From assembly GCF_007904085.1 (NCBI RefSeq), contig NZ_CP042326.1, positions 2,356,001 to 2,420,000 on the forward strand: 64,000 nt of DNA, given 5' to 3'. The notes below the pieces were generated by a model. It saw only the letters and a program-made list of their open reading frames with translations. It did no database searches and was not told the origin of the DNA. Origin of the DNA: Euhalothece natronophila Z-M001 (GTDB lineage Bacteria > Cyanobacteriota > Cyanobacteriia > Cyanobacteriales > Rubidibacteraceae). Below, in pieces: positions 1 to 64,000 of this stretch; position 1 is the first letter of the stretch; every line of letters begins with the position of its first letter. The position numbers were made by a program, and so were the translations under genes.

Positions 1-692
1 CTGATGGGATTACTGTGCGCCCCTTACTACCAGCCCAAGATCATAAACGCATTGGCGAAGGGGATACTGGGCCTAATACTGGGGGAATGGGCGCTTATGC
101 ACCTGCCCCTGTTTTAACTTCAGGTTTACTAACAGAGATTACCAAGCAGGTTTTACAGCCAACAATTGATGCTCTCCGAGAACGTGGCATTATTTATCAA
201 GGGGTGCTTTATGCAGGATTAATCCTAACTTCAGAAAAAAAAGTAAAGGTTTTAGAGTTTAACTGTCGTTTTGGTGATCCTGAAACGCAAGTTATTTTAC
301 CGCTGTTGGAAACGCCATTAGATGAGTTGATTTTAGCTTGCTTAGAACAGCGATTGAAAGACTTTCCCCCTTTACAGTGGTCGGGTAGAAGAGCATTATG
401 TGTCGTTGCTTCTGCTGCTGGCTATCCTGGGAGTTATGAAAAGGGAGAAGCAATTACCGATCTTCCTGAATTAGACGATATTTTAGTTTTTCATGCTGGT
501 ACTTGTCTGACGGAAAAACAGCAGTTATTAACAAATGGCGGTCGTGTTTTGGCAGTAACTGGGTTAGGAGATACTTTAAGAGAGGCGGCGGACAGAGCCT
601 ACAGCGCGATCGCGCAGATTAATTTTTCTGGCTGTTACTATCGCACTGATATTGGTCATCAAGTCCTTTCCTCTCAAAAGAAATCAAGTTAA
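1..692 (+). CDS. purD: Phosphoribosylamine-glycine ligase, C-terminal part (cut by window edge)
   Basis: This is the C-terminal portion of GAR synthetase, the ATP-grasp enzyme that joins phosphoribosylamine and glycine in step two of purine synthesis in the cytosol. The frame is open to the left edge (first full codon at base 3), so the true start lies outside the window. The ATP-grasp hallmark PAQDHKRIGEGDTGPNTGG is followed by EFNCRFGDPETQ, which carries the metal-binding Glu and Asn. The last ~100 residues form the usual C-terminal domain, and the length fits the second half of a ~420-residue enzyme. Its stop overlaps the stop of the convergent DUF1997 gene by a few bases. Identification is secure; only the 5' end is missing. 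Confidence 0.96.
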   Translation, partial: DGITVRPLLPAQDHKRIGEGDTGPNTGGMGAYAPAPVLTSGLLTEITKQVLQPTIDALRERGIIYQGVLYAGLILTSEKKVKVLEFNCRFGDPETQVILPLLETPLDELILACLEQRLKDFPPLQWSGRRALCVVASAAGYPGSYEKGEAITDLPELDDILVFHAGTCLTEKQQLLTNGGRVLAVTGLGDTLREAADRAYSAIAQINFSGCYYRTDIGHQVLSSQKKSS

Positions 693-1273
693 GCAGTTTT
701 TGGAGAAGAGAGAGAGGGTTTAGTTGGCTCAGATGTTGTTGCTTGATTCGCCCATTGACGATAATCAGCAATGAGTTGATTCATGAGCTTTTGTTTAATC
801 CGCATCAGAACACTTTTTAATAGTCCATTTCCTGTGGTTTCTAACATGGGACGAGGAGTAAGCCATAAAGGGGGCGGTAAATCAACATCCACCTTTAAGT
901 CTGCTTTTCCTTCTAAATAAACTTGTCCATTTTTTTCCACAGGATATAGTTTCCCCTTGAGATTCATCCCAAAGCGATCATTAATATAATCGTTTCCTAA
1001 AATCTCGCAGCTTTCTGAGGTGAGAGTTACTGTACCATTACTATCAGCCACAACTTTTAAGACAACAGAAGGCTGAAAATGATACATATCCAGAAAGTTT
1101 AAGGGACGCATTTTCAGGTGAAAGCGATTCTCCGATAATTGCGTCATTAGTTTAGGATTCGCGATCGCGCTCACTAACCGTTGCGGTTGACGCAGATAAT
1201 GTTGAATGGGTGTCTTTTCTTGAGGGACACTGAGATTAATAGACTCAGTGCTTGTAAATTGTACGGTTTCCAT
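689..1273 (-). CDS. DUF1997 family protein
   Basis: This is a protein of about 194 residues resembling the DUF1997 family shared by cyanobacteria and plant plastids, whose function is not established. It has no signal peptide or membrane segment. Features seen are a predicted beta-rich middle, the segment MRPLNFLDMYHFQPSV and a proline-rich patch DLPPPLWLTPRPM near residue 150. I chose the ATG at 1273 (METVQF); an in-frame start at 1300 would add nine residues. It converges on purD with overlapping stops. Family assignment is from the overall pattern and no biochemical role is claimed. Confidence 0.72.
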   Translation of the reverse strand: METVQFTSTESINLSVPQEKTPIQHYLRQPQRLVSAIANPKLMTQLSENRFHLKMRPLNFLDMYHFQPSVVLKVVADSNGTVTLTSESCEILGNDYINDRFGMNLKGKLYPVEKNGQVYLEGKADLKVDVDLPPPLWLTPRPMLETTGNGLLKSVLMRIKQKLMNQLIADYRQWANQATTSEPTKPSLSSPKTA

Positions 1274-1450
1274 AAGAATATGAGACGATGCTCGCTTCAA
1301 CTAGCTGTTATTTTGATCCTCTCATTGTTAGAGTAATCAAAGTGGCTACAGCCTTAAATGAGTTCAATAAACTTTACATTACTTAATACTAAGTATAAAG
1401 AGCCGAGAGACTGTATATCCTCTTCCGAAAGTGACAACTATAATTTTGTT

Positions 1451-2311
1451 ATGACTCTCTCTATTGCCTATTTAGGTCCGGTGGGAACTTACACCGAAAC
1501 GGCAACCTTAGCTTATACGCAATGGCTACAGGAAACCCAAGGCAAAGACTCCATATTATGCCCTTACCCGAGTATCGCCCAAACCTTACAAGCGGTTGCC
1601 ACACAAGAGGCTGATTTTGCTGTTGTGCCAGTGGAAAATTCTACAGAAGGCAGTGTTACGATTACTCTTGATACTTTGTGGCAATTAGAAGGGCTACAAA
1701 TTCAAAAAGCCCTTGTGCTTCCCATTCATCATTGTTTACTTGCTACTGTCTCTTCTCTAGAAGAAATTAAAACCGTTTACTCTCATCCTCAAGCCCTTGC
1801 TCAATGTCAAAAAACTTTAGAATCTCGTCTTCCAACAGTGCAGTTAGTTCCCACAGCTTCTACTGCGGAGGCTTTGCAATCATTAAAAACAGAAAAAAAT
1901 AGTGGCGCGATCGCGTCTTCTCGGGCTTCCCAACTCTATAATCTACCGATCTTGATTTCCTATCTCAATGACTATCCTGATAACTGTACACGCTTCTGGG
2001 TAGTGGGATTAGAGACAACTACTGAGGGAAAATATCTCTCTTTAGGCTTTAGCACTCCTGCAAATGAACCGGGAGCCTTAGTACGTCCTCTTGCTGTTTT
2101 TGCCCAACGAGAAATCAATCTGACTCGCATTGAATCTCGCCCTACCAAACGCTCCTTAGGGGAATATCTCTTTTTTATTGATATCGAAGGCAGTCTCACT
2201 CAGTCTCCTGTGCAAGCTGCCTTAGAAGAGTTACCAAAATACACAGAGGTTTTAAAGATATTCGGCAATTACGATGTATTATCTATTCAAGCAACAGGCA
2301 ATAATAAATAA
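1451..2311 (+). CDS. pheA: Prephenate dehydratase
   Basis: Prephenate dehydratase converts prephenate to phenylpyruvate in phenylalanine synthesis. The N-terminus IAYLGPVGTYTETA is the classic family start, and FAVVPVENSTEGSVT is a substrate-site motif. A C-terminal ACT regulatory domain begins near residue 195 and contains ESRPTKRSLGEYLFFID, so feedback inhibition by phenylalanine is likely. At 286 residues it is a monofunctional enzyme with no chorismate mutase domain. The frame extends upstream to 1358, but the ATG at 1451 gives the usual N-terminus. The stop runs directly into an array of 7-bp repeats that separates it from convergent purE. Confidence 0.95.
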   Translation: MTLSIAYLGPVGTYTETATLAYTQWLQETQGKDSILCPYPSIAQTLQAVATQEADFAVVPVENSTEGSVTITLDTLWQLEGLQIQKALVLPIHHCLLATVSSLEEIKTVYSHPQALAQCQKTLESRLPTVQLVPTASTAEALQSLKTEKNSGAIASSRASQLYNLPILISYLNDYPDNCTRFWVVGLETTTEGKYLSLGFSTPANEPGALVRPLAVFAQREINLTRIESRPTKRSLGEYLFFIDIEGSLTQSPVQAALEELPKYTEVLKIFGNYDVLSIQATGNNK

Positions 2312-2344
2312 CTAATGACTAATGACTAATGACTAATGACTAAT
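2311..2344. repeat. 7-bp tandem repeat (ACTAATG)
   Basis: About four and a half direct copies of ACTAATG fill the gap between pheA and purE and run into the last codons and stop of purE. Related arrays occur elsewhere in the window (8086, 29165, 46401). The unit resembles the short tandemly repeated heptamers (STRR) described in cyanobacteria. Confidence 0.85.
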
Positions 2345-2863
2345 TTTTTTTAGATATTCTTGAGAGCCAATTTTTTCTAGTTGTGATTGCTTTTGTAAGA
2401 CAGACTCTTCTAACTCCTGACGATAGGTTTCTAGTTTTTTCGCAATGTCAGAATCAAACGTGGATAAAATTTGTATAGCTAGTAATCCAGCATTTTTTGC
2501 GTTATTAATGGCAACGGTAGCCACTGGGATTCCTGCTGGCATTTGGACAATGGAGTAAAGAGAATCAACTCCTTGTAAATGACGAGTTTTAACGGGAACC
2601 CCAATCACAGGTAAAGTGGTTAAAGAAGCAACCATCCCAGGTAAATGCGCTGCTCCTCCAGCCCCAGCAATAATTACTTTTAATCCTCGTTCCCTTGCCG
2701 TTTTAGCATAGTTGACCATGCGCTCAGGGGTACGATGGGCTGAGACAATAGCAACTTCATAGGGGATAGAAAACTGATCGCACAGCGCGATCGCGCTTTC
2801 CATTGTTGGTAAATCAGAATCACTCCCCATAATAATCCCGACCAATGGCGTTTTGTCTGACAT
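2333..2863 (-). CDS. purE: N5-carboxyaminoimidazole ribonucleotide mutase
   Basis: The PurE class I mutase converts N5-CAIR to CAIR in purine synthesis. The N-terminus [14 protein letters not shown] carries the substrate-binding GSDSD motif. SAHRTPERM contains the catalytic His, and [14 protein letters not shown] is the second conserved loop. Family length is ~160-180 residues and this is 176. The C-terminus, Ile-Ser-His-stop, is written by the adjacent 7-bp repeat, so the last few residues are probably repeat-derived and not functional. purD lies about 1.6 kb away, but in another transcription unit. Confidence 0.95.
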
Positions 2864-2941
2864 TGTGATTAGTTATTTGTCCTTAGTCATTGGTTCTGCA
2901 AGTTCGCTAATGAGACTAATAATTGATAGGTTAGGCTTCTA

Positions 2942-3304
2942 TCAATTAGCAAACTTTTTCGCTGTATTGACAAATTCGTCGGGATCAACGGGTTTTACTA
3001 AATACGCATTAGCCCCCAGCATATCTCCCCACATTTTATCAACGTTGGTTTCTTTAGTAGAACAAATAATAATGGGAATATTTTTGGTTTCATCTTGAGA
3101 TTTCAATTCTCGACATAATTCAAACCCACTTTGTCCAGGCAGAATAACATCTAAAATAATTAAGTCAGGCTTATTCGCTTTTACCTTAGTCTCTGCTTCT
3201 TCTACAGTAGAAACAGCAGTCACAGAAAATCCTGCTTTCTGTAGATGACTACTAAAAAAATTTTGATCGGTTTGACTATCTTCAACAATTAGTGCCGTTT
3301 TCAT
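2942..3304 (-). CDS. Single-domain CheY-like response regulator
   Basis: This is a stand-alone receiver domain of 120 residues. The acidic pair lies in VEDSQTD, the phospho-acceptor Asp in LIILDVILPGQSG, the switch Ser in IIICSTKE and the conserved Lys in YLVKPVDPDE. All phosphorylation determinants are present. The closest style is the PilH/PixH type used in cyanobacterial type IV pilus motility and phototaxis pathways; no pil or chemotaxis neighbours are visible, so this subtype is only suggested. ATG at 3304 is preferred over a GTG one codon upstream. It could also act with a kinase encoded elsewhere. Confidence 0.85.
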   Translation of the reverse strand: MKTALIVEDSQTDQNFFSSHLQKAGFSVTAVSTVEEAETKVKANKPDLIILDVILPGQSGFELCRELKSQDETKNIPIIICSTKETNVDKMWGDMLGANAYLVKPVDPDEFVNTAKKFAN

Positions 3305-3590
3305 CACAAATAGACTTTAAAACTTACTTTAACAATTCTTAATTTTATCACTAACAGGCATCTGGTAGCGATCAGTAAATTTACCCTTGAATCATTGCCT
3401 TAATTCTATCGCAGTGACAGCGGAGAGAGATGCTTAAAATTTCCCCTCGTGTGAATTGTATCAAGACATCACCTTTAGTGTAAATTCCTCTCACATCAGA
3501 AAATTGTTAAAACTCCTTTCAGCTAATTATACCAGCATGAGTTTCTTGCGTTTGGAGATCATTAAAGTGCGGTGTTTTCAAGGTTAAGCA

Positions 3591-5594
3591 TTAAAGAGCA
3601 TGGTTAAGTTCTTCTGTAAATTCCCGAAAGCGTAATAAGTCCTGATGAGGATCGGCAACCACCACTTCCATTTCTAGGCGATCGCCGAGTTCTACTTGAT
3701 TTTGGAAGCGATGAGGGAGTTCTAAGCCTAAATCTTCTAATAAAACAATCCCCAAATTATCTTCTTCTCGTAACCACCGTAAAACCAGTGCATTCCAGCG
3801 TTGATCGCTATTGCGACGTAAATACTCTAAGGCCCAATATCGTCTAGTTTGCCGTTCCACTAACGTGGCTTCATAAGCCCCAGATGCAGCACTATAAGCC
3901 ATTTCCTGCATTTCCTCGGCAGAAAAAGGACAAGAATCTCCACGCAGAAAAGCCTTTAATTGAAAATGGGCTAACAAATCTACATACCGCCGAATCGGGG
4001 AGGTAACTTGAGCATAAACATCTAACCCTAACCCGGCATGAGAGCTAGGAGTGGTACTCATTTCACTACGAGGCATACAGCTACGAAGGGCACAACAGCG
4101 CACGGGACCCGCAGGGAGTTGTAATAATTCTTCTTCGGGGGGAAATTCGGGTTGGGGTTGAGAGCGAAACACTAAAGGAATCTCATTATCTACGGCAAAC
4201 CGTCCGGCTGCTTCTCCAGTGAGAATCATCATTTCTGCCACCAGTTGATGGGAGGGAGAGTCTTCTAAGAGTTCGATCTCTACTTCTTCATTCTCATCCA
4301 CTTTCACCATTGCCTCAGGTAAGCTAATGTTAATTGACCCTTGAGACTTGCGCCACTCTTTCCGTTTTTCCGCCCAATGAGCGAGTTGGGCAATTTCTGG
4401 CTCTGCTGTGACCCCTAGCTCTAGCATTTCGTCCACATCTTCATAGGTAAGGCGATAGGTGGGTTTAACCCAACTGGCAGCAATGGTATAGTCGGTTATT
4501 GATCCATCGTCTTCTAGAATCACCCCAAAACTTACTGCTGGCGAAACTTGTCCCTGTCTTAAACTCATGGGTCCAGTGGCAAGTTCTGCTGGAAACATGG
4601 GAATCATCCCTGTGGGAAGATACAAACTGGTGCATCGTCGTCGCGCTTCTTGATCTAGTTCGTCTTCAGGCTGTACTAAGCGTGTGGGATCAGCAATATG
4701 AATCCAAATCTGTTCGCGCCCATCGGGGAGGGTTTCAATGCTTAAGCCATCATCAATTTCTTTGGTGCTTTCGTCGTCAATGGTGTAAACTTTTTGGTGG
4801 GTTAAGTCAAGCCGATCGCGCTCTAGGTCATCGGGAGGGGAGTCTAAATACTGTTGCGCCACATCAAGTACCTTCTGAGGAAATTGGACAGGATAGGAGC
4901 TACGACGCAAGAAAAGATTTTCATGGCGACTCCATAAGCCGAGATCAACCAACAAGCTAAATGCTGCTTCAGGGGTTTTTTCCCGTCCCACTTCCCCTAA
5001 GGTATCTTGGGCGAGACGAACTTCCTGTTCAGGATTGAGAACATATCTTTCTAGGGCTTCAAAGCGAGCGCGATCGCTGTTTTCCCACTCTATTGCCTCT
5101 CCTGCTAATCGACGTTTAATGCGATCAATAAAAGCCGCTTTTTCTTGATTACGTTGCTTTTCAACTTCTTGCTGATGTTTAATTTCTGCAACTTGCGACG
5201 GCGATCGCGGTTCAAACTGATTTCCTTTCTGCTTAAAATAAATTTTATCCTCGGCTAATAGAGAATAAGCAGCATAACAGGCAACAGCACTTTGCTCTGA
5301 AAATAAAACTTCTGCCATGTCCTCTGGCGTGACTGGCTCGCCCTCTAACAGTTCCCAAGCCACTTCTAAACTTGAGGGATCAAGATAGGGATCAACCTCT
5401 TGGAGAAAGAGGGGAATATCTTGAGGGCGTTTGGGGTCGCCTCCCACTTCATACTCCACCTGTCGCGGGTGCAGGGTGTGAGAATGACCCCATTGATCTC
5501 GCACGATCCAGTTCTTTTTCCCTTCTGGTCGCTCTGGCACCCCAAGACGACGTTCTCCTTGGACTTTAAATTCGATTAGCTTTCCCTTTTCCAC
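3591..5594 (-). CDS. rnb: RNase II/RNase R-family exoribonuclease
   Basis: This is a 3'-5' exoribonuclease of the RNB family that degrades RNA processively. The RNB catalytic core starts near residue 270 with TIDDESTKEIDDGLS, whose aspartates bind the catalytic metals. It ends with the conserved YAQVTSPIRRYVDLLAHFQ near residue 535. The N-terminus lacks obvious paired cold-shock domains, and the last ~80 residues may form an S1-like domain. At 667 residues it is shorter than E. coli RNase R and typical for the cyanobacterial homologue. It starts with GTG. It follows rpmG and rpsR on the same strand, a cluster also seen in other cyanobacteria. Confidence 0.92.
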   Translation of the reverse strand: MEKGKLIEFKVQGERRLGVPERPEGKKNWIVRDQWGHSHTLHPRQVEYEVGGDPKRPQDIPLFLQEVDPYLDPSSLEVAWELLEGEPVTPEDMAEVLFSEQSAVACYAAYSLLAEDKIYFKQKGNQFEPRSPSQVAEIKHQQEVEKQRNQEKAAFIDRIKRRLAGEAIEWENSDRARFEALERYVLNPEQEVRLAQDTLGEVGREKTPEAAFSLLVDLGLWSRHENLFLRRSSYPVQFPQKVLDVAQQYLDSPPDDLERDRLDLTHQKVYTIDDESTKEIDDGLSIETLPDGREQIWIHIADPTRLVQPEDELDQEARRRCTSLYLPTGMIPMFPAELATGPMSLRQGQVSPAVSFGVILEDDGSITDYTIAASWVKPTYRLTYEDVDEMLELGVTAEPEIAQLAHWAEKRKEWRKSQGSINISLPEAMVKVDENEEVEIELLEDSPSHQLVAEMMILTGEAAGRFAVDNEIPLVFRSQPQPEFPPEEELLQLPAGPVRCCALRSCMPRSEMSTTPSSHAGLGLDVYAQVTSPIRRYVDLLAHFQLKAFLRGDSCPFSAEEMQEMAYSAASGAYEATLVERQTRRYWALEYLRRNSDQRWNALVLRWLREEDNLGIVLLEDLGLELPHRFQNQVELGDRLEMEVVVADPHQDLLRFREFTEELNHAL

Positions 5595-5668
5595 CAGCTT
5601 TACGCTTGTAGCTTGTTTGACGACTTGTTCTCTAGTTTAACCTCCAGTGGCAACAAGTCAGCGAGCTT

Positions 5669-5884
5669 TTAATTTTCCGCATCCACATAAGGAATCAGCG
5701 CTAATTGTCTAGCATGATTAATCGCTCTTGTCAAGTCCCGTTGTTGTCGAGCGGTTAAGCCGGTGATTCGGCGGGGAAGAATTTTGCCGCGTTCAGTGAT
5801 AAATTTACGAAGCAATTCCACATCTTTGTAATCAATGGGATCGCCTGGTTTAATTGGGGATAAGCGTTTGCGATAATAAGCCAT
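5669..5884 (-). CDS. rpsR: 30S ribosomal protein S18
   Basis: S18 is a small protein of the 30S platform that pairs with S6. The 71 residues contain the conserved [18 protein letters not shown] and the basic [14 protein letters not shown] stretch, followed by [14 protein letters not shown]. Length is normal. It lies 11 bp downstream of rpmG and upstream of the RNase II gene, so the three are probably co-transcribed. The rpmG-rpsR pair is conserved in cyanobacteria and in plastid genomes as rpl33-rps18. Confidence 0.97.
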
Positions 5885-5895
5885 TTTTACCTCCT

Positions 5896-6090
5896 CTATT
5901 TAGTTTCCTTGTGCATAGTGTGCCGATTACAATTGGGGCAATATTTTTTAAATTCAATCCGCCCAGAATGGTTGCGACGGTTTTTCTCTGTGGTGTAGCG
6001 AGAGACACCATTTTTACGCTTGTCGGGATTCGTCCGACACTCCGTACATTCTAAGGTAATAATAATCCGAGTTCCCTTTTTACTTGCCAT
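5896..6090 (-). CDS. rpmG: 50S ribosomal protein L33
   Basis: L33 is a small 50S protein. The 64 residues keep both CxxC pairs (CTEC near residue 15 and CPNC near 52), so this is the zinc-binding form and not the cysteine-free paralogue used under zinc starvation. The segment [18 protein letters not shown] is characteristic. It is the first gene of the rpmG-rpsR-RNase II cluster. Confidence 0.97.
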
Positions 6091-6144
6091 GATTTGGGGT
6101 TATGAGATTTCGCTAAGTTTCTTTAATAATGATGACACAGCCTA

Positions 6145-6696
6145 CTATTGTCTCATACGATCGCTGATTTCATCAACCCAACGACGAATCCGAATATCAA
6201 GGGAGTAACCACGGCGACTAGGAACAATGACGGTATCAACAAAGCGCTCATGAAATCCCTGCTGATGCTCTTCATCACCAATGGCAATTATTAAATTAGC
6301 AAATAAAGGTGCGTTCAAGATCATAGCAGTGAGAACATTGGGTAAGCCATATTGTAAGCCAATCATCCCTAACAACGCAGTTGCACCAAGGACTAATTCT
6401 CGTTTTGTTAAATCCTCTATATTAGGGAGTTTTGCCCGCCTCCCATTAATGATTTCCACATCAAATGCCCAACGCCCTAAACTTTGCCCTTTGTAGCGAG
6501 AAACAGCATACACTCTTAATCCCCACCAACCGACAATAAAGGCAATAAACTGAAAAATAGGAATACCCACTAATGCACTGACCAACCAAACGGCAAAAAA
6601 ATCTAATAAAAACGCATAGACTCGACGTTGAATCGGAACGCGAGGATAACGATAGGGATAAGATTCTTTAGGCATGATTGTTGTCGTTTCTGACAT
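6145..6696 (-). CDS. RDD-family membrane protein
   Basis: This is a 183-residue integral membrane protein with an RDD-type core. VYAFLLDFFAVWLVSALVG near residue 27 forms the first membrane segment, with an Arg just before it and an Asp inside. VYAVSRYKGQSLGRWAFDVE is the typical conserved loop, followed by two more hydrophobic stretches. RDD proteins are poorly defined; some have been linked to ion exchange or transport. The C-terminus (SRRGYSLDIRIRRWVDEI) is likely cytosolic. It lies between tatA and rpmG on the same strand. Substrate unknown. Confidence 0.8.
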   Translation of the reverse strand: MSETTTIMPKESYPYRYPRVPIQRRVYAFLLDFFAVWLVSALVGIPIFQFIAFIVGWWGLRVYAVSRYKGQSLGRWAFDVEIINGRRAKLPNIEDLTKRELVLGATALLGMIGLQYGLPNVLTAMILNAPLFANLIIAIGDEEHQQGFHERFVDTVIVPSRRGYSLDIRIRRWVDEISDRMRQ

Positions 6697-6713
6697 TATT
6701 AATAGGAGATTCC

Positions 6714-6893
6714 TTAGTCTTTATCAATATAAGAATTTTCTTCTTCCTCTTGGGAGGGGTTACTCATTCCCTCACGAAAGCCTTGCAACGTTTTTCCGAG
6801 AGAACTCCCCATTTCTGGCAACTTTTTGGGACCAAAAATTAAAATAGCAACTCCGATGATGACGCTTACTTCTAGCCAGCCTAAACCCAACAT
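6714..6893 (-). CDS. tatA: Twin-arginine translocation subunit TatA/E
   Basis: This 59-residue protein was read directly from the minus strand. It begins [20 protein letters not shown], a single membrane helix, followed by the hinge [20 protein letters not shown] and an amphipathic helix, then an acidic tail (SQEEEEN). The FGP-KLPE motif is diagnostic for TatA/TatB/TatE, which form the translocation pore for folded proteins exported with twin-arginine signals. The short length fits TatA/E and not TatB. It is divergent from pcyA and lies just upstream of the RDD gene. Confidence 0.92.
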
Positions 6894-6983
6894 ATGATTT
6901 CTACCTTAAATGTTTTTTACAGATATCTTCACCGCGACCCATCTTCAGTATATCGTGAGAAAAGTGTCATTATTGTAAAACCT

Positions 6984-7718
6984 ATGTTGGATACTTCATC
7001 GTCATTACGTTCCCAGCAACATCCCTTAATTCAATCTCTGGCGAATACGTTAGAGAACACTTGGCAAACACAACTAGAGTTATCGCCCTATGAGTTACCT
7101 GAGGATTTAGGCTATATTGAAGGGCGATTAGAAGGGGATAAACTCACCATCGAAAATGCTTGCTATCAGACGAAAACGTTTCGGAAAATCCATCTAGAGT
7201 TAGCCCAAGTGGGGAAAAATTTAGATATTCTCCATTGTGTTATGTTTCCGCGACCTGAGTATAATCTTCCGATCTTTGGGTGTGATATTGTCGGGGGACG
7301 AGGGCAAATTAGTGCAGCGATCGCGGATTTATCGCCAATTAGTGCTGATGGTCGCTTACCTGCTGCTTATGAGGAGAATCTTTCTCAACTCCCTGCGCCT
7401 CAATTTTCCCAACCTCGGGAATTACCACCATGGGGAAGTATTTTTTCTCAATTTTGTCTCTTTGTTCGTCCTGAAAATGAACAAGAAGAACAGCAATTTT
7501 TACAGCGAGTCCAAGACTTTCTAACCCTTCACTGTCAGCAGGGAACTATCGCAGAAACCGTTTCTAGTGAACAAGCCCATGCTAATTTAGCCGCCCAACA
7601 AAACTATTGCCAACAACAGCAGAAAAACGATAAAACCCGTCGCGTTTTAGAAAAAGCCTTTGGGGAAGAGTGGGCGGAACGCTATATGACTACGGTTTTA
7701 TTTGATCTGCCAGCTTAG
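6984..7718 (+). CDS. pcyA: Phycocyanobilin:ferredoxin oxidoreductase
   Basis: PcyA reduces biliverdin IXalpha to phycocyanobilin by four electrons from ferredoxin, supplying the chromophore of phycobilisomes and cyanobacterial phytochromes. The central [20 protein letters not shown] block is the strongly conserved substrate pocket of this family, with the expected His and Asp catalytic residues. Length is 244, as usual. The reading frame is open upstream to 6894, but the ATG at 6984 ([14 protein letters not shown]) gives the family N-terminus. It is followed by ftrV, another ferredoxin-linked gene, about 135 bp downstream. Confidence 0.95.
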
Positions 7719-7853
7719 AGAAAATCATTCTCAACTGTTAGCAGTGAACCCTAATTATGCAACAATGGTAAAGCCGTATGCGTTATGGGTTAATTGAGTT
7801 AGCCCTTATGAATAAATTTCTGTAAGAGTCGTTCAATAAGTTAAGAAAGATAT

Positions 7854-8087
7854 ATGAAACCTGGCGATCGCGTTCGCGTTACTCAATCCGTTATAGTCTA
7901 TCACTATCCCAAACATAAAAAAGAACCCTATGATATTAAGGGGATGGAAGGGACAATCCAAGAAATTGTCACGGAATGGCAAGGAAGACCGATTAGTGCG
8001 AATCTCCCCGTAAAGGTGAAGTTTGAAAAGAAATTTACTGCCCACTTACGAGAGGATGAAGTGGAAGTCATCGAAGAAGCAGATTAG
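7854..8087 (+). CDS. ftrV: Ferredoxin:thioredoxin reductase, variable (alpha) chain
   Basis: The variable subunit of ferredoxin:thioredoxin reductase partners with the iron-sulfur catalytic chain to pass electrons from photosystem I-reduced ferredoxin to thioredoxin. The 77-residue sequence starts MKPGDRVRVTQSVIVYHYP and folds as a small SH3-like barrel; GMEGTIQEIVTEWQGRPIS is typical. No cysteines are needed in this subunit and none are seen. The catalytic subunit is not in the window. The stop codon TAG is the first base triplet of a 7-bp repeat array. Confidence 0.93.
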   Translation: MKPGDRVRVTQSVIVYHYPKHKKEPYDIKGMEGTIQEIVTEWQGRPISANLPVKVKFEKKFTAHLREDEVEVIEEAD

Positions 8088-8159
8088 TCATTAGTCATTG
8101 GTCATTAGTCATTGGTCATTGGCTTACAAAGGACGAAGGACAAACAACGAAGGACAAAC
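8086..8159. repeat. Composite 7-bp repeat tract
   Basis: AGTCATT / GGTCATT heptamers are followed by a second unit, CAAAGGA / CGAAGGA / CAAACAA, up to the start codon of the MOSC gene. The second unit recurs inverted at about 63825-63850 and in shorter form at 51657 and 53150, always next to the TGACYAA type. No gene is visible in it. Confidence 0.8.
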
Positions 8160-8945
8160 ATGGTGGCTCAAGTTCACAAAGTGCTAATCTACCCTATTAA
8201 AGCCCTTGATGGGGTAGAGCGCGATCGCGCTTCGGTTGTTTCTCCTGGCGCTCTTGAGTTTGACCGTAGATGGGCAATTCTGGATGAAAATGGAAACTAT
8301 GTCAATGGGAAGCGCAACCCGAAAGTCCATCAACTCCGTAGTCAATTTGACCTGACTCAGCCTAGTGTCTCCCTGCAAAAACAAGGGGAAACTACCACCG
8401 CTACTTTTAATTTAAGCACCGAAGTTGAGCAACTGAATCAATGGCTTAGTGAGTATTTTCAACAGCCTGTTTTCCTGCGAGAGAATCCAGCAGGAGGATT
8501 TCCTGATGATACCGAGGCGTATGGACCGACAATTATTAGTACCGCGACTCTAGAAACCGTTGCTAGTTGGTTTTCAGAGTTAAGTTTAGAAAATGCGCGA
8601 TCGCGCTTTCGGGCTAATATTGAACTCAGTGGCGTTCCCCCATTTTGGGAAGATCAACTTTTTAGTACCGCCGACACTGTCGTTAACTTTCAAGTGGGTG
8701 CAGTAGAATTTGAAGGGATCAACCCTTGTCAACGTTGTATTGTTCCCACCCGTGATCCCCAAACAGGAGAAACTTATCCCCAATTCCAAAAAGTATTTAC
8801 CCAGCAACGCCAAGCCACCCTTCCCCATTGGAGTAACCCAACTCGTTTCAATCATTATTATCGTCTCAGCATCAATACACGGATTCTTCACAATCAGATC
8901 GGTAAACTAATAGCGGTCAGTGATAAATTGACCATAAACTGTTAA
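8160..8945 (+). CDS. MOSC domain-containing protein
   Basis: This is a 261-residue protein with the MOSC N-terminal beta-barrel (HKVLIYPIKALDGVERDRA, residues ~5-25) followed by a MOSC domain ending in the conserved INPCQRCIVPTRDPQTG near residue 190. MOSC proteins bind sulfur-carrying molybdenum cofactor; relatives include YcbX and the C-terminus of eukaryotic Moco sulfurase. The family Cys is present in the PCQRC motif. ATG at 8160 is chosen because it gives the standard start (MVAQVHKV); upstream in-frame codons fall in repeat DNA. The exact substrate cannot be told. Confidence 0.85.
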   Translation: MVAQVHKVLIYPIKALDGVERDRASVVSPGALEFDRRWAILDENGNYVNGKRNPKVHQLRSQFDLTQPSVSLQKQGETTTATFNLSTEVEQLNQWLSEYFQQPVFLRENPAGGFPDDTEAYGPTIISTATLETVASWFSELSLENARSRFRANIELSGVPPFWEDQLFSTADTVVNFQVGAVEFEGINPCQRCIVPTRDPQTGETYPQFQKVFTQQRQATLPHWSNPTRFNHYYRLSINTRILHNQIGKLIAVSDKLTINC

Positions 8946-9004
8946 GTTTCCTGAAAACAGCCCTGTCATTGTACATTATTCTTGTACACCCTTGATTTTT
9001 TAAA

Positions 9005-9823
9005 ATGCGCGTTCTCAAAAACGTTCCCTTTTATCGTTGGTATGCCTTTATTCTTCCCAGTTTAGATGCTGTAACCTTTTTAGGGTGGGGCATTTTACTA
9101 TTAGGCTATTGGCTCAGTGGTGAAATCAGATTACTGATTCATCCTAATTACGTTTGGTTAGTGATTTTAACTGGTTTTATTTTATTATTTGCAGGGATTG
9201 CGAAAAGTATAGAACTGTATAAAGAACGCAACAATATTTATTTTAATAATCGTAAAAAAGTTGTTCAGCATATTACCCTTTTACCCTCAGGATGGAGTAC
9301 AGGTTTTCTTTTAATTACGTTAATTTTAGCCACATTTATTCCACCAAAAGTGTTAGATAGTGACGTTGCGTTACAAAGAGGAATCCGAGAAACCCTACCT
9401 TTAACCCAGACTCAACCTGAACCCTTTCGAGTGAATGTGCAACCTGAAGATCGTTCTTTAATTGATTGGGTAAAAACCCTAAATTCTTATCCAGAACCAG
9501 AGGCATACAGGGGAGATGCTGTCGATGTTAAGGGATTTGTTATTAAAATGAATGAACTCGATGATAATTATTTCTTATTAGCTAAATTCATTATTACTTG
9601 TTGCGCTCTTGATGCTTATCCCATTGCAATTCCTGTTAAAATTGATGGCAACAACGAAGCATACAAAGAAGATAGCTGGCTGGAAATTCAAGGAGAAATG
9701 ACAACTGAAATGCTGCCATTAGAAGGAATGCAATATAAAGAGGGAACTCTTAATCGCCAACTCGTCATTAAAGCAGAAAGTATTACTGAAATTCCGACAC
9801 CTGATAATCCCTATGGCTACTAA
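9005..9823 (+). CDS. TIGR03943-like (DUF1980) membrane protein
   Basis: This is a 272-residue protein with three hydrophobic segments in the first ~125 residues (around residues 14-34, 48-68 and 99-115) and a soluble C-terminal half. The C-terminal part, with GFVIKMNELDDNYFLLAKF and the short ITCCALDA motif, resembles the TIGR03943/DUF1980 family, often paired in other bacteria with a DUF318 permease; no such permease is seen here. Function is unknown. Its last 11 bases overlap the next gene, so the two are translationally coupled. Confidence 0.68.
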   Translation: MRVLKNVPFYRWYAFILPSLDAVTFLGWGILLLGYWLSGEIRLLIHPNYVWLVILTGFILLFAGIAKSIELYKERNNIYFNNRKKVVQHITLLPSGWSTGFLLITLILATFIPPKVLDSDVALQRGIRETLPLTQTQPEPFRVNVQPEDRSLIDWVKTLNSYPEPEAYRGDAVDVKGFVIKMNELDDNYFLLAKFIITCCALDAYPIAIPVKIDGNNEAYKEDSWLEIQGEMTTEMLPLEGMQYKEGTLNRQLVIKAESITEIPTPDNPYGY

Positions 9824-11291
9824 GTCTCATTTCAGCCCAATTGATCGGGTTGCCGTTATTGTCATTATTCTATTAGGCATTTTTGTAACCTTTTTAGTCA
9901 CTGCCGATAATGTTTGTGGAACCGATTGTTGGTTTAAAGTCAGCCCCAGTGTGCAACAATTTAACTGGGAAGAACGGGAAATTAATGCCAACGATCGCGC
10001 TTTTATTCTCACCTTTAGTCGTCCCATGGATCGGGCAAGTGTGGAAGAAAATTTAGAAATTGAGCCAGACTTATCAGGAAAAATTAGTTGGTCAGGGCGA
10101 CGTATGGCTTATACGTTAGATGAACCTGCCCCCTATGGGCGAGAGTATCAAATTAAAATTGAGGGCGCAAAAGAACGGTTAGGGAGTGAAATTCGTCCCT
10201 TTGATGAAATTGTCAGAACGCGCGATCGCGCCTTTGCTTATTTAGGGGTAGAAGGAGACGAAAAAGGACGCTTAATTGTCTATAATTTAACCCAACAAGA
10301 AAAAAGCATTCTCACCCCACCCGATTTAGTGGTTCATGAATTTGAAAGTTACCCAGAGCGCGATCGCATCCTTTTCACAGCCACTGATCAAGAAACTTGG
10401 GAAGAAGGAAAAATTGACCAACAACTTTATACCGTCACCACAGGACTAAATCAAAATCAGTCAGATAAAGAAGTTAAACGCATTTTAGATAACCAAGACT
10501 ACCGACTTCTAGACTTTGATCTCTCACCGAATGGCGAAAAAATCGTAGTCAGACGAGCCGAAAAAGAAAACCTCGGAGATGTCAGTTTATGGCTACTTGA
10601 AAATAATCAAGCTCCCAAAATGCTAGAAGAAACCACAGGTGGTCAATTCATGATTCCCCCTGATAGCGAAACCCTAGCCATCGCTCAAGATCAAGGTGTG
10701 GGACTAATTCCTTTAACAGACGACACAGAACCCTCTAACTTTCTTCCCCGATATGGTCAAGTAATCAGCTTTTCCCCTGATGGTAAAGCCGCTGCCATGG
10801 TCAACTTTAATACTCAAGACGCTGAAAAACAGTACATCCGTTCTCTCTACTTTGTTAATAATCGCGGCGTGGAAAAAAATCTCCTCGATACCGATGGCTC
10901 AATCCTTAGCTGTGAATTTAGTCCTAGAGGAACTCATTTATATTGCTTATTAACCGAACTGATGGAAGGAGAAGACTATCAAGAACAACCCTATCTAGTT
11001 AGTATCGACCTTGAAACTGAAGATGTTACCCCAATGATGACCCTTCCTGAATATCAAGATATTGAAATGAGTCTTTCTCCCGATGGGTTAGCTCTCCTCT
11101 TTGATCAAATTATCACTGTGAATAATCCAGAAAATCGTTCTTCAACCCTACGTAGTGACTCTGGAGAAACCATTATTGGTAGCAGTTTATGGTTATTAAT
11201 TCCAGGCTCGCCACTCACTGCAAGTTCTCATGATCACTCTCAACTAGAAGAATTGCCCATTGCTGGATTAGGGCCAAAATGGTTGCCGTGA
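9813..11291 (+). CDS. Membrane-anchored protein with Ig-like domain and PD40/TolB-type repeats
   Basis: This is a 492-residue protein with one N-terminal membrane segment (VAVIVIILLGIFVTFLV, residues ~13-30) and a large extracytoplasmic part. Residues ~50-130 contain SRPMDRASVEENLEIEP, which matches the bacterial Ig-like Big_5/SbsA type. The rest has repeated DLSPNGEKI / SFSPDGKA / SLSPDGLA motifs typical of PD40 beta-propeller blades. It overlaps the upstream TIGR03943-like gene by 11 bp. A role in envelope structure or sensing is possible but not shown. A lone Cys pair (CGTDC) after the membrane segment may form a disulfide. Confidence 0.7.
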   Translation: MATKSHFSPIDRVAVIVIILLGIFVTFLVTADNVCGTDCWFKVSPSVQQFNWEEREINANDRAFILTFSRPMDRASVEENLEIEPDLSGKISWSGRRMAYTLDEPAPYGREYQIKIEGAKERLGSEIRPFDEIVRTRDRAFAYLGVEGDEKGRLIVYNLTQQEKSILTPPDLVVHEFESYPERDRILFTATDQETWEEGKIDQQLYTVTTGLNQNQSDKEVKRILDNQDYRLLDFDLSPNGEKIVVRRAEKENLGDVSLWLLENNQAPKMLEETTGGQFMIPPDSETLAIAQDQGVGLIPLTDDTEPSNFLPRYGQVISFSPDGKAAAMVNFNTQDAEKQYIRSLYFVNNRGVEKNLLDTDGSILSCEFSPRGTHLYCLLTELMEGEDYQEQPYLVSIDLETEDVTPMMTLPEYQDIEMSLSPDGLALLFDQIITVNNPENRSSTLRSDSGETIIGSSLWLLIPGSPLTASSHDHSQLEELPIAGLGPKWLP

Positions 11292-11380
11292 CAACAGACG
11301 AACTGTCATCTTGGCTTTAGTAAAAAAATGTAACTTCACTTATCTTAAAAAATAGAACCTCCATATCTTGCGATGAACTC

Positions 11381-12085
11381 ATGTCCAATGCAAAAGTTTC
11401 CCCTTGGCTAAGTTGTCTGCTTTACCCTCTAGGCTGTTATTGGTTAATTCCTAGTTATTTTAGTAAATTAGACATTATTGGGCGTGAAAATATTCCTCGT
11501 ACTGCTCCACTGATTCTTGCTCCCACCCATCGCTCTCGTTGGGATGCCTTAATTGTTCCTTATACCGCAGGGCGTTGGAAAACAGGGCGAGACTTAAAGT
11601 ATATGGTCTCTGAAAATGAAACTTGGGGATTACAAGGATGGTTTATTCGTCGTATGGGAGGATTTCCTGTTAACCCCATTCACCCTAGCTTAAGCACCAT
11701 TCGCCAAAGTGTAGAAATCTTATCTCAGGGAGAAGTGTTAGTCATCTTCCCAGAAGGAAATATTTTTCGTCACCAACCGGTACAACCCTTAAAACCTGGG
11801 CTGGCTCGTATCGCATTACAAGCAGAGTCGCAACGCAAAGTAGCAGAAACGGTCAAAATTGTCCCCATGAGTATTCATTATTCTCAGGCTTATCCGCAGT
11901 GGGGAACGCAGGTAAAAGTAAAAGTGGGTTCTCCCCTTGACGTTTCAGAATATAAACAGGGTTCATCAAGAAAAAAGGCTGACCTTTTAACCAATGATCT
12001 TGAAGAAGCACTACGAGAGCTTTATGATCATGATCAGGAGTTGGTAAACCAGTGTTCTAATCATTCTTTACAGGAAAGTCATTGA
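11381..12085 (+). CDS. plsC: 1-acyl-sn-glycerol-3-phosphate acyltransferase family protein
   Basis: This is a PlsC-type acyltransferase of 234 residues, expected to add the second acyl chain to lysophosphatidic acid at the membrane. Motif I is HRSRWDAL (the HX4D catalytic pair, residues ~50-55). Motif III is VIFPEGNIFR near residue 126, and MSIHYSQAYP follows. The N-terminus has a hydrophobic stretch suited to membrane association. Cyanobacteria often carry several PlsC paralogues, so the exact acyl acceptor is uncertain. It stands alone and is followed by a gene-free region with two structured repeats. Confidence 0.86.
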   Translation: MSNAKVSPWLSCLLYPLGCYWLIPSYFSKLDIIGRENIPRTAPLILAPTHRSRWDALIVPYTAGRWKTGRDLKYMVSENETWGLQGWFIRRMGGFPVNPIHPSLSTIRQSVEILSQGEVLVIFPEGNIFRHQPVQPLKPGLARIALQAESQRKVAETVKIVPMSIHYSQAYPQWGTQVKVKVGSPLDVSEYKQGSSRKKADLLTNDLEEALRELYDHDQELVNQCSNHSLQESH

Positions 12086-12103
12086 TAACCTGTAAGTGAG
12101 CTA

Positions 12104-12133
12104 CTCCCGTTAAATCGAAGATTCTAACGGGAG
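12104..12133. repeat. Dispersed hairpin, copy 1
   Basis: A perfect 9-bp stem (CTCCCGTTA...TAACGGGAG) encloses AATCGAAGATT, which adds a short inner stem. The same architecture occurs at 12338, 36909 and 59571. No T-tract follows on either strand, so it is unlikely to be only a plsC terminator. Confidence 0.75.
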
Positions 12134-12337
12134 CTTCCTACCCAATCGGTTGCTTTTCTAATCGTAGGAAAAGAGAAGTCTTACACCAAGGCGATAGGCG
12201 AACAGCCCGGCTCCCGAGCTTTATAGATAATTGGATGGAAGAGAATCAAAAATTCTTTTATATCTTGGCTTGGTTTTCGCCGAAAAAAGTTCCCCATCCG
12301 AAACTTTTTCGATTATAGCACGACTGTTCTCATTCAT

Positions 12338-12368
12338 CTCACCGACAAATCAAAGATTCTGTCGGGAG
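12338..12368. repeat. Dispersed hairpin, copy 2
   Basis: The stem is CTC(A)CCGACA...TGTCGGGAG around the conserved AATCAAAGATT core. Compared with copy 1 the stem bases GTTA/TAAC are replaced by GACA/TGTC, so pairing is kept by compensating changes while the core is unchanged. Confidence 0.75.
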
Positions 12369-12513
12369 ACTTCTGAGAACGGATAGTTAAATTCAATCTC
12401 GTTGTTGTTTATTTTTGGTAAGCTAATAGGAGATAACAAATTATTAATTTCTGAATTAGGTATGCAAGGTAATCAATAATATTAAGAAAAAGTATAACCT
12501 TACTCTTGATATT

Positions 12514-13335
12514 ATGAAAATTACAGAAGAGACACCAACCCTTTTAAAACTAGAGAATAGCCACTTGATGCTGAGTTGGAAGCGAATGCAAGGAGTTATC
12601 CTTGGATTTATTTTTTTTGGAGCAGGCTTGTCCACAATTGCATTAGCGAGTAGCAGAACCAATTTAACTTGTTATCGCAATAATGAAGAGAATTGCGAAG
12701 TTAAGTCTTCTCACTTGTTTGGTTTTTTACAAGGAACTAATGATGAGATTCCACTAAATAAACTAGAAGGAGCCACGCTTGAAAGTCGCACCAGTAGAAG
12801 AAGTCGTAGAAGTGGTGGAAGTCGTAGAAGAAGAAGAACAAGCACCACTTATCGCGTTACCTTGATTACTAATAATGATGAGATTCCTCTGACAAATTCT
12901 TATAGCTCTGGTCAATCATCCAAAGAACGAAAAGTAAATGAAATCAATCAGTTTATTAATGATTCTAGTCAAAACTCTCTACACCTAACTCAAGGTGGTA
13001 ATTGGTTGGTTTCAGGCTTTGGAAGCCTTTTTATGTTAGCAGGAGGGGGAATTGGTTATGCAACGTGGAAAAGGAAGTTTCAGCTTCAGTGCCTATTTGA
13101 TCGAGATTCAGGACAAATGTATTTAAAGAAACAGAATCCTTCTTCTTCGGAAACAGAATCATGGGCAATTGAGGAAATTCAGGAAGCCGAAGTGGTTAGT
13201 AAAAATAGTAGCAAAAAGAAACAATATAAAGCGCAGTTAGTCCTCAAATCGGGTGAAAGCATTAAATTAGATGTATTTGGCTCACGGAGTCACAAAGAAA
13301 AAATAACTCAATCAATTAATGAGTTTCTTGGCTAA
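12514..13335 (+). CDS. Two-helix membrane protein with Ser/Arg-rich insert, function unknown
   Basis: I do not recognise this 273-residue protein. It has two membrane segments (around residues 26-46, GVILGFIFFGAGLSTIAL, and 166-186, WLVSGFGSLFMLAGGGIGYA). A ~120-residue loop between them contains a strongly basic serine/arginine tract (SRRSRRSGGSRRRRR, residues ~93-110). The C-terminal ~80 residues look like a small beta-rich, PH-like or bacterial photosynthesis-unrelated cytosolic domain. The basic tract could bind lipid head groups or nucleic acid; this is speculation. It is preceded by the repeat region and followed by another unknown membrane protein. Confidence 0.6.
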   Translation: MKITEETPTLLKLENSHLMLSWKRMQGVILGFIFFGAGLSTIALASSRTNLTCYRNNEENCEVKSSHLFGFLQGTNDEIPLNKLEGATLESRTSRRSRRSGGSRRRRRTSTTYRVTLITNNDEIPLTNSYSSGQSSKERKVNEINQFINDSSQNSLHLTQGGNWLVSGFGSLFMLAGGGIGYATWKRKFQLQCLFDRDSGQMYLKKQNPSSSETESWAIEEIQEAEVVSKNSSKKKQYKAQLVLKSGESIKLDVFGSRSHKEKITQSINEFLG

Positions 13336-13470
13336 TTTGATGTTTCAACAGTGTCATAATATTGATCGGATATTGCAAATTGTTGAACTTGTCTTCAGAT
13401 CTAAAACTGCAATCTGTAAATACCTATTTCTATTTTAGAAGTAGTCATTTCCTCGTGACCAAAATTTATT

Positions 13471-14022
13471 ATGACTAATTCGACAAAAGAACTTCCTGAG
13501 TCTGTCACTGAAGCTTTATCTAATAATGGTGATGATGATCAATCGTCTCAGCCTGATCCAGTAACTTTAGATTTAGCTTTAGAGGATGTGCGTCGTGTCA
13601 TTGAGCAGCAACATCAGCAAAGTCAACTCCTAACAACAAAACTTAATATTTTGTTTGCCGTCAATAGTGGGGGAATCCTCACTGCCCTTGCTATTTCTAA
13701 ACTGATACTAATTCCCAGTATCTTTAGTATTGCAGAGATGATCGGGTTTATGATTACATTTGGCTTACTTCTGAGCGCATTTTTACCGCGTCAAGTTGCA
13801 GTCACTCCTAATTTAGGAAATATCGAAGTGGTAGAACGTTACCTTAACCTCTCGAAAACCAACTATCAACTGCAAATGATTGTAAATCTAGTGGAGACTT
13901 ATAATGTAAATAGACAAAGATTAGATGATAAATCAAAATCATTAACCTATGCTGCTTATTCTACCTTTACGATTGTCGTGATTGTTACCTTTCACGTTTT
14001 TTCGCTGTATTATGGAACGTAA
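13471..14022 (+). CDS. Three-helix membrane protein, function unknown (weakly SLATT-like layout)
   Basis: This is a 183-residue protein with an acidic N-terminus, a short coiled-coil-like segment (residues ~33-50), a hydrophobic hairpin (residues ~55-105), an amphipathic stretch with VVERYLNLSKTNYQLQM, and a third membrane helix at the C-terminus. This two-plus-one helix layout is reminiscent of SLATT-type membrane effectors found in nucleotide-signalling defence systems, but no cyclase or sensor gene is adjacent, so no defence role is claimed. The start codon lies in an ATGACTAAT heptamer (Met-Thr-Asn-Ser). The small acidic gene downstream may be co-transcribed. Confidence 0.6.
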   Translation: MTNSTKELPESVTEALSNNGDDDQSSQPDPVTLDLALEDVRRVIEQQHQQSQLLTTKLNILFAVNSGGILTALAISKLILIPSIFSIAEMIGFMITFGLLLSAFLPRQVAVTPNLGNIEVVERYLNLSKTNYQLQMIVNLVETYNVNRQRLDDKSKSLTYAAYSTFTIVVIVTFHVFSLYYGT

Positions 14023-14038
14023 TAACCTCAGTTTAATT

Positions 14039-14254
14039 ATGAGTACCGACCCCAATCAAGACTCAAAAGAGAATCAAAAAAAAGAAATGAATCAGGAGGA
14101 AAATGAAGGAGTGAAATTGCCTGATCCTGATATGGAAAATGTTACCGTTTTAACTGATAATTTGCCTAATAATCCGATTTTACCTTGGCATCACTATGAT
14201 TCTCCTTGGGAAGAAGAAGAAACTGAGTCTGAGGACGATAATCAAGAAGAATAA
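14039..14254 (+). CDS. Small acidic protein, function unknown
   Basis: This is a 71-residue protein extremely rich in Asp, Glu and Asn and low in hydrophobic residues, probably disordered, except for a central NNPILPWHHYDSPWEEE segment. The ATG at 14039 is preferred; an in-frame upstream start would overlap the preceding membrane-protein gene. It starts 16 bp after that gene and ends ~24 bp before yjbQ, so all three may share a transcript. The Trp-Glu-rich end could be a docking peptide, but this is speculation. Confidence 0.55.
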   Translation: MSTDPNQDSKENQKKEMNQEENEGVKLPDPDMENVTVLTDNLPNNPILPWHHYDSPWEEEETESEDDNQEE

Positions 14255-14278
14255 GCATATTCAATAAATATAATTATT

Positions 14279-14698
14279 ATGAGTCATTATCAAGAAACCA
14301 TTACTGTTAAAACTAGTGGGAAGTGCTTACATAAAATTACTTCTAAAGTAGAATCAATTGTCGCCCAATCAGGGGTAGATAGAGGAATATGCCATGTTTT
14401 TATTCGTCATACCTCGGCAAGTTTAATTATTCAAGAAAATGCTGATCCCGAGGTTTTAACGGATCTCTCTAACTTTATGAAACAATTAGTTCCAGAGGAT
14501 AGCAGCCTCTATGTTCATAATGCTGAGGGGCCCGATGATATGCCAGCCCACATTCGCTCAGTTCTCACTAATACTTCGGAACAAATCCCCATTGATCGCG
14601 GACAATTACGATTAGGAACCTGGCAAGGAATTTATGTTTGGGAACATCGCGATCGCGCTCAAATGCGAGAAATTGTCATCCACATTAGCGGCGTGTAA
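14279..14698 (+). CDS. yjbQ: YjbQ/UPF0047 family protein
   Basis: This is a 139-residue protein of the UPF0047/YjbQ family. The conserved core ICHVFIRHTSASLIIQENAD carries the HTSASL motif, and the C-terminal LGTWQGIYVWEHRDRA is equally typical, with the His residues that bind metal in solved structures. Some members show weak thiamine phosphate synthase activity; the physiological role is unresolved. Length is normal and no membrane segments are seen. It precedes ftsH by about 60 bp on the same strand. Confidence 0.9.
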   Translation: MSHYQETITVKTSGKCLHKITSKVESIVAQSGVDRGICHVFIRHTSASLIIQENADPEVLTDLSNFMKQLVPEDSSLYVHNAEGPDDMPAHIRSVLTNTSEQIPIDRGQLRLGTWQGIYVWEHRDRAQMREIVIHISGV

Positions 14699-14756
14699 AT
14701 TACACTAGAAGCAAGGGACATCATTATTTCTAAAGACACTACTGGCAACCTCAAAA

Positions 14757-16655
14757 ATGAAAAAAATATTTGGCTCTAACCCACCTTTCAATCGCTTCTC
14801 CCGTTACTTACTTCCCGTTGCTACTGGTTGGATGGTTTTACAAAGTGCTTTTTTTGCCTCACCAACCCTAGCTAGAGACAATGGGGAAGAGCTAAGTTAT
14901 AGCCAATTCTTAGAAAAAATTGAGCGTGGAGAAGTGCGGGAAGTAGAAATTGATTCTCGCACCAACATTGCAGTTGTGGAATATGACGATGGGACTGGCA
15001 GCACAAACACCGAAGAAGTACAACTCTTTAGTGACCATAGTGACACAATTTCTCGGTTGCGCGAGCAAAATGTCCCTCTTGATATAGACACTTCTGGGGA
15101 TAATGCTCAAACCGTGGGAATTATTGCCAACGGCTTTCTCATTGTCTTACTAATAGGCGGATTAGCTTTAATTATCCGTCGCTCTGCTAAAAATTCAGGA
15201 CAAGCAATGAGTTTTGGCAAATCTCGCGCCCGTTATCAAGTAGAAGATCAAACAGGGGTAAGGTTTGATGATGTGGCTGGCATTGAGGAAGCTAAAGAAG
15301 AACTACAAGAAGTTGTAACCTTTCTCAAAGAAACCGAACGCTTTACCGCAGTTGGGGCGAAAATTCCTAAAGGTGTGTTACTGGTGGGGTCTCCAGGCAC
15401 AGGAAAAACCCTCCTTGCTAAAGCCGTTTCAGGAGAAGCTGGCGTTCCCTTCTATAGCATTTCTGGTTCAGAATTTGTGGAAATGTTTGTAGGGGTTGGG
15501 GCTTCTCGTGTCCGTGATCTCTTCAAAAAAGCCAAAGAAAATGCTCCTTGTTTAGTTTTTATTGATGAAATTGACGCTGTCGGGCGTAAACGCGGTGCTG
15601 GCGTTGGTGGTGGCAATGATGAACGCGAACAAACCCTGAACCAGTTGTTAACCGAAATGGACGGGTTTGAAGAAAATACAGGTATTATTGTCATTGCTGC
15701 TACAAACCGCGCGGATGTCCTTGATCCTGCTTTAATGCGTCCTGGGCGATTTGATCGGCAAGTGCGTGTAGATTTACCCAGCTATATTGGACGATTAGGG
15801 ATTTTAGAAGTTCATGCTCGCAATAAAAAATTAGCCCCAGAAGTCACTCTCGAATCTATTGCCCGAAAAACCCCTGGGCTATCAGGAGCCGATTTAGCCA
15901 ACCTGATGAATGAGGCAGCTATTTTAACAGCGCGACGATTCAAGCCGATGATTACGCTCGTAGAAATTGATGATGCCCTAGATCGCATTACCATTGGCTT
16001 AAGTTTAAATCCCCTGTTAGATAGCAAGAAAAAACGTCTCATTGCCTACCATGAAGTGGGACACGCCCTCCTAATGACGCTCTTAGAACATTCGGATCCG
16101 CTCAATAAAGTCACGATTATTCCACGCTCAGGGGGCGTTGGTGGCTTTGCTCAACAAAGTTTTGATGAAGAGATGGTGGATAGTGGCTTATACAGTCGAG
16201 CATGGCTTATGGATCGCATTACCATTACCCTCGGTGGACGTGCTGCAGAAATGGAGATTTTTGGCGATGCAGAAGTCACTGCAGGGGCAAGTAATGACCT
16301 GAAAGTGGTCTCCAATTTAGCCCGAGAAATGGTCACTCGTTATGGCATGTCAGATTTAGGGCCATTGGCTTTAGAAAGCGGTAACGATCAAGTGTTCTTA
16401 GGCGGTGGGGATATGTATAACCGCAATGAATATTCCGAGGAAGTTGCCTCTAAAATTGATGAACAAGTCCGCGCGATCGCGCTTCGAGGGTATGAACGAG
16501 CGCGACAAATTATTCGTGAACACCGAGACTTAATGGATCATATTGTGGATATTCTCCTTTATGAAGAAACCATTGAAGGGGACGAATTTCGCAAAATTGT
16601 CTCTCAATATACCCAACTTCCTGAAAAGCAATTGGCAAAAGCTGGTTCTAAATAA
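14757..16655 (+). CDS. ftsH: ATP-dependent zinc metalloprotease FtsH
   Basis: This is a membrane-anchored AAA+ protease of 632 residues that degrades damaged membrane proteins; in cyanobacteria FtsH complexes turn over photosystem II D1 and regulators. An N-terminal hydrophobic segment (~17-38) and a second helix (~120-138) bracket the lumenal domain. The Walker A is GSPGTGKT (Ser where Pro is common), the Walker B is [16 protein letters not shown], and the second region of homology is [20 protein letters not shown]. The zinc site is HEVGH (often HEAGH in other family members). Cyanobacteria have about four paralogues; which one this is cannot be decided here. Confidence 0.96.
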
Positions 16656-16743
16656 TCACCGTTGACAACGTAGCGATTAAGATACCATAGAAACGTAAAG
16701 AAACATAACAAACGTTAGCACTGAATAAAAGGAAAGGAAGCGC

Positions 16744-17106
16744 GTGTTTAGCCTATCTGGTTATGAATACTTGTTGGGATTTTTAATTATCTGTTCATTA
16801 ATCCCAGTCATTGCTTTAACCGCCGCCAAACTATTACGACCCAGTGGCGGTGGGCCCGAAACTTCCACCACTTATGAATCAGGAATGGAACCCATTGGCG
16901 GTGCGTGGATTCAATTTAATATCCGCTACTATATGTTTGCCCTTGTCTTCGTCATTTTCGACGTGGAAACCGTATTTTTATACCCTTGGGCAGTAGCATT
17001 CAACCAATTAGGGTTACTTGCCTTTATTGAAGCCCTAATTTTTATTGCCATTCTGGTGGTGGCATTAGTCTATGCATGGCGCAAAGGAGCATTAGAATGG
17101 TCATGA
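16744..17106 (+). CDS. ndhC: NAD(P)H-quinone oxidoreductase subunit 3 (NdhC)
   Basis: NdhC is a three-helix membrane subunit of the photosynthetic NDH-1 complex of thylakoids, which carries out cyclic electron flow and respiration. The 120-residue sequence contains [20 protein letters not shown], the conserved loop that contacts the quinone site, and [20 protein letters not shown]. Translation starts at GTG. It is the first gene of ndhC-ndhK-ndhJ and its TGA overlaps the ndhK ATG, showing translational coupling. Confidence 0.96.
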
Positions 17107-17849
17107 ATTCTGAATCAACAATGAACCAAGGAACATTAGAAGAACAACAAAAAGAGAAAATTCTTAATCCTGCAACTCGTACAGGAATCACTCAAGATTT
17201 ATCAGAAAACGTTATTTTAACCACTGTGGATGATATTTACAACTGGTCGCGGCTATCAAGTTTGTGGCCAATGATGTATGGCACAGCTTGCTGCTTCATT
17301 GAATTTGCCGCGATGATTGGGTCAAGGTTTGACTTTGACCGCTTTGGATTATTACCCCGTAATAGCCCCCGTCAAGCAGATTTAATTATCACCTCAGGGA
17401 CAATTACCATGAAAATGGCTCCAGCGTTGGTACGCCTTTATGAGGAAATGCCTGCGCCTAAATATGTCATGGCTATGGGGGCTTGTACTATTACAGGGGG
17501 AATGTTTAGTGTGGATTCTCCCACGGCTGTGCGTGGTGTGGATAAGCTGATTCCAGTAGATGCTTATATCCCCGGTTGTCCGCCTCGCCCAGAAGCCATT
17601 ATGGATGCCATTGTTAAGTTACGGAAAAAAATTGCTAACGAGTCCATTCAAGAGCGTGCTGGTTCTCTTGAACAAACCCATCGCTATTACAGCATTCCCC
17701 ACAATATGAAAGTGGTTTCTCCCATCCATGATGGTAAGTATTTGAGTAAAGGAACTTGGGAAGCCCCTCCAAAAGAGTTGGCTGAGGCGATGCAGCCTGA
17801 AGTTTCCACAGCGCTCAGTGAATCTCAATCTCAGAAAGAGGAGGCTTAA
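17103..17849 (+). CDS. ndhK: NAD(P)H-quinone oxidoreductase subunit K (NdhK)
   Basis: NdhK carries the terminal [4Fe-4S] cluster N2 of NDH-1 on the cytosolic arm. Cluster ligands are visible in [24 protein letters not shown] and [14 protein letters not shown]. Conserved [18 protein letters not shown] precedes the first ligands. The ATG at 17103 overlaps the ndhC stop as ATGA; an ATG at 17097 two codons upstream is possible. Length of ~248 is normal. The gene ends one base before ndhJ starts, with a GAGGAGG ribosome site inside its last codons. Confidence 0.95.
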
Positions 17850-18380
17850 ATGGCAGAAGAAGAAAAAGAAACTCAAAATGAGCAAGAAGCGTCACAAATT
17901 GTGGAAGCAGGGGTTGTCTCTTCTTGGCTAACGGAGAATGGTTTGCAAAATCAGCCCTTAGCACGGGATCATCAGGGAATTGAAATGATTAGTGTTGAAC
18001 CTGATGCGCTACTTCCTGTGGCAACGGCTCTATATCAAAATGGCTTTAATTACCTGCAATGTCAGGGAGGCTATGATGCTGGTCCGGGAAAAGAATTGGT
18101 CAGCTTTTATCATTTAGCGAAAGTTTATGATGATGCTGACGCTACTGAGGAAGTTCGCATTAAGGTATTTTTACCCCGTGACAACCCTTCTGTGCCTTCA
18201 GTTTACTGGATTTGGAAAGCGGCAGACTGGCAAGAACGAGAAACTTACGATATGTATGGCATTGTGTTTGAAGGGCATCCTAACCTGAAACGTCTTTTAA
18301 TGAACGAAGACTGGGTGGGTTGGCCCCTGCGTAAGGATTATATCTCTCCTGAATTTTACGAAATTCAACACGCCTATTAA
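17850..18380 (+). CDS. ndhJ: NAD(P)H-quinone oxidoreductase subunit J (NdhJ)
   Basis: NdhJ is the 30-kDa-type subunit of the NDH-1 peripheral arm and is needed to assemble it with NdhK, NdhI and NdhH. The signature [20 protein letters not shown] and the C-terminal RRLL-type run followed by [15 protein letters not shown] match the family. Length is 176. It is the last gene of ndhC-ndhK-ndhJ and is followed by a hairpin that probably ends the transcript. Confidence 0.96.
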
Positions 18381-18391
18381 CTTGGAAAAAT

Positions 18392-18421
18392 CTCCCGTTA
18401 TTATATTGGAAGTAACGGGAG
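18392..18421 (+). terminator. Hairpin after ndhCKJ
   Basis: A perfect 9-bp stem CTCCCGTTA...TAACGGGAG lies 11 bases after the ndhJ stop, with a weak T-rich tail. The stem arms equal those of the dispersed hairpin at 12104 and 36909, but the loop differs, so it may be an unrelated terminator or a diverged copy. Confidence 0.6.
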
Positions 18422-18447
18422 AGTTGTAATTAGTAATTTAGTAACTG

Positions 18448-18795
18448 ATGAATAGTCCGATGCAAGAAGTGTCTGTGGAAGAGTTCGCGATCGCGCTAGA
18501 AAATTTTTCTCCAGAAGACACCCAACTGATTGATGTCAGAGAACCGCAAGAAGTAGCAACCGCGTCAATTTCAGGCTTTATTAATCTTCCCCTTAGCGAA
18601 TACGAACAATGGTCTGATCAAATTCACCAGCAACTTGATGCAGAAAAAGAAACCTTTGTCATTTGTCATCACGGTGTTCGTTCTGCCCAAATGTGTTATT
18701 GGTTAAAACAACAGGGATTTAGTAACGTCAAAAATATTAGTGGCGGGATTGATGCCTACAGTTGCGCGATCGATCCCTCAGTTCCCCGTTATTAG
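18448..18795 (+). CDS. Rhodanese-like domain protein
   Basis: This is a single rhodanese domain of 115 residues that could carry persulfide sulfur on its active-site Cys. The entry motif is QLIDVREPQEVATASI and the active-site loop is FVICHHGVRSAQMCYWL: the Cys is present and followed by HHGVRS. The end SGGIDAYSCAIDPSVPRY is typical of the single-domain GlpE-like and MoeB-associated forms. It lies between the ndhJ hairpin and hrcA and appears to be its own unit. Physiological acceptor unknown. Confidence 0.88.
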   Translation: MNSPMQEVSVEEFAIALENFSPEDTQLIDVREPQEVATASISGFINLPLSEYEQWSDQIHQQLDAEKETFVICHHGVRSAQMCYWLKQQGFSNVKNISGGIDAYSCAIDPSVPRY

Positions 18796-18831
18796 TCTTT
18801 CCCGATCTTATTTTTGAACCTCCTTAAAACC

Positions 18832-19920
18832 ATGCGCTTAAAAGAACGTCATCAGCACATCCTGTCAACAACGATTCGTCATTATGTTGCCACAGCCGAA
18901 CCGGTGAGTTCTAAAACTCTGGTCAACGAGTACGATCTGACAGTGAGTTCTGCAACAGTTCGTAACGCCATGGGATTCTTAGAAAAAGCAGGGTTACTCT
19001 ATCAACCCCACACTTCTGCCGGGCGCATTCCCTCTGACTGGGGATATCGCACCTATGTAGATCAAATCATGTCCCTAGATCAAACGATGCGCCGTAAACT
19101 GGATCATCTTTTGAGTAATGCGATTAAAGAAGAAGTGGGGAGTTTAGAGGCCCTCCTTTATGGCGTAGCGCAGTTATTAGCTACCTTAAGTGGTTATATT
19201 GCCTTAATTACTCTTCCCCAGCAAGATACCTCGACTCTGCGTCATTTACAGTTATTTCCTGTGGATAGCCAGCACATTATGCTGATTATTATCACCGACA
19301 CCTATCAAACTCAGTCGGGATTAATTAATCCGCCACCGAGGATAGCGGAGAAACTGGCTTCAGGGGAAGGAGTTGAAGAAGAATTAGAATTACTCTCAAA
19401 CTTTCTCAACCGAAAACTAGAAGGTCAACCCTTATCAGAATTAGCAAATTTAAATGTGGAAGATTTAGAACAGGAATGGAAGCAAGATCGGGATTTTTTA
19501 GGGCAGATTTGTCAAAAATTAACCCAGCAGTCTCAAAATCGCCCTTCTTCTCCGATTTTAGTGCGAGGAATTTCAGAAGTTTTACGACAGCCTGAATTTT
19601 CCCAACTCCAACAAGTGCAAACCCTGTTGCATTTGTTAGAAGCAGAACAAGATCAGTTATGTTCATTAATTTTTAACTTAGTTGAACCCAACGATGATCA
19701 AAAGAAAGTCAGAGTAAGAATTGGCTCAGAAAATCCCCTAGAACCCATGCAAATCTGTAGTTTAATTTCTGCTGATTATTATCAAGGAAAATTATTAGCA
19801 GGAAGTGTCGGGTTAATTGGGCCCACGAGAATGTTATATGAAAACGCGATCGCGCTAGTAGAAGTTGCTGCTGATACCCTATCTGAAGCCCTGACCAAAG
19901 TCGAAGGTGGCGAGCTTTGA
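18832..19920 (+). CDS. hrcA: Heat-inducible transcription repressor HrcA
   Basis: HrcA binds CIRCE operators and represses groE-type heat-shock operons, with GroEL helping it fold. The N-terminal winged helix includes YDLTVSSATVRNAMGFLEKA and SAGRIPSDWGYRTYVD, which is the family signature. The C-terminus has the expected GSENPLEPMQICSLISADY and GLIGPTRMLYENAIALVE blocks. The ATG at 18832 gives the usual MRLKERH start; a TTG six codons upstream is unlikely. No CIRCE or groE genes are visible in the window, so its targets lie elsewhere. Confidence 0.93.
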   Translation: MRLKERHQHILSTTIRHYVATAEPVSSKTLVNEYDLTVSSATVRNAMGFLEKAGLLYQPHTSAGRIPSDWGYRTYVDQIMSLDQTMRRKLDHLLSNAIKEEVGSLEALLYGVAQLLATLSGYIALITLPQQDTSTLRHLQLFPVDSQHIMLIIITDTYQTQSGLINPPPRIAEKLASGEGVEEELELLSNFLNRKLEGQPLSELANLNVEDLEQEWKQDRDFLGQICQKLTQQSQNRPSSPILVRGISEVLRQPEFSQLQQVQTLLHLLEAEQDQLCSLIFNLVEPNDDQKKVRVRIGSENPLEPMQICSLISADYYQGKLLAGSVGLIGPTRMLYENAIALVEVAADTLSEALTKVEGGEL

Positions 19921-19982
19921 GAGCATTCCCACATAGCAGATTTTTCATGGAAAGGAAGCTCGAACTAACTCTAATTCCCATC

Positions 19983-21215
19983 TTAAATGCGATAAGCATC
20001 CTTTTCTCTTCCGAGGGCAAAACGTAGAGAATGGGAAATATTTTTGCTCGATCGCGTCAGGAAAATCATTAGAGCCAAGGCAGCTAAAGTTACTCCTAAG
20101 ATAAACAGCCCCCGATACCCTAAAATATCTGCTAGAGCACCTAATCCTGGCCCAGCGAGGGCGATTCCTAAGTCAAATCCGCCAATGGAAAGGGCATAAA
20201 TCCGTCCTCTTTCTTCAGTAGTCGAGCGATCCGACATTAACGCAATCATCATGGGAATCAGTGTACCACCGCCAGCTCCCTGCGCGATCGCTGCCATCAC
20301 AAACTCTATTGGCGCATTTGCTGTTGCTAACAGAGACATAGCAACCGTATAGAGGGTAAGACTCATGGTAATAAAAACCCCCCGACCATAGTAATCAGAG
20401 GCTCTCCCTACAAAAATCCGCATCGCAAAACTAGCAACAGCAGAAGTTGTGTAATATAACCCCGGATTAAAATCAATTCCTAATTCTCGGACATAAAGAG
20501 GGAGAAATGTTGTCAGCGTGCCAAACACTAAGCCGACAATAAATAAAACCATTGCTGGAGTGCGAATGCGTGGGCTAACCAACATTTGCCAAAACCCTTC
20601 TTGTGAAGCTGGTTTTCCGTCCTTCTCATTTTGATAATCTTGCCTAGCTTCCGTTATTTGAGAACCAAATAGTAACCCTAAATAACCCGCAGCCGCTGAC
20701 ACAGTAAACAAGACTTCATACCCCACGCCTTCTTGCAGATATCCCCCCAAAGCTGGTCCCAAAGCTAACCCAATGGGAACAACCAAACTCATATAACCAA
20801 TCAATTCACCGCGCTTTTCAGGAGGAGATAAATCCACCACCAACGTGCTATAACCAGTGGTAAAAGCTGCAATACTAATGCCATGAAACGCCCGAATTGC
20901 AATTAATAAGGGAATCGAATCCACCAATAGATAGCCCAAGGGGGCTGTTCCCACAACAAACGTGCCAATGAGAATTACCACTTTCCGACTGCGTTGATCC
21001 GAAATTTTCCCCAACTGAGCCCGAAATAAGAGTAACCCAATGGCAAAACTGCCCATCACTAAACCAATTTGATGGTTAGTGCCGCCAATATCTGCAATGT
21101 AAGCGGGTAAAGTAGGCAATAAACTGGTTAAACTAACCCAAAACAATAAACCAGAGAGCCCTAAAACGATTAAATTCTTTTTCTGACTGGGAGTAAGAGC
21201 TTTTAGCAAATTCAC
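19983..21215 (-). CDS. Major facilitator superfamily transporter
   Basis: This is a 410-residue membrane transporter with about 12 hydrophobic segments. The loop between helices 2 and 3 carries LGKISDQRSRKVVILIG, a version of the MFS D/GxxxDRxGRR motif. GELIGYMSLVVPIGLALGPALGG marks helix 5 (drug:proton antiporter-like motif C). The matching loop in the second half is VGRASDYYGRG. These features favour a drug or metabolite exporter of the DHA1 type, but substrate cannot be told. It is convergent with hrcA and divergent from the esterase gene. Confidence 0.85.
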   Translation of the reverse strand: MNLLKALTPSQKKNLIVLGLSGLLFWVSLTSLLPTLPAYIADIGGTNHQIGLVMGSFAIGLLLFRAQLGKISDQRSRKVVILIGTFVVGTAPLGYLLVDSIPLLIAIRAFHGISIAAFTTGYSTLVVDLSPPEKRGELIGYMSLVVPIGLALGPALGGYLQEGVGYEVLFTVSAAAGYLGLLFGSQITEARQDYQNEKDGKPASQEGFWQMLVSPRIRTPAMVLFIVGLVFGTLTTFLPLYVRELGIDFNPGLYYTTSAVASFAMRIFVGRASDYYGRGVFITMSLTLYTVAMSLLATANAPIEFVMAAIAQGAGGGTLIPMMIALMSDRSTTEERGRIYALSIGGFDLGIALAGPGLGALADILGYRGLFILGVTLAALALMIFLTRSSKNISHSLRFALGREKDAYRI

Positions 21216-21315
21216 GCAGTTTTCTTCCTTAGGTGGGTTTTTATCGCCTAGTTTACTATTCTTAACATTTACTGTAATCTGCTATTGGGGAGACATTCAT
21301 ATCTACTTAAAAGCA

Positions 21316-21924
21316 ATGACCTTAGAAGCCCTCACCATTCCTAGTGAAAGCGAAACACCCAAATATTTATTAGTTGCCCTACACGGTTGGGGAGCTAATG
21401 CCCAAAATTTAGCCACCTTTGCACCGTTTTTTAACTGGCAAGAAACCCAGATGATCTTCCCCAATGCCCCCTTTACTCATCCCACAGCCCCAGACGGAAA
21501 AATGTGGTATGACTTGCAAAAACGAGATGAGGAGGGATTAAACCAGAGTCGTCAGGCTCTGAAAAGTTGGTTAGCATCCCTAGAAAAGGAAACAGGCGTT
21601 CCCCCACAACGTACCTTTCTCATTGGTTTTTCTCAAGGCGGTGCCATGACCCTTGATATCGGGTTTAGCTTTCCTTTTGCTGGTTTATGTGCCCTCTCTG
21701 GCTATCTTCATAGTGAACCCCAAGGGAGTCCTACCGCGCCACCCACCTTAATGATTCATGGCACACAAGACCCCGTAGTCCCTGTAACTGCAGCCCAAAA
21801 AGCAAGAGATACCCTTCAACAGCAAGGAGTTAATGTGACTTATCAAGAGTTTCCCATGCAGCATGAGATTAATCCCGAAGCCTTGGAAACATTAAAGCAG
21901 TTTGTGAACAACCTTTGTCAATAA
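21316..21924 (+). CDS. Alpha/beta-hydrolase, carboxylesterase/phospholipase family
   Basis: This is a 202-residue serine hydrolase of the Abhydrolase_2 (carboxylesterase/acyl-protein thioesterase) family. The nucleophile elbow is IGFSQGGAM (Ser ~102), the oxyanion region is ALHGWGANAQN, the catalytic Asp lies in HGTQDPVVPV and the His in FPMQHEINPEAL. All triad residues are present. No signal peptide is seen, so it is probably cytosolic. Natural substrate unknown. It is transcribed away from the MFS gene. Confidence 0.86.
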   Translation: MTLEALTIPSESETPKYLLVALHGWGANAQNLATFAPFFNWQETQMIFPNAPFTHPTAPDGKMWYDLQKRDEEGLNQSRQALKSWLASLEKETGVPPQRTFLIGFSQGGAMTLDIGFSFPFAGLCALSGYLHSEPQGSPTAPPTLMIHGTQDPVVPVTAAQKARDTLQQQGVNVTYQEFPMQHEINPEALETLKQFVNNLCQ

Positions 21925-21995
21925 AGAACTGAATGGTGGCAAGTGCTAGTACACTTAAAGATAAACCTAAATAAATAGTTAGGAATTTAAGTGCT

Positions 21996-22397
21996 ATGTC
22001 CAACAGCGAAGCTCTTTCTTTTCCCTCCCTCGTTCAATTTTCCACAGCCACAGAAACTGAGTCTCGTCCTTGGGGGGCATTTACCACCTTAGAAGAAGGT
22101 AATGGGTATAAAATTAAACGCATTGAAGTTAAACCAGGACATCGCCTGAGTTTACAAATGCATCATCATCGCAGTGAACATTGGATCGTAGTTTCAGGAA
22201 CTGCGAAAGTCATCTGTGGTGATAAAGAAGAAATCATTACCTCTAATCAATCCACCTATGTTCCGCAATGTACTCCCCATCGACTAGAAAACCCCGGAGT
22301 AATTAACTTAATTTTAATTGAAGTACAAAATGGAGAGTATTTGGGGGAAGATGATATCATTCGTTTCCAGGATGATTATTCTCGCCATCAAAGTTGA
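21996..22397 (+). CDS. Cupin-domain protein, mannose-6-phosphate isomerase C-terminal type
   Basis: This is a 133-residue single cupin of the type found as the C-terminal half of bifunctional mannose-1-phosphate guanylyltransferase/mannose-6-phosphate isomerase. RPWGAFTTLEEGNGYKIKRI begins the domain and SLQMHHHRSEHWIVVSGTA contains the metal-binding His residues. VPQCTPHRLENPG carries the second motif. A role in GDP-mannose supply is likely by family, as a stand-alone isomerase. Its stop TGA overlaps the ATG of the downstream IscA-type gene (TGATG). Confidence 0.86.
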   Translation: MSNSEALSFPSLVQFSTATETESRPWGAFTTLEEGNGYKIKRIEVKPGHRLSLQMHHHRSEHWIVVSGTAKVICGDKEEIITSNQSTYVPQCTPHRLENPGVINLILIEVQNGEYLGEDDIIRFQDDYSRHQS

Positions 22398-22723
22398 TGA
22401 TTAAAATTAGTGAGGCAGCCCAAAACGAAATTAGGCGCATGCAAAAAAGCCAAGAACAAGAAAATAGTTACCTGCGTCTTGATGTAAAAGAGGGGGGTTG
22501 CTCAGGGTTGTATTATACTTTTAGTTGGGAGAAGGAAAGTCAAGGTAGCGATCGCGTTTATCCACAAAATGACTTCTCGGTCGTCATTGACGAAAAGAGT
22601 CTTCCTTATCTGAATCAGCTTACCCTAGACTTTACTGAAGACTTGATGGGAGGGGGATTCCGCTTCCAAAATCCTCAAGCTACTCAATCGTGTAGTTGTG
22701 GAATTTCTTTTACCTTAGACTAG
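22397..22723 (+). CDS. HesB/IscA-family iron-sulfur assembly protein
   Basis: This is an A-type carrier of 108 residues for iron-sulfur cluster assembly. The three conserved cysteines are present: one in KEGGCSGLYYTF (~residue 36) and two in the C-terminal QSCSCGISF. SEAAQNEIRRM is the usual N-terminal helix. ATG at 22397 shares a base with the stop of the cupin gene, so coupled translation is expected although the functions look unrelated. Whether it is the SufA or IscA orthologue cannot be decided. Confidence 0.9.
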   Translation: MIKISEAAQNEIRRMQKSQEQENSYLRLDVKEGGCSGLYYTFSWEKESQGSDRVYPQNDFSVVIDEKSLPYLNQLTLDFTEDLMGGGFRFQNPQATQSCSCGISFTLD

Positions 22724-22756
22724 TATTCCTTTTACTCAAGTTGTAACAGAGTAACC

Positions 22757-22786
22757 TTGACAAGCCTGCGAAAATAGGGGTAGAAT
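22757..22786 (+). promoter_or_regulatory. Likely sigma-70 promoter of the str operon
   Basis: A perfect -35 box TTGACA (22757-22762) is separated by 18 bases from TAGAAT (22781-22786), about 70 bases before the rpsL ATG. It is the only strong candidate upstream of rpsL. Confidence 0.7.
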
Positions 22787-22855
22787 GGGGTGCTGTTGAC
22801 TCAATTATTAAACAGTAATAATTACTCGTAAAAAGGAATTGTCCAAGGCTAACTC

Positions 22856-23227
22856 ATGCCAACAATCCAACAACTAATCCGAAAAGAACGCTCAAAACTC
22901 ACTCAACCGACAAAGTCCCCAGCATTAAAAGGATGTCCACAACGGAGAGGGGTTTGTACTCGAGTTTATACCGCAACGCCGAAAAAACCTAATTCTGCCT
23001 TAAGGAAAGTAGCTCGGGTGCGTCTTACCTCTGGCTATGAAGTGACCGCCTATATTCCGGGGATTGGTCATAACTTACAAGAACACTCTGTAGTTTTAAT
23101 TAGAGGAGGAAGGGTAAAAGACTTACCCGGAGTTCGCTACCACATTGTTCGTGGTACCCTTGACACTACAGGAGTGAAAGATCGCCGTCAAGGACGATCC
23201 AAATATGGAACAAAACGCCCAAAATAA
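22856..23227 (+). CDS. rpsL: 30S ribosomal protein S12
   Basis: S12 lies at the 30S decoding centre. The 123 residues include [15 protein letters not shown], which holds the Lys changed in streptomycin-resistant mutants (wild type here), and [17 protein letters not shown]. The sequence is complete. It is the first gene of the rpsL-rpsG-fusA-tuf-rpsJ operon. Confidence 0.98.
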
Positions 23228-23248
23228 GCTTAATTAGGAAACTCGCTT

Positions 23249-23719
23249 ATGTCTCGTAGGAGTAACGTCAAAAAAGGTCCAGTTCCTCCCGATCCAAAGT
23301 ATAATAGTCGCTTAGTCAGTATGATGATTCGGCGATTAATGCTGGATGGGAAAAAATCCCTTGCATCAAAAATCTTATACGATGCTTTTGAAATCGTAGA
23401 AGAAAAAACCAATGCTGACCCGCTAGAAACCTTTGAACAAGCAGTACGTAATGTCACTCCTTTGGTACAAGTTAAAGCCAGACGAGTGGGAGGGGCCACC
23501 TATCAAGTGCCCATGGAAGTGCGTCCAGAGAGAGGAACCAGTTTAGCCCTACGCTGGCTCGCGCAATATAGCCGTAGCCGTTCTGGGAAAACCATGGCGA
23601 CACGATTTGCTAATGAAATTATGGATGCTGCCAATGAAACGGGGAGTACGGTTCGGAAACGGGAAGAAACCCACAAAATGGCAGAAGCAAACAAAGCCTT
23701 TGCTCACTACCGTTATTAG
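23249..23719 (+). CDS. rpsG: 30S ribosomal protein S7
   Basis: S7 nucleates assembly of the 30S head. The 156-residue sequence has [40 protein letters not shown] and [20 protein letters not shown] blocks, in that order, and the normal C-terminus [10 protein letters not shown]. It starts 21 bp after rpsL. Confidence 0.98.
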
Positions 23720-23818
23720 CGTGATGCTGGCGCGGTGAAAATGTAAAAAAAGTTATAAAATTGTAAACAGCGCAAAAATGTATATAAAAACCAGCACTGC
23801 TCAAAGAAGGAGGTCACC

Positions 23819-25894
23819 ATGGCGCGTAGTATCCCCCTAGAACGAGTCCGCAATATCGGGATCGCAGCCCACATTGATGCTGGGAAAACGACGACAACCG
23901 AACGCATCCTCTATTATTCAGGGGTTGCCCATAAGTTGGGGGAAGTTCATGATGGTAATGCCGTAATGGACTGGATGTCTCAAGAAAGAGAACGGGGCAT
24001 CACCATTACTGCGGCTGCTATCAGCACCAGTTGGCTAGATAACAAAATTAATATTATTGATACCCCTGGTCACGTGGATTTCACCATTGAAGTGGAACGC
24101 TCCATGCGGGTACTAGACGGTGTGATCACCGTATTATGTTCTGTGGGAGGAGTTCAACCGCAAACAGAAACGGTGTGGCGACAAGCAGAACGTTATAGCG
24201 TTCCTAGAATTGTCTTTGTCAATAAAATGGATCGCACCGGTGCTAATTACTATAAAGTGTATGAACAACTGCGCGATCGCCTACGTTGTAATGCGGTTCC
24301 GATTCAACTCCCTATTGGGGCAGAAAGTGAATTTCAGGGACTTGTTGACTTAGTGGGGATGAAAGCCTACATTTACAACAACGACTTGGGAACTGATATT
24401 GAAATTACTGAAATTCCTGAGGAGATGCAGGAAATTGCTCAGGAGTATCGGGCGAAGTTAGTAGAAGCAGTTGCAGAAACTGATGAAGAACTTTTAGAAA
24501 AATACCTCGCTGAGGACAATTTAGAGGAAGATGAGCTTCGGCAAGGGCTACGTCAAGCCACTTTGAAGCGCGAAGTTGTTCCCATGCTCTGCGGTTCTTC
24601 CTTTAAAAATAAAGGAGTACAACTCCTACTGAATGCGGTGGTTGATTATCTACCCGCACCAACAGAAGTTCCTCCCATTGAAGGGGTATTACCCGATGGC
24701 ACTGAAGCTACTCGTCCCTCTAGTGACGATGAGCCTTTAGCGGCTTTAGCGTTTAAGGTGGCAGCGGATCCCTATGGACGATTGACCTTTATTCGGGTTT
24801 ATTCTGGAGTGGTGCAAAAAGGAAGCTATATCTATAACGCCACTAAGGATAAAAAAGAACGGCTCTCTCGTTTAATTGTCATGAAATCCAACGAACGGAT
24901 TGAAGTGGATGAATTGCGAGCAGGAGAGCTGGGCGCGATCGTGGGCTTGAAAAATACCACTACGGGGGATACCCTCTGTGATGAAAATAACCCAATTATC
25001 CTAGAGTCAATTTACATCCCAGAGCCAGTTATTTCCGTGGCAGTTGAGCCAAAAACCAAAGCCGATATGGATAAGTTATCCAAGGCTCTACAGGCGTTAG
25101 CTGATGAAGACCCCACTTTCCGAGTGACCACCGATCCAGAAACCAATCAAACGGTAATTGCAGGAATGGGTGAACTCCACTTAGAAATTCTAGTGGATCG
25201 GATGCTTCGTGAATTTAAGGTGGAAGCTAACATTGGTCAGCCTCAAGTGGCTTATCGTGAAACTATCCGTCAGCCGAGTAATGCAGAAGGGAAATTTATT
25301 CGCCAAAGTGGCGGTAAAGGACAATATGGTCATGTGGTTCTAGAAGTAGAACCTGGAGAAGCTGGTAGTGGGTTTGAGTTTACGTCTAAAATCGTTGGCG
25401 GGGTAATCCCCAAAGAATATATCCCCTCTGTAGAAGAAGGGATCAAAGAAACCTGTGAATCTGGTATATTAGCAGGTTATCCCATGATTGATCTCAAAGT
25501 GAGATTAGTTGATGGTTCTTATCATGACGTAGATTCCTCCGAAATGGCTTTCAAAATTGCTGGCTCGATGGGAATTCGGGAAGCAGTTCAAAAAGCTAGC
25601 CCAGTTCTCTTAGAGCCAATGATGAAAGTAGAAGTAGAGGTCCCTGAAGACTTTATGGGCGATGTTATGGGCGACCTTAACTCTCGTCGGGGTCAAATCG
25701 GTAACATGAATACCGAGGATGGAATTGCCAAAATTTCGGCAGAAGTTCCTCTGGCTGAGATGTTTGGGTATGCCACTGATATTCGCTCCAAAACTCAGGG
25801 TCGAGGAATCTTTACTATGGAGTTCAGCCACTACGCTGAAGTCCCTAATCATGTTGCTGAAGCCGTAATGGCAAAAACGCAAGGGAACGGATAA
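23819..25894 (+). CDS. fusA: Elongation factor G
   Basis: EF-G is the translocation GTPase. The G1 box is [18 protein letters not shown]3 is DTPGHVDFT and G4 is VNKMD. Domains II-V follow, with [20 protein letters not shown] in domain IV and [16 protein letters not shown] near the end. Length is 691 as expected. A strong ribosome-binding site, AAGGAGGT, sits eight bases before the ATG. The 99-bp gap after rpsG is AT-rich and could hold an extra promoter. Confidence 0.98.
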
Positions 25895-25922
25895 TTTAGA
25901 AGACATAAGGAATAGTTAACTC

Positions 25923-27152
25923 ATGGCACGCGAAAAATTTGAACGTACAAAAGAACACGCCAATATCGGGACAGTCGGTCACGTTGACCACGGTAAAACC
26001 ACATTAACCGCAGCTTTAACCATGACCCTATCTTCTTCGGGTCGTGCAAAGGCTCGTCAATATGAAGATATTGATGCAGCGCCAGAAGAAAAAGCACGGG
26101 GAATTACCATTAACACCGCTCACGTGGAATATGAAACCGATAAGCGTCACTATGCCCACGTAGATTGCCCCGGACACGCTGACTATGTGAAAAACATGAT
26201 TACTGGGGCAGCCCAAATGGATGGTGCGGTACTCGTAGTATCTGCAGCTGATGGCCCCATGCCTCAAACTCGTGAGCATATTCTGTTAGCACGTCAGGTA
26301 GGTATCTCTAACTTAGTGGTTTTCTTAAATAAAGTTGACCAAGTTGATGATGAAGAGCTTTTAGAATTAGTGGAATTAGAAGTTCGGGAGTTGCTCAATG
26401 AGTATGACTTCCCCGGAGATGAGATTCCCATTATTTCTGGCTCGGCATTAATGGCAGTAGAAGAATTAACCAAGAACCCCCAAATTGGTAAAGGGGAAAA
26501 TGAGTGGGTTGATAAAGTCTATGAATTAATGGATGCAGTGGATGATTATATTCCCACTCCTGAACGTGATGTTGATAAGCCGTTCTTAATGGCAGTAGAA
26601 GACGTATTCTCCATTACTGGTCGGGGAACGGTTGCTACTGGTCGCATTGAGCGTGGTAAAGTCAAAACTGGCGAAGAAGTGGAAATTGTTGGCATCCAAG
26701 ATACCCGTAAAACCACGGTTACTGGCGTAGAAATGTTCCAGAAAACTCTTGATGAAGGGTTAGCTGGAGATAACGTTGGTGTTTTACTCCGTGGGGTTCA
26801 AAAAGATGATATTGAGCGGGGAATGGTTTTAGCCAAGCCTGGCTCGATTACCCCTCATACCCAGTTTGAAGCTGAGGTTTATGTATTGAAGAAAGAAGAA
26901 GGCGGTCGTCATACTCCTTTCTTTACGAACTATCGTCCTCAGTTCTTTGTTCGGACAACTGATGTCACGGGAACCATTGTTGGGTTTACTGCTGATGATG
27001 GCAGTGCTGCAGAAATGGTAATGCCCGGCGATCGCGTCAAAATGACCGTTGAACTCATTAGCCCCGTTGCTATTGAACAAGGAATGCGCTTTGCGATTCG
27101 TGAAGGTGGCCGCACCATTGGGGCTGGCGTTGTGTCCAAAATTGTGAAATAG
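25923..27152 (+). CDS. tuf: Elongation factor Tu
   Basis: EF-Tu delivers aminoacyl-tRNA to the ribosome. [14 protein letters not shown] is the P-loop, [20 protein letters not shown] is the G3 region and [10 protein letters not shown] is G4. At 409 residues it has the extra insertion usual for cyanobacterial and plastid EF-Tu compared with E. coli. It begins ~28 bp after fusA and is followed by a hairpin before rpsJ. Confidence 0.98.
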
Positions 27153-27171
27153 CTCACTTCTTTCGCCCATT

Positions 27172-27200
27172 GAGAGCAGCAGGGATAGTCTCTGTTGCTC
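27172..27200 (+). terminator. Hairpin between tuf and rpsJ (terminator or attenuator)
   Basis: GAGAGCAGCAGG and CTCTGTTGCTC pair through mostly Watson-Crick and a few G-T pairs, followed by TTTAAT. Its short, weak U-tract suggests partial termination, which would lower rpsJ relative to tuf. Confidence 0.5.
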
Positions 27201-27267
27201 TTTAATGTGTCACTAATCATTAATATTTCTGAACTCTGAACCTAGAAAACTGAATTAATCTCAAATT

Positions 27268-27585
27268 ATGGCAACTCTCCAGCAACAAAAAATTCGTATC
27301 CGTTTGAAAGGATTTGACCGTCGTTTACTTGATACTTCCTGCGATAAAATTGTTGATACGGCAAAGCGTACTGATGCGAATGCAGTGGGACCGATTCCGT
27401 TACCCACCAAGCGCAAGGTATATTGTGTACTACGTTCTCCCCACGTAAACAAGGACTCTCGGGAGCATTTTGAAACCCGAACTCATCGACGAATTATTGA
27501 TATTTATCAGCCCTCTTCTAAAACGATTGATGCATTGATGAAACTTGATTTACCGGCAGGGGTTGATATTGAAGTGAAGCTTTAG
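27268..27585 (+). CDS. rpsJ: 30S ribosomal protein S10
   Basis: S10 is a 30S head protein and, with NusB, an antitermination factor. The 105 residues contain [40 protein letters not shown] and [20 protein letters not shown] in order. Its position at the end of the str operon and not at the head of S10-spc is typical of cyanobacteria. Confidence 0.98.
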
Positions 27586-27690
27586 TTACACTGCATTTTT
27601 CTTTGGTTGAGGTAAGGCTGTTTCATTGTTTTCAAATGAGTAGCAGCCAAAGCCTCTGTCCCAGGTATAGTAATTTGATGCAAGTTAATT

Positions 27691-27718
27691 CGGAGGTTCA
27701 ACCCCCGTAACTTTTTTT
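27691..27718 (+). terminator. Probable terminator after rpsJ
   Basis: A short stem CGGAGG-TTCAA-CCCCCG with one A-C mismatch is followed after four bases by seven T residues. It lies ~105 bp after rpsJ and just before the convergent aldehyde dehydrogenase gene. Confidence 0.5.
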
Positions 27719-27727
27719 CAGCAAGCC

Positions 27728-29131
27728 CTATTTAAATAAAAATTTCAAGAACTTAAACTTATCTGCATAAGGGGGATAGCGTAATTTAATATCTAGCCAA
27801 AACTTACGATTAGTAACACTTTTATAATGGGTAAAGGTATCAAAACTAGCTTTTCCGTGATAAGCCCCCATTCCGCTTTCACCTACGCCGCCAAAGGGCA
27901 ATTCTGGGGAACCAAGGTGAATAATGGTATCATTAAGGGTTACGCCGCCGGCTGAGGTTTGTTGTAAGACTTGCTTTTGCTTGCTTTTACTTTTAGAAAA
28001 GAGGTAAAGCGCGAGAGGTTTTGGACGATCATTAATCTGCGCGATTGGACTCCGTCCATGCTTCGCAAACGCGCTTTCTAAATCATCATACTCAATAATG
28101 GGCAGAATGGGGCCAAAAATTTCTTCTTCCATTACCGCATCATTCCAACTCACCTCATCGATAAGGGTAGGTGCAATATAACGACTTTCTGCATCGGTTT
28201 CTCCGCCGACAATAATGTTTCCTTCTTTTAGAAATTCAGTGAGGCGATTAAAATGTCTATCACTGACAATTCTGGCATAATCTGGACTTTCTGCTGGATT
28301 TTCCCCAAAAAACTCTTTTAAGCTGTCTTTCATCGCGGTAACTAATTGATCTTTAATTTCCCGATGAACCAATAAATAATCTGGCGCAACACAAGTTTGT
28401 CCAGCATTTAAGCATTTCCCCCAAATTATCCGTCTGGCACTATGTTTAATGTGAATATCAGGTTCAACAATACAGGGGCTTTTACCGCCTAATTCTAGAG
28501 TAACAGGGGTTAAATTTTCCGCCGCCGCTTTCATAACAATTTTGCCAACTCTCGCGCCACCTGTGTAAAAAATATGATCAAATTTCTGTTTTAATAACTC
28601 CTCAGCAACGGTTTTATCCCCTTCCACGACAGTAATATAATTGGGGTCAAAGGTTTTTCCAATGACATCTGCAATTACTTTCGAGACATTGGGGGTAATT
28701 TCGGAGGGTTTAATAATGGCACAATTTCCTGCCGCGATCGCGCCTAATAACGGTAAAATACTTAATTGAAAGGGATAATTCCAAGGGCCAATAATTAGAG
28801 CTTGCCCTAATGGTTCAGGAACAATCAATGAATTGGCAGGAAAGAAGTTTAACGGCGTTTTCACTGGCTTATATTTTGCCCAACGATCTAAATGCTTGAG
28901 AATATAGTTAGTTTCTTCCTCACAATTAGCCACTTCAGTTAGAATGGCTTCAAATTTTGGCTTACCTAAATCCTTAAAAAGAGCATCTGTAATTGCTTCT
29001 TGATGATTTTTAATTTCCTTTTTTAATTTCTCTAACTGCTCTTTCCGAAACGCAATATCTTTAGTTTTTCCTGTCGCAAAAAACTCCTTCTGTGACTTAA
29101 CAAGATTTGGTATTTCTGTTGTTTTTAACAT
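27728..29131 (-). CDS. Aldehyde dehydrogenase (class 3 / fatty aldehyde type)
   Basis: This is an NAD(P)-dependent aldehyde dehydrogenase of 467 residues in the class 3 family. [20 protein letters not shown] is the cofactor entry motif, the general base lies in [14 protein letters not shown] and the catalytic Cys in [34 protein letters not shown] near the C-terminus is characteristic of fatty aldehyde dehydrogenases. In cyanobacteria this family oxidises long-chain and apocarotenoid aldehydes, which would fit the carotenoid oxygenase in this window, though the two are not in one operon. The C-terminus, FKFLKFLFK, may associate with membrane. Confidence 0.92.
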
Positions 29132-29133
29132 AA

Positions 29134-29290
29134 TTTGTTATTTGTTATTTGTTATTCGTACTTTGTAACCCAATAACCAATGACTAATGACCAATGACCA
29201 ATGACTAATGACTAATGACCAATGACCAATAACCAATGACCAATGACTAATGACTAATGACCAATGACCAATGACTAATGACTAATGACT
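29134..29290. repeat. Longest 7-bp repeat array in the window
   Basis: Three TTGTTAT units at the left are followed by about seventeen degenerate copies of TGACYAA/ATAACCA. The array fills the 150-bp gap between the aldehyde dehydrogenase and the sensor kinase and supplies the kinase's last residues and stop codon. No gene is seen. Confidence 0.88.
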
Positions 29291-30409
29291 ATCCTTTTTA
29301 AGTGGAATTTTAACAGTAAAAACACTACCTTTTCCTTCCTCTGACTCTAAATTAATAGTCCCATTATGACTTTCTAAGATGCGTTGAGATAAATGTAACC
29401 CTAAGCCACTTCCTGAGTTACGATGCTTCCCTTTCCGAAATCGTTCAAAAAGGTTTTTTTGTTCTTCAGGAGAAACCCCTGGCCCTGTATCCTGAACTGA
29501 AAGCACTAACTGGGGGGGTTCTGTTTCCGTTACTTGTTGAATATCTACTTTGACACTTCCTTCATCAGTAAATTTAATGGCATTTCCCACTAAATTAGTA
29601 AGCACTCGTCTTAACTCTAATCGATCCCCTTCTACCGTTACTAATTGCTCATCATTCAGGTTTTCTTCGAGGGTTAAACTTAGCCCTTTTTCTTCCGCTA
29701 AAGGCTTAAGTTCGTCGATGACTTCATTAATAAGTTCAGTAATATTAACTGGGGTAAAATTCAATACTTTTCGTCCAGCTTCAAACCGATAAACCTCTAG
29801 TAACGTATTTACCATATCAAGTAAATTACGATTACTGCGTGTCATTGTCGCCACTGCTTCCGCCATTGGTTCTGACATTTCTCCTAACGCCCCTTGCTGA
29901 AACAAATTCAACATCCGATCTGCTGCCACAAGAGGAGTCCGCAAATCATGGGTAAGACGGGAAACAAAATCCGCCCGTTGACGCGCAATTTCATCTCTTT
30001 CATCCACACTATGCTTGAGACGCAGTAAAGATCGTACTCGCGCTAACAATTCTTCTAACTCTACAGGCTTACGGATAAAGTCATCAGCGCCACTATCTAG
30101 CCCTTTAGCAACACTGGGTTGATCATAAGCGGTAATAAGAAGAATGGGAATAAACGGTAAATCTTCTTGCTGACGAATGCGCTCGGTTACTTCAAACCCA
30201 TCCATGCCTGGCATCATAACATCGAGGAGAATGAGTTGGGGAGGATTAGCATTGACTTTATCGATCGCGCTTTGACCTTCTTCGGCGACATCAATATCAT
30301 ATCCTTCGTCTTCTAAGATACTTTTGACTAGTAAAACATTATCTGGGGCATCATCAACTACAAGAATCGTGTCTGATTTTCTGTTGCTTGTATCTGGGGA
30401 ATTACTCAT
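29282..30409 (-). CDS. Receiver-histidine kinase hybrid (response regulator/sensor)
   Basis: This is a 375-residue cytosolic protein with an N-terminal receiver (residues ~15-130) joined to a histidine kinase. The receiver has VVDDAPDN, the phospho-Asp in LILLDVMMPGMDG and the Lys in FIRKPVELEEL. The dimerisation helix holds the phospho-His in RLTHDLRTPL. The ATPase domain has NLVGNAIKFTDEG, VQDTGPGVSP and GSGLGLHLSQ. All key residues are present, so it should both accept and donate phosphate. No input or membrane domain is seen. The C-terminus Asp-Ser-His-stop is encoded by the 7-bp repeat. Confidence 0.93.
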   Translation of the reverse strand: MSNSPDTSNRKSDTILVVDDAPDNVLLVKSILEDEGYDIDVAEEGQSAIDKVNANPPQLILLDVMMPGMDGFEVTERIRQQEDLPFIPILLITAYDQPSVAKGLDSGADDFIRKPVELEELLARVRSLLRLKHSVDERDEIARQRADFVSRLTHDLRTPLVAADRMLNLFQQGALGEMSEPMAEAVATMTRSNRNLLDMVNTLLEVYRFEAGRKVLNFTPVNITELINEVIDELKPLAEEKGLSLTLEENLNDEQLVTVEGDRLELRRVLTNLVGNAIKFTDEGSVKVDIQQVTETEPPQLVLSVQDTGPGVSPEEQKNLFERFRKGKHRNSGSGLGLHLSQRILESHNGTINLESEEGKGSVFTVKIPLKKDSH

Positions 30410-30547
30410 TAAAATATAAAGTTATTTTACTAACGCTGAATTTTTATTAATATATTTACGCTTCCATGCTATTATTTCCTCATTGCAAACGTTTTAGCCT
30501 CATCCTCTCGAAAGATTCCCAGCCAGAACTTTAAGCTGAATTAAACT

Positions 30548-31768
30548 TCAACTTAAACTAGCTAACACTGCCTTTGGAGATAATTTATCCTTAAACCACA
30601 CTAGCTTTGCGGGAACATTTTGAAAATTGACCCCCGCTTTATCTAGGTTGAGGCGTTCTGAAATCGCCAGAATTAAGTTATCTACCTGTGCTTTACGAAC
30701 CTGATGGAATTTTTTACGAAGATACTCAGGTCGCCAATAACCAACAATTTCTAAAAGAAACTCTTCCCCATTGGGATGAACTAAGCGAAAATCTGGAATC
30801 ATTACACTACCAGGAATCGGAATGAGATCAACTTCTCGTTCAAGTCTCCACTGAGTTTTCTCTTTCTCCCATCGCTTGGCAAAAGAAGCCTCTAGCATAC
30901 TATCATAAGCCTTATCTGGGGGGTAATGACTAACTAGCCCACAATTACTATCAAGGCTAAATCGTCCCTTTTTAAGGGTTTTGCTATAGGGATCACGGTT
31001 TTCTAAAACAACTTTTAGTTCCCAACGACTAACGTGCAGTAAAGCAGGGAGTAGTTTAGCAAGAGCTAACCCATAACGGGTACTGGACTTAAAGACACTT
31101 GCCGGCCCATCAATAGTAATGGTAAAGCCGTGATCAGCATCTCCTTCAATGTAAGCCATGAGTTGAAAGAGCTTGAGGTAGCGAAATAAAAGTTTATACT
31201 GTCCAGGAACATTACGGTGGGCATTAATTTCAATATAAGTAGCCCGATAAAGGATTCCCTGTACTTGCGAGAGATTATAGCGGTGAAGAAGTGTCTCGGC
31301 AGCAGGGGCTTCAAATTGAGTTAAAATGCGGTTCTCTTGTAAATCAGCATATAATCCTTGCTGAATTTCCGAGACAACAACAGTACGGTTTAATTCTGTG
31401 CTCAGTTCTTCTGCAACTAGTTCTAAGGTTAACTGGCGGTTATGAGGAGTAGGAGTGGAATGAGCTGCTTTTGTAAATACTCTTTGTCGCAATTCTTGTG
31501 GTTCTAAGGGGCTAACAATTTCAAAGGTAGAGAAATGATTTTTTAAAAGGTGGGCGAGTCCGCGTTGAATACGATAATCAGTATTATCTCCTTCCTGTTC
31601 CGATAAGGCGCGGTCTAAGTCCTTTTGTGGTTTGCCTACGGACTTTTCAAAGCAAGAGATGAGTTCTTGGGCTAACTCAATTGCCCCATTATTTTCTTCG
31701 ATTAACAACTGTTTAGGGACGATAGTTTCCCCATTTTGACGATAAATCAAATGCTCACTTTTTAGCAT
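30548..31768 (-). CDS. DUF790 family protein (Bax1-like nuclease)
   Basis: This is a 406-residue protein resembling the DUF790 family. Archaeal members, called Bax1, are XPB-associated nucleases of the PD-(D/E)XK type. The C-terminal part shows the expected pattern: VMIPDFRL (Asp), FLLEIVGYW (Glu) and YLRKKFHQVRKA (Lys). The N-terminal half is helical and family-specific. In many genomes the gene sits beside an XPB-like helicase; none is visible here within ~30 kb on the left or right. It may be the first gene of the minus-strand group with DUF167 and DUF2993 upstream of it. Confidence 0.75.
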   Translation of the reverse strand: MLKSEHLIYRQNGETIVPKQLLIEENNGAIELAQELISCFEKSVGKPQKDLDRALSEQEGDNTDYRIQRGLAHLLKNHFSTFEIVSPLEPQELRQRVFTKAAHSTPTPHNRQLTLELVAEELSTELNRTVVVSEIQQGLYADLQENRILTQFEAPAAETLLHRYNLSQVQGILYRATYIEINAHRNVPGQYKLLFRYLKLFQLMAYIEGDADHGFTITIDGPASVFKSSTRYGLALAKLLPALLHVSRWELKVVLENRDPYSKTLKKGRFSLDSNCGLVSHYPPDKAYDSMLEASFAKRWEKEKTQWRLEREVDLIPIPGSVMIPDFRLVHPNGEEFLLEIVGYWRPEYLRKKFHQVRKAQVDNLILAISERLNLDKAGVNFQNVPAKLVWFKDKLSPKAVLASLS

Positions 31769-31775
31769 TCAGAAA

Positions 31776-31997
31776 TTAATTAATTTCTACTTGTTTAATT
31801 TTAGAAGTTAACCCTGATTTTATACGAATCTGTGATTTTTTCACACCATAAGTTTTAGCAAGAAGTTTAATTAATTCGGTATTGGCTTTACCGTCAACTG
31901 GGGGAGACTGGAGACGAACAATTAATTCCCCATTATCTCCAGTTTTGATTTCCTGCTGTTTCGCATTGGGTTTGACTTTGATTGAGAGCTTTTTCAT
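31776..31997 (-). CDS. DUF167 (YggU) family protein
   Basis: This is a small protein of 73 residues, beginning [17 protein letters not shown] and containing the family hallmark [19 protein letters not shown]. Function is unknown. The ATG at 31997 overlaps the TGA of the upstream DUF2993 gene as ATGA, so the longer frame upstream is not used. It ends 7 bp before the DUF790 gene, making a compact three-gene minus-strand unit. Confidence 0.9.
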
Positions 31998-32749
31998 GAC
32001 TCCGGTTGAGGAAATTTTGTAATTTGCGCGATCGCGCACAGGTTTAATTCCCCTTCTTTCACCTGTATTTGATTAATGGATAAAGAAATTCCTTCCATTT
32101 CAAAGTTATTTAAATTCAGAATATTTCTAGCTTTTTCTAGCAAGGCTTCCGTTAACTCAGGAGATAGTTCTTTTCCTTCAGCGTAACTAACCGAATCTAA
32201 AGTTACGCCTCTTCCTCCGTCACTAATGCGAGGAATGGTAGTAAAGTAAACTTTTTGCGTTTCTCCAGTTTCTTGAATTTTAATTCTCGCATCAATGCTA
32301 ACTGTTCCCTGTTTTAGAAAATGACACTCTACGGCGAGAACATCTAAAGTTACCTGTTCATTTTCCACCTGTATTTTTAAACTCTCCATCTGATCACGGA
32401 GCGTGTCAGAATTAAAAGCACGGTTAATATCGGCATCACTTAGGAGAATATTTGCCTCTCCTGTACTGGTTTCAGTTAATTCAATGTTACCAGTTAACGC
32501 CTTCATTGGACTTACGGCAATATTTTGAAGGTTAATTAATAGCTTCTGCATCCGTAAATCCTTTTGCATTACTAGCCCATCGCCATCAATCGTTAAAGAA
32601 GTAAGTTTTCCTTGCGCTAGTAACCCTGGATCTGTTTTAACATTAACATCCAATCGCTCTGACTCATCTAACTGAGTGGACAGTGCAAAGGTGGCAATTT
32701 TATTCAGGGTTTGTTCACCTAAGTGTTGAGTTGCTAGTGAAAACAGCAT
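31994..32749 (-). CDS. DUF2993 / LmeA-like protein
   Basis: This is a 251-residue protein of the DUF2993 (LmeA-like phospholipid-binding) family, common in cyanobacteria and actinobacteria. [16 protein letters not shown]... type strands are visible near residue 35 and the sequence [19 protein letters not shown] near 105 is typical. No clear signal peptide is found, although the start [13 protein letters not shown] is mildly hydrophobic. Actinobacterial LmeA acts in cell-envelope mannolipid synthesis; the cyanobacterial role is unknown. It is the first gene of the unit with DUF167 and DUF790. Confidence 0.8.
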
Positions 32750-32976
32750 TGTTATTTTACATCCTTAACTGTCAATTAATTATTAGCCCTGAAGCTATTG
32801 TATATTAATTTATATTAAGTTTCCTCTCTACTGCGGAAGAGTTTTCAGAACTAGGGAAATTATTGCTGCTACCCTAGACTCTTGTAAGATGAGATGGAAA
32901 AGAGGAAAATAGTGATCAATACTAGCTTTTTCTTTATTATCCAAGAAATCGCTATACCATTAAGGGAGAAAACATT

Positions 32977-33471
32977 ATGGCTACCAAAAAATCACAAGGA
33001 AAGGAACAATTACTCAGTATAGAAGACAATAATGACTCTTTAATAGAAGATGAAGCTACCGCTTCTCATATTGAAGTTATTGAAACGATTATCTCTAGTC
33101 TTGATCAAAATGACACAGCGATGGTAAGCCGCAATGAAAGCGGTGGTCGCATCTGGAAATTTCAGTATGGCACAGTAGAAGTATTCGTTCAACTGACAGG
33201 GGAAGAAGACGATGATACCCTAGCGGTGTGGGCTTCAGTGCTAAAACTTCCAGCCAAGGATGAATCTAGATTAATGCGGAAGTTGTTAGAAATGAATTGG
33301 TCAGATACCTATGAGGCTTCCTTTGCGGTTTATAATGATCAGGTAGTGGTTTTAACCCATCGCACTGTTGCTGATCTCTATCCTGGGGAAATTTCTCGGG
33401 CAATTACCCTAGTTGCTTCCATCGCGGATGATAACGACGAAGCCTTACAAGAAGAATTTGGACAATCCTAA
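32977..33471 (+). CDS. YbjN-domain protein
   Basis: This is a 164-residue acidic protein with a YbjN-type domain (related to type III secretion chaperone folds), formerly DUF1821 in cyanobacteria. The core runs from HIEVIETIISSLDQND to GEISRAITLVASIADDND. MRKLLEMNWSDTYEASFAVY is a good family match. No catalytic residues are known and function is unproved. A short AT-rich leader and ~220 bp of divergent spacer precede it. Its 3' end overlaps the likely start of the lipoate ligase-like gene. Confidence 0.78.
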   Translation: MATKKSQGKEQLLSIEDNNDSLIEDEATASHIEVIETIISSLDQNDTAMVSRNESGGRIWKFQYGTVEVFVQLTGEEDDDTLAVWASVLKLPAKDESRLMRKLLEMNWSDTYEASFAVYNDQVVVLTHRTVADLYPGEISRAITLVASIADDNDEALQEEFGQS

Positions 33472-34177
33472 AACGTGGCGATATCTCCCTATGATCCCAG
33501 CATCAGGGGAGATACAAATGGCAATTGATTCTTGGTTATTACAGCAGGTTCAACAAGGAATTCATCCTCCTACTCTCCGCTTTTATACTTGGCAACCGCC
33601 TGCGATTTCCTTGGGGTATCACCAAAAGCGATTTCCTGATCATTGGCAGAATCTGGTTCAGGAGGGAACTTTAGAGTTAGTTCGTCGTCCTACTGGCGGA
33701 AGGGCTGTTCTTCATCAAGGGGATTTAACTTATGCAGTGGTCATTTCTGGGGCAACTGGAAAACGCCTTCAGATTTATGAGGAAGTTTGTCAATTTTTAA
33801 TTGTGGGCTGGCAACAACTAGGCATTTCTCTACACTATGGAAAAGAAGGGCGAGGTTATCGAGATGTTGCCAACTGTTTTGAAACTGCAACAGGTGCTGA
33901 TTTAGTCACCTCCTATGGAGAAAAATTGATTGGTAGCGCACAACTACGACGAGGAGAAACCCTCTTGCAACATGGATCAATGCAATTAAATCCTGATCCA
34001 TGTCTTTTTCAAAAGGTCTTTAATCAATTGCCAACTTCAACTCATTTGAGTGTATCTCATCAAGAAATTATTAAAAAATTAAAAACCGCAGCTATAAAAT
34101 GTTTTCAAATTAATTTAGTAACTCAACCTTTGCAAAGGAGTGAATGGCAAGAAATTCTGGAAGCAGTTTCTGAATGA
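33428..34177 (+). CDS. Lipoate-protein ligase A / octanoyltransferase family protein
   Basis: This is a BPL/LplA/LipB-superfamily protein of ~250 residues. RRPTGGRAVLHQGDLTYAVV is the substrate loop and GEKLIGSAQLRRGETLLQHG carries the Lys typical of the family. It probably attaches or transfers lipoyl or octanoyl groups to 2-oxoacid dehydrogenases or GcvH, which would serve the dihydrolipoamide dehydrogenase at 38395. The start is uncertain: ATG 33428 overlaps the YbjN gene by 44 bp; TTG at 33458 would also keep the WRYLP start, whereas ATG 33491 would lose it. Confidence 0.83.
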   Translation: MITTKPYKKNLDNPKTWRYLPMIPASGEIQMAIDSWLLQQVQQGIHPPTLRFYTWQPPAISLGYHQKRFPDHWQNLVQEGTLELVRRPTGGRAVLHQGDLTYAVVISGATGKRLQIYEEVCQFLIVGWQQLGISLHYGKEGRGYRDVANCFETATGADLVTSYGEKLIGSAQLRRGETLLQHGSMQLNPDPCLFQKVFNQLPTSTHLSVSHQEIIKKLKTAAIKCFQINLVTQPLQRSEWQEILEAVSE

Positions 34178-34184
34178 TTAGTGT

Positions 34185-34484
34185 TTACTCCTGCAATTGT
34201 GAAGTCATTTTAGGAGTTTCCGTTTTTTGAATTGAGGGTAAGGCGCAACAGTTAACATCATCTAAGCAGACTTTTCCCCATTGTAATGCCCAACGCACTA
34301 GTGAAACTCGGTTATCAGTGGAAGTTTTGGTTAAGATATTGCTGATATGATTATCTACGGTTCGCTTGCTAATTTCAAGTTTTTGGGCAATTTCTTGATT
34401 GGTTAAACCTGCCGCCACTAATTCAATAATTTCCATTTCTCGTCCAGAAATGGCAATGGGGCTATTTAATTTGCTATCTGTCAT
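34185..34484 (-). CDS. pedR: Small LuxR-type regulator, PedR-like
   Basis: This is a 99-residue stand-alone LuxR helix-turn-helix protein. The DNA-binding core reads LVAAGLTNQEIAQKLEISK followed by RTVDNHISNIL. The C-terminal tail carries three Cys (KVCLDDVNCC). Size and the tail Cys match PedR of Synechocystis, a photosynthetic-electron-transport-dependent regulator controlled by thioredoxin redox state; ftrV in this window belongs to the same reducing chain. The symbol is by resemblance. It is convergent with the lipoate ligase-like gene with only 7 bp between. Confidence 0.75.
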   Translation of the reverse strand: MTDSKLNSPIAISGREMEIIELVAAGLTNQEIAQKLEISKRTVDNHISNILTKTSTDNRVSLVRWALQWGKVCLDDVNCCALPSIQKTETPKMTSQLQE

Positions 34485-34631
34485 AAAATTATCTCCGTTA
34501 AATTATATTTCAACTTGCTATAACTGCATCATTGACTACAGAAAAAAATCGCCACAGCAAATTTACTTACTGGTTTAATTTTATTGTAACGATAACTGAT
34601 CCCCACTTTACAATTTGTTATATATGGGACG

Positions 34632-36056
34632 TTATTTTTTATTTGATGATGGTTTCCAATTTCCATGAAAGCTATGAGGAATTACTTGCGGTAATTGTAA
34701 GCGGCAAATGGGTTCTTGTTCGAGTTGATCAGATTGATAAATCCAAACTTGGCTTTGATGTTCATTGCCATCATAAACGACAGTTAATAGCCAACCTGTG
34801 TCAGAATTTTCAGGATTAGGAACAAAAATGGGTTCGCTTGGATAACGGTTTTCTCCAGCATCAGCAATTGTTAACGTGCTTGTGGGATGATGATAACGCG
34901 CGATCGCGCCCAATAATTCATTCTGAGGATCAACCCCCTCTCGCATAATGGAAAAATAGGTATCTTTATGATATTTTCCCACTCGGCTTGCATCCACCAC
35001 TGGAAACTCACAATGTCTTTCTACAAGAGGCTGGCTGTCTAGAATTTTTCCTGTTTTGGGATCCAATCTGAGTTGCCAAAGATTAGCATTGGCACTAACA
35101 CTGGGACTTCCCGTGGGAATTTCTTTTAAGTATTGATTGGTGGTAAAGTCAGCATAACGAGCAAATTCAGCGACAACAGTTCCATCTTCCTCTTCATAGC
35201 CATTAGCAAAATGCCATTGATACCAAGGATCGGTTTTAGTACGACTAACAACAGAGAGAGTGGCGCGATCGAGAACAATGATTTCTGTTCCTAATTGTGG
35301 CTTCCATTGCATCGCATCACTAAAACTTTTGAAACCAAATAAGACTGGTAATAACTGCACTCGTACTGGTGGCACTAAAAACACCAAATAACGCCCTGCT
35401 AAGACAAAATCATGAATCACGGATAAGCCATCAAGTTCAATGGAAGCTGTATCTATGACTTTCCCATTAGGCTGGCTTTTATACACTTGTAGGGTGACTT
35501 TAGTTCCCGGAATTGCGCCAAAGTTATAAATTTCCCCTGTTTCAGGATCAACTTTGGGATGGGCAGAAAAAGGAGACCCTAAAGATAAACTTTCCAATTG
35601 ATCTGTGCCAAAGGTGTCTAAAGTGTTGAGATCAAGCCCATGAGGGAGTCCCCCTTCCCATAAGGCTAACAGCTTATCTTCTAAGGCCAAAACTGAAGTA
35701 TTGGCACTGTTTTTAACGTCTTTACCCCAATTTTTCCAGAAAGGGCCAGGAACCGTCATCCCATAGTTGGGGAATAGATACTCATTTGCCTTCACTTCTG
35801 CCTGGTAGCCTTCTGTTTGCACGTAGCGGTAAACAGCTTTTGCTCCTTCAGAGGTAAAATGGACGGCTAATATTGCCCCATCTCCATCAAACCAATGTCC
35901 CACTTGTTGCCCTCCTCGCTGCAAACAAGCTGGACCATTACGATAGAGAGTGCCCCGTAAAGCCTGGGGAATGCTACCTGAAACAACTGATATAGGGGTG
36001 AGCGGAAATTCTTGCGGTGGGGTTTTTAGAGCTTTAAACCAAGCGTTTTGCGACAT
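34632..36056 (-). CDS. Carotenoid oxygenase (apocarotenoid 15,15'-oxygenase type)
   Basis: This is a non-heme iron dioxygenase of the RPE65/CCD family, 474 residues. The four iron-binding His positions are visible in SAHPKVDPE (~182), SVIHDFVLA (~235), YQWHFANGY (~300) and the C-terminal PHSFHGNW. The N-terminal LYRNGPACLQRGGQQVGHWF followed by DGDGAI is the family opening. The cyanobacterial prototype cleaves apocarotenals to retinal. The product aldehyde could feed the aldehyde dehydrogenase at 27728. No signal peptide; membrane association by a hydrophobic patch is usual for the family. Confidence 0.92.
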   Translation of the reverse strand: MSQNAWFKALKTPPQEFPLTPISVVSGSIPQALRGTLYRNGPACLQRGGQQVGHWFDGDGAILAVHFTSEGAKAVYRYVQTEGYQAEVKANEYLFPNYGMTVPGPFWKNWGKDVKNSANTSVLALEDKLLALWEGGLPHGLDLNTLDTFGTDQLESLSLGSPFSAHPKVDPETGEIYNFGAIPGTKVTLQVYKSQPNGKVIDTASIELDGLSVIHDFVLAGRYLVFLVPPVRVQLLPVLFGFKSFSDAMQWKPQLGTEIIVLDRATLSVVSRTKTDPWYQWHFANGYEEEDGTVVAEFARYADFTTNQYLKEIPTGSPSVSANANLWQLRLDPKTGKILDSQPLVERHCEFPVVDASRVGKYHKDTYFSIMREGVDPQNELLGAIARYHHPTSTLTIADAGENRYPSEPIFVPNPENSDTGWLLTVVYDGNEHQSQVWIYQSDQLEQEPICRLQLPQVIPHSFHGNWKPSSNKK

Positions 36057-36183
36057 AAAATGATTGGAAGCAATGATTAGGCACTTTAAAAACTGTCAAT
36101 GCACAATGATTGATTGAGCCGTTGACAATGTTAGAATCTTTCAGTCTGACTAATAGTTTAATAATAAATTTGCTCTGTTAACC

Positions 36184-36795
36184 ATGGTAATGTTACTCCT
36201 TAAGTTTCAATCTGTCGCATTTAGTATTTTGTTTGTAGTGCCATTACTCTTTTCGGGAATGCCTGCATTTGCTCAGCCCGTGACAGAGGAAGAAGCCCCT
36301 GATGAAGCCATAGAAGCGCCAGAAGAAGCACCAGAAGAGCCGATTGAAGAAGGGGATGAGACAATACAGGAGGAACTGCCAGATGATTTGCGCTCAGATA
36401 ACTTTCTCAGCTTGAGTACTGGGGAACAACTCATGGAACAAGCCAGTGAGGCAATTGATGAAGAAGATTACGAAACCGCTAAAGAAAGATTACAAACAGC
36501 ACGACGATTATCCAATCAGTTATCTAACTTTTATCAGCAACTGGGGGGGACTTTTCAGGGAATTAATACCCGTTTAAGTGAAGAACAACGCCAAAAGGCG
36601 GTGCAAGCAGCAAGAATGCGCGATCGCGCTACCTATCAACTAGGATTAGTCCATCGCAGCCAACAAGAACCTGCTTTAGCCATTCCCCTATTTATTCAAG
36701 TGATTCGCTCACAAAATCCTACTTCGGAATTAGGAAGTCAAGCCTATCAGCAATTGTATGACTTGGGGTTTGTTGATACACCTTTGGAAAATTAG
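36184..36795 (+). CDS. Exported protein with acidic Glu/Pro stretch and TPR-like helices
   Basis: This is a 203-residue protein with a signal peptide (hydrophobic FSILFVVPLLFSG followed by the cleavage-like MPAFAQP at ~residue 30). A low-complexity Glu/Pro/Ala segment (residues ~35-65) follows, then ~130 residues of helical hairpins of TPR type (LMEQASEAIDEEDYETAKER and YQLGLVHRSQQEPALAIPL). It is probably periplasmic and protein-binding. No family is recognised. An ATG two codons downstream could also start it. It is divergent from the carotenoid oxygenase, with the spacer holding both promoters. Confidence 0.7.
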   Translation: MVMLLLKFQSVAFSILFVVPLLFSGMPAFAQPVTEEEAPDEAIEAPEEAPEEPIEEGDETIQEELPDDLRSDNFLSLSTGEQLMEQASEAIDEEDYETAKERLQTARRLSNQLSNFYQQLGGTFQGINTRLSEEQRQKAVQAARMRDRATYQLGLVHRSQQEPALAIPLFIQVIRSQNPTSELGSQAYQQLYDLGFVDTPLEN

Positions 36796-36908
36796 TCTTG
36801 ACAATCCCAATCAGGTAAACAATTTCACTAATTTTCCGTCACAGTTCAAAATCGCCTACCCATATTCTGAGCATGGGAACTCCTATCGAGATGGAAGTCC
36901 TTGAACCT

Positions 36909-36938
36909 CTCCCGTTAAATCAAAGATTATAACGGGAG
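36909..36938 (-). repeat. Right-end hairpin overlapping the tnpB stop; possible 3' part of the guide RNA scaffold
   Basis: The stem CTCCCGTTA...TAACGGGAG with core AATCAAAGATT contains the tnpB stop codon. In IS200/IS605 systems studied elsewhere, RNA from the tnpB 3' end through the right end guides TnpB; this position fits that, but transcription here is inferred. Confidence 0.65.
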
Positions 36939-38195
36939 ATTCCCATATAGACTCTTATCTAGGCAACCGTAGTTGCCCCCGACAGACCGACGGGGCTTAT
37001 AAAGGGCGGAACTGAATTCCGCCCACAGCCCCTTGCCGTGACTGGGCTGTTTCACCACGGGCGCACCGACCGCAGTTAATCCTCGCTTTAACACCACTTC
37101 TGCTGCTGCTACATCCCTGTCTTGCTGATATCCACACTCTGGACAAACATGAAGACGTTGGTTTAAGTCCTTTTTCCCAGTATGAACTCCACAATTAGGA
37201 CAAACTTGAGAGGTGTAATCCTTATCCACTTTGGCAAAATAGATATCTGTTTGAGAACAGACATCTTCCAAAATAGTTATGAACTGACCTAAGCCCATAT
37301 CCAGGGATTGCTTAGAGAACATTCCCTTACTCCAAGCTGTGAAGTTGATGTCTTCAACGAAGAGCATTCCAGTGTCAGCGCAGAGTTGATGAGCAAGCTT
37401 GAAGTGGTAATCTTTGCGTTGATTAGCTACTTTTTCGTGTAACTTAGCTATCCTCTTTTGTAGCTTGAGATACTTTCCAGACCCTTTTTTCTTGTTGCGT
37501 AGTTTTCTTTGCAGTAATCCAATCTTGCGCAGAACGCGATCAAGAAACTGTGGTCTTTTTATGGTTAAACCGTCAGAGGTAGCTAGCAGACTTTTAATTC
37601 CAACATCTAACCCCACTGCATGACCATGAGGTGGTGGTGTTGGGACATCCACATCTAATTCCAAAGCTAAGTTAACGTAGTAGCCAGACGCTTTCTTAAT
37701 GACTTGGACTTGTTTAATTTGGAATCCTTCTGGAATCTCCCGTGATTTAACGAACCTTACTTGTTTCAGTAAGGGCCTTTTAATCTGATTACCTTCGACT
37801 TCAATTTTGTTACTAACGAGATTAAAAGACTTCATCTTCTTCTTAAACCGAGGAAACCCTTTGCCTTGAGACTTCATGTCGTTAAAGGCTCGGTCAAGTT
37901 TCCTCAAAGTTTGTTGCATAGCCTGAGCATTCCCAGACTTAAGAAAGGGATAAGTTTTTTTAGCTTTGGTTAGGTTAGAGGATTGAATGTGGTAATTGGG
38001 ATATTCAAAAGGAGGTACAATATATTCCGAGGTGATCGAGCATGAATTAATCGGACAACTACGAGAGTTATACCAGAGCTTTCTTTCAGCCAAGGCATAA
38101 TTCCAAACCGAACGACAAACCTTGAGATTGTGTTCAATCTTTTCAATTTGTTCTTTCGTTGGTTTAATTTTGTAGTTGTACGTTAAATTCAGCAT
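36927..38195 (-). CDS. tnpB: RNA-guided nuclease TnpB (IS200/IS605 accessory protein)
   Basis: TnpB has 422 residues and is an RNA-guided DNA nuclease ancestral to Cas12. The RuvC catalytic residues are all present: Asp in AVGLDVGIKSLL (~195), Glu in MLFVEDINFTAW (~275) and Asp in GYQQDRDVAAAEV (~355). A zinc finger lies between the last two: CPNCG and CPECG. The N-terminus NYKIKPTKEQIEKIEHNLKV is typical. The C-terminal ~50 residues past the last motif are variable, as expected where the gene overlaps the guide RNA. No tnpA accompanies it. It lies between an exported-protein gene and lpdA and does not break either. Confidence 0.93.
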   Translation of the reverse strand: MLNLTYNYKIKPTKEQIEKIEHNLKVCRSVWNYALAERKLWYNSRSCPINSCSITSEYIVPPFEYPNYHIQSSNLTKAKKTYPFLKSGNAQAMQQTLRKLDRAFNDMKSQGKGFPRFKKKMKSFNLVSNKIEVEGNQIKRPLLKQVRFVKSREIPEGFQIKQVQVIKKASGYYVNLALELDVDVPTPPPHGHAVGLDVGIKSLLATSDGLTIKRPQFLDRVLRKIGLLQRKLRNKKKGSGKYLKLQKRIAKLHEKVANQRKDYHFKLAHQLCADTGMLFVEDINFTAWSKGMFSKQSLDMGLGQFITILEDVCSQTDIYFAKVDKDYTSQVCPNCGVHTGKKDLNQRLHVCPECGYQQDRDVAAAEVVLKRGLTAVGAPVVKQPSHGKGLWAEFSSALYKPRRSVGGNYGCLDKSLYGNLPL

Positions 38196-38279
38196 CGACC
38201 AGATTTCTCAACATTAATCTGAGTTTAGCACCTATCTTACATAATGGGTAAACTTATTGTAACTGGCCTGATTCATCTA

Positions 38280-38304
38280 CCCGTTAACCTAACAGTATAA
38301 CGGG
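38280..38304 (-). repeat. Left-end hairpin of the TnpB element
   Basis: CCCGTTA and TAACGGG pair across an 11-base loop, about 85 bp upstream of the tnpB start. The arms match those of the right-end hairpin but the loop lacks the AATC-GATT core. Confidence 0.65.
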
Positions 38305-38394
38305 GCGGAGCGAAGTGAGCATCTTCTCAGGACGTTAAGATAATCCGTTAAGATAATAACTCGACTAGGAATCTCAATAAGGAGGAAGATAATA

Positions 38395-39825
38395 GTGGCG
38401 GAATTTGATTATGATCTCATCATAGTGGGTGCAGGTGTTGGTGGACATGGGGCAGCCCTTCATGCTGTAAAACAAGGACTGAAAACTGCAATTATTGAAG
38501 CCAAAGACATGGGAGGGACTTGTGTTAACCGCGGATGTGTTCCTTCTAAAGCCCTCCTCGCGGCTTCTGGGCGAGTGCGAGAATTACAAGATACCAACCA
38601 TCTTCAAAGTTTGGGGGTGAATGTGGGAAATGTGAGTTTTGACCATAGCGCGATCGCGCAACACGCCCAAAGTTTGGTAGAAAAAATTCGGGGCGACATG
38701 AGTAACAGTCTCAATCGCTTAAAAGTAGATACCATTAACGGTTGGGGAAAAGTGGTTGCGCCACAAAAGGTAAGTGTCCTCACTGAAGAAGGCGAAAAAA
38801 CCATCACTGGACGGGATATTATGCTTTCTCCCGGTTCCACTCCTTTTGTTCCCCCTGGCATTCAACTTGATGGAAAAACCGTTTACACTAGCGATGATGC
38901 CCTGAAATTAAGTTGGATTCCAGACTGGATTGCAATCATTGGTAGCGGTTATATTGGCTTAGAATTTTCTGATATTTACTCAGCACTCGGATCTGAGATT
39001 ACGATGATCGAGGCGCTAGATAAATTAATGCCAGGTTTTGATCGCGATATTGCCAAAATTGCCGAACGCGTTTTAATTAAACCCCGTGATATTGAAACCT
39101 ATTCAGGAGTCTTAGCAAAAAGTGTTAAGCCTGGTTCTCCTGTGGTCATTGAACTAGCTGATGCTAAAACTAAAGAAATTACAGAGGTGTTAGAAGTAGA
39201 TGCAGCCTTAGTTGCAACAGGTCGTGTTCCTGCCACCAAAAATATTGGACTGGAAACCATTGGCGTAGAAACTGATCGCCGCGGTTATATCCCTGTTAAT
39301 GATAACCTACAAGTTGTTTCCAATGGTGAACCTGTTCCCAACTTATGGGCAATTGGAGATGCTACGGGCAAAATGATGTTAGCCCATGCTGCCTCTGCAC
39401 AGGGCATTTCTGCAGTGGAAAACATTTGTGGTAATCATCATCAAGTTAACTATCGCGCAATTCCTGCTGCTGCCTTTACCCATCCTGAAATTAGTTATGT
39501 CGGTTTAACCGAAGATGCAGCGAAAGAATTAGGAAAAGAAGAAGGTTTCCCTGTAAAATCAGTTCGTACCTACTTTAAAGCCAACTCCAAAGCTTTAGCA
39601 GAAGGAGAAGAAGATGGGGTAGCAAAAATTATTTATCGCCAAGACACAGGGGAATTATTAGGAGCACATATTATTGGAATGCACGCTTCAGATTTAATTC
39701 AAGAAGCCGCTAATGCCATTGCTTCAGGAGAACCTGTACAAAATTTAGCCTTTAATGTTCATACTCATCCGACACTTTCAGAAGTGTTAGATGAAGCATT
39801 TAAACGTGCTGAAGTAAAAAGTTAA
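38395..39825 (+). CDS. lpdA: Dihydrolipoamide dehydrogenase
   Basis: Dihydrolipoamide dehydrogenase is the FAD-dependent E3 subunit of pyruvate dehydrogenase and glycine cleavage; this one has 476 residues. FAD binding is at [17 protein letters not shown] and the redox disulfide is in [19 protein letters not shown] binding is at [19 protein letters not shown], and the C-terminal base lies in [15 protein letters not shown]. Start is GTG, supported by a strong AAGGAGGAAG ribosome site eight bases upstream. It is downstream of the TnpB element's left end, which does not interrupt the gene but may have displaced its promoter. Confidence 0.95.
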
Positions 39826-39880
39826 TTAGGAAATTTTTTCTTTTTTTAAGGTGCTTTAACAGAAAGTCCATGAATTATTT

Positions 39881-39926
39881 AAGGGATTAGGAGATAGTTT
39901 TAACTCTCCTTGTTGTCCCTTTTTTC
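39881..39926 (+). terminator. Rho-independent terminator after lpdA
   Basis: AAGGGA...AGGAGA pairs with TCTCCT...TCCCTT across a short loop, with an internal bulge, followed by a run of six T. It lies ~55 bp past the lpdA stop. Confidence 0.75.
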
Positions 39927-39987
39927 CTATCTAATATTAAAATCATGATGCTAAACTAGTCTCGGGTTGGAGACAGGAGGAAAATTA

Positions 39988-40767
39988 ATGAATTCTCTAG
40001 AAAATAAGGTGGTTTTAATTACAGGCGCTAGTAGTGGAATTGGGGAAGCTTGTGCCAGAATATTTGCTCAAGGAGGGGCAAAGTTAATTTTAAATGCTCG
40101 CCGTCAAGATTCATTAGAAAAATTAGCCAAGGAACTCAATGAAAAGTATGGTAGTGAGTGCCAATTACTCCCCTTTGATGTGCGAGATCGATCATCTGTG
40201 GAATTAAATGTTCGTTCCCTTCCTGCTAGCTGGTCAAACATTGAAGTGTTAATCAATAACGCAGGGTTAAGTCGTGGCTTAGATCCCCTACAAGACGGGA
40301 AAATTGAAGACTGGGAGGAAATGATCGATACCAATATTAAAGGGTTACTCTATATGACCCGACACATTACTCCCAAAATGATAGAACAAGGAAGCGGTCA
40401 TGTGATTAATATCGGATCAATCGCTGGACATGACACTTATCCAAAAGGGAATGTTTATTGCGCCACGAAAGCTGCGGTACGTACCCTATCAGAAGGATTA
40501 AAACAAGATTTATTAGGAACACCTGTGCGAGTAAGTTGTATTGATCCAGGGTTGGTGCAAACTGAATTTAGTTTAGTGCGGTTTCGGGGAGAACAAGAAA
40601 AAGCTGAGAAAACTTATCAAGGCTTAACCCCCCTTTCCCCTGAAGATGTGGCTGATGTCATTTATTTTTGCGCCACCCGTCCCCCACACGTTAACATTAG
40701 TGAAATGCTGGTTATCCCAACTGATCAAAGTGGTTCTACCATGGTTCATCGCAACAGTGAATCATAA
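39988..40767 (+). CDS. Short-chain dehydrogenase/reductase
   Basis: This is a 259-residue classical SDR. VLITGASSGIGEACARIFA is the NADP-binding TGxxxGIG motif, LINNAGLSRG the NNAG motif, and the catalytic Ser-Tyr-Lys are in NIGSIAG and YPKGNVYCATKAAV. The C-terminal part (YFCATRPPHVNISEMLVIP) places it near the YdfG/3-hydroxy acid dehydrogenase group. Substrate is uncertain. ATG at 39988 is preceded by an AGGAGG site, which decides it over an in-frame start 21 bp upstream. Confidence 0.9.
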   Translation: MNSLENKVVLITGASSGIGEACARIFAQGGAKLILNARRQDSLEKLAKELNEKYGSECQLLPFDVRDRSSVELNVRSLPASWSNIEVLINNAGLSRGLDPLQDGKIEDWEEMIDTNIKGLLYMTRHITPKMIEQGSGHVINIGSIAGHDTYPKGNVYCATKAAVRTLSEGLKQDLLGTPVRVSCIDPGLVQTEFSLVRFRGEQEKAEKTYQGLTPLSPEDVADVIYFCATRPPHVNISEMLVIPTDQSGSTMVHRNSES

Positions 40768-40822
40768 ATCATTAGTAACTTCCAATACGAGCAAAAATTT
40801 CAAAAACAACAACGAATGACCA

Positions 40823-41317
40823 ATGACCAATAGCAATATTCAATTTTGTTATGATCCTGAAAAAATAAATATTACCACCTTGCAAAATCTTCTTAATCTC
40901 TGTGCATTTTGGGCAGAAGGGCGAAGTAAAGAAGGATTAGAAATCGCAATTGCTAATAGTAACCCTGTTATTACTGTATGGGATGGTGAGCATTTAATTG
41001 GGTTTTCACGAGCAACAACGGATTGTGTTTATCGGGCTACAATTTGGGATGTGGTGATTCACCCTGAATATCGAGGGATTGGTTTAGGAAGTAAATTAGT
41101 AGAAACGATGCTAGCTCATCCTCGTTTAAATCAAGTGGAAAGAGTTTATTTAATGACCACTTATCAACAAAAGTTTTATAAAGAAATTGGATTTCAAGAA
41201 AATCACACTACGACTATGGTAATTTATAATAATGATTTTCCTCAACATAAGATCTCCTCTCAGCAAGTAGAAGAAATGGTAGAAGTGCCCTTTTCTTCTA
41301 GCAAAATTAATGATTAA
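40823..41317 (+). CDS. GNAT-family N-acetyltransferase
   Basis: This is a 164-residue GCN5-related acetyltransferase. VVIHPEYRGIGLGSKLVETM is motif A with the acetyl-CoA-binding RGIGLG loop, and FYKEIGFQENHTTTMVIY is motif B. Homologous cyanobacterial and plastid proteins exist and act on amines or protein N-termini; the acceptor here is unknown. The start codon falls in a heptamer, ATGACCA ATGACCA, giving Met-Thr-Asn-Ser-Asn, so the first residues are likely repeat-derived. Confidence 0.85.
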   Translation: MTNSNIQFCYDPEKINITTLQNLLNLCAFWAEGRSKEGLEIAIANSNPVITVWDGEHLIGFSRATTDCVYRATIWDVVIHPEYRGIGLGSKLVETMLAHPRLNQVERVYLMTTYQQKFYKEIGFQENHTTTMVIYNNDFPQHKISSQQVEEMVEVPFSSSKIND

Positions 41318-41465
41318 TTAGGAGCTTTCGATGATAGGGATTCAGTTGATTAGCCTCTGCTAATGTCAAAAGACTGTAACAAAAACTACAAAACCCCTGC
41401 AAGGGATCGCCATAGTTTGAGACACTAGAAGAGTAGTCGTTAAAAATAGAAGATGGGAGGATTGT

Positions 41466-42653
41466 GTGGGCAGATTCCGTGATGTCCCGTTAGCCAGCCG
41501 TGTCGGAGAAGTTAGCCCTTCTTTGACCCTAGAAATTGCCGCTAAAGCGAAAGCCATGAAAGCCGACGGGTTAGATGTTTGTAGTTTTAGTGCTGGAGAA
41601 CCCGATTTTGATACGCCTTCTCATGTGGTTGAAGCCGCTAAGCGAGCTTTAGATGATGGCAAGACACGGTATGGGTCAGCTGCTGGGGAAGCGGAACTAC
41701 GAAGCGCGATCGCGCAAAAATTAAACTTAGACAATAATTTACCCTATAACCCTGAAAATGTCATTGTCACCAATGGGGGCAAATATTCCCTTTTTAATTT
41801 AATGCAAGTTCTCATTAACCCCGGTGATGAGGTAATTATTCCCTCTCCTTATTGGTTAAGCTATCCTGAAATGGTCAAACTGGCTGGGGGAGTTCCTGTT
41901 ATTGTTCCCACAACCAGCGCTCAACAATATAAAATTACCGCCTCTCAACTCCAAGATGCGATTACCCCGCAAAGCAAACTATTTATTCTCAACTCTCCTA
42001 CCAATCCCACAGGAACGGTTTATTCTCAAGAGGAATTAGAGGCGTTAGCCACAGTGATTGTGAATAATGATCTGTTAGTCGTCTCTGATGAGATTTACGA
42101 GAAAATTCTTTATGATGATGCCGAACATATTAGTATTGGCAGCTTAAATCCAGAAATTTTTGCTCGTACTTTAGTGAGTAGTGGCTTTGCAAAAACTTAT
42201 GCCATGACTGGTTGGCGCGTGGGATATTTAGCAGGGAGCGAAAAAATTATTAAAGCCATGACCAGCATTCAGAGTCATAGCACCTCGAATGTTTGTACAT
42301 TTGCCCAATACGGCGCGATCGCGGCTTTAAAAAATCCCCTCTCGGAAAAAGCTATCTCCGAAATGCGAGAAGCCTTTACCGAACGTCGAAAAGTGATGTT
42401 AGAAGTTCTTTCTACAGTTCCTCAATTAAGTTGTTCCAAACCTTACGGGGCCTTCTATCTGTTCTTAGATATTAGTCAAACTGGGAAAACTTCCTTAGAG
42501 TTTGCTAATCAACTATTAGAAGAACAACAAGTGGCAACTGTACCCGGGATTGCTTTTGGCAATGATGCTTGTATTCGTTTATCTTACGCCACAGACATGA
42601 ATACCATTAAAAATGGCTTGGAACGTCTAACCAAATTTGTACAGGGGATTTAG
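41466..42653 (+). CDS. aspC: Aspartate aminotransferase
   Basis: This is a class I PLP-dependent aminotransferase of 395 residues. [17 protein letters not shown] is the substrate loop, [16 protein letters not shown] contains the conserved NPTG motif, and the PLP Lys is in [20 protein letters not shown]. It exchanges amino groups between aspartate and 2-oxoglutarate; some cyanobacterial relatives also accept prephenate. Start is GTG, giving [13 protein letters not shown]. Other group members (kynurenine or tyrosine aminotransferase) are less likely. Confidence 0.92.
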
Positions 42654-42746
42654 AAGGGAAAATCTTTCCCAAAGCTGATTAAACTCAATGATAAGAGTTG
42701 GTACATTAAATGGCGGTATAATTTAGGTTTTGGCAGGGAGGAGACA

Positions 42747-43991
42747 ATGAACACCAACAATCGTCAACAAATTGCCTTAATTTCGGTTCATGGAGACCCC
42801 GCAGTGGATATTGGGGGAGAAGAAGCGGGTGGGCAAAATGTTTATGTACGACAAGTAGGAGAAGCCCTCGCCCAATTAGGGTGGGAGGTGGATATGTTTA
42901 CTCGTAAAACCGATGTTAATCAACCGAATATTGTTCAACACCAAGATCATTGTCGTACCATTCGCATTAGTGCCGGACCTGAAACTTTTATTCCCCGACA
43001 AGAAATTTTTGAACACTGCGATCGCGTGGTAGAAGGAATCATTAAATTTGCCCGTCAAGAAGGACGAGAATATTCCCTTCTCCATACGAATTACTGGCTA
43101 TCAGCCTGGGTCGGGTTAGAATTACAGCGCAGACTTTCTCTTCCCATTGTCCATACTTACCACTCTCTCGGGGCAGTGAAATATAAATCTGTGCAAGAAC
43201 CCCCACAAACAGCAACTAGACGGTTAGAAATTGAAAAAGCCATTTTAGAAAATGCCAACTGTATTGTTGCCACCAGTCCCCAAGAAGAAGAAAATCTGCG
43301 ATCGCTGGTTTCCTCTCGCGGTAACATTGAAATCATCCCCTGTGGCACAAATATCAATCACTTTGGTTCAATTTCTTACCAACAAGCCAGAGAAAAACTA
43401 GGCTTTTCCCCAAAAGAAAACATCATCTTTTATATCGGTCGTTTTGATCCACGTAAAGGTATTGAAACCCTAGTTCGCGCCGTTGCCAACTCCAAACTAC
43501 GAGGACAAGAACCCCTACGCTTAATTATCGGCGGAGCCTATCGTCCCGGTCAAAGTGACGGTGAAGAAAAAGAACGCATCAGCAAAATTGTCGAAGAATT
43601 AGGACTTAGTGACATAACAGAATTTCCAGGGCGAATTGCTGACGAAAACCTCCCCACCTACTTTGCCGCCGCTGATGTTTGTGTTGTTCCCAGCCATTAT
43701 GAACCCTTTGGCTTAGTTCCGATTGAAGCCATGGCAAGTGGAACTCCTGTTGTTGGCAGTGCAGTGGGTGGACTCAACTTTACCGTTGTCTCAGAAGAAA
43801 CAGGCTTATTAGTTCCCCCCAAAGATAACGCCGCCTTCACCGAAGCCATTGATCGCATTTTAAGTGATCCCCAATGGCGCAACCAACTCGGAGAAAACGC
43901 TCGAAAACGCATGGAAGAAAAATTTAGTTGGGAAGGGGTAACCTCACAACTCAGTGACTTATATTCCCGCATTATTAATCAACGAGTTTGA
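42747..43991 (+). CDS. Glycosyltransferase family 4 (sucrose-phosphate synthase-like or MshA-like)
   Basis: This is a GT-B glycosyltransferase of 414 residues. ISVHGDPAVDIGGEEAGGQN is the sugar-acceptor loop of the sucrose-phosphate synthase/MshA type. FYIGRFDPRKGIETLV binds the nucleotide sugar, and HYEPFGLVPIEAMASGTPVV carries the EX7E donor motif. Relatives in cyanobacteria make glycolipids, sucrose phosphate or polysaccharides, so the donor and acceptor are not fixed. Cytosolic; no membrane segment. It is tail-to-tail with the aldo/keto reductase, with a 13-bp overlap. Confidence 0.85.
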   Translation: MNTNNRQQIALISVHGDPAVDIGGEEAGGQNVYVRQVGEALAQLGWEVDMFTRKTDVNQPNIVQHQDHCRTIRISAGPETFIPRQEIFEHCDRVVEGIIKFARQEGREYSLLHTNYWLSAWVGLELQRRLSLPIVHTYHSLGAVKYKSVQEPPQTATRRLEIEKAILENANCIVATSPQEEENLRSLVSSRGNIEIIPCGTNINHFGSISYQQAREKLGFSPKENIIFYIGRFDPRKGIETLVRAVANSKLRGQEPLRLIIGGAYRPGQSDGEEKERISKIVEELGLSDITEFPGRIADENLPTYFAAADVCVVPSHYEPFGLVPIEAMASGTPVVGSAVGGLNFTVVSEETGLLVPPKDNAAFTEAIDRILSDPQWRNQLGENARKRMEEKFSWEGVTSQLSDLYSRIINQRV

Positions 43992-44977
43992 AAAATATTC
44001 TGCACCATCTGCCGAGAAATTTGGTTACTAGCGAGATCTAATTCCTTCACCTCAGCCTCACTCAGTCGCCATCCCAATGCCCCCACATTTTCTTGCGCTT
44101 GTTCGAGATTTTTCGCCCCAGGAATGGGGATTGTTCCCTTACAAATACACCAATTCAACGCCACTTGCGAAAGCGTCTTACCACGAAAATTGGCAATCTC
44201 CCGTAACGTATCTAAAACAGGCTGGATACCAGGTAATAAATAGCGAAATAATAATCCCCGTATTCCTTTCGGAAACACCCCATTGCCATATTTCCCCGTT
44301 AATAACCCTAAAGTCAGCGGACTATAAGCAATTAACTGAATCCCTAGATCATCACAAAGCGCTTTTAATCCTAATTTTTCCACCGTCACCGTCGATAAAA
44401 GGGAATATTGCACCTGTAACGTCACAATGGGAACCCCTCGTTGCGAAAACCTTTGATGAATCTGTTTAAGGCGTTTAGGGCCATAATTAGATAAACCCAC
44501 CCCTTTTACCTCTCCCTGTTCATAAAGATCAGCCAAGCCATCAAGAAGGGCATTTTCCTGCCAAGGGGCATAATTTGCTGTTGGCCAGTGCATTTGCGCT
44601 AGATCTACAGGTTTTCCCAAACGTTCCGCCGAAGCCTGACAAGCCGACACCATAGACTGACGAGTTAGCCGCCAAGGATACGCCGCTAATTTTGTCGCAA
44701 TACAGATATTATCCTTCTCATCCCCCTGATAATCGCGGGTAAACTGTCCTAAAAGTTGCTCACTGCGTCCTTTTAATTTTCCCGTTCCATAAGAGTCCCC
44801 GGTATCAAAAAGCGTCACCCCTTTATCCACACAAAAATTAAAGACTTCCTGTAAGTTTTGATCTTGACTTTGATCATAATCCCATAACAACTTATTGCCC
44901 CAAGCCCAAGTTCCACACCCCATCGTTGGCAGTAATAATTGATTATTAACTTTAATTTTATTTTCTTTAGCTTGCAT
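43979..44977 (-). CDS. Aldo/keto reductase
   Basis: This is an NADPH-dependent TIM-barrel reductase of 332 residues. The catalytic Asp-Tyr-Lys-His are represented by FDTGDSYGTGKLKGRSE (Asp, Tyr), IATKLAAYPWRL (Lys) and AQMHWP (His). VGLSNYGPKRL and YSPLTLGLLTGKYG are other AKR blocks, and IPIPGAKNLEQAQENVGAL is the cofactor-binding end. Substrate unknown; cyanobacterial and plant relatives reduce reactive aldehydes. It is divergent from the P450 gene. Confidence 0.9.
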   Translation of the reverse strand: MQAKENKIKVNNQLLLPTMGCGTWAWGNKLLWDYDQSQDQNLQEVFNFCVDKGVTLFDTGDSYGTGKLKGRSEQLLGQFTRDYQGDEKDNICIATKLAAYPWRLTRQSMVSACQASAERLGKPVDLAQMHWPTANYAPWQENALLDGLADLYEQGEVKGVGLSNYGPKRLKQIHQRFSQRGVPIVTLQVQYSLLSTVTVEKLGLKALCDDLGIQLIAYSPLTLGLLTGKYGNGVFPKGIRGLLFRYLLPGIQPVLDTLREIANFRGKTLSQVALNWCICKGTIPIPGAKNLEQAQENVGALGWRLSEAEVKELDLASNQISRQMVQNIFQTR

Positions 44978-45061
44978 ATTATTAGGTTTGATAGTTTATT
45001 AACAATTTTATCAAGAGTGGTGAGCTAAACTAGAAAGTAAAGTAAGTTTTAATCGCTTCCG

Positions 45062-46417
45062 ATGACAACAACAACTGCGCTTCAACAACAATTACCGCCT
45101 GGCCCAAAAGAACCTGTATGGTTTCAACTTTTACAATGGATCAGCGATCCGATCAAAGTCATGGAAACGTCCCAAACCACTTATGGTGATCTCTTTACGT
45201 TAAACTTCTTTAAAAACAAACCTTTTGTTTTTATTTCTAATCCTGATACTATCAAAGAAATTTTAAGCCAAGATCAAAAACAGTTTCTGAGTGGAAAAGG
45301 GAATGAGATACTAGTACCCTTTGTAGGTGAGCATTCAATTTTATTAACAGATGAAACAACTCATACTCGACAACGAAAATTAATGTTTCCCCCTTTTCAT
45401 GGAGAAAAAATTAACTATTATGGAGAAGTGATAGCAAAGATTACAGAAAAAGTCGCTCAAACTTGGACAAAAGAGAAACCTTTTTCTATCCGCCCCTCGA
45501 TTCAAGAAATTACCTTAGAAGTCATTATGCAAACAATTTTTGGAATTTCAGAGGGAGCGCGTCATCAACAATTAAAAACTCGCTTGATGAAGTCTCTAGA
45601 ATTAGCAACGGGATCAGTTTTACGCTCAAGTTTACTCTTTTTTCCGCTATTACAACAAGATTTTCCAGGTAGCCCTTGGCGCAATTTCGTAAAACGCCAG
45701 CAGTCCATTAATGACTTATTACAAGCCGAACTTGAAGAACGACGCAATAGTGAAGAAGAAGGTGGAAATGATATTCTCAGCTTACTCTTGTCAGCGCGAG
45801 ACGAAGAGGGGAACCCGATGGGTGACGAGGAATTACGTAATCAGTTAATGACCCTTTTATTCGCGGGACATGAAACCACAGCAACCGCCTTAACTTGGGC
45901 TTTTTATTGGATTCATAAATTGCCAGAAGTGCGAGAAAAACTATTAGCAGAATTAGAGAGTGTTTCTGATACGAGTAATATTAAAGAACTCAATAACTTA
46001 TCCTATTTAGACGCTGTATGCAAGGAAGTTTTACGGATTTATCCAGTTGCTATTGTTACTTTTCCTCGTATTACTAAAGATACCCTTGTTATTGGCAATT
46101 ATGAATATCCTCCTGACACAGTGCTAGCACCTTGTATTTATCTGTTGCATCACCGTGAGGAAATTTATCCCAACTCAAAACAATTTAAACCTGAACGTTT
46201 TCTAGAACGAGAGTTTAGCCCCTATGAATTTATGCCCTTTGGTGGGGGAAGTCGTCGCTGCATTGGGGATGTTTTTGCACAAATGGAAATGAAGATTGTT
46301 ATTGCTACTATTTTGAAAAACTATCAGTTAACCTTAGCAGAAAAGAAACCTGTTAAGCCCGTAAGAAGAGGAGTCACAGTTGCCCCTGCAGGTGGCGTAA
46401 AAATGATTAGTCATTAG
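45062..46417 (+). CDS. Cytochrome P450 (copy 1), CYP110-like
   Basis: This is a soluble-type P450 of 451 residues. The oxygen-binding helix is LLFAGHETTATALTWAFYW, the ExxR is in VCKEVLRIYP and the heme Cys in FMPFGGGSRRCIGDVFA. The N-terminus QQQLPPGPKEP is proline-rich without a membrane anchor. The CYP110 group of filamentous and some other cyanobacteria hydroxylates fatty acids or alkanes; this subfamily is suggested only. A second, clearly similar P450 lies at 51784, with the IS cluster between. The C-terminal Met-Ile-Ser-His-stop is written by a 7-bp repeat. No ferredoxin or reductase partner is adjacent. Confidence 0.94.
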   Translation: MTTTTALQQQLPPGPKEPVWFQLLQWISDPIKVMETSQTTYGDLFTLNFFKNKPFVFISNPDTIKEILSQDQKQFLSGKGNEILVPFVGEHSILLTDETTHTRQRKLMFPPFHGEKINYYGEVIAKITEKVAQTWTKEKPFSIRPSIQEITLEVIMQTIFGISEGARHQQLKTRLMKSLELATGSVLRSSLLFFPLLQQDFPGSPWRNFVKRQQSINDLLQAELEERRNSEEEGGNDILSLLLSARDEEGNPMGDEELRNQLMTLLFAGHETTATALTWAFYWIHKLPEVREKLLAELESVSDTSNIKELNNLSYLDAVCKEVLRIYPVAIVTFPRITKDTLVIGNYEYPPDTVLAPCIYLLHHREEIYPNSKQFKPERFLEREFSPYEFMPFGGGSRRCIGDVFAQMEMKIVIATILKNYQLTLAEKKPVKPVRRGVTVAPAGGVKMISH

Positions 46418-46433
46418 TCATCAGTCATTAGTT
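46401..46433. repeat. 7-bp repeats at the P450-1 3' end
   Basis: Four to five degenerate AGTCATT units supply the last three codons and stop of P450-1 and end directly against the terminal TATGAAAT of the truncated IS630. Confidence 0.75.
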
Positions 46434-46436
46434 ATA

Positions 46437-46913
46437 TGAAATATCTAAATGTTTGCTACAGATAAAGCATTGAGAATAAAGTCCCATCCAGTGATCTGAG
46501 TAATCACTTGAGAACTTAATTTTGATAAGATTTTGGAAAGTCGCTTTCTTAAATCATCTAAATCGGGAAAGAATTCCCATTTCAAAGGTTTCTTAATTTC
46601 TTGCCATAATCGTTCAATGGGATTAACTTCTGGGGAATAAGGTGGTTGGAAAATTAAAATGACATTATCAGGAAGTTGTAACTCTAACCAAGTATGGCAA
46701 CGACTGTTATCAACTTGTATTAAGTGTAAATCGTCAGGATATTCTTGAGCAAACCAGCTTAAATACTGCTCAAAGCAAAGACCATCAAGATGAGAAAATT
46801 CTCTGAAAAAATTCTCTCCCGTTCTCGGTTCCACTAAACCGTACAACCATAAATAATCAAACTTCCACTGTTTTTTTCCTGTCGGTTGAATTCCTTTACC
46901 TGTAATTTTTGTA
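46437..46913 (-). mobile_element. Truncated IS630 copy (3' half), interrupted by an IS1634-like element
   Basis: This fragment is the reverse complement of the last ~475 bp of the complete IS630 at 47109-48246 and looks identical by eye. It has an intact terminal TGAAAT with a flanking TA and encodes the last ~155 residues of the transposase, including the catalytic Asp and Glu. Its break at 46913 coincides exactly with the start of the IS1634-like terminal repeat. Any frame reading across the junction is an artefact. Confidence 0.9.
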
Positions 46914-47168
46914 CCCACATTCCGCACCCCAACTGTCACATCGTCCGTTCCCCCTAGCTGAAATGAGAAGAGTTGCTCTTCGTCTGTCTATGGATCACTT
47001 TTCAAAAGTGACAATTCACCAAGGACGCTCGTAGCACCCAGAACCAATAAGCATGGGTTTCTGAAGAAGGAAAAGAAAGGTAAACTGATCAAAAAATCCT
47101 TTCTTATATGAAATGGAACTGTGTATGCTACAAATAGAGGGAGAGATTGTTAGTAATCGAGATTAGCT

Positions 47169-47657
47169 ATGGCAGGTGTCATTAAAATTGAGATTGCCGA
47201 GTCAGCTCAAGAGCTTAAAAAACAGCTCAACTTCTCCCAAAACAGTGAAGTCAAAGAACGAATCCAAGTCTTGTATTGGCTGAAAACGAACCAAGTCAGA
47301 AGTACCGGCGCGCTCGCCTCCCTAATCGGAAAACACCGAACGACAGTATCAAGATGGCTCAGTAAATATCGCAAAGGAGGTCTCAAAGGTCTTTTAGAAG
47401 TTAAGAAAAGTCCTGGGCGAGTCCCTAAAATCACGCCATCAGTAGAAAAAAAATTAATCCAAGAACTAGAAGATCCAGAAGGATTTTCTAGTTATAAGGA
47501 AATTCAAACATGGCTTCAGTTAATTCAAGATATTGATATTAGTTATAGTGCTGTTCATAAACGAGTCCGCTATGGTTTAGAAGGAAAACTGAAAGTGCCA
47601 CGTCCAGTTCATAGCAAACAGGAATTGGGAGCACCGGAAGCTTTTAAAAAAAACTAA
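47169..47657 (+). CDS. IS630 transposase, first frame (DNA-binding part)
   Basis: This 162-residue frame encodes the N-terminal helix-turn-helix region of an IS630 transposase (GALASLIGKHRTTVSRWLSK and a second HTH near KRVRYGLEGK). It ends in a run of eight A (47646-47653) just after Ala-Phe-Lys-Lys-Asn. The catalytic part continues in the -1 frame, so full-length transposase would need slippage in the A run. Confidence 0.85.
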   Translation: MAGVIKIEIAESAQELKKQLNFSQNSEVKERIQVLYWLKTNQVRSTGALASLIGKHRTTVSRWLSKYRKGGLKGLLEVKKSPGRVPKITPSVEKKLIQELEDPEGFSSYKEIQTWLQLIQDIDISYSAVHKRVRYGLEGKLKVPRPVHSKQELGAPEAFKKN

Positions 47658-48238
47658 GTGAAATTGTTACAACCCAACTAGAAGCTAATTCAGAAAAGGT
47701 TAAACGATATCAAAACATTAGATATTGGTGCCAAGATGAATCTCGAATCGGGTTAATCACACTTCACGATACAAAAATTACAGGTAAAGGAATTCAACCG
47801 ACAGGAAAAAAACAGTGGAAGTTTGATTATTTATGGTTGTACGGTTTAGTGGAACCGAGAACGGGAGAGAATTTTTTCAGAGAATTTTCTCATCTTGATG
47901 GTCTTTGCTTTGAGCAGTATTTAAGCTGGTTTGCTCAAGAATATCCTGACGATTTACACTTAATACAAGTTGATAACAGTCGTTGCCATACTTGGTTAGA
48001 GTTACAACTTCCTGATAATGTCATTTTAATTTTCCAACCACCTTATTCCCCAGAAGTTAATCCCATTGAACGATTATGGCAAGAAATTAAGAAACCTTTG
48101 AAATGGGAATTCTTTCCCGATTTAGATGATTTAAGAAAGCGACTTTCCAAAATCTTATCAAAATTAAGTTCTCAAGTGATTACTCAGATCACTGGATGGG
48201 ACTTTATTCTCAATGCTTTATCTGTAGCAAACATTTAG
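47654..48238 (+). CDS. IS630 transposase, second frame (catalytic part)
   Basis: The -1 frame continues without a stop from the A run to 48238 (~195 residues). It holds the DDE residues: Asp in YWCQDESRIGL, Asp in LIQVDNSRCHTW and Glu in PEVNPIERLWQEIKK. An internal ATG at 47837 is available but would lack the first Asp, so frameshifting is the likely route. The end ALSVANI matches the truncated copy at 46445. Confidence 0.85.
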   Translation, partial: LSEIVTTQLEANSEKVKRYQNIRYWCQDESRIGLITLHDTKITGKGIQPTGKKQWKFDYLWLYGLVEPRTGENFFREFSHLDGLCFEQYLSWFAQEYPDDLHLIQVDNSRCHTWLELQLPDNVILIFQPPYSPEVNPIERLWQEIKKPLKWEFFPDLDDLRKRLSKILSKLSSQVITQITGWDFILNALSVANI

Positions 48239-48264
48239 ATATTTCATATTAATTAGAGTTCATC

Positions 48265-49494
48265 ATGGCTAGTGTTTTCCATAATTGATCATCAATCGAA
48301 GTAACAAATTTAGATCATTTAGGAATAGTTGCTGGCTTAATTGACGAAATCGGACTGGTAGAACAAATCAATGAATTAGTAGTAGAACAACCTGGGGAAA
48401 AAGTAAGCCCAGGTCATGTAGTTAAAGCTATGATTCTCAATGGCTTAGGACTATTTTCATCTCCCTTATACCTATTTCCCAAATTCTTTGAAGGCAAACC
48501 AACGGAACATTTAATCGGAGAAGGAATTGAAGCCGAACATTTAAATGATGATCGATTAGGACGAGTTTTAGACAAATTATACTTAACGGGATTAGAGGAC
48601 ATATTTCTCAGCATCACCTTAAAAGCCATCCAACAATTTTCGATTGGTGTAGAAAGTATTCATCTTGATTCAAGCTCTTTAAGTGTCGAAGGAGAATACG
48701 AAAATACTTTAACAGAAGAAGCCAATGTAGAAATTAATTCAGAACAAGGAGAAAAGCTAAATCCTCTTCAACAGATTCAAATTACCTATGGTTATTCTCG
48801 GGATAAACGTCCCGACTTGAAACAGTTCATGGTTGATTTAATTTGTAGTGGCGATGGGGATATACCAGTTTTTTTAAGAACAGGAAGTGGAAATGAATCT
48901 GACCAGAAAGTATTTCCTGAACTTTTTAAGCAATTCCGAAATCAAGTTAATTTCGATTCATTGATGGTAGCAGACAGTGCTTTATACACCGCAGAAAATT
49001 TGAAACAAATGCAAGATTGGAAATGGCTGACGCGAGTTCCCTTTCGTCTCAAACCAGCTCAAACTCTTGCTAGACAAATTAAATCCTCAGAAATGATTCC
49101 CAGTGTTCTTCCAGGGTATTATTATTCAATTTACCAAAGAACGTATGGGGGATTTAGATTTTTAAAAGACCCCATGTTTTTAGCAGACAGCATTTTTATT
49201 AAATCTCCTGAACGAATTCAGGCGATGGTCTTAATTCTGGGCTTGTGTCTGCTCATTTATAATTTGGGGCAAAGAGAACTGCGTTCGGCTTTAGTGAGAC
49301 GAGGAGAAATGGTTAAAAATCAATTAGGGAAAGAAACCAAGTTTCCTACTTTGCGTTGGATTTTTCAACAATTTCAAGCCGTTCACTTATTAAAATGTAA
49401 CGGAGAAAAAGAAATTTCTAATCTCACCGAAGAGAGATTAAATTTACTACAATTGTTTCCCAAACCTTGCCAACAATATTATTTATTAGTGTAA
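48265..49494 (+). pseudogene. IS1634-type transposase, defective
   Basis: The frame starts MASVFHN, meets a TGA at 48286, and continues SSIEVTNLDHLGIVAGLIDE, the DUF4277 N-terminus usual for this family; an ATG at 48430 could reinitiate. The first Asp (HLDSSSLSV) and second Asp (MVADSALYT) of the DDE triad are present. Near 49148 the sequence jumps from IYQRTYGG to FRFLKDPMFLADS; in family members the catalytic Glu precedes FRFLKDP in a VERG-like motif, and a block of roughly 130 residues between the two segments is missing here. The product would not be a working transposase. Confidence 0.85.
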
Positions 49495-49705
49495 GGAAAG
49501 TTTCCCCAAAGGAGTGAAAATCAAAGCTGAAGTCAGTTAAGAGCTGCTGTAATTTCAGGCTTATAAATTCTCAATTACTCTTGGTTAATGAGAATAAGAA
49601 GAATTCACCCTGATTCTCCCCCTAAGTTTGATGCTAGAATCAATCAATTCCCCTTGATACGGTCGCTAAACGGACAATGTGACAGTTGAGGGTGCGGAAT
49701 GTGGG

Positions 49706-50050
49706 TTTCAAAGTGCCCTTGACCACTATCTCAGTGTCGGTTTTCAAGAAGGACGAGAAGGAAGCAATATTCCTTATGATGAAGCCTTCTACTTGAATGA
49801 GCATTCTGATGTTCTAGACGCGGTAGAAAATGATGATTTCGGCTCAGGATTTGAACATTTTGTCTTGCATGGTGCAGAAGAAAATCGAGCTTCCACACAA
49901 GAGTTACTAGAGTTTGATGCCGAAAGCTACTTGGGAGCGAATTCAGATGTAGAACAAGCCGTGGAACAAGATGAGATGTCTAGCGCGCTAGAACACTGGA
50001 TTAACTTTGGTGCCGAGGAAGGACGCGATCTGGGAACTGTCCTTTCTTAA
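49706..50050 (+). pseudogene. Severed 3' end of a CAP-domain repeat protein gene
   Basis: From TTTCAAAGTGCCC onward the sequence matches the 3' part of the gene at 50271 (51405-51617) almost base for base. It then continues with an intact C-terminal repeat (FDAESYLGANSDVEQAVEQD...) and stop that the downstream copy has lost. Its 5' part was replaced by the IS1634-like right end. Any start codon lies in the IS terminal repeat, so it is a remnant. Confidence 0.85.
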
Positions 50051-50270
50051 AGTCTAGAACGAAGCACAAACCAAGCTTGAAAGTGCTTTTGTCTCCCCAT
50101 CTTCCTACCTGAGAGAGATTTCAGGAGAATGAAGCAACCCTGCTTTATTAAGGAGGGTTGGGGGAGATCACATCTTGCTATATATGGTCATTCAAAGATG
50201 CAACCATTTCTATATAATAGAAAGCACTGTATGGCTAGAAGAAAGCCAACTGCTCCTATGGTGAAATAAG

Positions 50271-51617
50271 ATGAGCCAACAGACAACAAACTCCCTAGAA
50301 TTATCACAAGAAGAACAGTACTTCCTTGAATTAGTTAATCGCGCTCGCCTCAACCCGCTTGAGGAAGCTAGCTTATATGAAATTGATCTCAATGAAGACT
50401 TAGCTTCGGGCACTATCTCTGCTGAAGCTAAACCACCTCTAGCATATAATCCTAAACTCTTAGAAGCCGCTAGGGATCACAGCCAATGGATGTTGGATAC
50501 AGATACCTTTAGTCATACTGGCATTGATGATACCCAACCTTGGGATCGAACAGAAAATGTTGGCTATACTTCTAGCCCTATTGGTGAAAATCTAGCTTGG
50601 AGAGGAACCACTAGCGAGATTGAAGAGATCACTAATTTTGTTGAGGCTTCACATGAAGGTCTATTTCTCAGTTCAGGTCATCGCGTTAATCTGATGTCTG
50701 ATGAGTTTCAAGAAGTTGGGATCGGAGTTTTAACTGGTGAGTTCACAACTGATGAGAGAGAATATCCGAACTCAGTGATGACCACACAGAAATTTGGTGG
50801 AGGCTTAGATAATGATCATGTATTTATCACTGGTGTAGTTTACGAAGATGCCAATGAAACTGGCTTTTATGATCTAGGGGAAGGATTAGCTGATATTGAA
50901 ATCGAGGCGACAAGTCTTGATAATGACTTTCAAGCTACCACCACTAGTATGAGTGCTGGTGGATATCAATTAGAAGTCCCATCAGGAGAGTATGAAGTTA
51001 CATTTTCTGGTACTCCATTACAAGCACCAATTACTGAGGTAGTGACTGTAGAAGATAGTAATGTCAAAGTAGATGCTGTGATCGAGCATGATGAGCCAGA
51101 GCCAAATTTTCCTCCTGTATTTGATGAGAATGAAGATGAGGAAGACCCCATTGATGAGCCAGATTTACCTGACATTCCTCTTGCAGTCAACTCAGAAACT
51201 ATCTTTAACGAATCACTCTACCTAGAGCAAAATCCAGATGTTGCCAATGCAGTAGAAGATGGTTTATTTGACTCAGCATTAGACCATTTTCAGGAATTTG
51301 GATTGGGAGAAAATCGAATCCCAACAGATGTTTTACAAAACTTTGACCCGACTAGCTATCTGAGTGAAAACTCAGATGTCGCTGATGCAGTAGAAGATGA
51401 GATTTTTCAAAGTGCCCTTGACCACTATCTCAGTGTCGGTTTTCAAGAAGGACGAGAAGGAAGCAATATTCCTTATGATGAAGCCTTCTACTTGAATGAG
51501 CATTCTGATGTTCTGAACGCGGTAGAAAGTGGTGATTTCGGCTCAGGATTTGAACATTTTGCCTTATTTGGTTTAGAAGAAAATCGAGCTTCTACACAAG
51601 AGTTACTAGAGTTTTGA
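50271..51617 (+). CDS. CAP/SCP-domain protein with C-terminal ~48-residue repeats (tail lost by frameshift)
   Basis: This is a 448-residue protein with three parts. Residues ~15-170 are a CAP/SCP (PR-1-like) domain with LELVNRARLNPLEEASLYE, MLDTDTFSHTGIDD and SGHRVNLMSDEFQEVGIGVL. Residues ~190-265 are a SdrD B-like beta domain (GVVYEDANETGFYDLGEGL). From ~300 on are acidic repeats of the form YL-NPDVA-AV-G-F-SALDHY-GF-EGR. No N-terminal signal peptide is seen; the C-terminal repeats suggest type I-like export. The end LLEF-stop results from one extra T at 51613-51616 compared with the 49706 copy, so the natural C-terminus is lost. Confidence 0.85.
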   Translation: MSQQTTNSLELSQEEQYFLELVNRARLNPLEEASLYEIDLNEDLASGTISAEAKPPLAYNPKLLEAARDHSQWMLDTDTFSHTGIDDTQPWDRTENVGYTSSPIGENLAWRGTTSEIEEITNFVEASHEGLFLSSGHRVNLMSDEFQEVGIGVLTGEFTTDEREYPNSVMTTQKFGGGLDNDHVFITGVVYEDANETGFYDLGEGLADIEIEATSLDNDFQATTTSMSAGGYQLEVPSGEYEVTFSGTPLQAPITEVVTVEDSNVKVDAVIEHDEPEPNFPPVFDENEDEEDPIDEPDLPDIPLAVNSETIFNESLYLEQNPDVANAVEDGLFDSALDHFQEFGLGENRIPTDVLQNFDPTSYLSENSDVADAVEDEIFQSALDHYLSVGFQEGREGSNIPYDEAFYLNEHSDVLNAVESGDFGSGFEHFALFGLEENRASTQELLEF

Positions 51618-51657
51618 TGCTGAGAACTATTTGGGAGCGAATTCAGATGTAGAACAA
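51618..51657 (+). pseudogene. Out-of-frame remnant of the CAP gene's last repeat
   Basis: Past the premature stop, GATGCTGAGAACTATTTGGG and the following bases match the 49910-49960 copy in a shifted frame, then end abruptly at GTAGAACAA before an AAGGACA heptamer tract. The missing ~40 codons were deleted. Confidence 0.8.
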
Positions 51658-51783
51658 AAGGACAAAGGACAGAAGAATAAACTATAGTTGAACTCAAGCT
51701 AGGAGAATTCGATAAAGTTTTATTTGACATTTAGAGAGAAAATTGCTAGAAATCTCCTAATTGTAGTAAATTTTAGATTTCTA

Positions 51784-53142
51784 ATGACCCAAAATATTTC
51801 TCTTCAACAACAATTCCCCCCTGGTCCAAATACCTCTTCTTTGAGAAATGTCATTAAATGGGCAAGTGATCCAATTACGTTTTTAGAGCAGTCAACACAG
51901 AAATATGGTGATCTTTTTAGCTTAAAACTTTATAAAGGGAAAACTTATGTTTTTACCTCCAATCCTGAGATTATACAAGAAATTTTTTCTAAGGATATCA
52001 ATAATTTTGATGCTGGAAGAGGAAACCAAGCGTTATTACCCTTGGTGGGACAATATTCAACCTTATTAATTGATGGCAAACTTCATTCTCGGCAGCGAAA
52101 GTTGATATTTCCTCCATTTCATGGTGAAAAAATTCGCAATTATGGGGAGAAAATGGCAGAAATTACAGAAAATGTCGCAAAACAATGGAAAAGCGGAGAA
52201 CTCTTTGATCTTCGTTCTTCCATGCAGGAGATTACTCTAGAAATAATTATGCAAACGGTCTTTGGAATTTCTGAGTTTGAGCGTAAAGAACAATTAAAAA
52301 GCCGTTTAGTGAACACGCTGGAGTTAGTTTTATCTTCAGTTTTACGCTCTATGTTATTATTTTTCCCGATATTGCACAAAGACTTTCCAGGTAGTCCTTG
52401 GCGCACATTTGTAAGAAATAAAAAAATGATCAATGAGTTATTACAAGAAGAAATTGAAGAAAGACGCAATCGTGTAGAAAAAGATGATAATACAATTATT
52501 AGTTTATTAATGCTTGCCAGAGATGAAGATGGCAACCCTATGAGTGATGAAGAATTGCGGGATCAGTTAATGACCCTTTTACTGGCTGGACATGAAACTA
52601 CAGCAACGGCTTTAACTTGGGCATTTTATTGGATACATTATTTTCCAGAAATACGAAGTAAATTACTAGCAGAATTAGAAGAAATTTCTGATCCGAGTGA
52701 TATCCAAGCTCTGAATAAGTTACCTTATTTAGATGCAGTTTGTAATGAAACTTTAAGGATTTATCCTGTTACTATTATTACCTCTCCTCGCATTACGAAA
52801 ACCACGACTAAAATTGGAGATTATGAATATCCACCAGAAACATTTTTAGCTCCTTGCATGTACCTTTTGCATCATCGGGAAGACCTTTATCCTAATTCTC
52901 AAGAATTTCAACCTGAACGCTTCCTTAATAGGACATTTAAACAGTATGAATTTATGCCGTTTGGTGGAGGAAATCGCCGTTGTATTGGTGATGCATTTGC
53001 CCCCATGGAGCTAAAAATTATTTTAGCAACAGTGTTGAAAAACTATCAGTTAGCTTTAGTGGATAAGCAAGTAACTAAGCCTGTACGAAGAGGAATTACT
53101 CTTGCTCCTAATAGAAGTATTAAAATGAAAGTTGAGGGTTAG
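51784..53142 (+). CDS. Cytochrome P450 (copy 2), CYP110-like
   Basis: This is a P450 of 452 residues, strongly similar to the one at 45062 along its whole length. It keeps LLLAGHETTATALTWAFYW, ExxR in VCNETLRIYP and the heme Cys in FMPFGGGNRRCIGDAFA. ATG at 51784 gives MTQNISLQQQFPPGPN, matching copy 1; the 20 extra upstream residues encoded in frame are not conserved. The pair probably arose by duplication with the CAP gene between them. Substrate is unknown; fatty acyl or alkane hydroxylation would fit the subfamily. Confidence 0.94.
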   Translation: MTQNISLQQQFPPGPNTSSLRNVIKWASDPITFLEQSTQKYGDLFSLKLYKGKTYVFTSNPEIIQEIFSKDINNFDAGRGNQALLPLVGQYSTLLIDGKLHSRQRKLIFPPFHGEKIRNYGEKMAEITENVAKQWKSGELFDLRSSMQEITLEIIMQTVFGISEFERKEQLKSRLVNTLELVLSSVLRSMLLFFPILHKDFPGSPWRTFVRNKKMINELLQEEIEERRNRVEKDDNTIISLLMLARDEDGNPMSDEELRDQLMTLLLAGHETTATALTWAFYWIHYFPEIRSKLLAELEEISDPSDIQALNKLPYLDAVCNETLRIYPVTIITSPRITKTTTKIGDYEYPPETFLAPCMYLLHHREDLYPNSQEFQPERFLNRTFKQYEFMPFGGGNRRCIGDAFAPMELKIILATVLKNYQLALVDKQVTKPVRRGITLAPNRSIKMKVEG

Positions 53143-53220
53143 CTATTTATCCTTTGTCCTTTTTCAACCAATGACTAATGAATAACTTGATAGTTTTTCC
53201 CCAAGTAATCTGTTACCAAC

Positions 53221-53346
53221 TATAGCAACATGATCTCATTTGTAAAAACTAGCTCAACATTACGATCCCCCCCACCCCCCTTAGTAAGGGGGGAATTAAA
53301 GGGGGGATCCCAACTAAAAATTTACAACTGATTTAGGATTGCTATA
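53221..53346. repeat. MITE-like palindromic repeat
   Basis: This is a ~126-bp non-coding element with terminal TATAGCAA / TTGCTATA and ~36 bp of imperfect inverted repeat. The centre pairs GGATCCCCCC-type arms around CCCCCCTTAGTAAGGGGGG. This layout is common between genes in cyanobacterial genomes. It lies between P450-2 and selO and would form a strong cruciform or RNA hairpin. Confidence 0.8.
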
Positions 53347-53369
53347 TGGAGCTATTTGTCATAAGGATT

Positions 53370-54797
53370 TTAACTTTGAATTTCTTCCAATAGCGCGTAA
53401 AAAGGATCCCATTCATTTTCTAAACTAATCGGTTCCCAAACTGACTCAATAACAGGGCGTAAGAGGGCAGTTTTGGGGTTTTTCGCTTTCAGACGAGACG
53501 CAACTGCTTCTAACTCTTGTTCAGAACATTCTTTTAAGGCTTGTTGATAACACTGTTGCCAACTTTCCCAAAGCGTTTCCCTTGCTTGTAACTGTTCCAC
53601 AAATTCGGCATTTTCTAAAATGATATTAGACTTTTGTTGCCAACTAGGGCTAAACCAATTTGCTAATTCTGCAAAAAAACGATGATAAGGAACTTGGGTT
53701 TCGTATAATAAATTAACTGTTTCTTCTACTAACTGTGTTCCCGTTTCTGGGGATAAAGACACAAAGCCTAATTTCTCTAGCATTAACTGCTGATACTGTT
53801 GCTGATAATGGGGTTCAAATTTCTCCAACCCCTTCTCTAAGTCTTTCACTGACATTACCATTGCTAAGGGGGCTTGCAATTTTTCTAAGTTCCAGCGACA
53901 AATGCGAGGTTGATTACCATAGGAGTATAATCCCGAATAGTCAAAATAAGCTGCAGTAAAACGAGGGCTATAGGTAGGAATAAAGGCATAGGGGCCATAA
54001 TCAAAACTTTCCCCTGTAATAGACATATTATCGGTATTGAGTACCCCATGACAAAAGCCAGCAACCATCCATTGAGCCGCTAATTCTGCTACTCTTTGCA
54101 CTAATTCCTGATAGAAGTAAGCATATTTCTCTGTCTCATTTTCTAAGTGAGGGTAATAGTAGTAAATTACATGATCTAATAATTTTTTCGCTAAATCAGG
54201 GCGTTGCAAGTAATTGAGGCGTTCAAATGTGCCAAAGCGAATATGAGAATGACTCATGCGAATTAAAACTGAGGCGCGAGTGGGGGAGGGTTCATCTTCA
54301 CGCCAAAGTGATTCTCCTGTTTCAATGAGACTGAGACAGCGAGAGGTGCGAACTCCTAATTGATGTAAGGCTTCGCTAGCGAGAACTTCTCTCACGCCCC
54401 CTTTTAAGGTTAATCTGCCATCAGCAGTGCGGGAATAAGGGGTTTGTCCTGAGCCTTTTGTGCCAAAATCATATAAGCGACCATCATTCCCCCGTACTTG
54501 TCCATAAATAAACCCTCGCCCATCTCCGAGATATGGGTTATAGCTGCCAAATTGATAACCGTGATAGCGGAGGGCAAGAAATGGGCGAATTGCTTGAAAC
54601 TTGCCAAAGGCTTCGATAAAGTGTTCGTCTGTTACCTCTGAGGGGGTTAAGTTAAGTAAGGGAAGTAATTGGTCATTGCGAAACCGTAACAAATGGCGCG
54701 GAAATTCAGCGGCGGTGACAGGATCATAGTAGTCGTGTCCAAGGTTTTCGAGGGCGGTTTCGTAGTTGAGATTGAGAAAGGGATTGGAGTTAGTCAT
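53370..54797 (-). CDS. selO: SelO / YdiU-family protein AMPylase
   Basis: This is a pseudokinase-fold protein of the SelO (UPF0061) family, 475 residues. E. coli SelO transfers AMP from ATP to Ser/Thr/Tyr of proteins in redox control. The N-terminal [55 protein letters not shown] and [19 protein letters not shown] blocks are in the family order. It starts with ATGACTAAC, giving Met-Thr-Asn-Ser-Asn, like two other genes here. It lacks a selenocysteine-type C-terminus; bacterial members normally do. Confidence 0.93.
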
Positions 54798-54820
54798 GCT
54801 TTTTTAAGTTACCAATTTTT

Positions 54821-55438
54821 TTACTGATCACGATAGAGATAAATCATACGAATATCATCTGGTAAAGCAGTTTCTAATAGTTTATAACCCTGTTTTAATC
54901 CGCTTTTTACTTCCTCAACACTCAAATTTTCCTTTTGCTCTTGTAGATATTCAGCAATCCGTGATTCACTCCAATGAAAGGTTTGTGCCATTAATACCAT
55001 TAAACGCACAATAGGAGGAAGTTTATTGAGGGCAATTTCTAGATGACACCAAAAGGGAGGAGGAGCAGCTTTTAAATCATAATTGATTTCTTTAACAGGG
55101 GGAATTTCTACTTGGTTGAGGGTGACAGCTACCATTTTAATTAACCAGCTTTGCAGGGAATTATCCCCTGTAACGTCTAATTCATTAATGTTGAGACCTT
55201 GCATCTCATAGTACAAGTGCCGCCAAATTTGGGCAAAAAGATAGTCAGATTGAATGCGCGATCGCGCACTGTGACGGATAATTGTATAAATGAGGGGACT
55301 ATAGCGACAAAAAATAGCTATGAAATATTTTCCCTGTTCAGGATGTCGCTGTAACAGAGTCAGTAATTCTAAATCGCTATGATGGAATAAGGGTTGAATA
55401 AGAGGGTGGTTTGCTTCTGGAAAACTAGGAATCTGCAC
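54821..55438 (-). CDS. Sigma-70-like protein of uncertain function
   Basis: This is a 205-residue protein with the two-domain layout of a small sigma factor. The N-terminal part (YFIAIFCRYSPLIYTIIRHS ... YLFAQIWRHLYYEM) resembles region 2. The C-terminal part (ALNKLPPIVRLMVLMAQTFH then SESRIAEYLQEQKENLS) resembles region 4. Resemblance is weak at key DNA-contacting positions, so it may be a divergent sigma or an anti-sigma-like protein. Start is GTG. It lies 23 bp upstream of selO on the same strand and may be co-transcribed with it. Confidence 0.55.
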   Translation of the reverse strand: MQIPSFPEANHPLIQPLFHHSDLELLTLLQRHPEQGKYFIAIFCRYSPLIYTIIRHSARSRIQSDYLFAQIWRHLYYEMQGLNINELDVTGDNSLQSWLIKMVAVTLNQVEIPPVKEINYDLKAAPPPFWCHLEIALNKLPPIVRLMVLMAQTFHWSESRIAEYLQEQKENLSVEEVKSGLKQGYKLLETALPDDIRMIYLYRDQ

Positions 55439-55589
55439 GAGTGTTCATCAACCTAAAACAAATATAAAATAGGATAAGCTAGTCTAGCACTAGCGTTTAA
55501 CCTCACAGGGGTAATCACCTATTGCACTTTACCGCATCTGATTTAATTTGTCGGTAAGTTTTGACTGTAACACATTGAATGATCTGCTT

Positions 55590-56165
55590 ATGGCTTGGGA
55601 AATGATTGTTAATATGACTTCGATCGCGGCTTTTCTTCCTGGATTGGATACAGTTTTTTCCACCCAGGGAATCATGGTCATGTTGTTGGTGGCGTATGCA
55701 GGGGCAATGTGGCTCTTTCTTACTAGCGCACCAAAAGTCCACACTGTTATGGTATCGGATTTAGAGGTGGCTCGTCAGTTTTATGAGGGAGTTTTAAATT
55801 TACCTATTGCCGAAGTGCCACTCCACTATTATTACAATTATGAACAATCTTTAGGGGCAACTGCTATTGATCCCATGTATATGTCTGCGAATACAGGAAT
55901 GGCTAGTAATCCTGGTTTTGCTGCTTCAGAAGGACTTTGGTATCAACTGAAAAAAAATACACAATTGCATATAATTAGTGGTGCAAATTACGGTCACAAA
56001 GAGCGCGATCGTCACGTATGTTTTGATCACGATTGTTTAGAACAAATTTTAATGCAAGTGCAAGCGCGACGACTAAAATTTAAAGTCCGTCGCACCAAAC
56101 CTTTAAACTTTTTAGTTAAAGATTTGGATGAACGAGTGATTGAAATGGCAGAAGTTTCTAACTAG
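55590..56165 (+). CDS. Glyoxalase-fold (VOC) protein with N-terminal membrane segment
   Basis: This is a 191-residue protein. A hydrophobic segment (GIMVMLLVAYAGAMWLFLT, residues ~28-46) anchors it, followed by a vicinal-oxygen-chelate domain: VHTVMVSDLEVARQFYEGVL begins the beta-alpha-beta unit, and HVCFDHDCLEQILMQVQ and LNFLVKDLDERVIEMAEV follow. His, Glu and Asp candidates for metal binding are present. ATG at 55590 is chosen; a TTG upstream is less likely. Similar unannotated proteins are frequent in cyanobacteria. Substrate unknown. Confidence 0.7.
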   Translation: MAWEMIVNMTSIAAFLPGLDTVFSTQGIMVMLLVAYAGAMWLFLTSAPKVHTVMVSDLEVARQFYEGVLNLPIAEVPLHYYYNYEQSLGATAIDPMYMSANTGMASNPGFAASEGLWYQLKKNTQLHIISGANYGHKERDRHVCFDHDCLEQILMQVQARRLKFKVRRTKPLNFLVKDLDERVIEMAEVSN

Positions 56166-56179
56166 TTAGTTGTGGATTT

Positions 56180-56542
56180 TTATGCGGCATATTTTTTGAG
56201 AGTCTCTAAGGAGATCACTTCTAAAGCTCGAGCATGCGTAGAAGCTAAAACAACAGGTGGTGCGACACCAGCTTGTCTCGCTTCTTCCCAACGAGAGGCA
56301 CAAAGACACCAGCGATCGCGCGGTTTTAGTCCTGGAAAATCAAACATGGGTCTTGGGGTACTTAAATCATTGCCTTGGGATTTAGTATATTCTAAAAACT
56401 CTGCTGTTACTTCTGCACAAACTACATGCAACCCGAAATCTTGTCCACCTGTATTACAATAGCCATCGCGATAAAATCCTGTCTTGGGTTGATTACAACA
56501 CAATTCTAAAGGGGTTCCTAAAACATTGGTGGCTTCAGTCAT
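56180..56542 (-). CDS. DUF2237 family protein
   Basis: This is a 120-residue protein of the DUF2237 family, of unknown function but widespread. The core blocks are NVLGTPLELCCNQPKTGFYR, CNTGGQDFGLHVVCAEV, NDLSTPRPMFDFPGLKPRD and WCLCASRWEEA. Several Cys are conserved, suggesting metal binding or a redox role. ATG at 56542 gives the family start. It is convergent with the VOC gene with 14 bp between. Confidence 0.9.
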   Translation of the reverse strand: MTEATNVLGTPLELCCNQPKTGFYRDGYCNTGGQDFGLHVVCAEVTAEFLEYTKSQGNDLSTPRPMFDFPGLKPRDRWCLCASRWEEARQAGVAPPVVLASTHARALEVISLETLKKYAA

Positions 56543-56652
56543 CCTTGTTTTCTCCATTGTTATTTATGCTAGATTTTAGCATACTAATCAGGAACAATCT
56601 ACACTGGAGATTGAGGTTATTTTTATTATTAAAGCGATGAGGAATTAAAAAA

Positions 56653-57285
56653 ATGAGTGAGCAAATTTTATTCACAATTGGACATTCTAATCATTCTATA
56701 GCGGACTTTGTTTCTCTCCTTAAAAAATATAATATTACCGCCCTTGCTGATGTTCGTTCTCAACCTTATAGCCGTTATCTTACTCATTTTAATCAGCCTA
56801 ATTTGAAGCTAGCATTAATGGAAGCAGGAATACAATATGTTTTTCTTGGCAAGGAATTAGGAGGACGACCGCAGGAAGAGAATTGTTATCTCAACGGGCA
56901 AGCAGATTATGATAAAATGGCAGGGACAGAAACCTTCAAGGCAGGAAAAAAGCGATTATTAGAAGGGATTAAGAAATATCGAACTGCTTTAATGTGTGCG
57001 GAAAAAGACCCGTTAGATTGTCATCGTTTTTTATTAGTTTGTCGCTATTTACGTCAAGATCACTTAGCAATTAACCATATTTTAAAAAATGGAGAAATAG
57101 AAACCCATGAAGACTTAGAAAAACGATTACTTAAAAAACAGGGTTTCCCTACAGAAGAAGCAACAACTCAACAGCTTTCTTTATTTGACTTGGATTTCCC
57201 TCCGCCTCAAAAGTCTCCAGAAGAACTGTTAAATGAGGCTTATCGTTTACAATCTCAACAAGTGGCTTATCAGGCAAAATCATGA
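56653..57285 (+). CDS. DUF488 family protein (first copy)
   Basis: This is a 210-residue protein with a DUF488 domain. Conserved blocks are FTIGHSNHSIADFVSLLKKY, LADVRSQPYSRYLTHFNQ and the C-terminal LMCAEKDPLDCHRFLLVCRY; the C-E-K and CHR residues look like a catalytic or ligand-binding site. The C-terminal ~40 residues (QLSLFDLDFPPPQKSPEELL) form an extension. Function is unknown; some authors predict roles with modified nucleic acid. It is the first of four coupled genes: its TGA overlaps the next start by 4 bp. Confidence 0.88.
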   Translation: MSEQILFTIGHSNHSIADFVSLLKKYNITALADVRSQPYSRYLTHFNQPNLKLALMEAGIQYVFLGKELGGRPQEENCYLNGQADYDKMAGTETFKAGKKRLLEGIKKYRTALMCAEKDPLDCHRFLLVCRYLRQDHLAINHILKNGEIETHEDLEKRLLKKQGFPTEEATTQQLSLFDLDFPPPQKSPEELLNEAYRLQSQQVAYQAKS

Positions 57286-57719
57286 TTAAAATTTTCACGA
57301 TTGGATTTACCCAGAAAACTGCTCAAAATTTCTTTGAAACTCTCGGAAAAGTGGGCGTTAAAAAAGTAATAGATACCCGAATTAATAACACTTCTCAATT
57401 ATCAGGGTTTGCCAAAAAAAATGATTTACAATACTTTCTCCAGTCTTTAAAGTCTATTGATTATGATCATCAAATCTCTCTCGCCCCCACTAAGAATTTA
57501 TTAAGCCAATATCGTCAAAAAGAAATGAGTTGGGAAGACTACGAAAAAGCATTTTATCAATTAATCAGCGATCGCGCGATCGACAAACAATTCTCACCAG
57601 AGTCTCTTCACTGTAGTTGTTTATTATGTAGTGAAGCCAAGCCTCATTATTGTCACCGTCGCCTCGTTGCAGAATACTTACAACAAAAGTGGAGAGATGT
57701 AGAAATATGTCACCTTTAA
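57282..57719 (+). CDS. DUF488 family protein (second, shorter copy)
   Basis: This is a 145-residue DUF488 protein, distinct from its upstream neighbour. IFTIGFTQKTAQNFFETL replaces the HSNHS start, VIDTRINNTSQLSGFAKK is the second block, and CSCLLCSEAKPHYCHRRLVA keeps the C-E and CHR residues. Two different family members in tandem suggest a heteromer or two substrates. ATG overlaps the upstream TGA (ATGA) and its own end overlaps the next gene by 13 bp. Confidence 0.88.
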   Translation: MIKIFTIGFTQKTAQNFFETLGKVGVKKVIDTRINNTSQLSGFAKKNDLQYFLQSLKSIDYDHQISLAPTKNLLSQYRQKEMSWEDYEKAFYQLISDRAIDKQFSPESLHCSCLLCSEAKPHYCHRRLVAEYLQQKWRDVEICHL

Positions 57720-58414
57720 CCTCAATTATTTGTTTAGCCAATTCTTGGAAACACGGCGATCGCTGTATTGCTGGAATTAATCTTCAAACAGGGTGTTGGG
57801 TGCGTCCTATCTCTAGCTTAGAAGATGGTCGTATTCCACTTTCTATGCGCTTAATTAATGGGAAAGAACCAAAATTATTAGATATCATCGCAATCCCCCT
57901 AGCAAAAGAGGGTAATGACTTTGGATTTGAAAGTGAAAATTTATCAGTTTTACCGGGAGAATGGAGAAAGCAAGGTGAAGTTGTCCCAAAAGATATTTTA
58001 AGATATTGTCAGCGAGATCATTATGTTTTGCATAATCATAAAAAGTATGTCACCGTTACTGAAATCACCAGAAAACCATTTTTACAACGAAATACCCTGC
58101 AATTAGTTTATGTAACAGAATTTTCCGTAGAAAAGAAATTAAGAGATACAGGAAGCAATCAATATCAAGCTACAATTGTAACAGCAAATGGACAAACTCT
58201 TCGCCGAATTGGTATTACTGATCCTGTATTTGTTCAGAAACTAGATCGAGGAGAACAGCCTAATGTTCCCTGTTTAGTCACGGTTAGTTTAAGTATGCCT
58301 TATCGTCCTGATAATTGGGAAGGAGATGATCCCTGTTGGAAACTCTTAGCAGGTGTTATCGAGTTAGAACCGCAAAATAATCGCAATGATGATATTATAG
58401 ATATTCCTTTTTGA
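57707..58414 (+). CDS. Dual-OB-type domain protein (DUF488-associated)
   Basis: This is a 235-residue protein with SIICLANSWKHGDRCIAGIN and CWVRPISSLEDGR, the opening I associate with the dual OB-fold domain found beside DUF488 genes. A second beta-rich half (VTVTEITRKPFLQRNTLQL, CLVTVSLSMPYRPDNWEGDD) follows. OB folds commonly bind single strands or modified bases. No catalytic residues are evident. ATG at 57707 is inside the end of the DUF488 gene, so translation is coupled. Function is not known. Confidence 0.65.
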   Translation: MSPLTSIICLANSWKHGDRCIAGINLQTGCWVRPISSLEDGRIPLSMRLINGKEPKLLDIIAIPLAKEGNDFGFESENLSVLPGEWRKQGEVVPKDILRYCQRDHYVLHNHKKYVTVTEITRKPFLQRNTLQLVYVTEFSVEKKLRDTGSNQYQATIVTANGQTLRRIGITDPVFVQKLDRGEQPNVPCLVTVSLSMPYRPDNWEGDDPCWKLLAGVIELEPQNNRNDDIIDIPF

Positions 58415-58426
58415 TTTCCTAAGAAA

Positions 58427-59551
58427 ATGAATCAATATTTTGCTACAGTAGCACGAGGATTAGAAGAAATTGCCGCTCAAGAATTAGAAGCATTAGGGGC
58501 AAAGAAAGTTAATCCCACCTTTACAGGAATAGAATTTCAAGGAGATCAAAAATTACTCTATCAAATAAATCTTTGGTCGCGGCTTATTTTTCGGGTTTTA
58601 GTTCCTATCCAAAAGTTTCCTTGTCATAATGCAAAACAACTTTATCAAGGGGTGCAAAGCGTTAATTGGGAGAAATATTTATCTCCTGAACAATCATTAA
58701 TGGTTCACTGTACAGGGAAAAATAAACAACTGAATCATACTCACTTTAGTGCTTTACAAGTTAAAAACGCGATCGCGGATCAGCAAAGAGACTATTTTGG
58801 AAAACGATCAGATGTTAATTTAGAAAATCCTGATTTAATTATTAATCTCCATATCAAAGATACTTACGCTATCCTGAGCTTAGATAGTACAGGAGAGAGT
58901 TTACACCGTCGCGGTTATCGCCCTGCAATGGGAGTCGCCCCCTTAAAAGAAACCTTTGCCGCCGCTTTATTACAAATGACAGATTGGGAAACTCATTTAC
59001 CGTTACTTGATCCTATGTGCGGATCAGGAACATTTCTAATTGAAGCAGGATTACAATCGCTCAATATAGCCCCAGGGTTATTTAGAAAACAATTCGCCTT
59101 TGAGAAATGGTCAGATTTTAATCCTCAACTTTGGCAACAATTAAAACGAGAAGCAAGACAACAGCAACGATCAGAACTTCCTGCTGGAATTTATGGGCGC
59201 GATCGCGCTTCTGAAATGTTAAAACAAGCTAAAACCAATGCCAAAAACTGTAATCTTAATCACCATCTTGACTTAGCCCAAATAGATCTTGAAAACTTAG
59301 AACCACCTAGTGAGCAAGGCATTATTATTTGTAATCCCCCCTACGGCAAACGCCTTGGAGAAGTCAAAGAACTGGGTCAATTATACAAACAACTTGGAGA
59401 TGTTTTTAAGCAACGTTTTAAGGGTTGGATTGCTTATGTTTTATCAGGAAATAAAGAACTAACCAAACAAATTGGTTTAAGAACCTCAAAACGCATCCCC
59501 GCTTACAATGGTTCAATTCCTTGTACCCTTTTACGGTACGAGATTATGTGA
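58427..59551 (+). CDS. THUMP-domain RNA methyltransferase (RlmL/YpsC type)
   Basis: This is a class I SAM-dependent RNA methyltransferase of 374 residues. Residues ~1-160 hold the ferredoxin-like and THUMP RNA-binding part (FATVARGLEEIAAQELEALG). The Rossmann part begins LLDPMCGSGTFLIEAGL, and IIICNPPYGKRLGEVKELGQ carries the NPPY motif for N2-guanine (or N6-adenine) methylation. Family members modify 23S rRNA. It lies 12 bp after the dual-OB gene, so it appears to be the fourth gene of that operon, linking the unit to RNA. Confidence 0.93.
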   Translation: MNQYFATVARGLEEIAAQELEALGAKKVNPTFTGIEFQGDQKLLYQINLWSRLIFRVLVPIQKFPCHNAKQLYQGVQSVNWEKYLSPEQSLMVHCTGKNKQLNHTHFSALQVKNAIADQQRDYFGKRSDVNLENPDLIINLHIKDTYAILSLDSTGESLHRRGYRPAMGVAPLKETFAAALLQMTDWETHLPLLDPMCGSGTFLIEAGLQSLNIAPGLFRKQFAFEKWSDFNPQLWQQLKREARQQQRSELPAGIYGRDRASEMLKQAKTNAKNCNLNHHLDLAQIDLENLEPPSEQGIIICNPPYGKRLGEVKELGQLYKQLGDVFKQRFKGWIAYVLSGNKELTKQIGLRTSKRIPAYNGSIPCTLLRYEIM

Positions 59552-59570
59552 AGTATTACAACTTGATGCT

Positions 59571-59600
59571 CTCCTATTGAATCGAAAATTACATTGGGAG
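59571..59600. repeat. Dispersed hairpin, copy 4
   Basis: CTCCTATTG...CATTGGGAG with core AATCGAAAATT (pairing with one wobble and one mismatch), 20 bp after the methyltransferase stop. Outer GATG/CATC extends the stem. No T-tract follows, so its role as a terminator is doubtful. Confidence 0.65.
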
Positions 59601-59658
59601 CCCCATCAAAAGGATTCAAGACAGGTTACTAGTAACGACGCTAATACATTTTGAAAAA

Positions 59659-59732
<74 letters not shown>

Positions 59733-59967
59733 TTGCACTTTAGCTATTATAAACATAAAGTTTGAGTAGTGACAAGTAAAAAAAGAAAATGATATTGAAC
59801 AATGTTGGGGAATCGCTATTTTTGGGCTCAGCTAGTTCAATATACCAGTCTCTAGGTGTTAACTATTTCCTGCACGGATTAATAAAATTATGTCGGGAGA
59901 TGATTTTGCACATTAAGATACAATAAGAATCTCTCCCTCTCTCAAGCAAGACAAGTAATTAGACTCT

Positions 59968-61071
59968 ATGGGTAGCATCTTTGGGCAACTTTTTCGCATT
60001 AGTACCTTCGGGGAATCTCATGGCGGTGGCGTTGGTGTCGTTATTGATGGGTGTCCGCCACAACTTCCCATTTCCGCAGAAGAAATCCAATTGGAATTAG
60101 ATCGCCGCCGCCCAGGGCAAAGTAAGATTACCACCCCTCGTAAAGAAACGGATACCTGTGAAATTCTGTCTGGGGTATTTCAGGGGAAAACCACAGGAAC
60201 ACCAATTACGATTTTAGTTCCGAATAAAGATACTCGCCCTCAAGATTATAGCGAAATGGCAACCACTTATCGCCCATCTCATGCTGATGCTACCTATGAT
60301 GCGAAATATGGCTTTCGTAATTGGCAAGGAGGGGGACGATCTTCAGCGCGGGAAACTATTGGCAGAGTGGCGGCTGGCGCGATCGCGCAAAAAATTCTCC
60401 GTGAAGTTGCTAATGTGGAAATTGTGGGCTATGTGAAACGAATTAAAGATTTAGAAGCCCCAGTTGATACCGATACTGTCACCCGAGAAGCAGTGGAAAG
60501 CAACATTGTCCGTTGTCCTCACGGGGAATGCGCCCAGCAAATGATTGATCTCATTGAGCAAATTCGCCGCGAAAAAGACTCTATTGGTGGTGTTGTCGAA
60601 TGTGTAGTGAGAAATGTTCCCAGAGGATTAGGGGAACCAGTCTTTGATAAATTAGAAGCAGATCTCGCAAGAGGGATTATGTCCTTACCTGCCAGTAAAG
60701 GCTTTGAAATTGGCTCTGGCTTTTCGGGAACGCTTTTACGAGGAAGTGAACATAATGATCCCTTTTACCCTGATGAAGAGGGAAATATTCGCACTCGCAG
60801 TAATTATTCTGGAGGGGTGCAAGGGGGAATTAGTAATGGGGAAAATATTATTCTCCGTGCTGCCTTTAAGCCCACTTCTACAATCGGGAAATCCCAAGAA
60901 ACTGTTACCAGCAGTGGGGAAGCCACGGAATTAGCCGCCAAAGGACGACATGATCCCTGTGTGTTACCAAGGGCAGTTCCTATGGTAGAAGCTATGGTTG
61001 CCCTTGTTTTGTGTGATCACTTACTGCGCGATCGCGCTCAATGCCACCTTTTTGAACAAGAAGGGGAGTAA
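59968..61071 (+). CDS. aroC: Chorismate synthase
   Basis: Chorismate synthase uses reduced FMN to convert EPSP to chorismate, the last shikimate step, feeding pheA in this window. [20 protein letters not shown] (the first signature), [16 protein letters not shown] (second) and [18 protein letters not shown] are present, and [14 protein letters not shown] is the third. Length of 367 is typical. Upstream lies ~235 bp after the tRNA gene with no other gene. Confidence 0.96.
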
Positions 61072-61142
61072 TACTAATACAGAAAGCAACACTTTTTGAT
61101 AGAATCTTATAGAAAGTTTAAGATACTCTCATATTTTTATAA

Positions 61143-62117
61143 ATGGATATATTAGTGGTCGGGGCTACGGGAACCCTAGGAAGGCAAATCGTCCGTCATG
61201 CTCTAGAAAAAGGCTATCAAGTAAAATGTTTGGTGAGAAACCCCAGAAAAGCAACATTTCTTAAAGAATGGGGAGCAACACTGGTTAAAGGAGATTTATG
61301 TCAACCTGAAACATTACCCCGCACCTTAGAAGGCATAGAAGCCGTTATTGATGCTGCTACCGCCCGTCCTACTGACGCATTAACCATCAAAAATGTTGAT
61401 TGGGATGGCAAAGTAAATTTAATCCAAGCCTGTAAAAAAGCAGGGGTAGAGCGTTATATCTTTTTTTCGATTCTCAATGCAGAAGCCTATCCTGATGTTC
61501 CCCTCATGGACATTAAACGCTGCACTGAGCAATTTTTAAAAGATGCAGAACTCAATTACACAATTCTCAAGCCCTGTGGCTTTATGCAGGGATTAATCCC
61601 TCAATATGCGATTCCCATTTTAGATAACCAAGCCGTGTGGGTAACAGGAGAAAGCACCCCTATTGCTTACATGGATACCTTAGATATTGCTAAATTTGGG
61701 GTACGCGCCTTAGAAGTTTCTGAAACTGAACAAAAAACATTTCCCCTTGCTGGATCACGAGCTTGGACTGCTGACGAAATTATTAATCTTTGTGAACAAC
61801 TCTCAGGAAAAAATGCAAAAATTTCTCGTCTCCCCATGGGGTTATTAAAATTCTTATCACGAGCAATGCGATTTTTCCAATGGACACGTAATGCCTCTGA
61901 CCGCTTAATGTTCGCTAATGTGTTAGTCAGTGGCAAACCGTTTGACGCGGATATGAAGGAAGTTTATGATACCTTTGGTTTTAAGCCTAATGACATGACT
62001 AGCCTTGAAACCTACTTAAAAGAATACTTCTCACGGATTATGAAGAAATTAAAAGAGATTAATTACGAAAAAGAAAAAAGCAAGAAAAAGAAAACTCCCT
62101 TTAAATCTCAGTCTTAA
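61143..62117 (+). CDS. ycf39: Ycf39-like NAD(P)-binding protein (NmrA family)
   Basis: This is an atypical SDR of 324 residues of the NmrA/Ycf39 type. MDILVVGATGTLGRQIVRHA is the nucleotide-binding motif, followed by KCLVRNPRKATFLKEWGATL and GVERYIFFSILNAEAYPDVP. Ycf39 of Synechocystis acts with HliD in early photosystem II assembly and chlorophyll recycling. This gene is plastid-encoded in some algae. The extra C-terminal basic tail (EKEKSKKKKTPFKS) is unusual and may be cytosol-exposed. It is unlinked to hli or psb genes here. Confidence 0.9.
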   Translation: MDILVVGATGTLGRQIVRHALEKGYQVKCLVRNPRKATFLKEWGATLVKGDLCQPETLPRTLEGIEAVIDAATARPTDALTIKNVDWDGKVNLIQACKKAGVERYIFFSILNAEAYPDVPLMDIKRCTEQFLKDAELNYTILKPCGFMQGLIPQYAIPILDNQAVWVTGESTPIAYMDTLDIAKFGVRALEVSETEQKTFPLAGSRAWTADEIINLCEQLSGKNAKISRLPMGLLKFLSRAMRFFQWTRNASDRLMFANVLVSGKPFDADMKEVYDTFGFKPNDMTSLETYLKEYFSRIMKKLKEINYEKEKSKKKKTPFKSQS

Positions 62118-62195
62118 TGAATTCTTTTGCCTTACGATACAATCAGAAGAACATTCTTGTATTCATAATAAAATTCTAAAAACGGATTAGTAGTC

Positions 62196-63053
62196 GTGCC
62201 GAAAATAGGCATTATTTATAACGATAATAAACCAGTTGCTTACCAAACCGCTTGCCAAGTCCAAGAAAAACTCCAACAGGAAGGATGGGAAGTGGTACTC
62301 GCCACAGGAGTGGGAGGTCTCTTAGGATATTCCAGTCCTGAAACTCCTGTGTGTCATACGCCCATGGACAAGTTAACCCCTCCAGGCTTTGATGAAACAA
62401 TCAAGTTCTGCTTAGTCTTAGGGGGTGATGGTACTGTCTTGTCTGCGTTCCGACAGTTAGCTCCCTATAATATCCCTTTATTAACTGTTAATACAGGACA
62501 CATGGGCTTTTTAACAGAAACTTACTTGAATCAACTTTTTCCTGCTTTGGAGGAAGTATTAGCAGGAAATTACCATGTGGAAGAACGCTCAATGATTACT
62601 GTAAAAGTAATGCGAGGAGAGCGTTTGCAGTGGGAGGCTTTATGCTTAAATGAAATGGTGCTTCACCGGGAGCCTATGACAAGTATGTGTCATTTTGAGG
62701 TAACTGTTGGGCATCATGCCCCTGTAGATATTGCAGCTGATGGGATCATTGTTTCTACTCCCACTGGTTCTACCGCTTATTCTTTGAGTTCTGGTGGTCC
62801 GGTGGTAACCCCCAATGTCCCTGTGTTGCAATTAGTTCCGATTTGTCCTCATTCTCTTGCTTCACGGGCTTTAGTTTTTTCCGATCAAGAACTGATTACC
62901 ATTCATTCTGCTAGTGAAGAACATCAGTTAGTGATGGTGGTAGATGGTAACGGGGGTTGTTATGTACAACCGAAAGATCTCGTTTATGTTGCAAAAGCAA
63001 ACTACTCGGCGTATTTTATTCGTCTGGAACGTCCAGAATTTTCCGTGTCTTAA
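62196..63053 (+). CDS. nadK: NAD kinase
   Basis: NAD kinase phosphorylates NAD to NADP; this one has 285 residues. The GGDGT site is in [18 protein letters not shown], the substrate-contacting NE is in [15 protein letters not shown], and [20 protein letters not shown] is the second motif. Start is GTG ([12 protein letters not shown]). Cyanobacteria often have two isoforms; which one is unclear. It ends ~90 bp before the response regulator gene on the same strand. Confidence 0.95.
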
Positions 63054-63144
63054 GAGAAAAACTCGGCTGGGGATTACCCCATATCGCCAAACCAACTTCT
63101 GTCGAGCTACCTTAAAAGTTAATTGCTCCTGGAGGGCTTCTGCT

Positions 63145-63813
63145 ATGTCGGTTTTACTCATTGAAAATGATCCTTACCTCGCTCAACAGGTGAATTTAGA
63201 TTTAACCCATGCCGGTTATACGGTAACAGTGGTTTCTAACCCTGAACAAGGAGAACCCTATTTTAAAGAGTTACAGCCATCGCTGGTAGTAATCGATCAA
63301 GCACAATTTGGGGAGAAAGGTTTAAAGCTGTGTCGCCAAATTCGAGGAAATAATAACCCAGTATTGATTTTACTGTTTATGAATCAGGATCAATTGCGCG
63401 ATCGCGTAGCTTGTCTCGAAGCGGGTGCAGATGATTATACCTTACTTCCCTATAAAACGGAGCAATTTCTAGAGTTAATAAAACTGTATCTTCAACCCTC
63501 AACAAAAACTCCAGAGCAACTGCATTTTAGCGATTTAGTATTAGATTTATCTCACCGTTGTGTTTATTGTAATGGAAGAAAAATTGAGCTTACAGTTAAA
63601 GAGTTTGATCTGCTTAAGTATTTAATGTCTCATCCTGGAGAAGTTCTCACCCGTGAACAAATTTTAGAAAATGTTTGGGAAGATAATAATGGTGGTGAAT
63701 CTAATGTAATTGAAGTTTATATTCGTTATTTGCGCTTAAAAATTGAACAAGAAGGACATAAACGTTTAATTCAAACTGTTCGTGGCGTGGGTTATGTGCT
63801 AAGAGAAGGATAA
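63145..63813 (+). CDS. OmpR/PhoB-type response regulator with atypical receiver
   Basis: This is a 222-residue regulator. The receiver begins VLLIENDPYLAQQV and keeps a candidate phospho-Asp in LVVIDQAQFGEKG. The switch residue is Phe (LILLFMNQD, normally Thr/Ser) and the conserved Lys is replaced in DDYTLLPYKTEQF (normally TKPF-like). The DNA-binding domain is complete: ELTVKEFDLLKYLMSHPGEV, ENVWEDNNGGESNVIEVYIR and LIQTVRGVGYVLR. Such receivers can act without phosphorylation, as reported for NblR-type regulators; the identity is not established. The ATG at 63145 has a GGAGG site. Confidence 0.88.
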   Translation: MSVLLIENDPYLAQQVNLDLTHAGYTVTVVSNPEQGEPYFKELQPSLVVIDQAQFGEKGLKLCRQIRGNNNPVLILLFMNQDQLRDRVACLEAGADDYTLLPYKTEQFLELIKLYLQPSTKTPEQLHFSDLVLDLSHRCVYCNGRKIELTVKEFDLLKYLMSHPGEVLTREQILENVWEDNNGGESNVIEVYIRYLRLKIEQEGHKRLIQTVRGVGYVLREG

Positions 63814-63843
63814 ATATTTTTCTCCTTCGTTGTTTGTAAACCA

Positions 63844-64000
63844 ATGACCATTTTATTAAAGCGCGATCGCGCTTCTCTCACATTATTCTTGCAACACGTG
63901 ATCGCATTTATTCTATCCTGCTCGCTTCGCCAGCATCAGGATTTTGTTACCGAAATTTTAATCGATACTGATTGCAGACCTTTTGCTGTTGAGGAGTCAT
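63844..64000 (+). CDS. Possible start of an unknown gene (cut by window edge)
   Basis: An open frame begins ATGACCATT (Met-Thr-Ile-Leu-Leu-Lys-Arg-Asp) in a heptamer-repeat context and runs 52 codons to the edge. It includes a HIP1 site and a hydrophobic FLQHVIAFILSCSL stretch. No family is recognised. The start may be repeat-derived. Confidence 0.35.
   Translation, partial: MTILLKRDRASLTLFLQHVIAFILSCSLRQHQDFVTEILIDTDCRPFAVEES

Follow-up and report, generated by a model that had tools for sequence, protein, structure and literature searches.

Insertion sequences of the IS1634 family encode transposases with a conserved DDE motif, the Glu of which lies in region C1, and the spacers between regions N3 and C1 of these enzymes are long (De Palmenaer et al. 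2008, PMC2266710). Table 1 of the same paper describes the terminal inverted repeats as C-----YT; the authors also note that just five of 32 have the Arg of YREK, and report long target duplications of variable length for two members. The element analysed here lies within a stretch of 64,000 nucleotides of the Euhalothece natronophila Z-M001 genome (hereafter the window; contig NZ_CP042326.1, positions 2,356,001 to 2,420,000), and is almost certainly a recently inactivated copy of a resident insertion sequence of this family. Internally deleted, non-autonomous derivatives of insertion sequences, a kind that is on the way to MITE-like elements, form the second group with which it can be compared.

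The transposase frame and its full-length relatives

The first-pass annotation recommended that the genome, which comprises 3.52 Mb in 5 contigs, be searched for full-length copies, and three were found: L022 (C1:2952500-2956000; L002 is the same copy), L023 and L024, which encode proteins of 546, 543 and 543 aa, respectively. L023 and L024 are 99.9% identical in DNA sequence over 2068 bp. The genome also holds two 3' remnants (L025 and L026) in addition to the window copy. Searched with the full-length protein, 67 of 148 genomes gave matches, a count that takes in the genome of the window itself, as did 156 of 72,556 plasmid records, where every match lies below 60% identity. The best plasmid relatives are cyanobacterial, with identities of up to 53.5%.

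The transposase frame of the window copy (48265-49494, forward strand) opens with an ATG at 48265 and is closed at codon 8 by an in-frame TGA (48286-48288), where both L022 and the copy from genome G003 have a Leu codon; no further stop is encountered until 49494. Within this frame IYQRTYGG is joined directly to FRFLKDP, so that both the abrupt jump and the TGA described in the first-pass annotation were confirmed. Compared with L022, the window copy lacks 411 bp, or 137 codons, in frame. Its longest ATG-type piece (48430-49494) matches the IS1634 family transposase model NF033559 with 245.8 bits (cut-off 100), the match being split over two stretches, whereas a full-length copy matches the same model in a single continuous stretch covering residues 12-538. 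Membership of the window transposase in the IS1634 family is thereby established, and the Pfam domain DUF4277 is found in both the window piece and the full-length copy.

Ends, leader and flanks of the element

The coordinates given at first pass, 48265-49494, are those of the transposase frame and not of the element, and an IS630-type interruption had been missed: the IS1634 element extends from 46914 to 49705, and the window copy is more damaged than was first seen. It begins with CCCACATTCCGCACCC at 46914, the complement of which ends at 49705. The left terminal inverted repeat (CCCACATTCCGCACCCC..., 46914-46950, forward strand) shares its first 40 bases with the left end of L022 and is complementary to the right repeat (49669-49705, reverse strand). 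Both repeats are intact, as the first-pass annotation had held for the ends of a defective, internally deleted element, and CCCACATT occurs at both ends, in keeping with the form C-----YT.

The left part of the 5' leader (46951-47106, forward strand) aligns with the leader of L022 in two blocks (122/148 and 37/48 identical positions). A sigma-70 consensus scan of the L022 leader detected no promoter-like site, and an Rfam scan of the window returned nothing at the IS1634 element and one tRNA elsewhere (59659-59732). The leader is invaded by a complete element of about 1.14 kb (47107-48248, forward strand), which we take to be of IS630 type. It lies about 16 bases upstream of the transposase ATG and cuts the coding region off from the left end and the leader. 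Its borders are uncertain by 1-2 bases, and the insertion apparently occurred at a TA. The genome holds nine full-length copies of this element, eight of them outside the window and 99.9-100% identical, which points to a recent burst of multiplication. Of its two reading frames, the first (47169-47657) stops just past eight consecutive A; the second ends at 48238 and lies one base back, an arrangement that suggests -1 frameshifting or slippage.

The flanks of the IS1634 element do not correspond to each other. On the left, another IS630-type copy retains only its 3' part (46434-46913, reverse strand), cut exactly at the IS1634 left end; these 480 bp show 100% identity to the element at about 47107-48248. 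On the right lies a 3' fragment of a host gene (49706-50050, forward strand), cut by the right end and resembling the C-terminal repeats of the adjacent gene at 50271-51617 (86% identity to residues 375-448). The orphan 5' part of the cut IS630-type copy was sought and is absent, the nine places matched being the eight other full copies and that of the window. No target duplication of the 5-6 bp AT-rich kind surrounds the window copy. L022 is bordered on both sides by the 6-bp duplication TTAAAA; L023 and L024 have precise ends and no duplication. A search for long variable duplications of up to 599 bp at the window copy and at L022-L024 likewise returned nothing beyond the 6 bp at L022. Since the ends are precise and unaccompanied by a duplication, we suggest that the mismatched flanks would have arisen either through a deletion made by an end of the insertion sequence or through recombination between IS1634 copies with loss of the intervening DNA. 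This rearrangement is probably recent, because the cut IS630-type copy is identical to the others.

The rearranged region is itself flanked by two related genes (45062-46417 and 51724-53142), presumably cytochrome P450-like, between which lie two related repeat-bearing genes, one of them present only as a 3' fragment. The whole region is perhaps a tandem duplication broken by insertion sequences. Elsewhere, lone ends resembling the IS1634 terminal repeats were noticed in L089 (position 1501), L100 (1500) and L101 (1500); tblastn detected no transposase within these 3-kb loci, and the lone ends are suggested to be remnants or small derivatives.

Given that both terminal repeats are intact, mobilisation of the window copy in trans by one of the three full-length copies appears possible. 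The idea advanced at first pass, that the element could still move, is upheld as regards full copies and intact ends, but movement itself is no more than a possibility: there is a single deleted copy, no target duplication, and an IS630-type element in the leader. That the copy has in fact moved in trans after losing its own activity, and is thus a mobile non-autonomous derivative, we consider unlikely. Such a history would agree with the intact repeats and with the position of the left end inside an IS630-type fragment 100% identical to a recently multiplied element, which makes the junction a young one. Nevertheless, the deleted form occurs only once in the genome, rather than in several copies, and its flanks lack a duplication such as the TTAAAA around L022, although the last point is weak evidence either way, since L023 and L024 have no duplication either.

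The deletion junction and the lost catalytic residue

The breakpoints of the deletion lie at 1671-1676 (GGGGGA) and 2083-2087 (GGGGA) of L022, and both correspond to one GGGGGA at 49147-49152 of the window, in identical codon phase. The junction is thus located at 49148-49152 (forward strand), where comparison with L022 reveals the GGGGA common to both breakpoints; a common stretch in the same codon phase makes slippage or microhomology-mediated deletion a likely cause. The direct parent is absent from the genome, where no full-length copy exceeds 88.5% identity on the left side of the junction, so that the deletion is deduced from relatives. Overall, DNA identity to the three full-length copies is 86.3-88.5% to the left of the junction and 94.1-95.8% to its right. 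The lower value on the left prompted us to consider a chimera of two copies, which was rejected: L022 and L024 display the same contrast with each other (for example 127/150 for a block on the left against 146/150 for a block on the right), which is therefore not peculiar to the window copy. Collapse of two copies into one during assembly would be conceivable for an element present repeatedly in the genome, but is very unlikely here, as the window copy carries its own private substitutions on either side of the junction, and the junction is a 5-bp common stretch rather than a long repeat.

A DNA-degenerate form of GGFRFLKD, which detects deletions with the same junction only, matched in 2 of 148 genomes, once in that of the window and twice in G031, where the catalytic Glu is retained in each of the two frames. 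The Glu-less junction was thus not found again in the window's genome or in the 147 related genomes by this pattern, and viral contigs gave no match to a longer form of it. Among the papers listed by literature searches, judged by titles and the opening of abstracts, no report of this deletion was found.

The deleted block contains most of the D2-E spacer together with the catalytic Glu of the Y(2)Q(3)E(6)K motif; the loss of the Glu had been proposed in the first-pass annotation. The spacer comprises 193 residues in L022, and 58 residues remain in the window copy by the alignment that follows. This alignment has 32 rows selected from the genome matches, representing 30 distinct loci (L072 = L035, L073 = L036) and including some near-identical copies from one genome. 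In this sample the Glu is present in all 26 distinct loci, other than the window, whose frames read through the site; L036 and L050, the frames of which stop earlier, and L071, which runs into masked sequence, were left out of the count. All three full-length copies of the genome have the Glu. In the window copy both Asp residues are kept and, counted back from the conserved Lys, a Tyr occupies the position expected for the Glu. Because this residue was deleted, the window copy is best regarded as a defective relic of the IS1634 family, not as an active member. The spacer length, the DDE motif and the rarity of the Arg reported in PMC2266710 fit the full-length copies described here.

If the window frame is translated, we infer that its product would be unable to cut DNA. 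Tn5 produces an N-terminally truncated inhibitor protein, and by analogy a shortened protein started at the internal ATG at 48430 might pair with the full-length transposase and damp transposition, a role that we regard as exceedingly improbable.

Homologues that are naturally short do exist. The G070 protein of 461 aa has a spacer of 98 residues and the G058 protein of 474 aa one of 135; both retain the Glu, which suggests that shortening of the long D2-E segment is compatible with retention of this residue. The G070 loci L067, L068 and L069 (frames of 461, 461 and 427 aa) represent a compact IS1634 variant, the elements being 99.6-99.8% identical over about 1.79 kb, and residues 257-378 of the full-length query are left uncovered by all 11 matches listed for G070, out of 13. 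The counter-evidence named in the first-pass annotation, equally short homologues in which another acidic residue occupies the site, was not found. The Pfam model DDE_Tnp_1 (PF01609; cut-off 23) is reached by the window piece, with 30.7 bits, but not by the full-length copy; this says only that the two Asp regions come nearer to that model once the insert is gone. A functional lineage of short transposases using another acidic residue or an altered active site might draw on this match and on the shorter homologues (461 aa in two of the three fetched G070 copies, 427 aa in the third, and 474 aa in G058), but its probability is close to nil, since those homologues keep the Glu, the window copy has a Tyr in its place and a TGA at codon 8, and no homologue with this Glu-less junction was found in the genomes or viral contigs scanned with the junction pattern.

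Course of decay and comparison with known systems

In order to estimate the age of the inactivation, we counted codons that differ from two reference copies where those two agree. Within the set formed with L022 and L024, the window copy has 34 synonymous and 17 non-synonymous private codons, L024 has 34 and 18, and L022 has 20 and 8. Against G003 and L022 the window copy shows 20 synonymous and 17 non-synonymous changes, and against G003 and L024 it shows 24 and 12. The counts of the first set resemble those of an intact copy and hence give no sign of long neutral decay. The window copy was probably inactivated recently: most of its divergence seems to have accumulated while the gene still worked, with the lesions arriving late. 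Some neutral decay is possible, as the 20-to-17 count leaves room for it and the counts are small.

On the reading of the element as a recently inactivated resident copy, which we hold to be nearly certain, 137 codons have been lost in frame between two 5-bp GGGGA stretches, probably by slippage or microhomology-mediated deletion. The catalytic Glu went with them, as did most of the D2-E segment; the frame is closed at codon 8 by a nonsense codon, and the ends could be used in trans by the transposase of a full-length copy. The window copy is a case of ordinary decay of an insertion sequence, and a clear example of it, combining a microhomology deletion, a nonsense codon and a nested element. 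In annotation the frame at 48265-49494 is best entered as an IS1634-family pseudogene; it is of little wider importance.

With the IS1634 family the window element shares the transposase family (NF033559) and ends that fit C-----YT. The full-length copies further resemble the family in their long D2-E spacer, their Y(2)Q(3)E(6)K motif and an element length of about 2.06 kb, and L022 does so in its 6-bp AT-rich target duplication. The window copy departs from it in the absence of the Glu and of most of the D2-E spacer, in the stop at codon 8 and in the IS630-type interruption. Like non-autonomous derivatives of insertion sequences, it combines an internal deletion with two retained terminal repeats and coexists with full-length copies in the same genome; unlike them, it is a single copy, of about 1.65 kb without the IS630-type insert, and bears no sign of multiplication.
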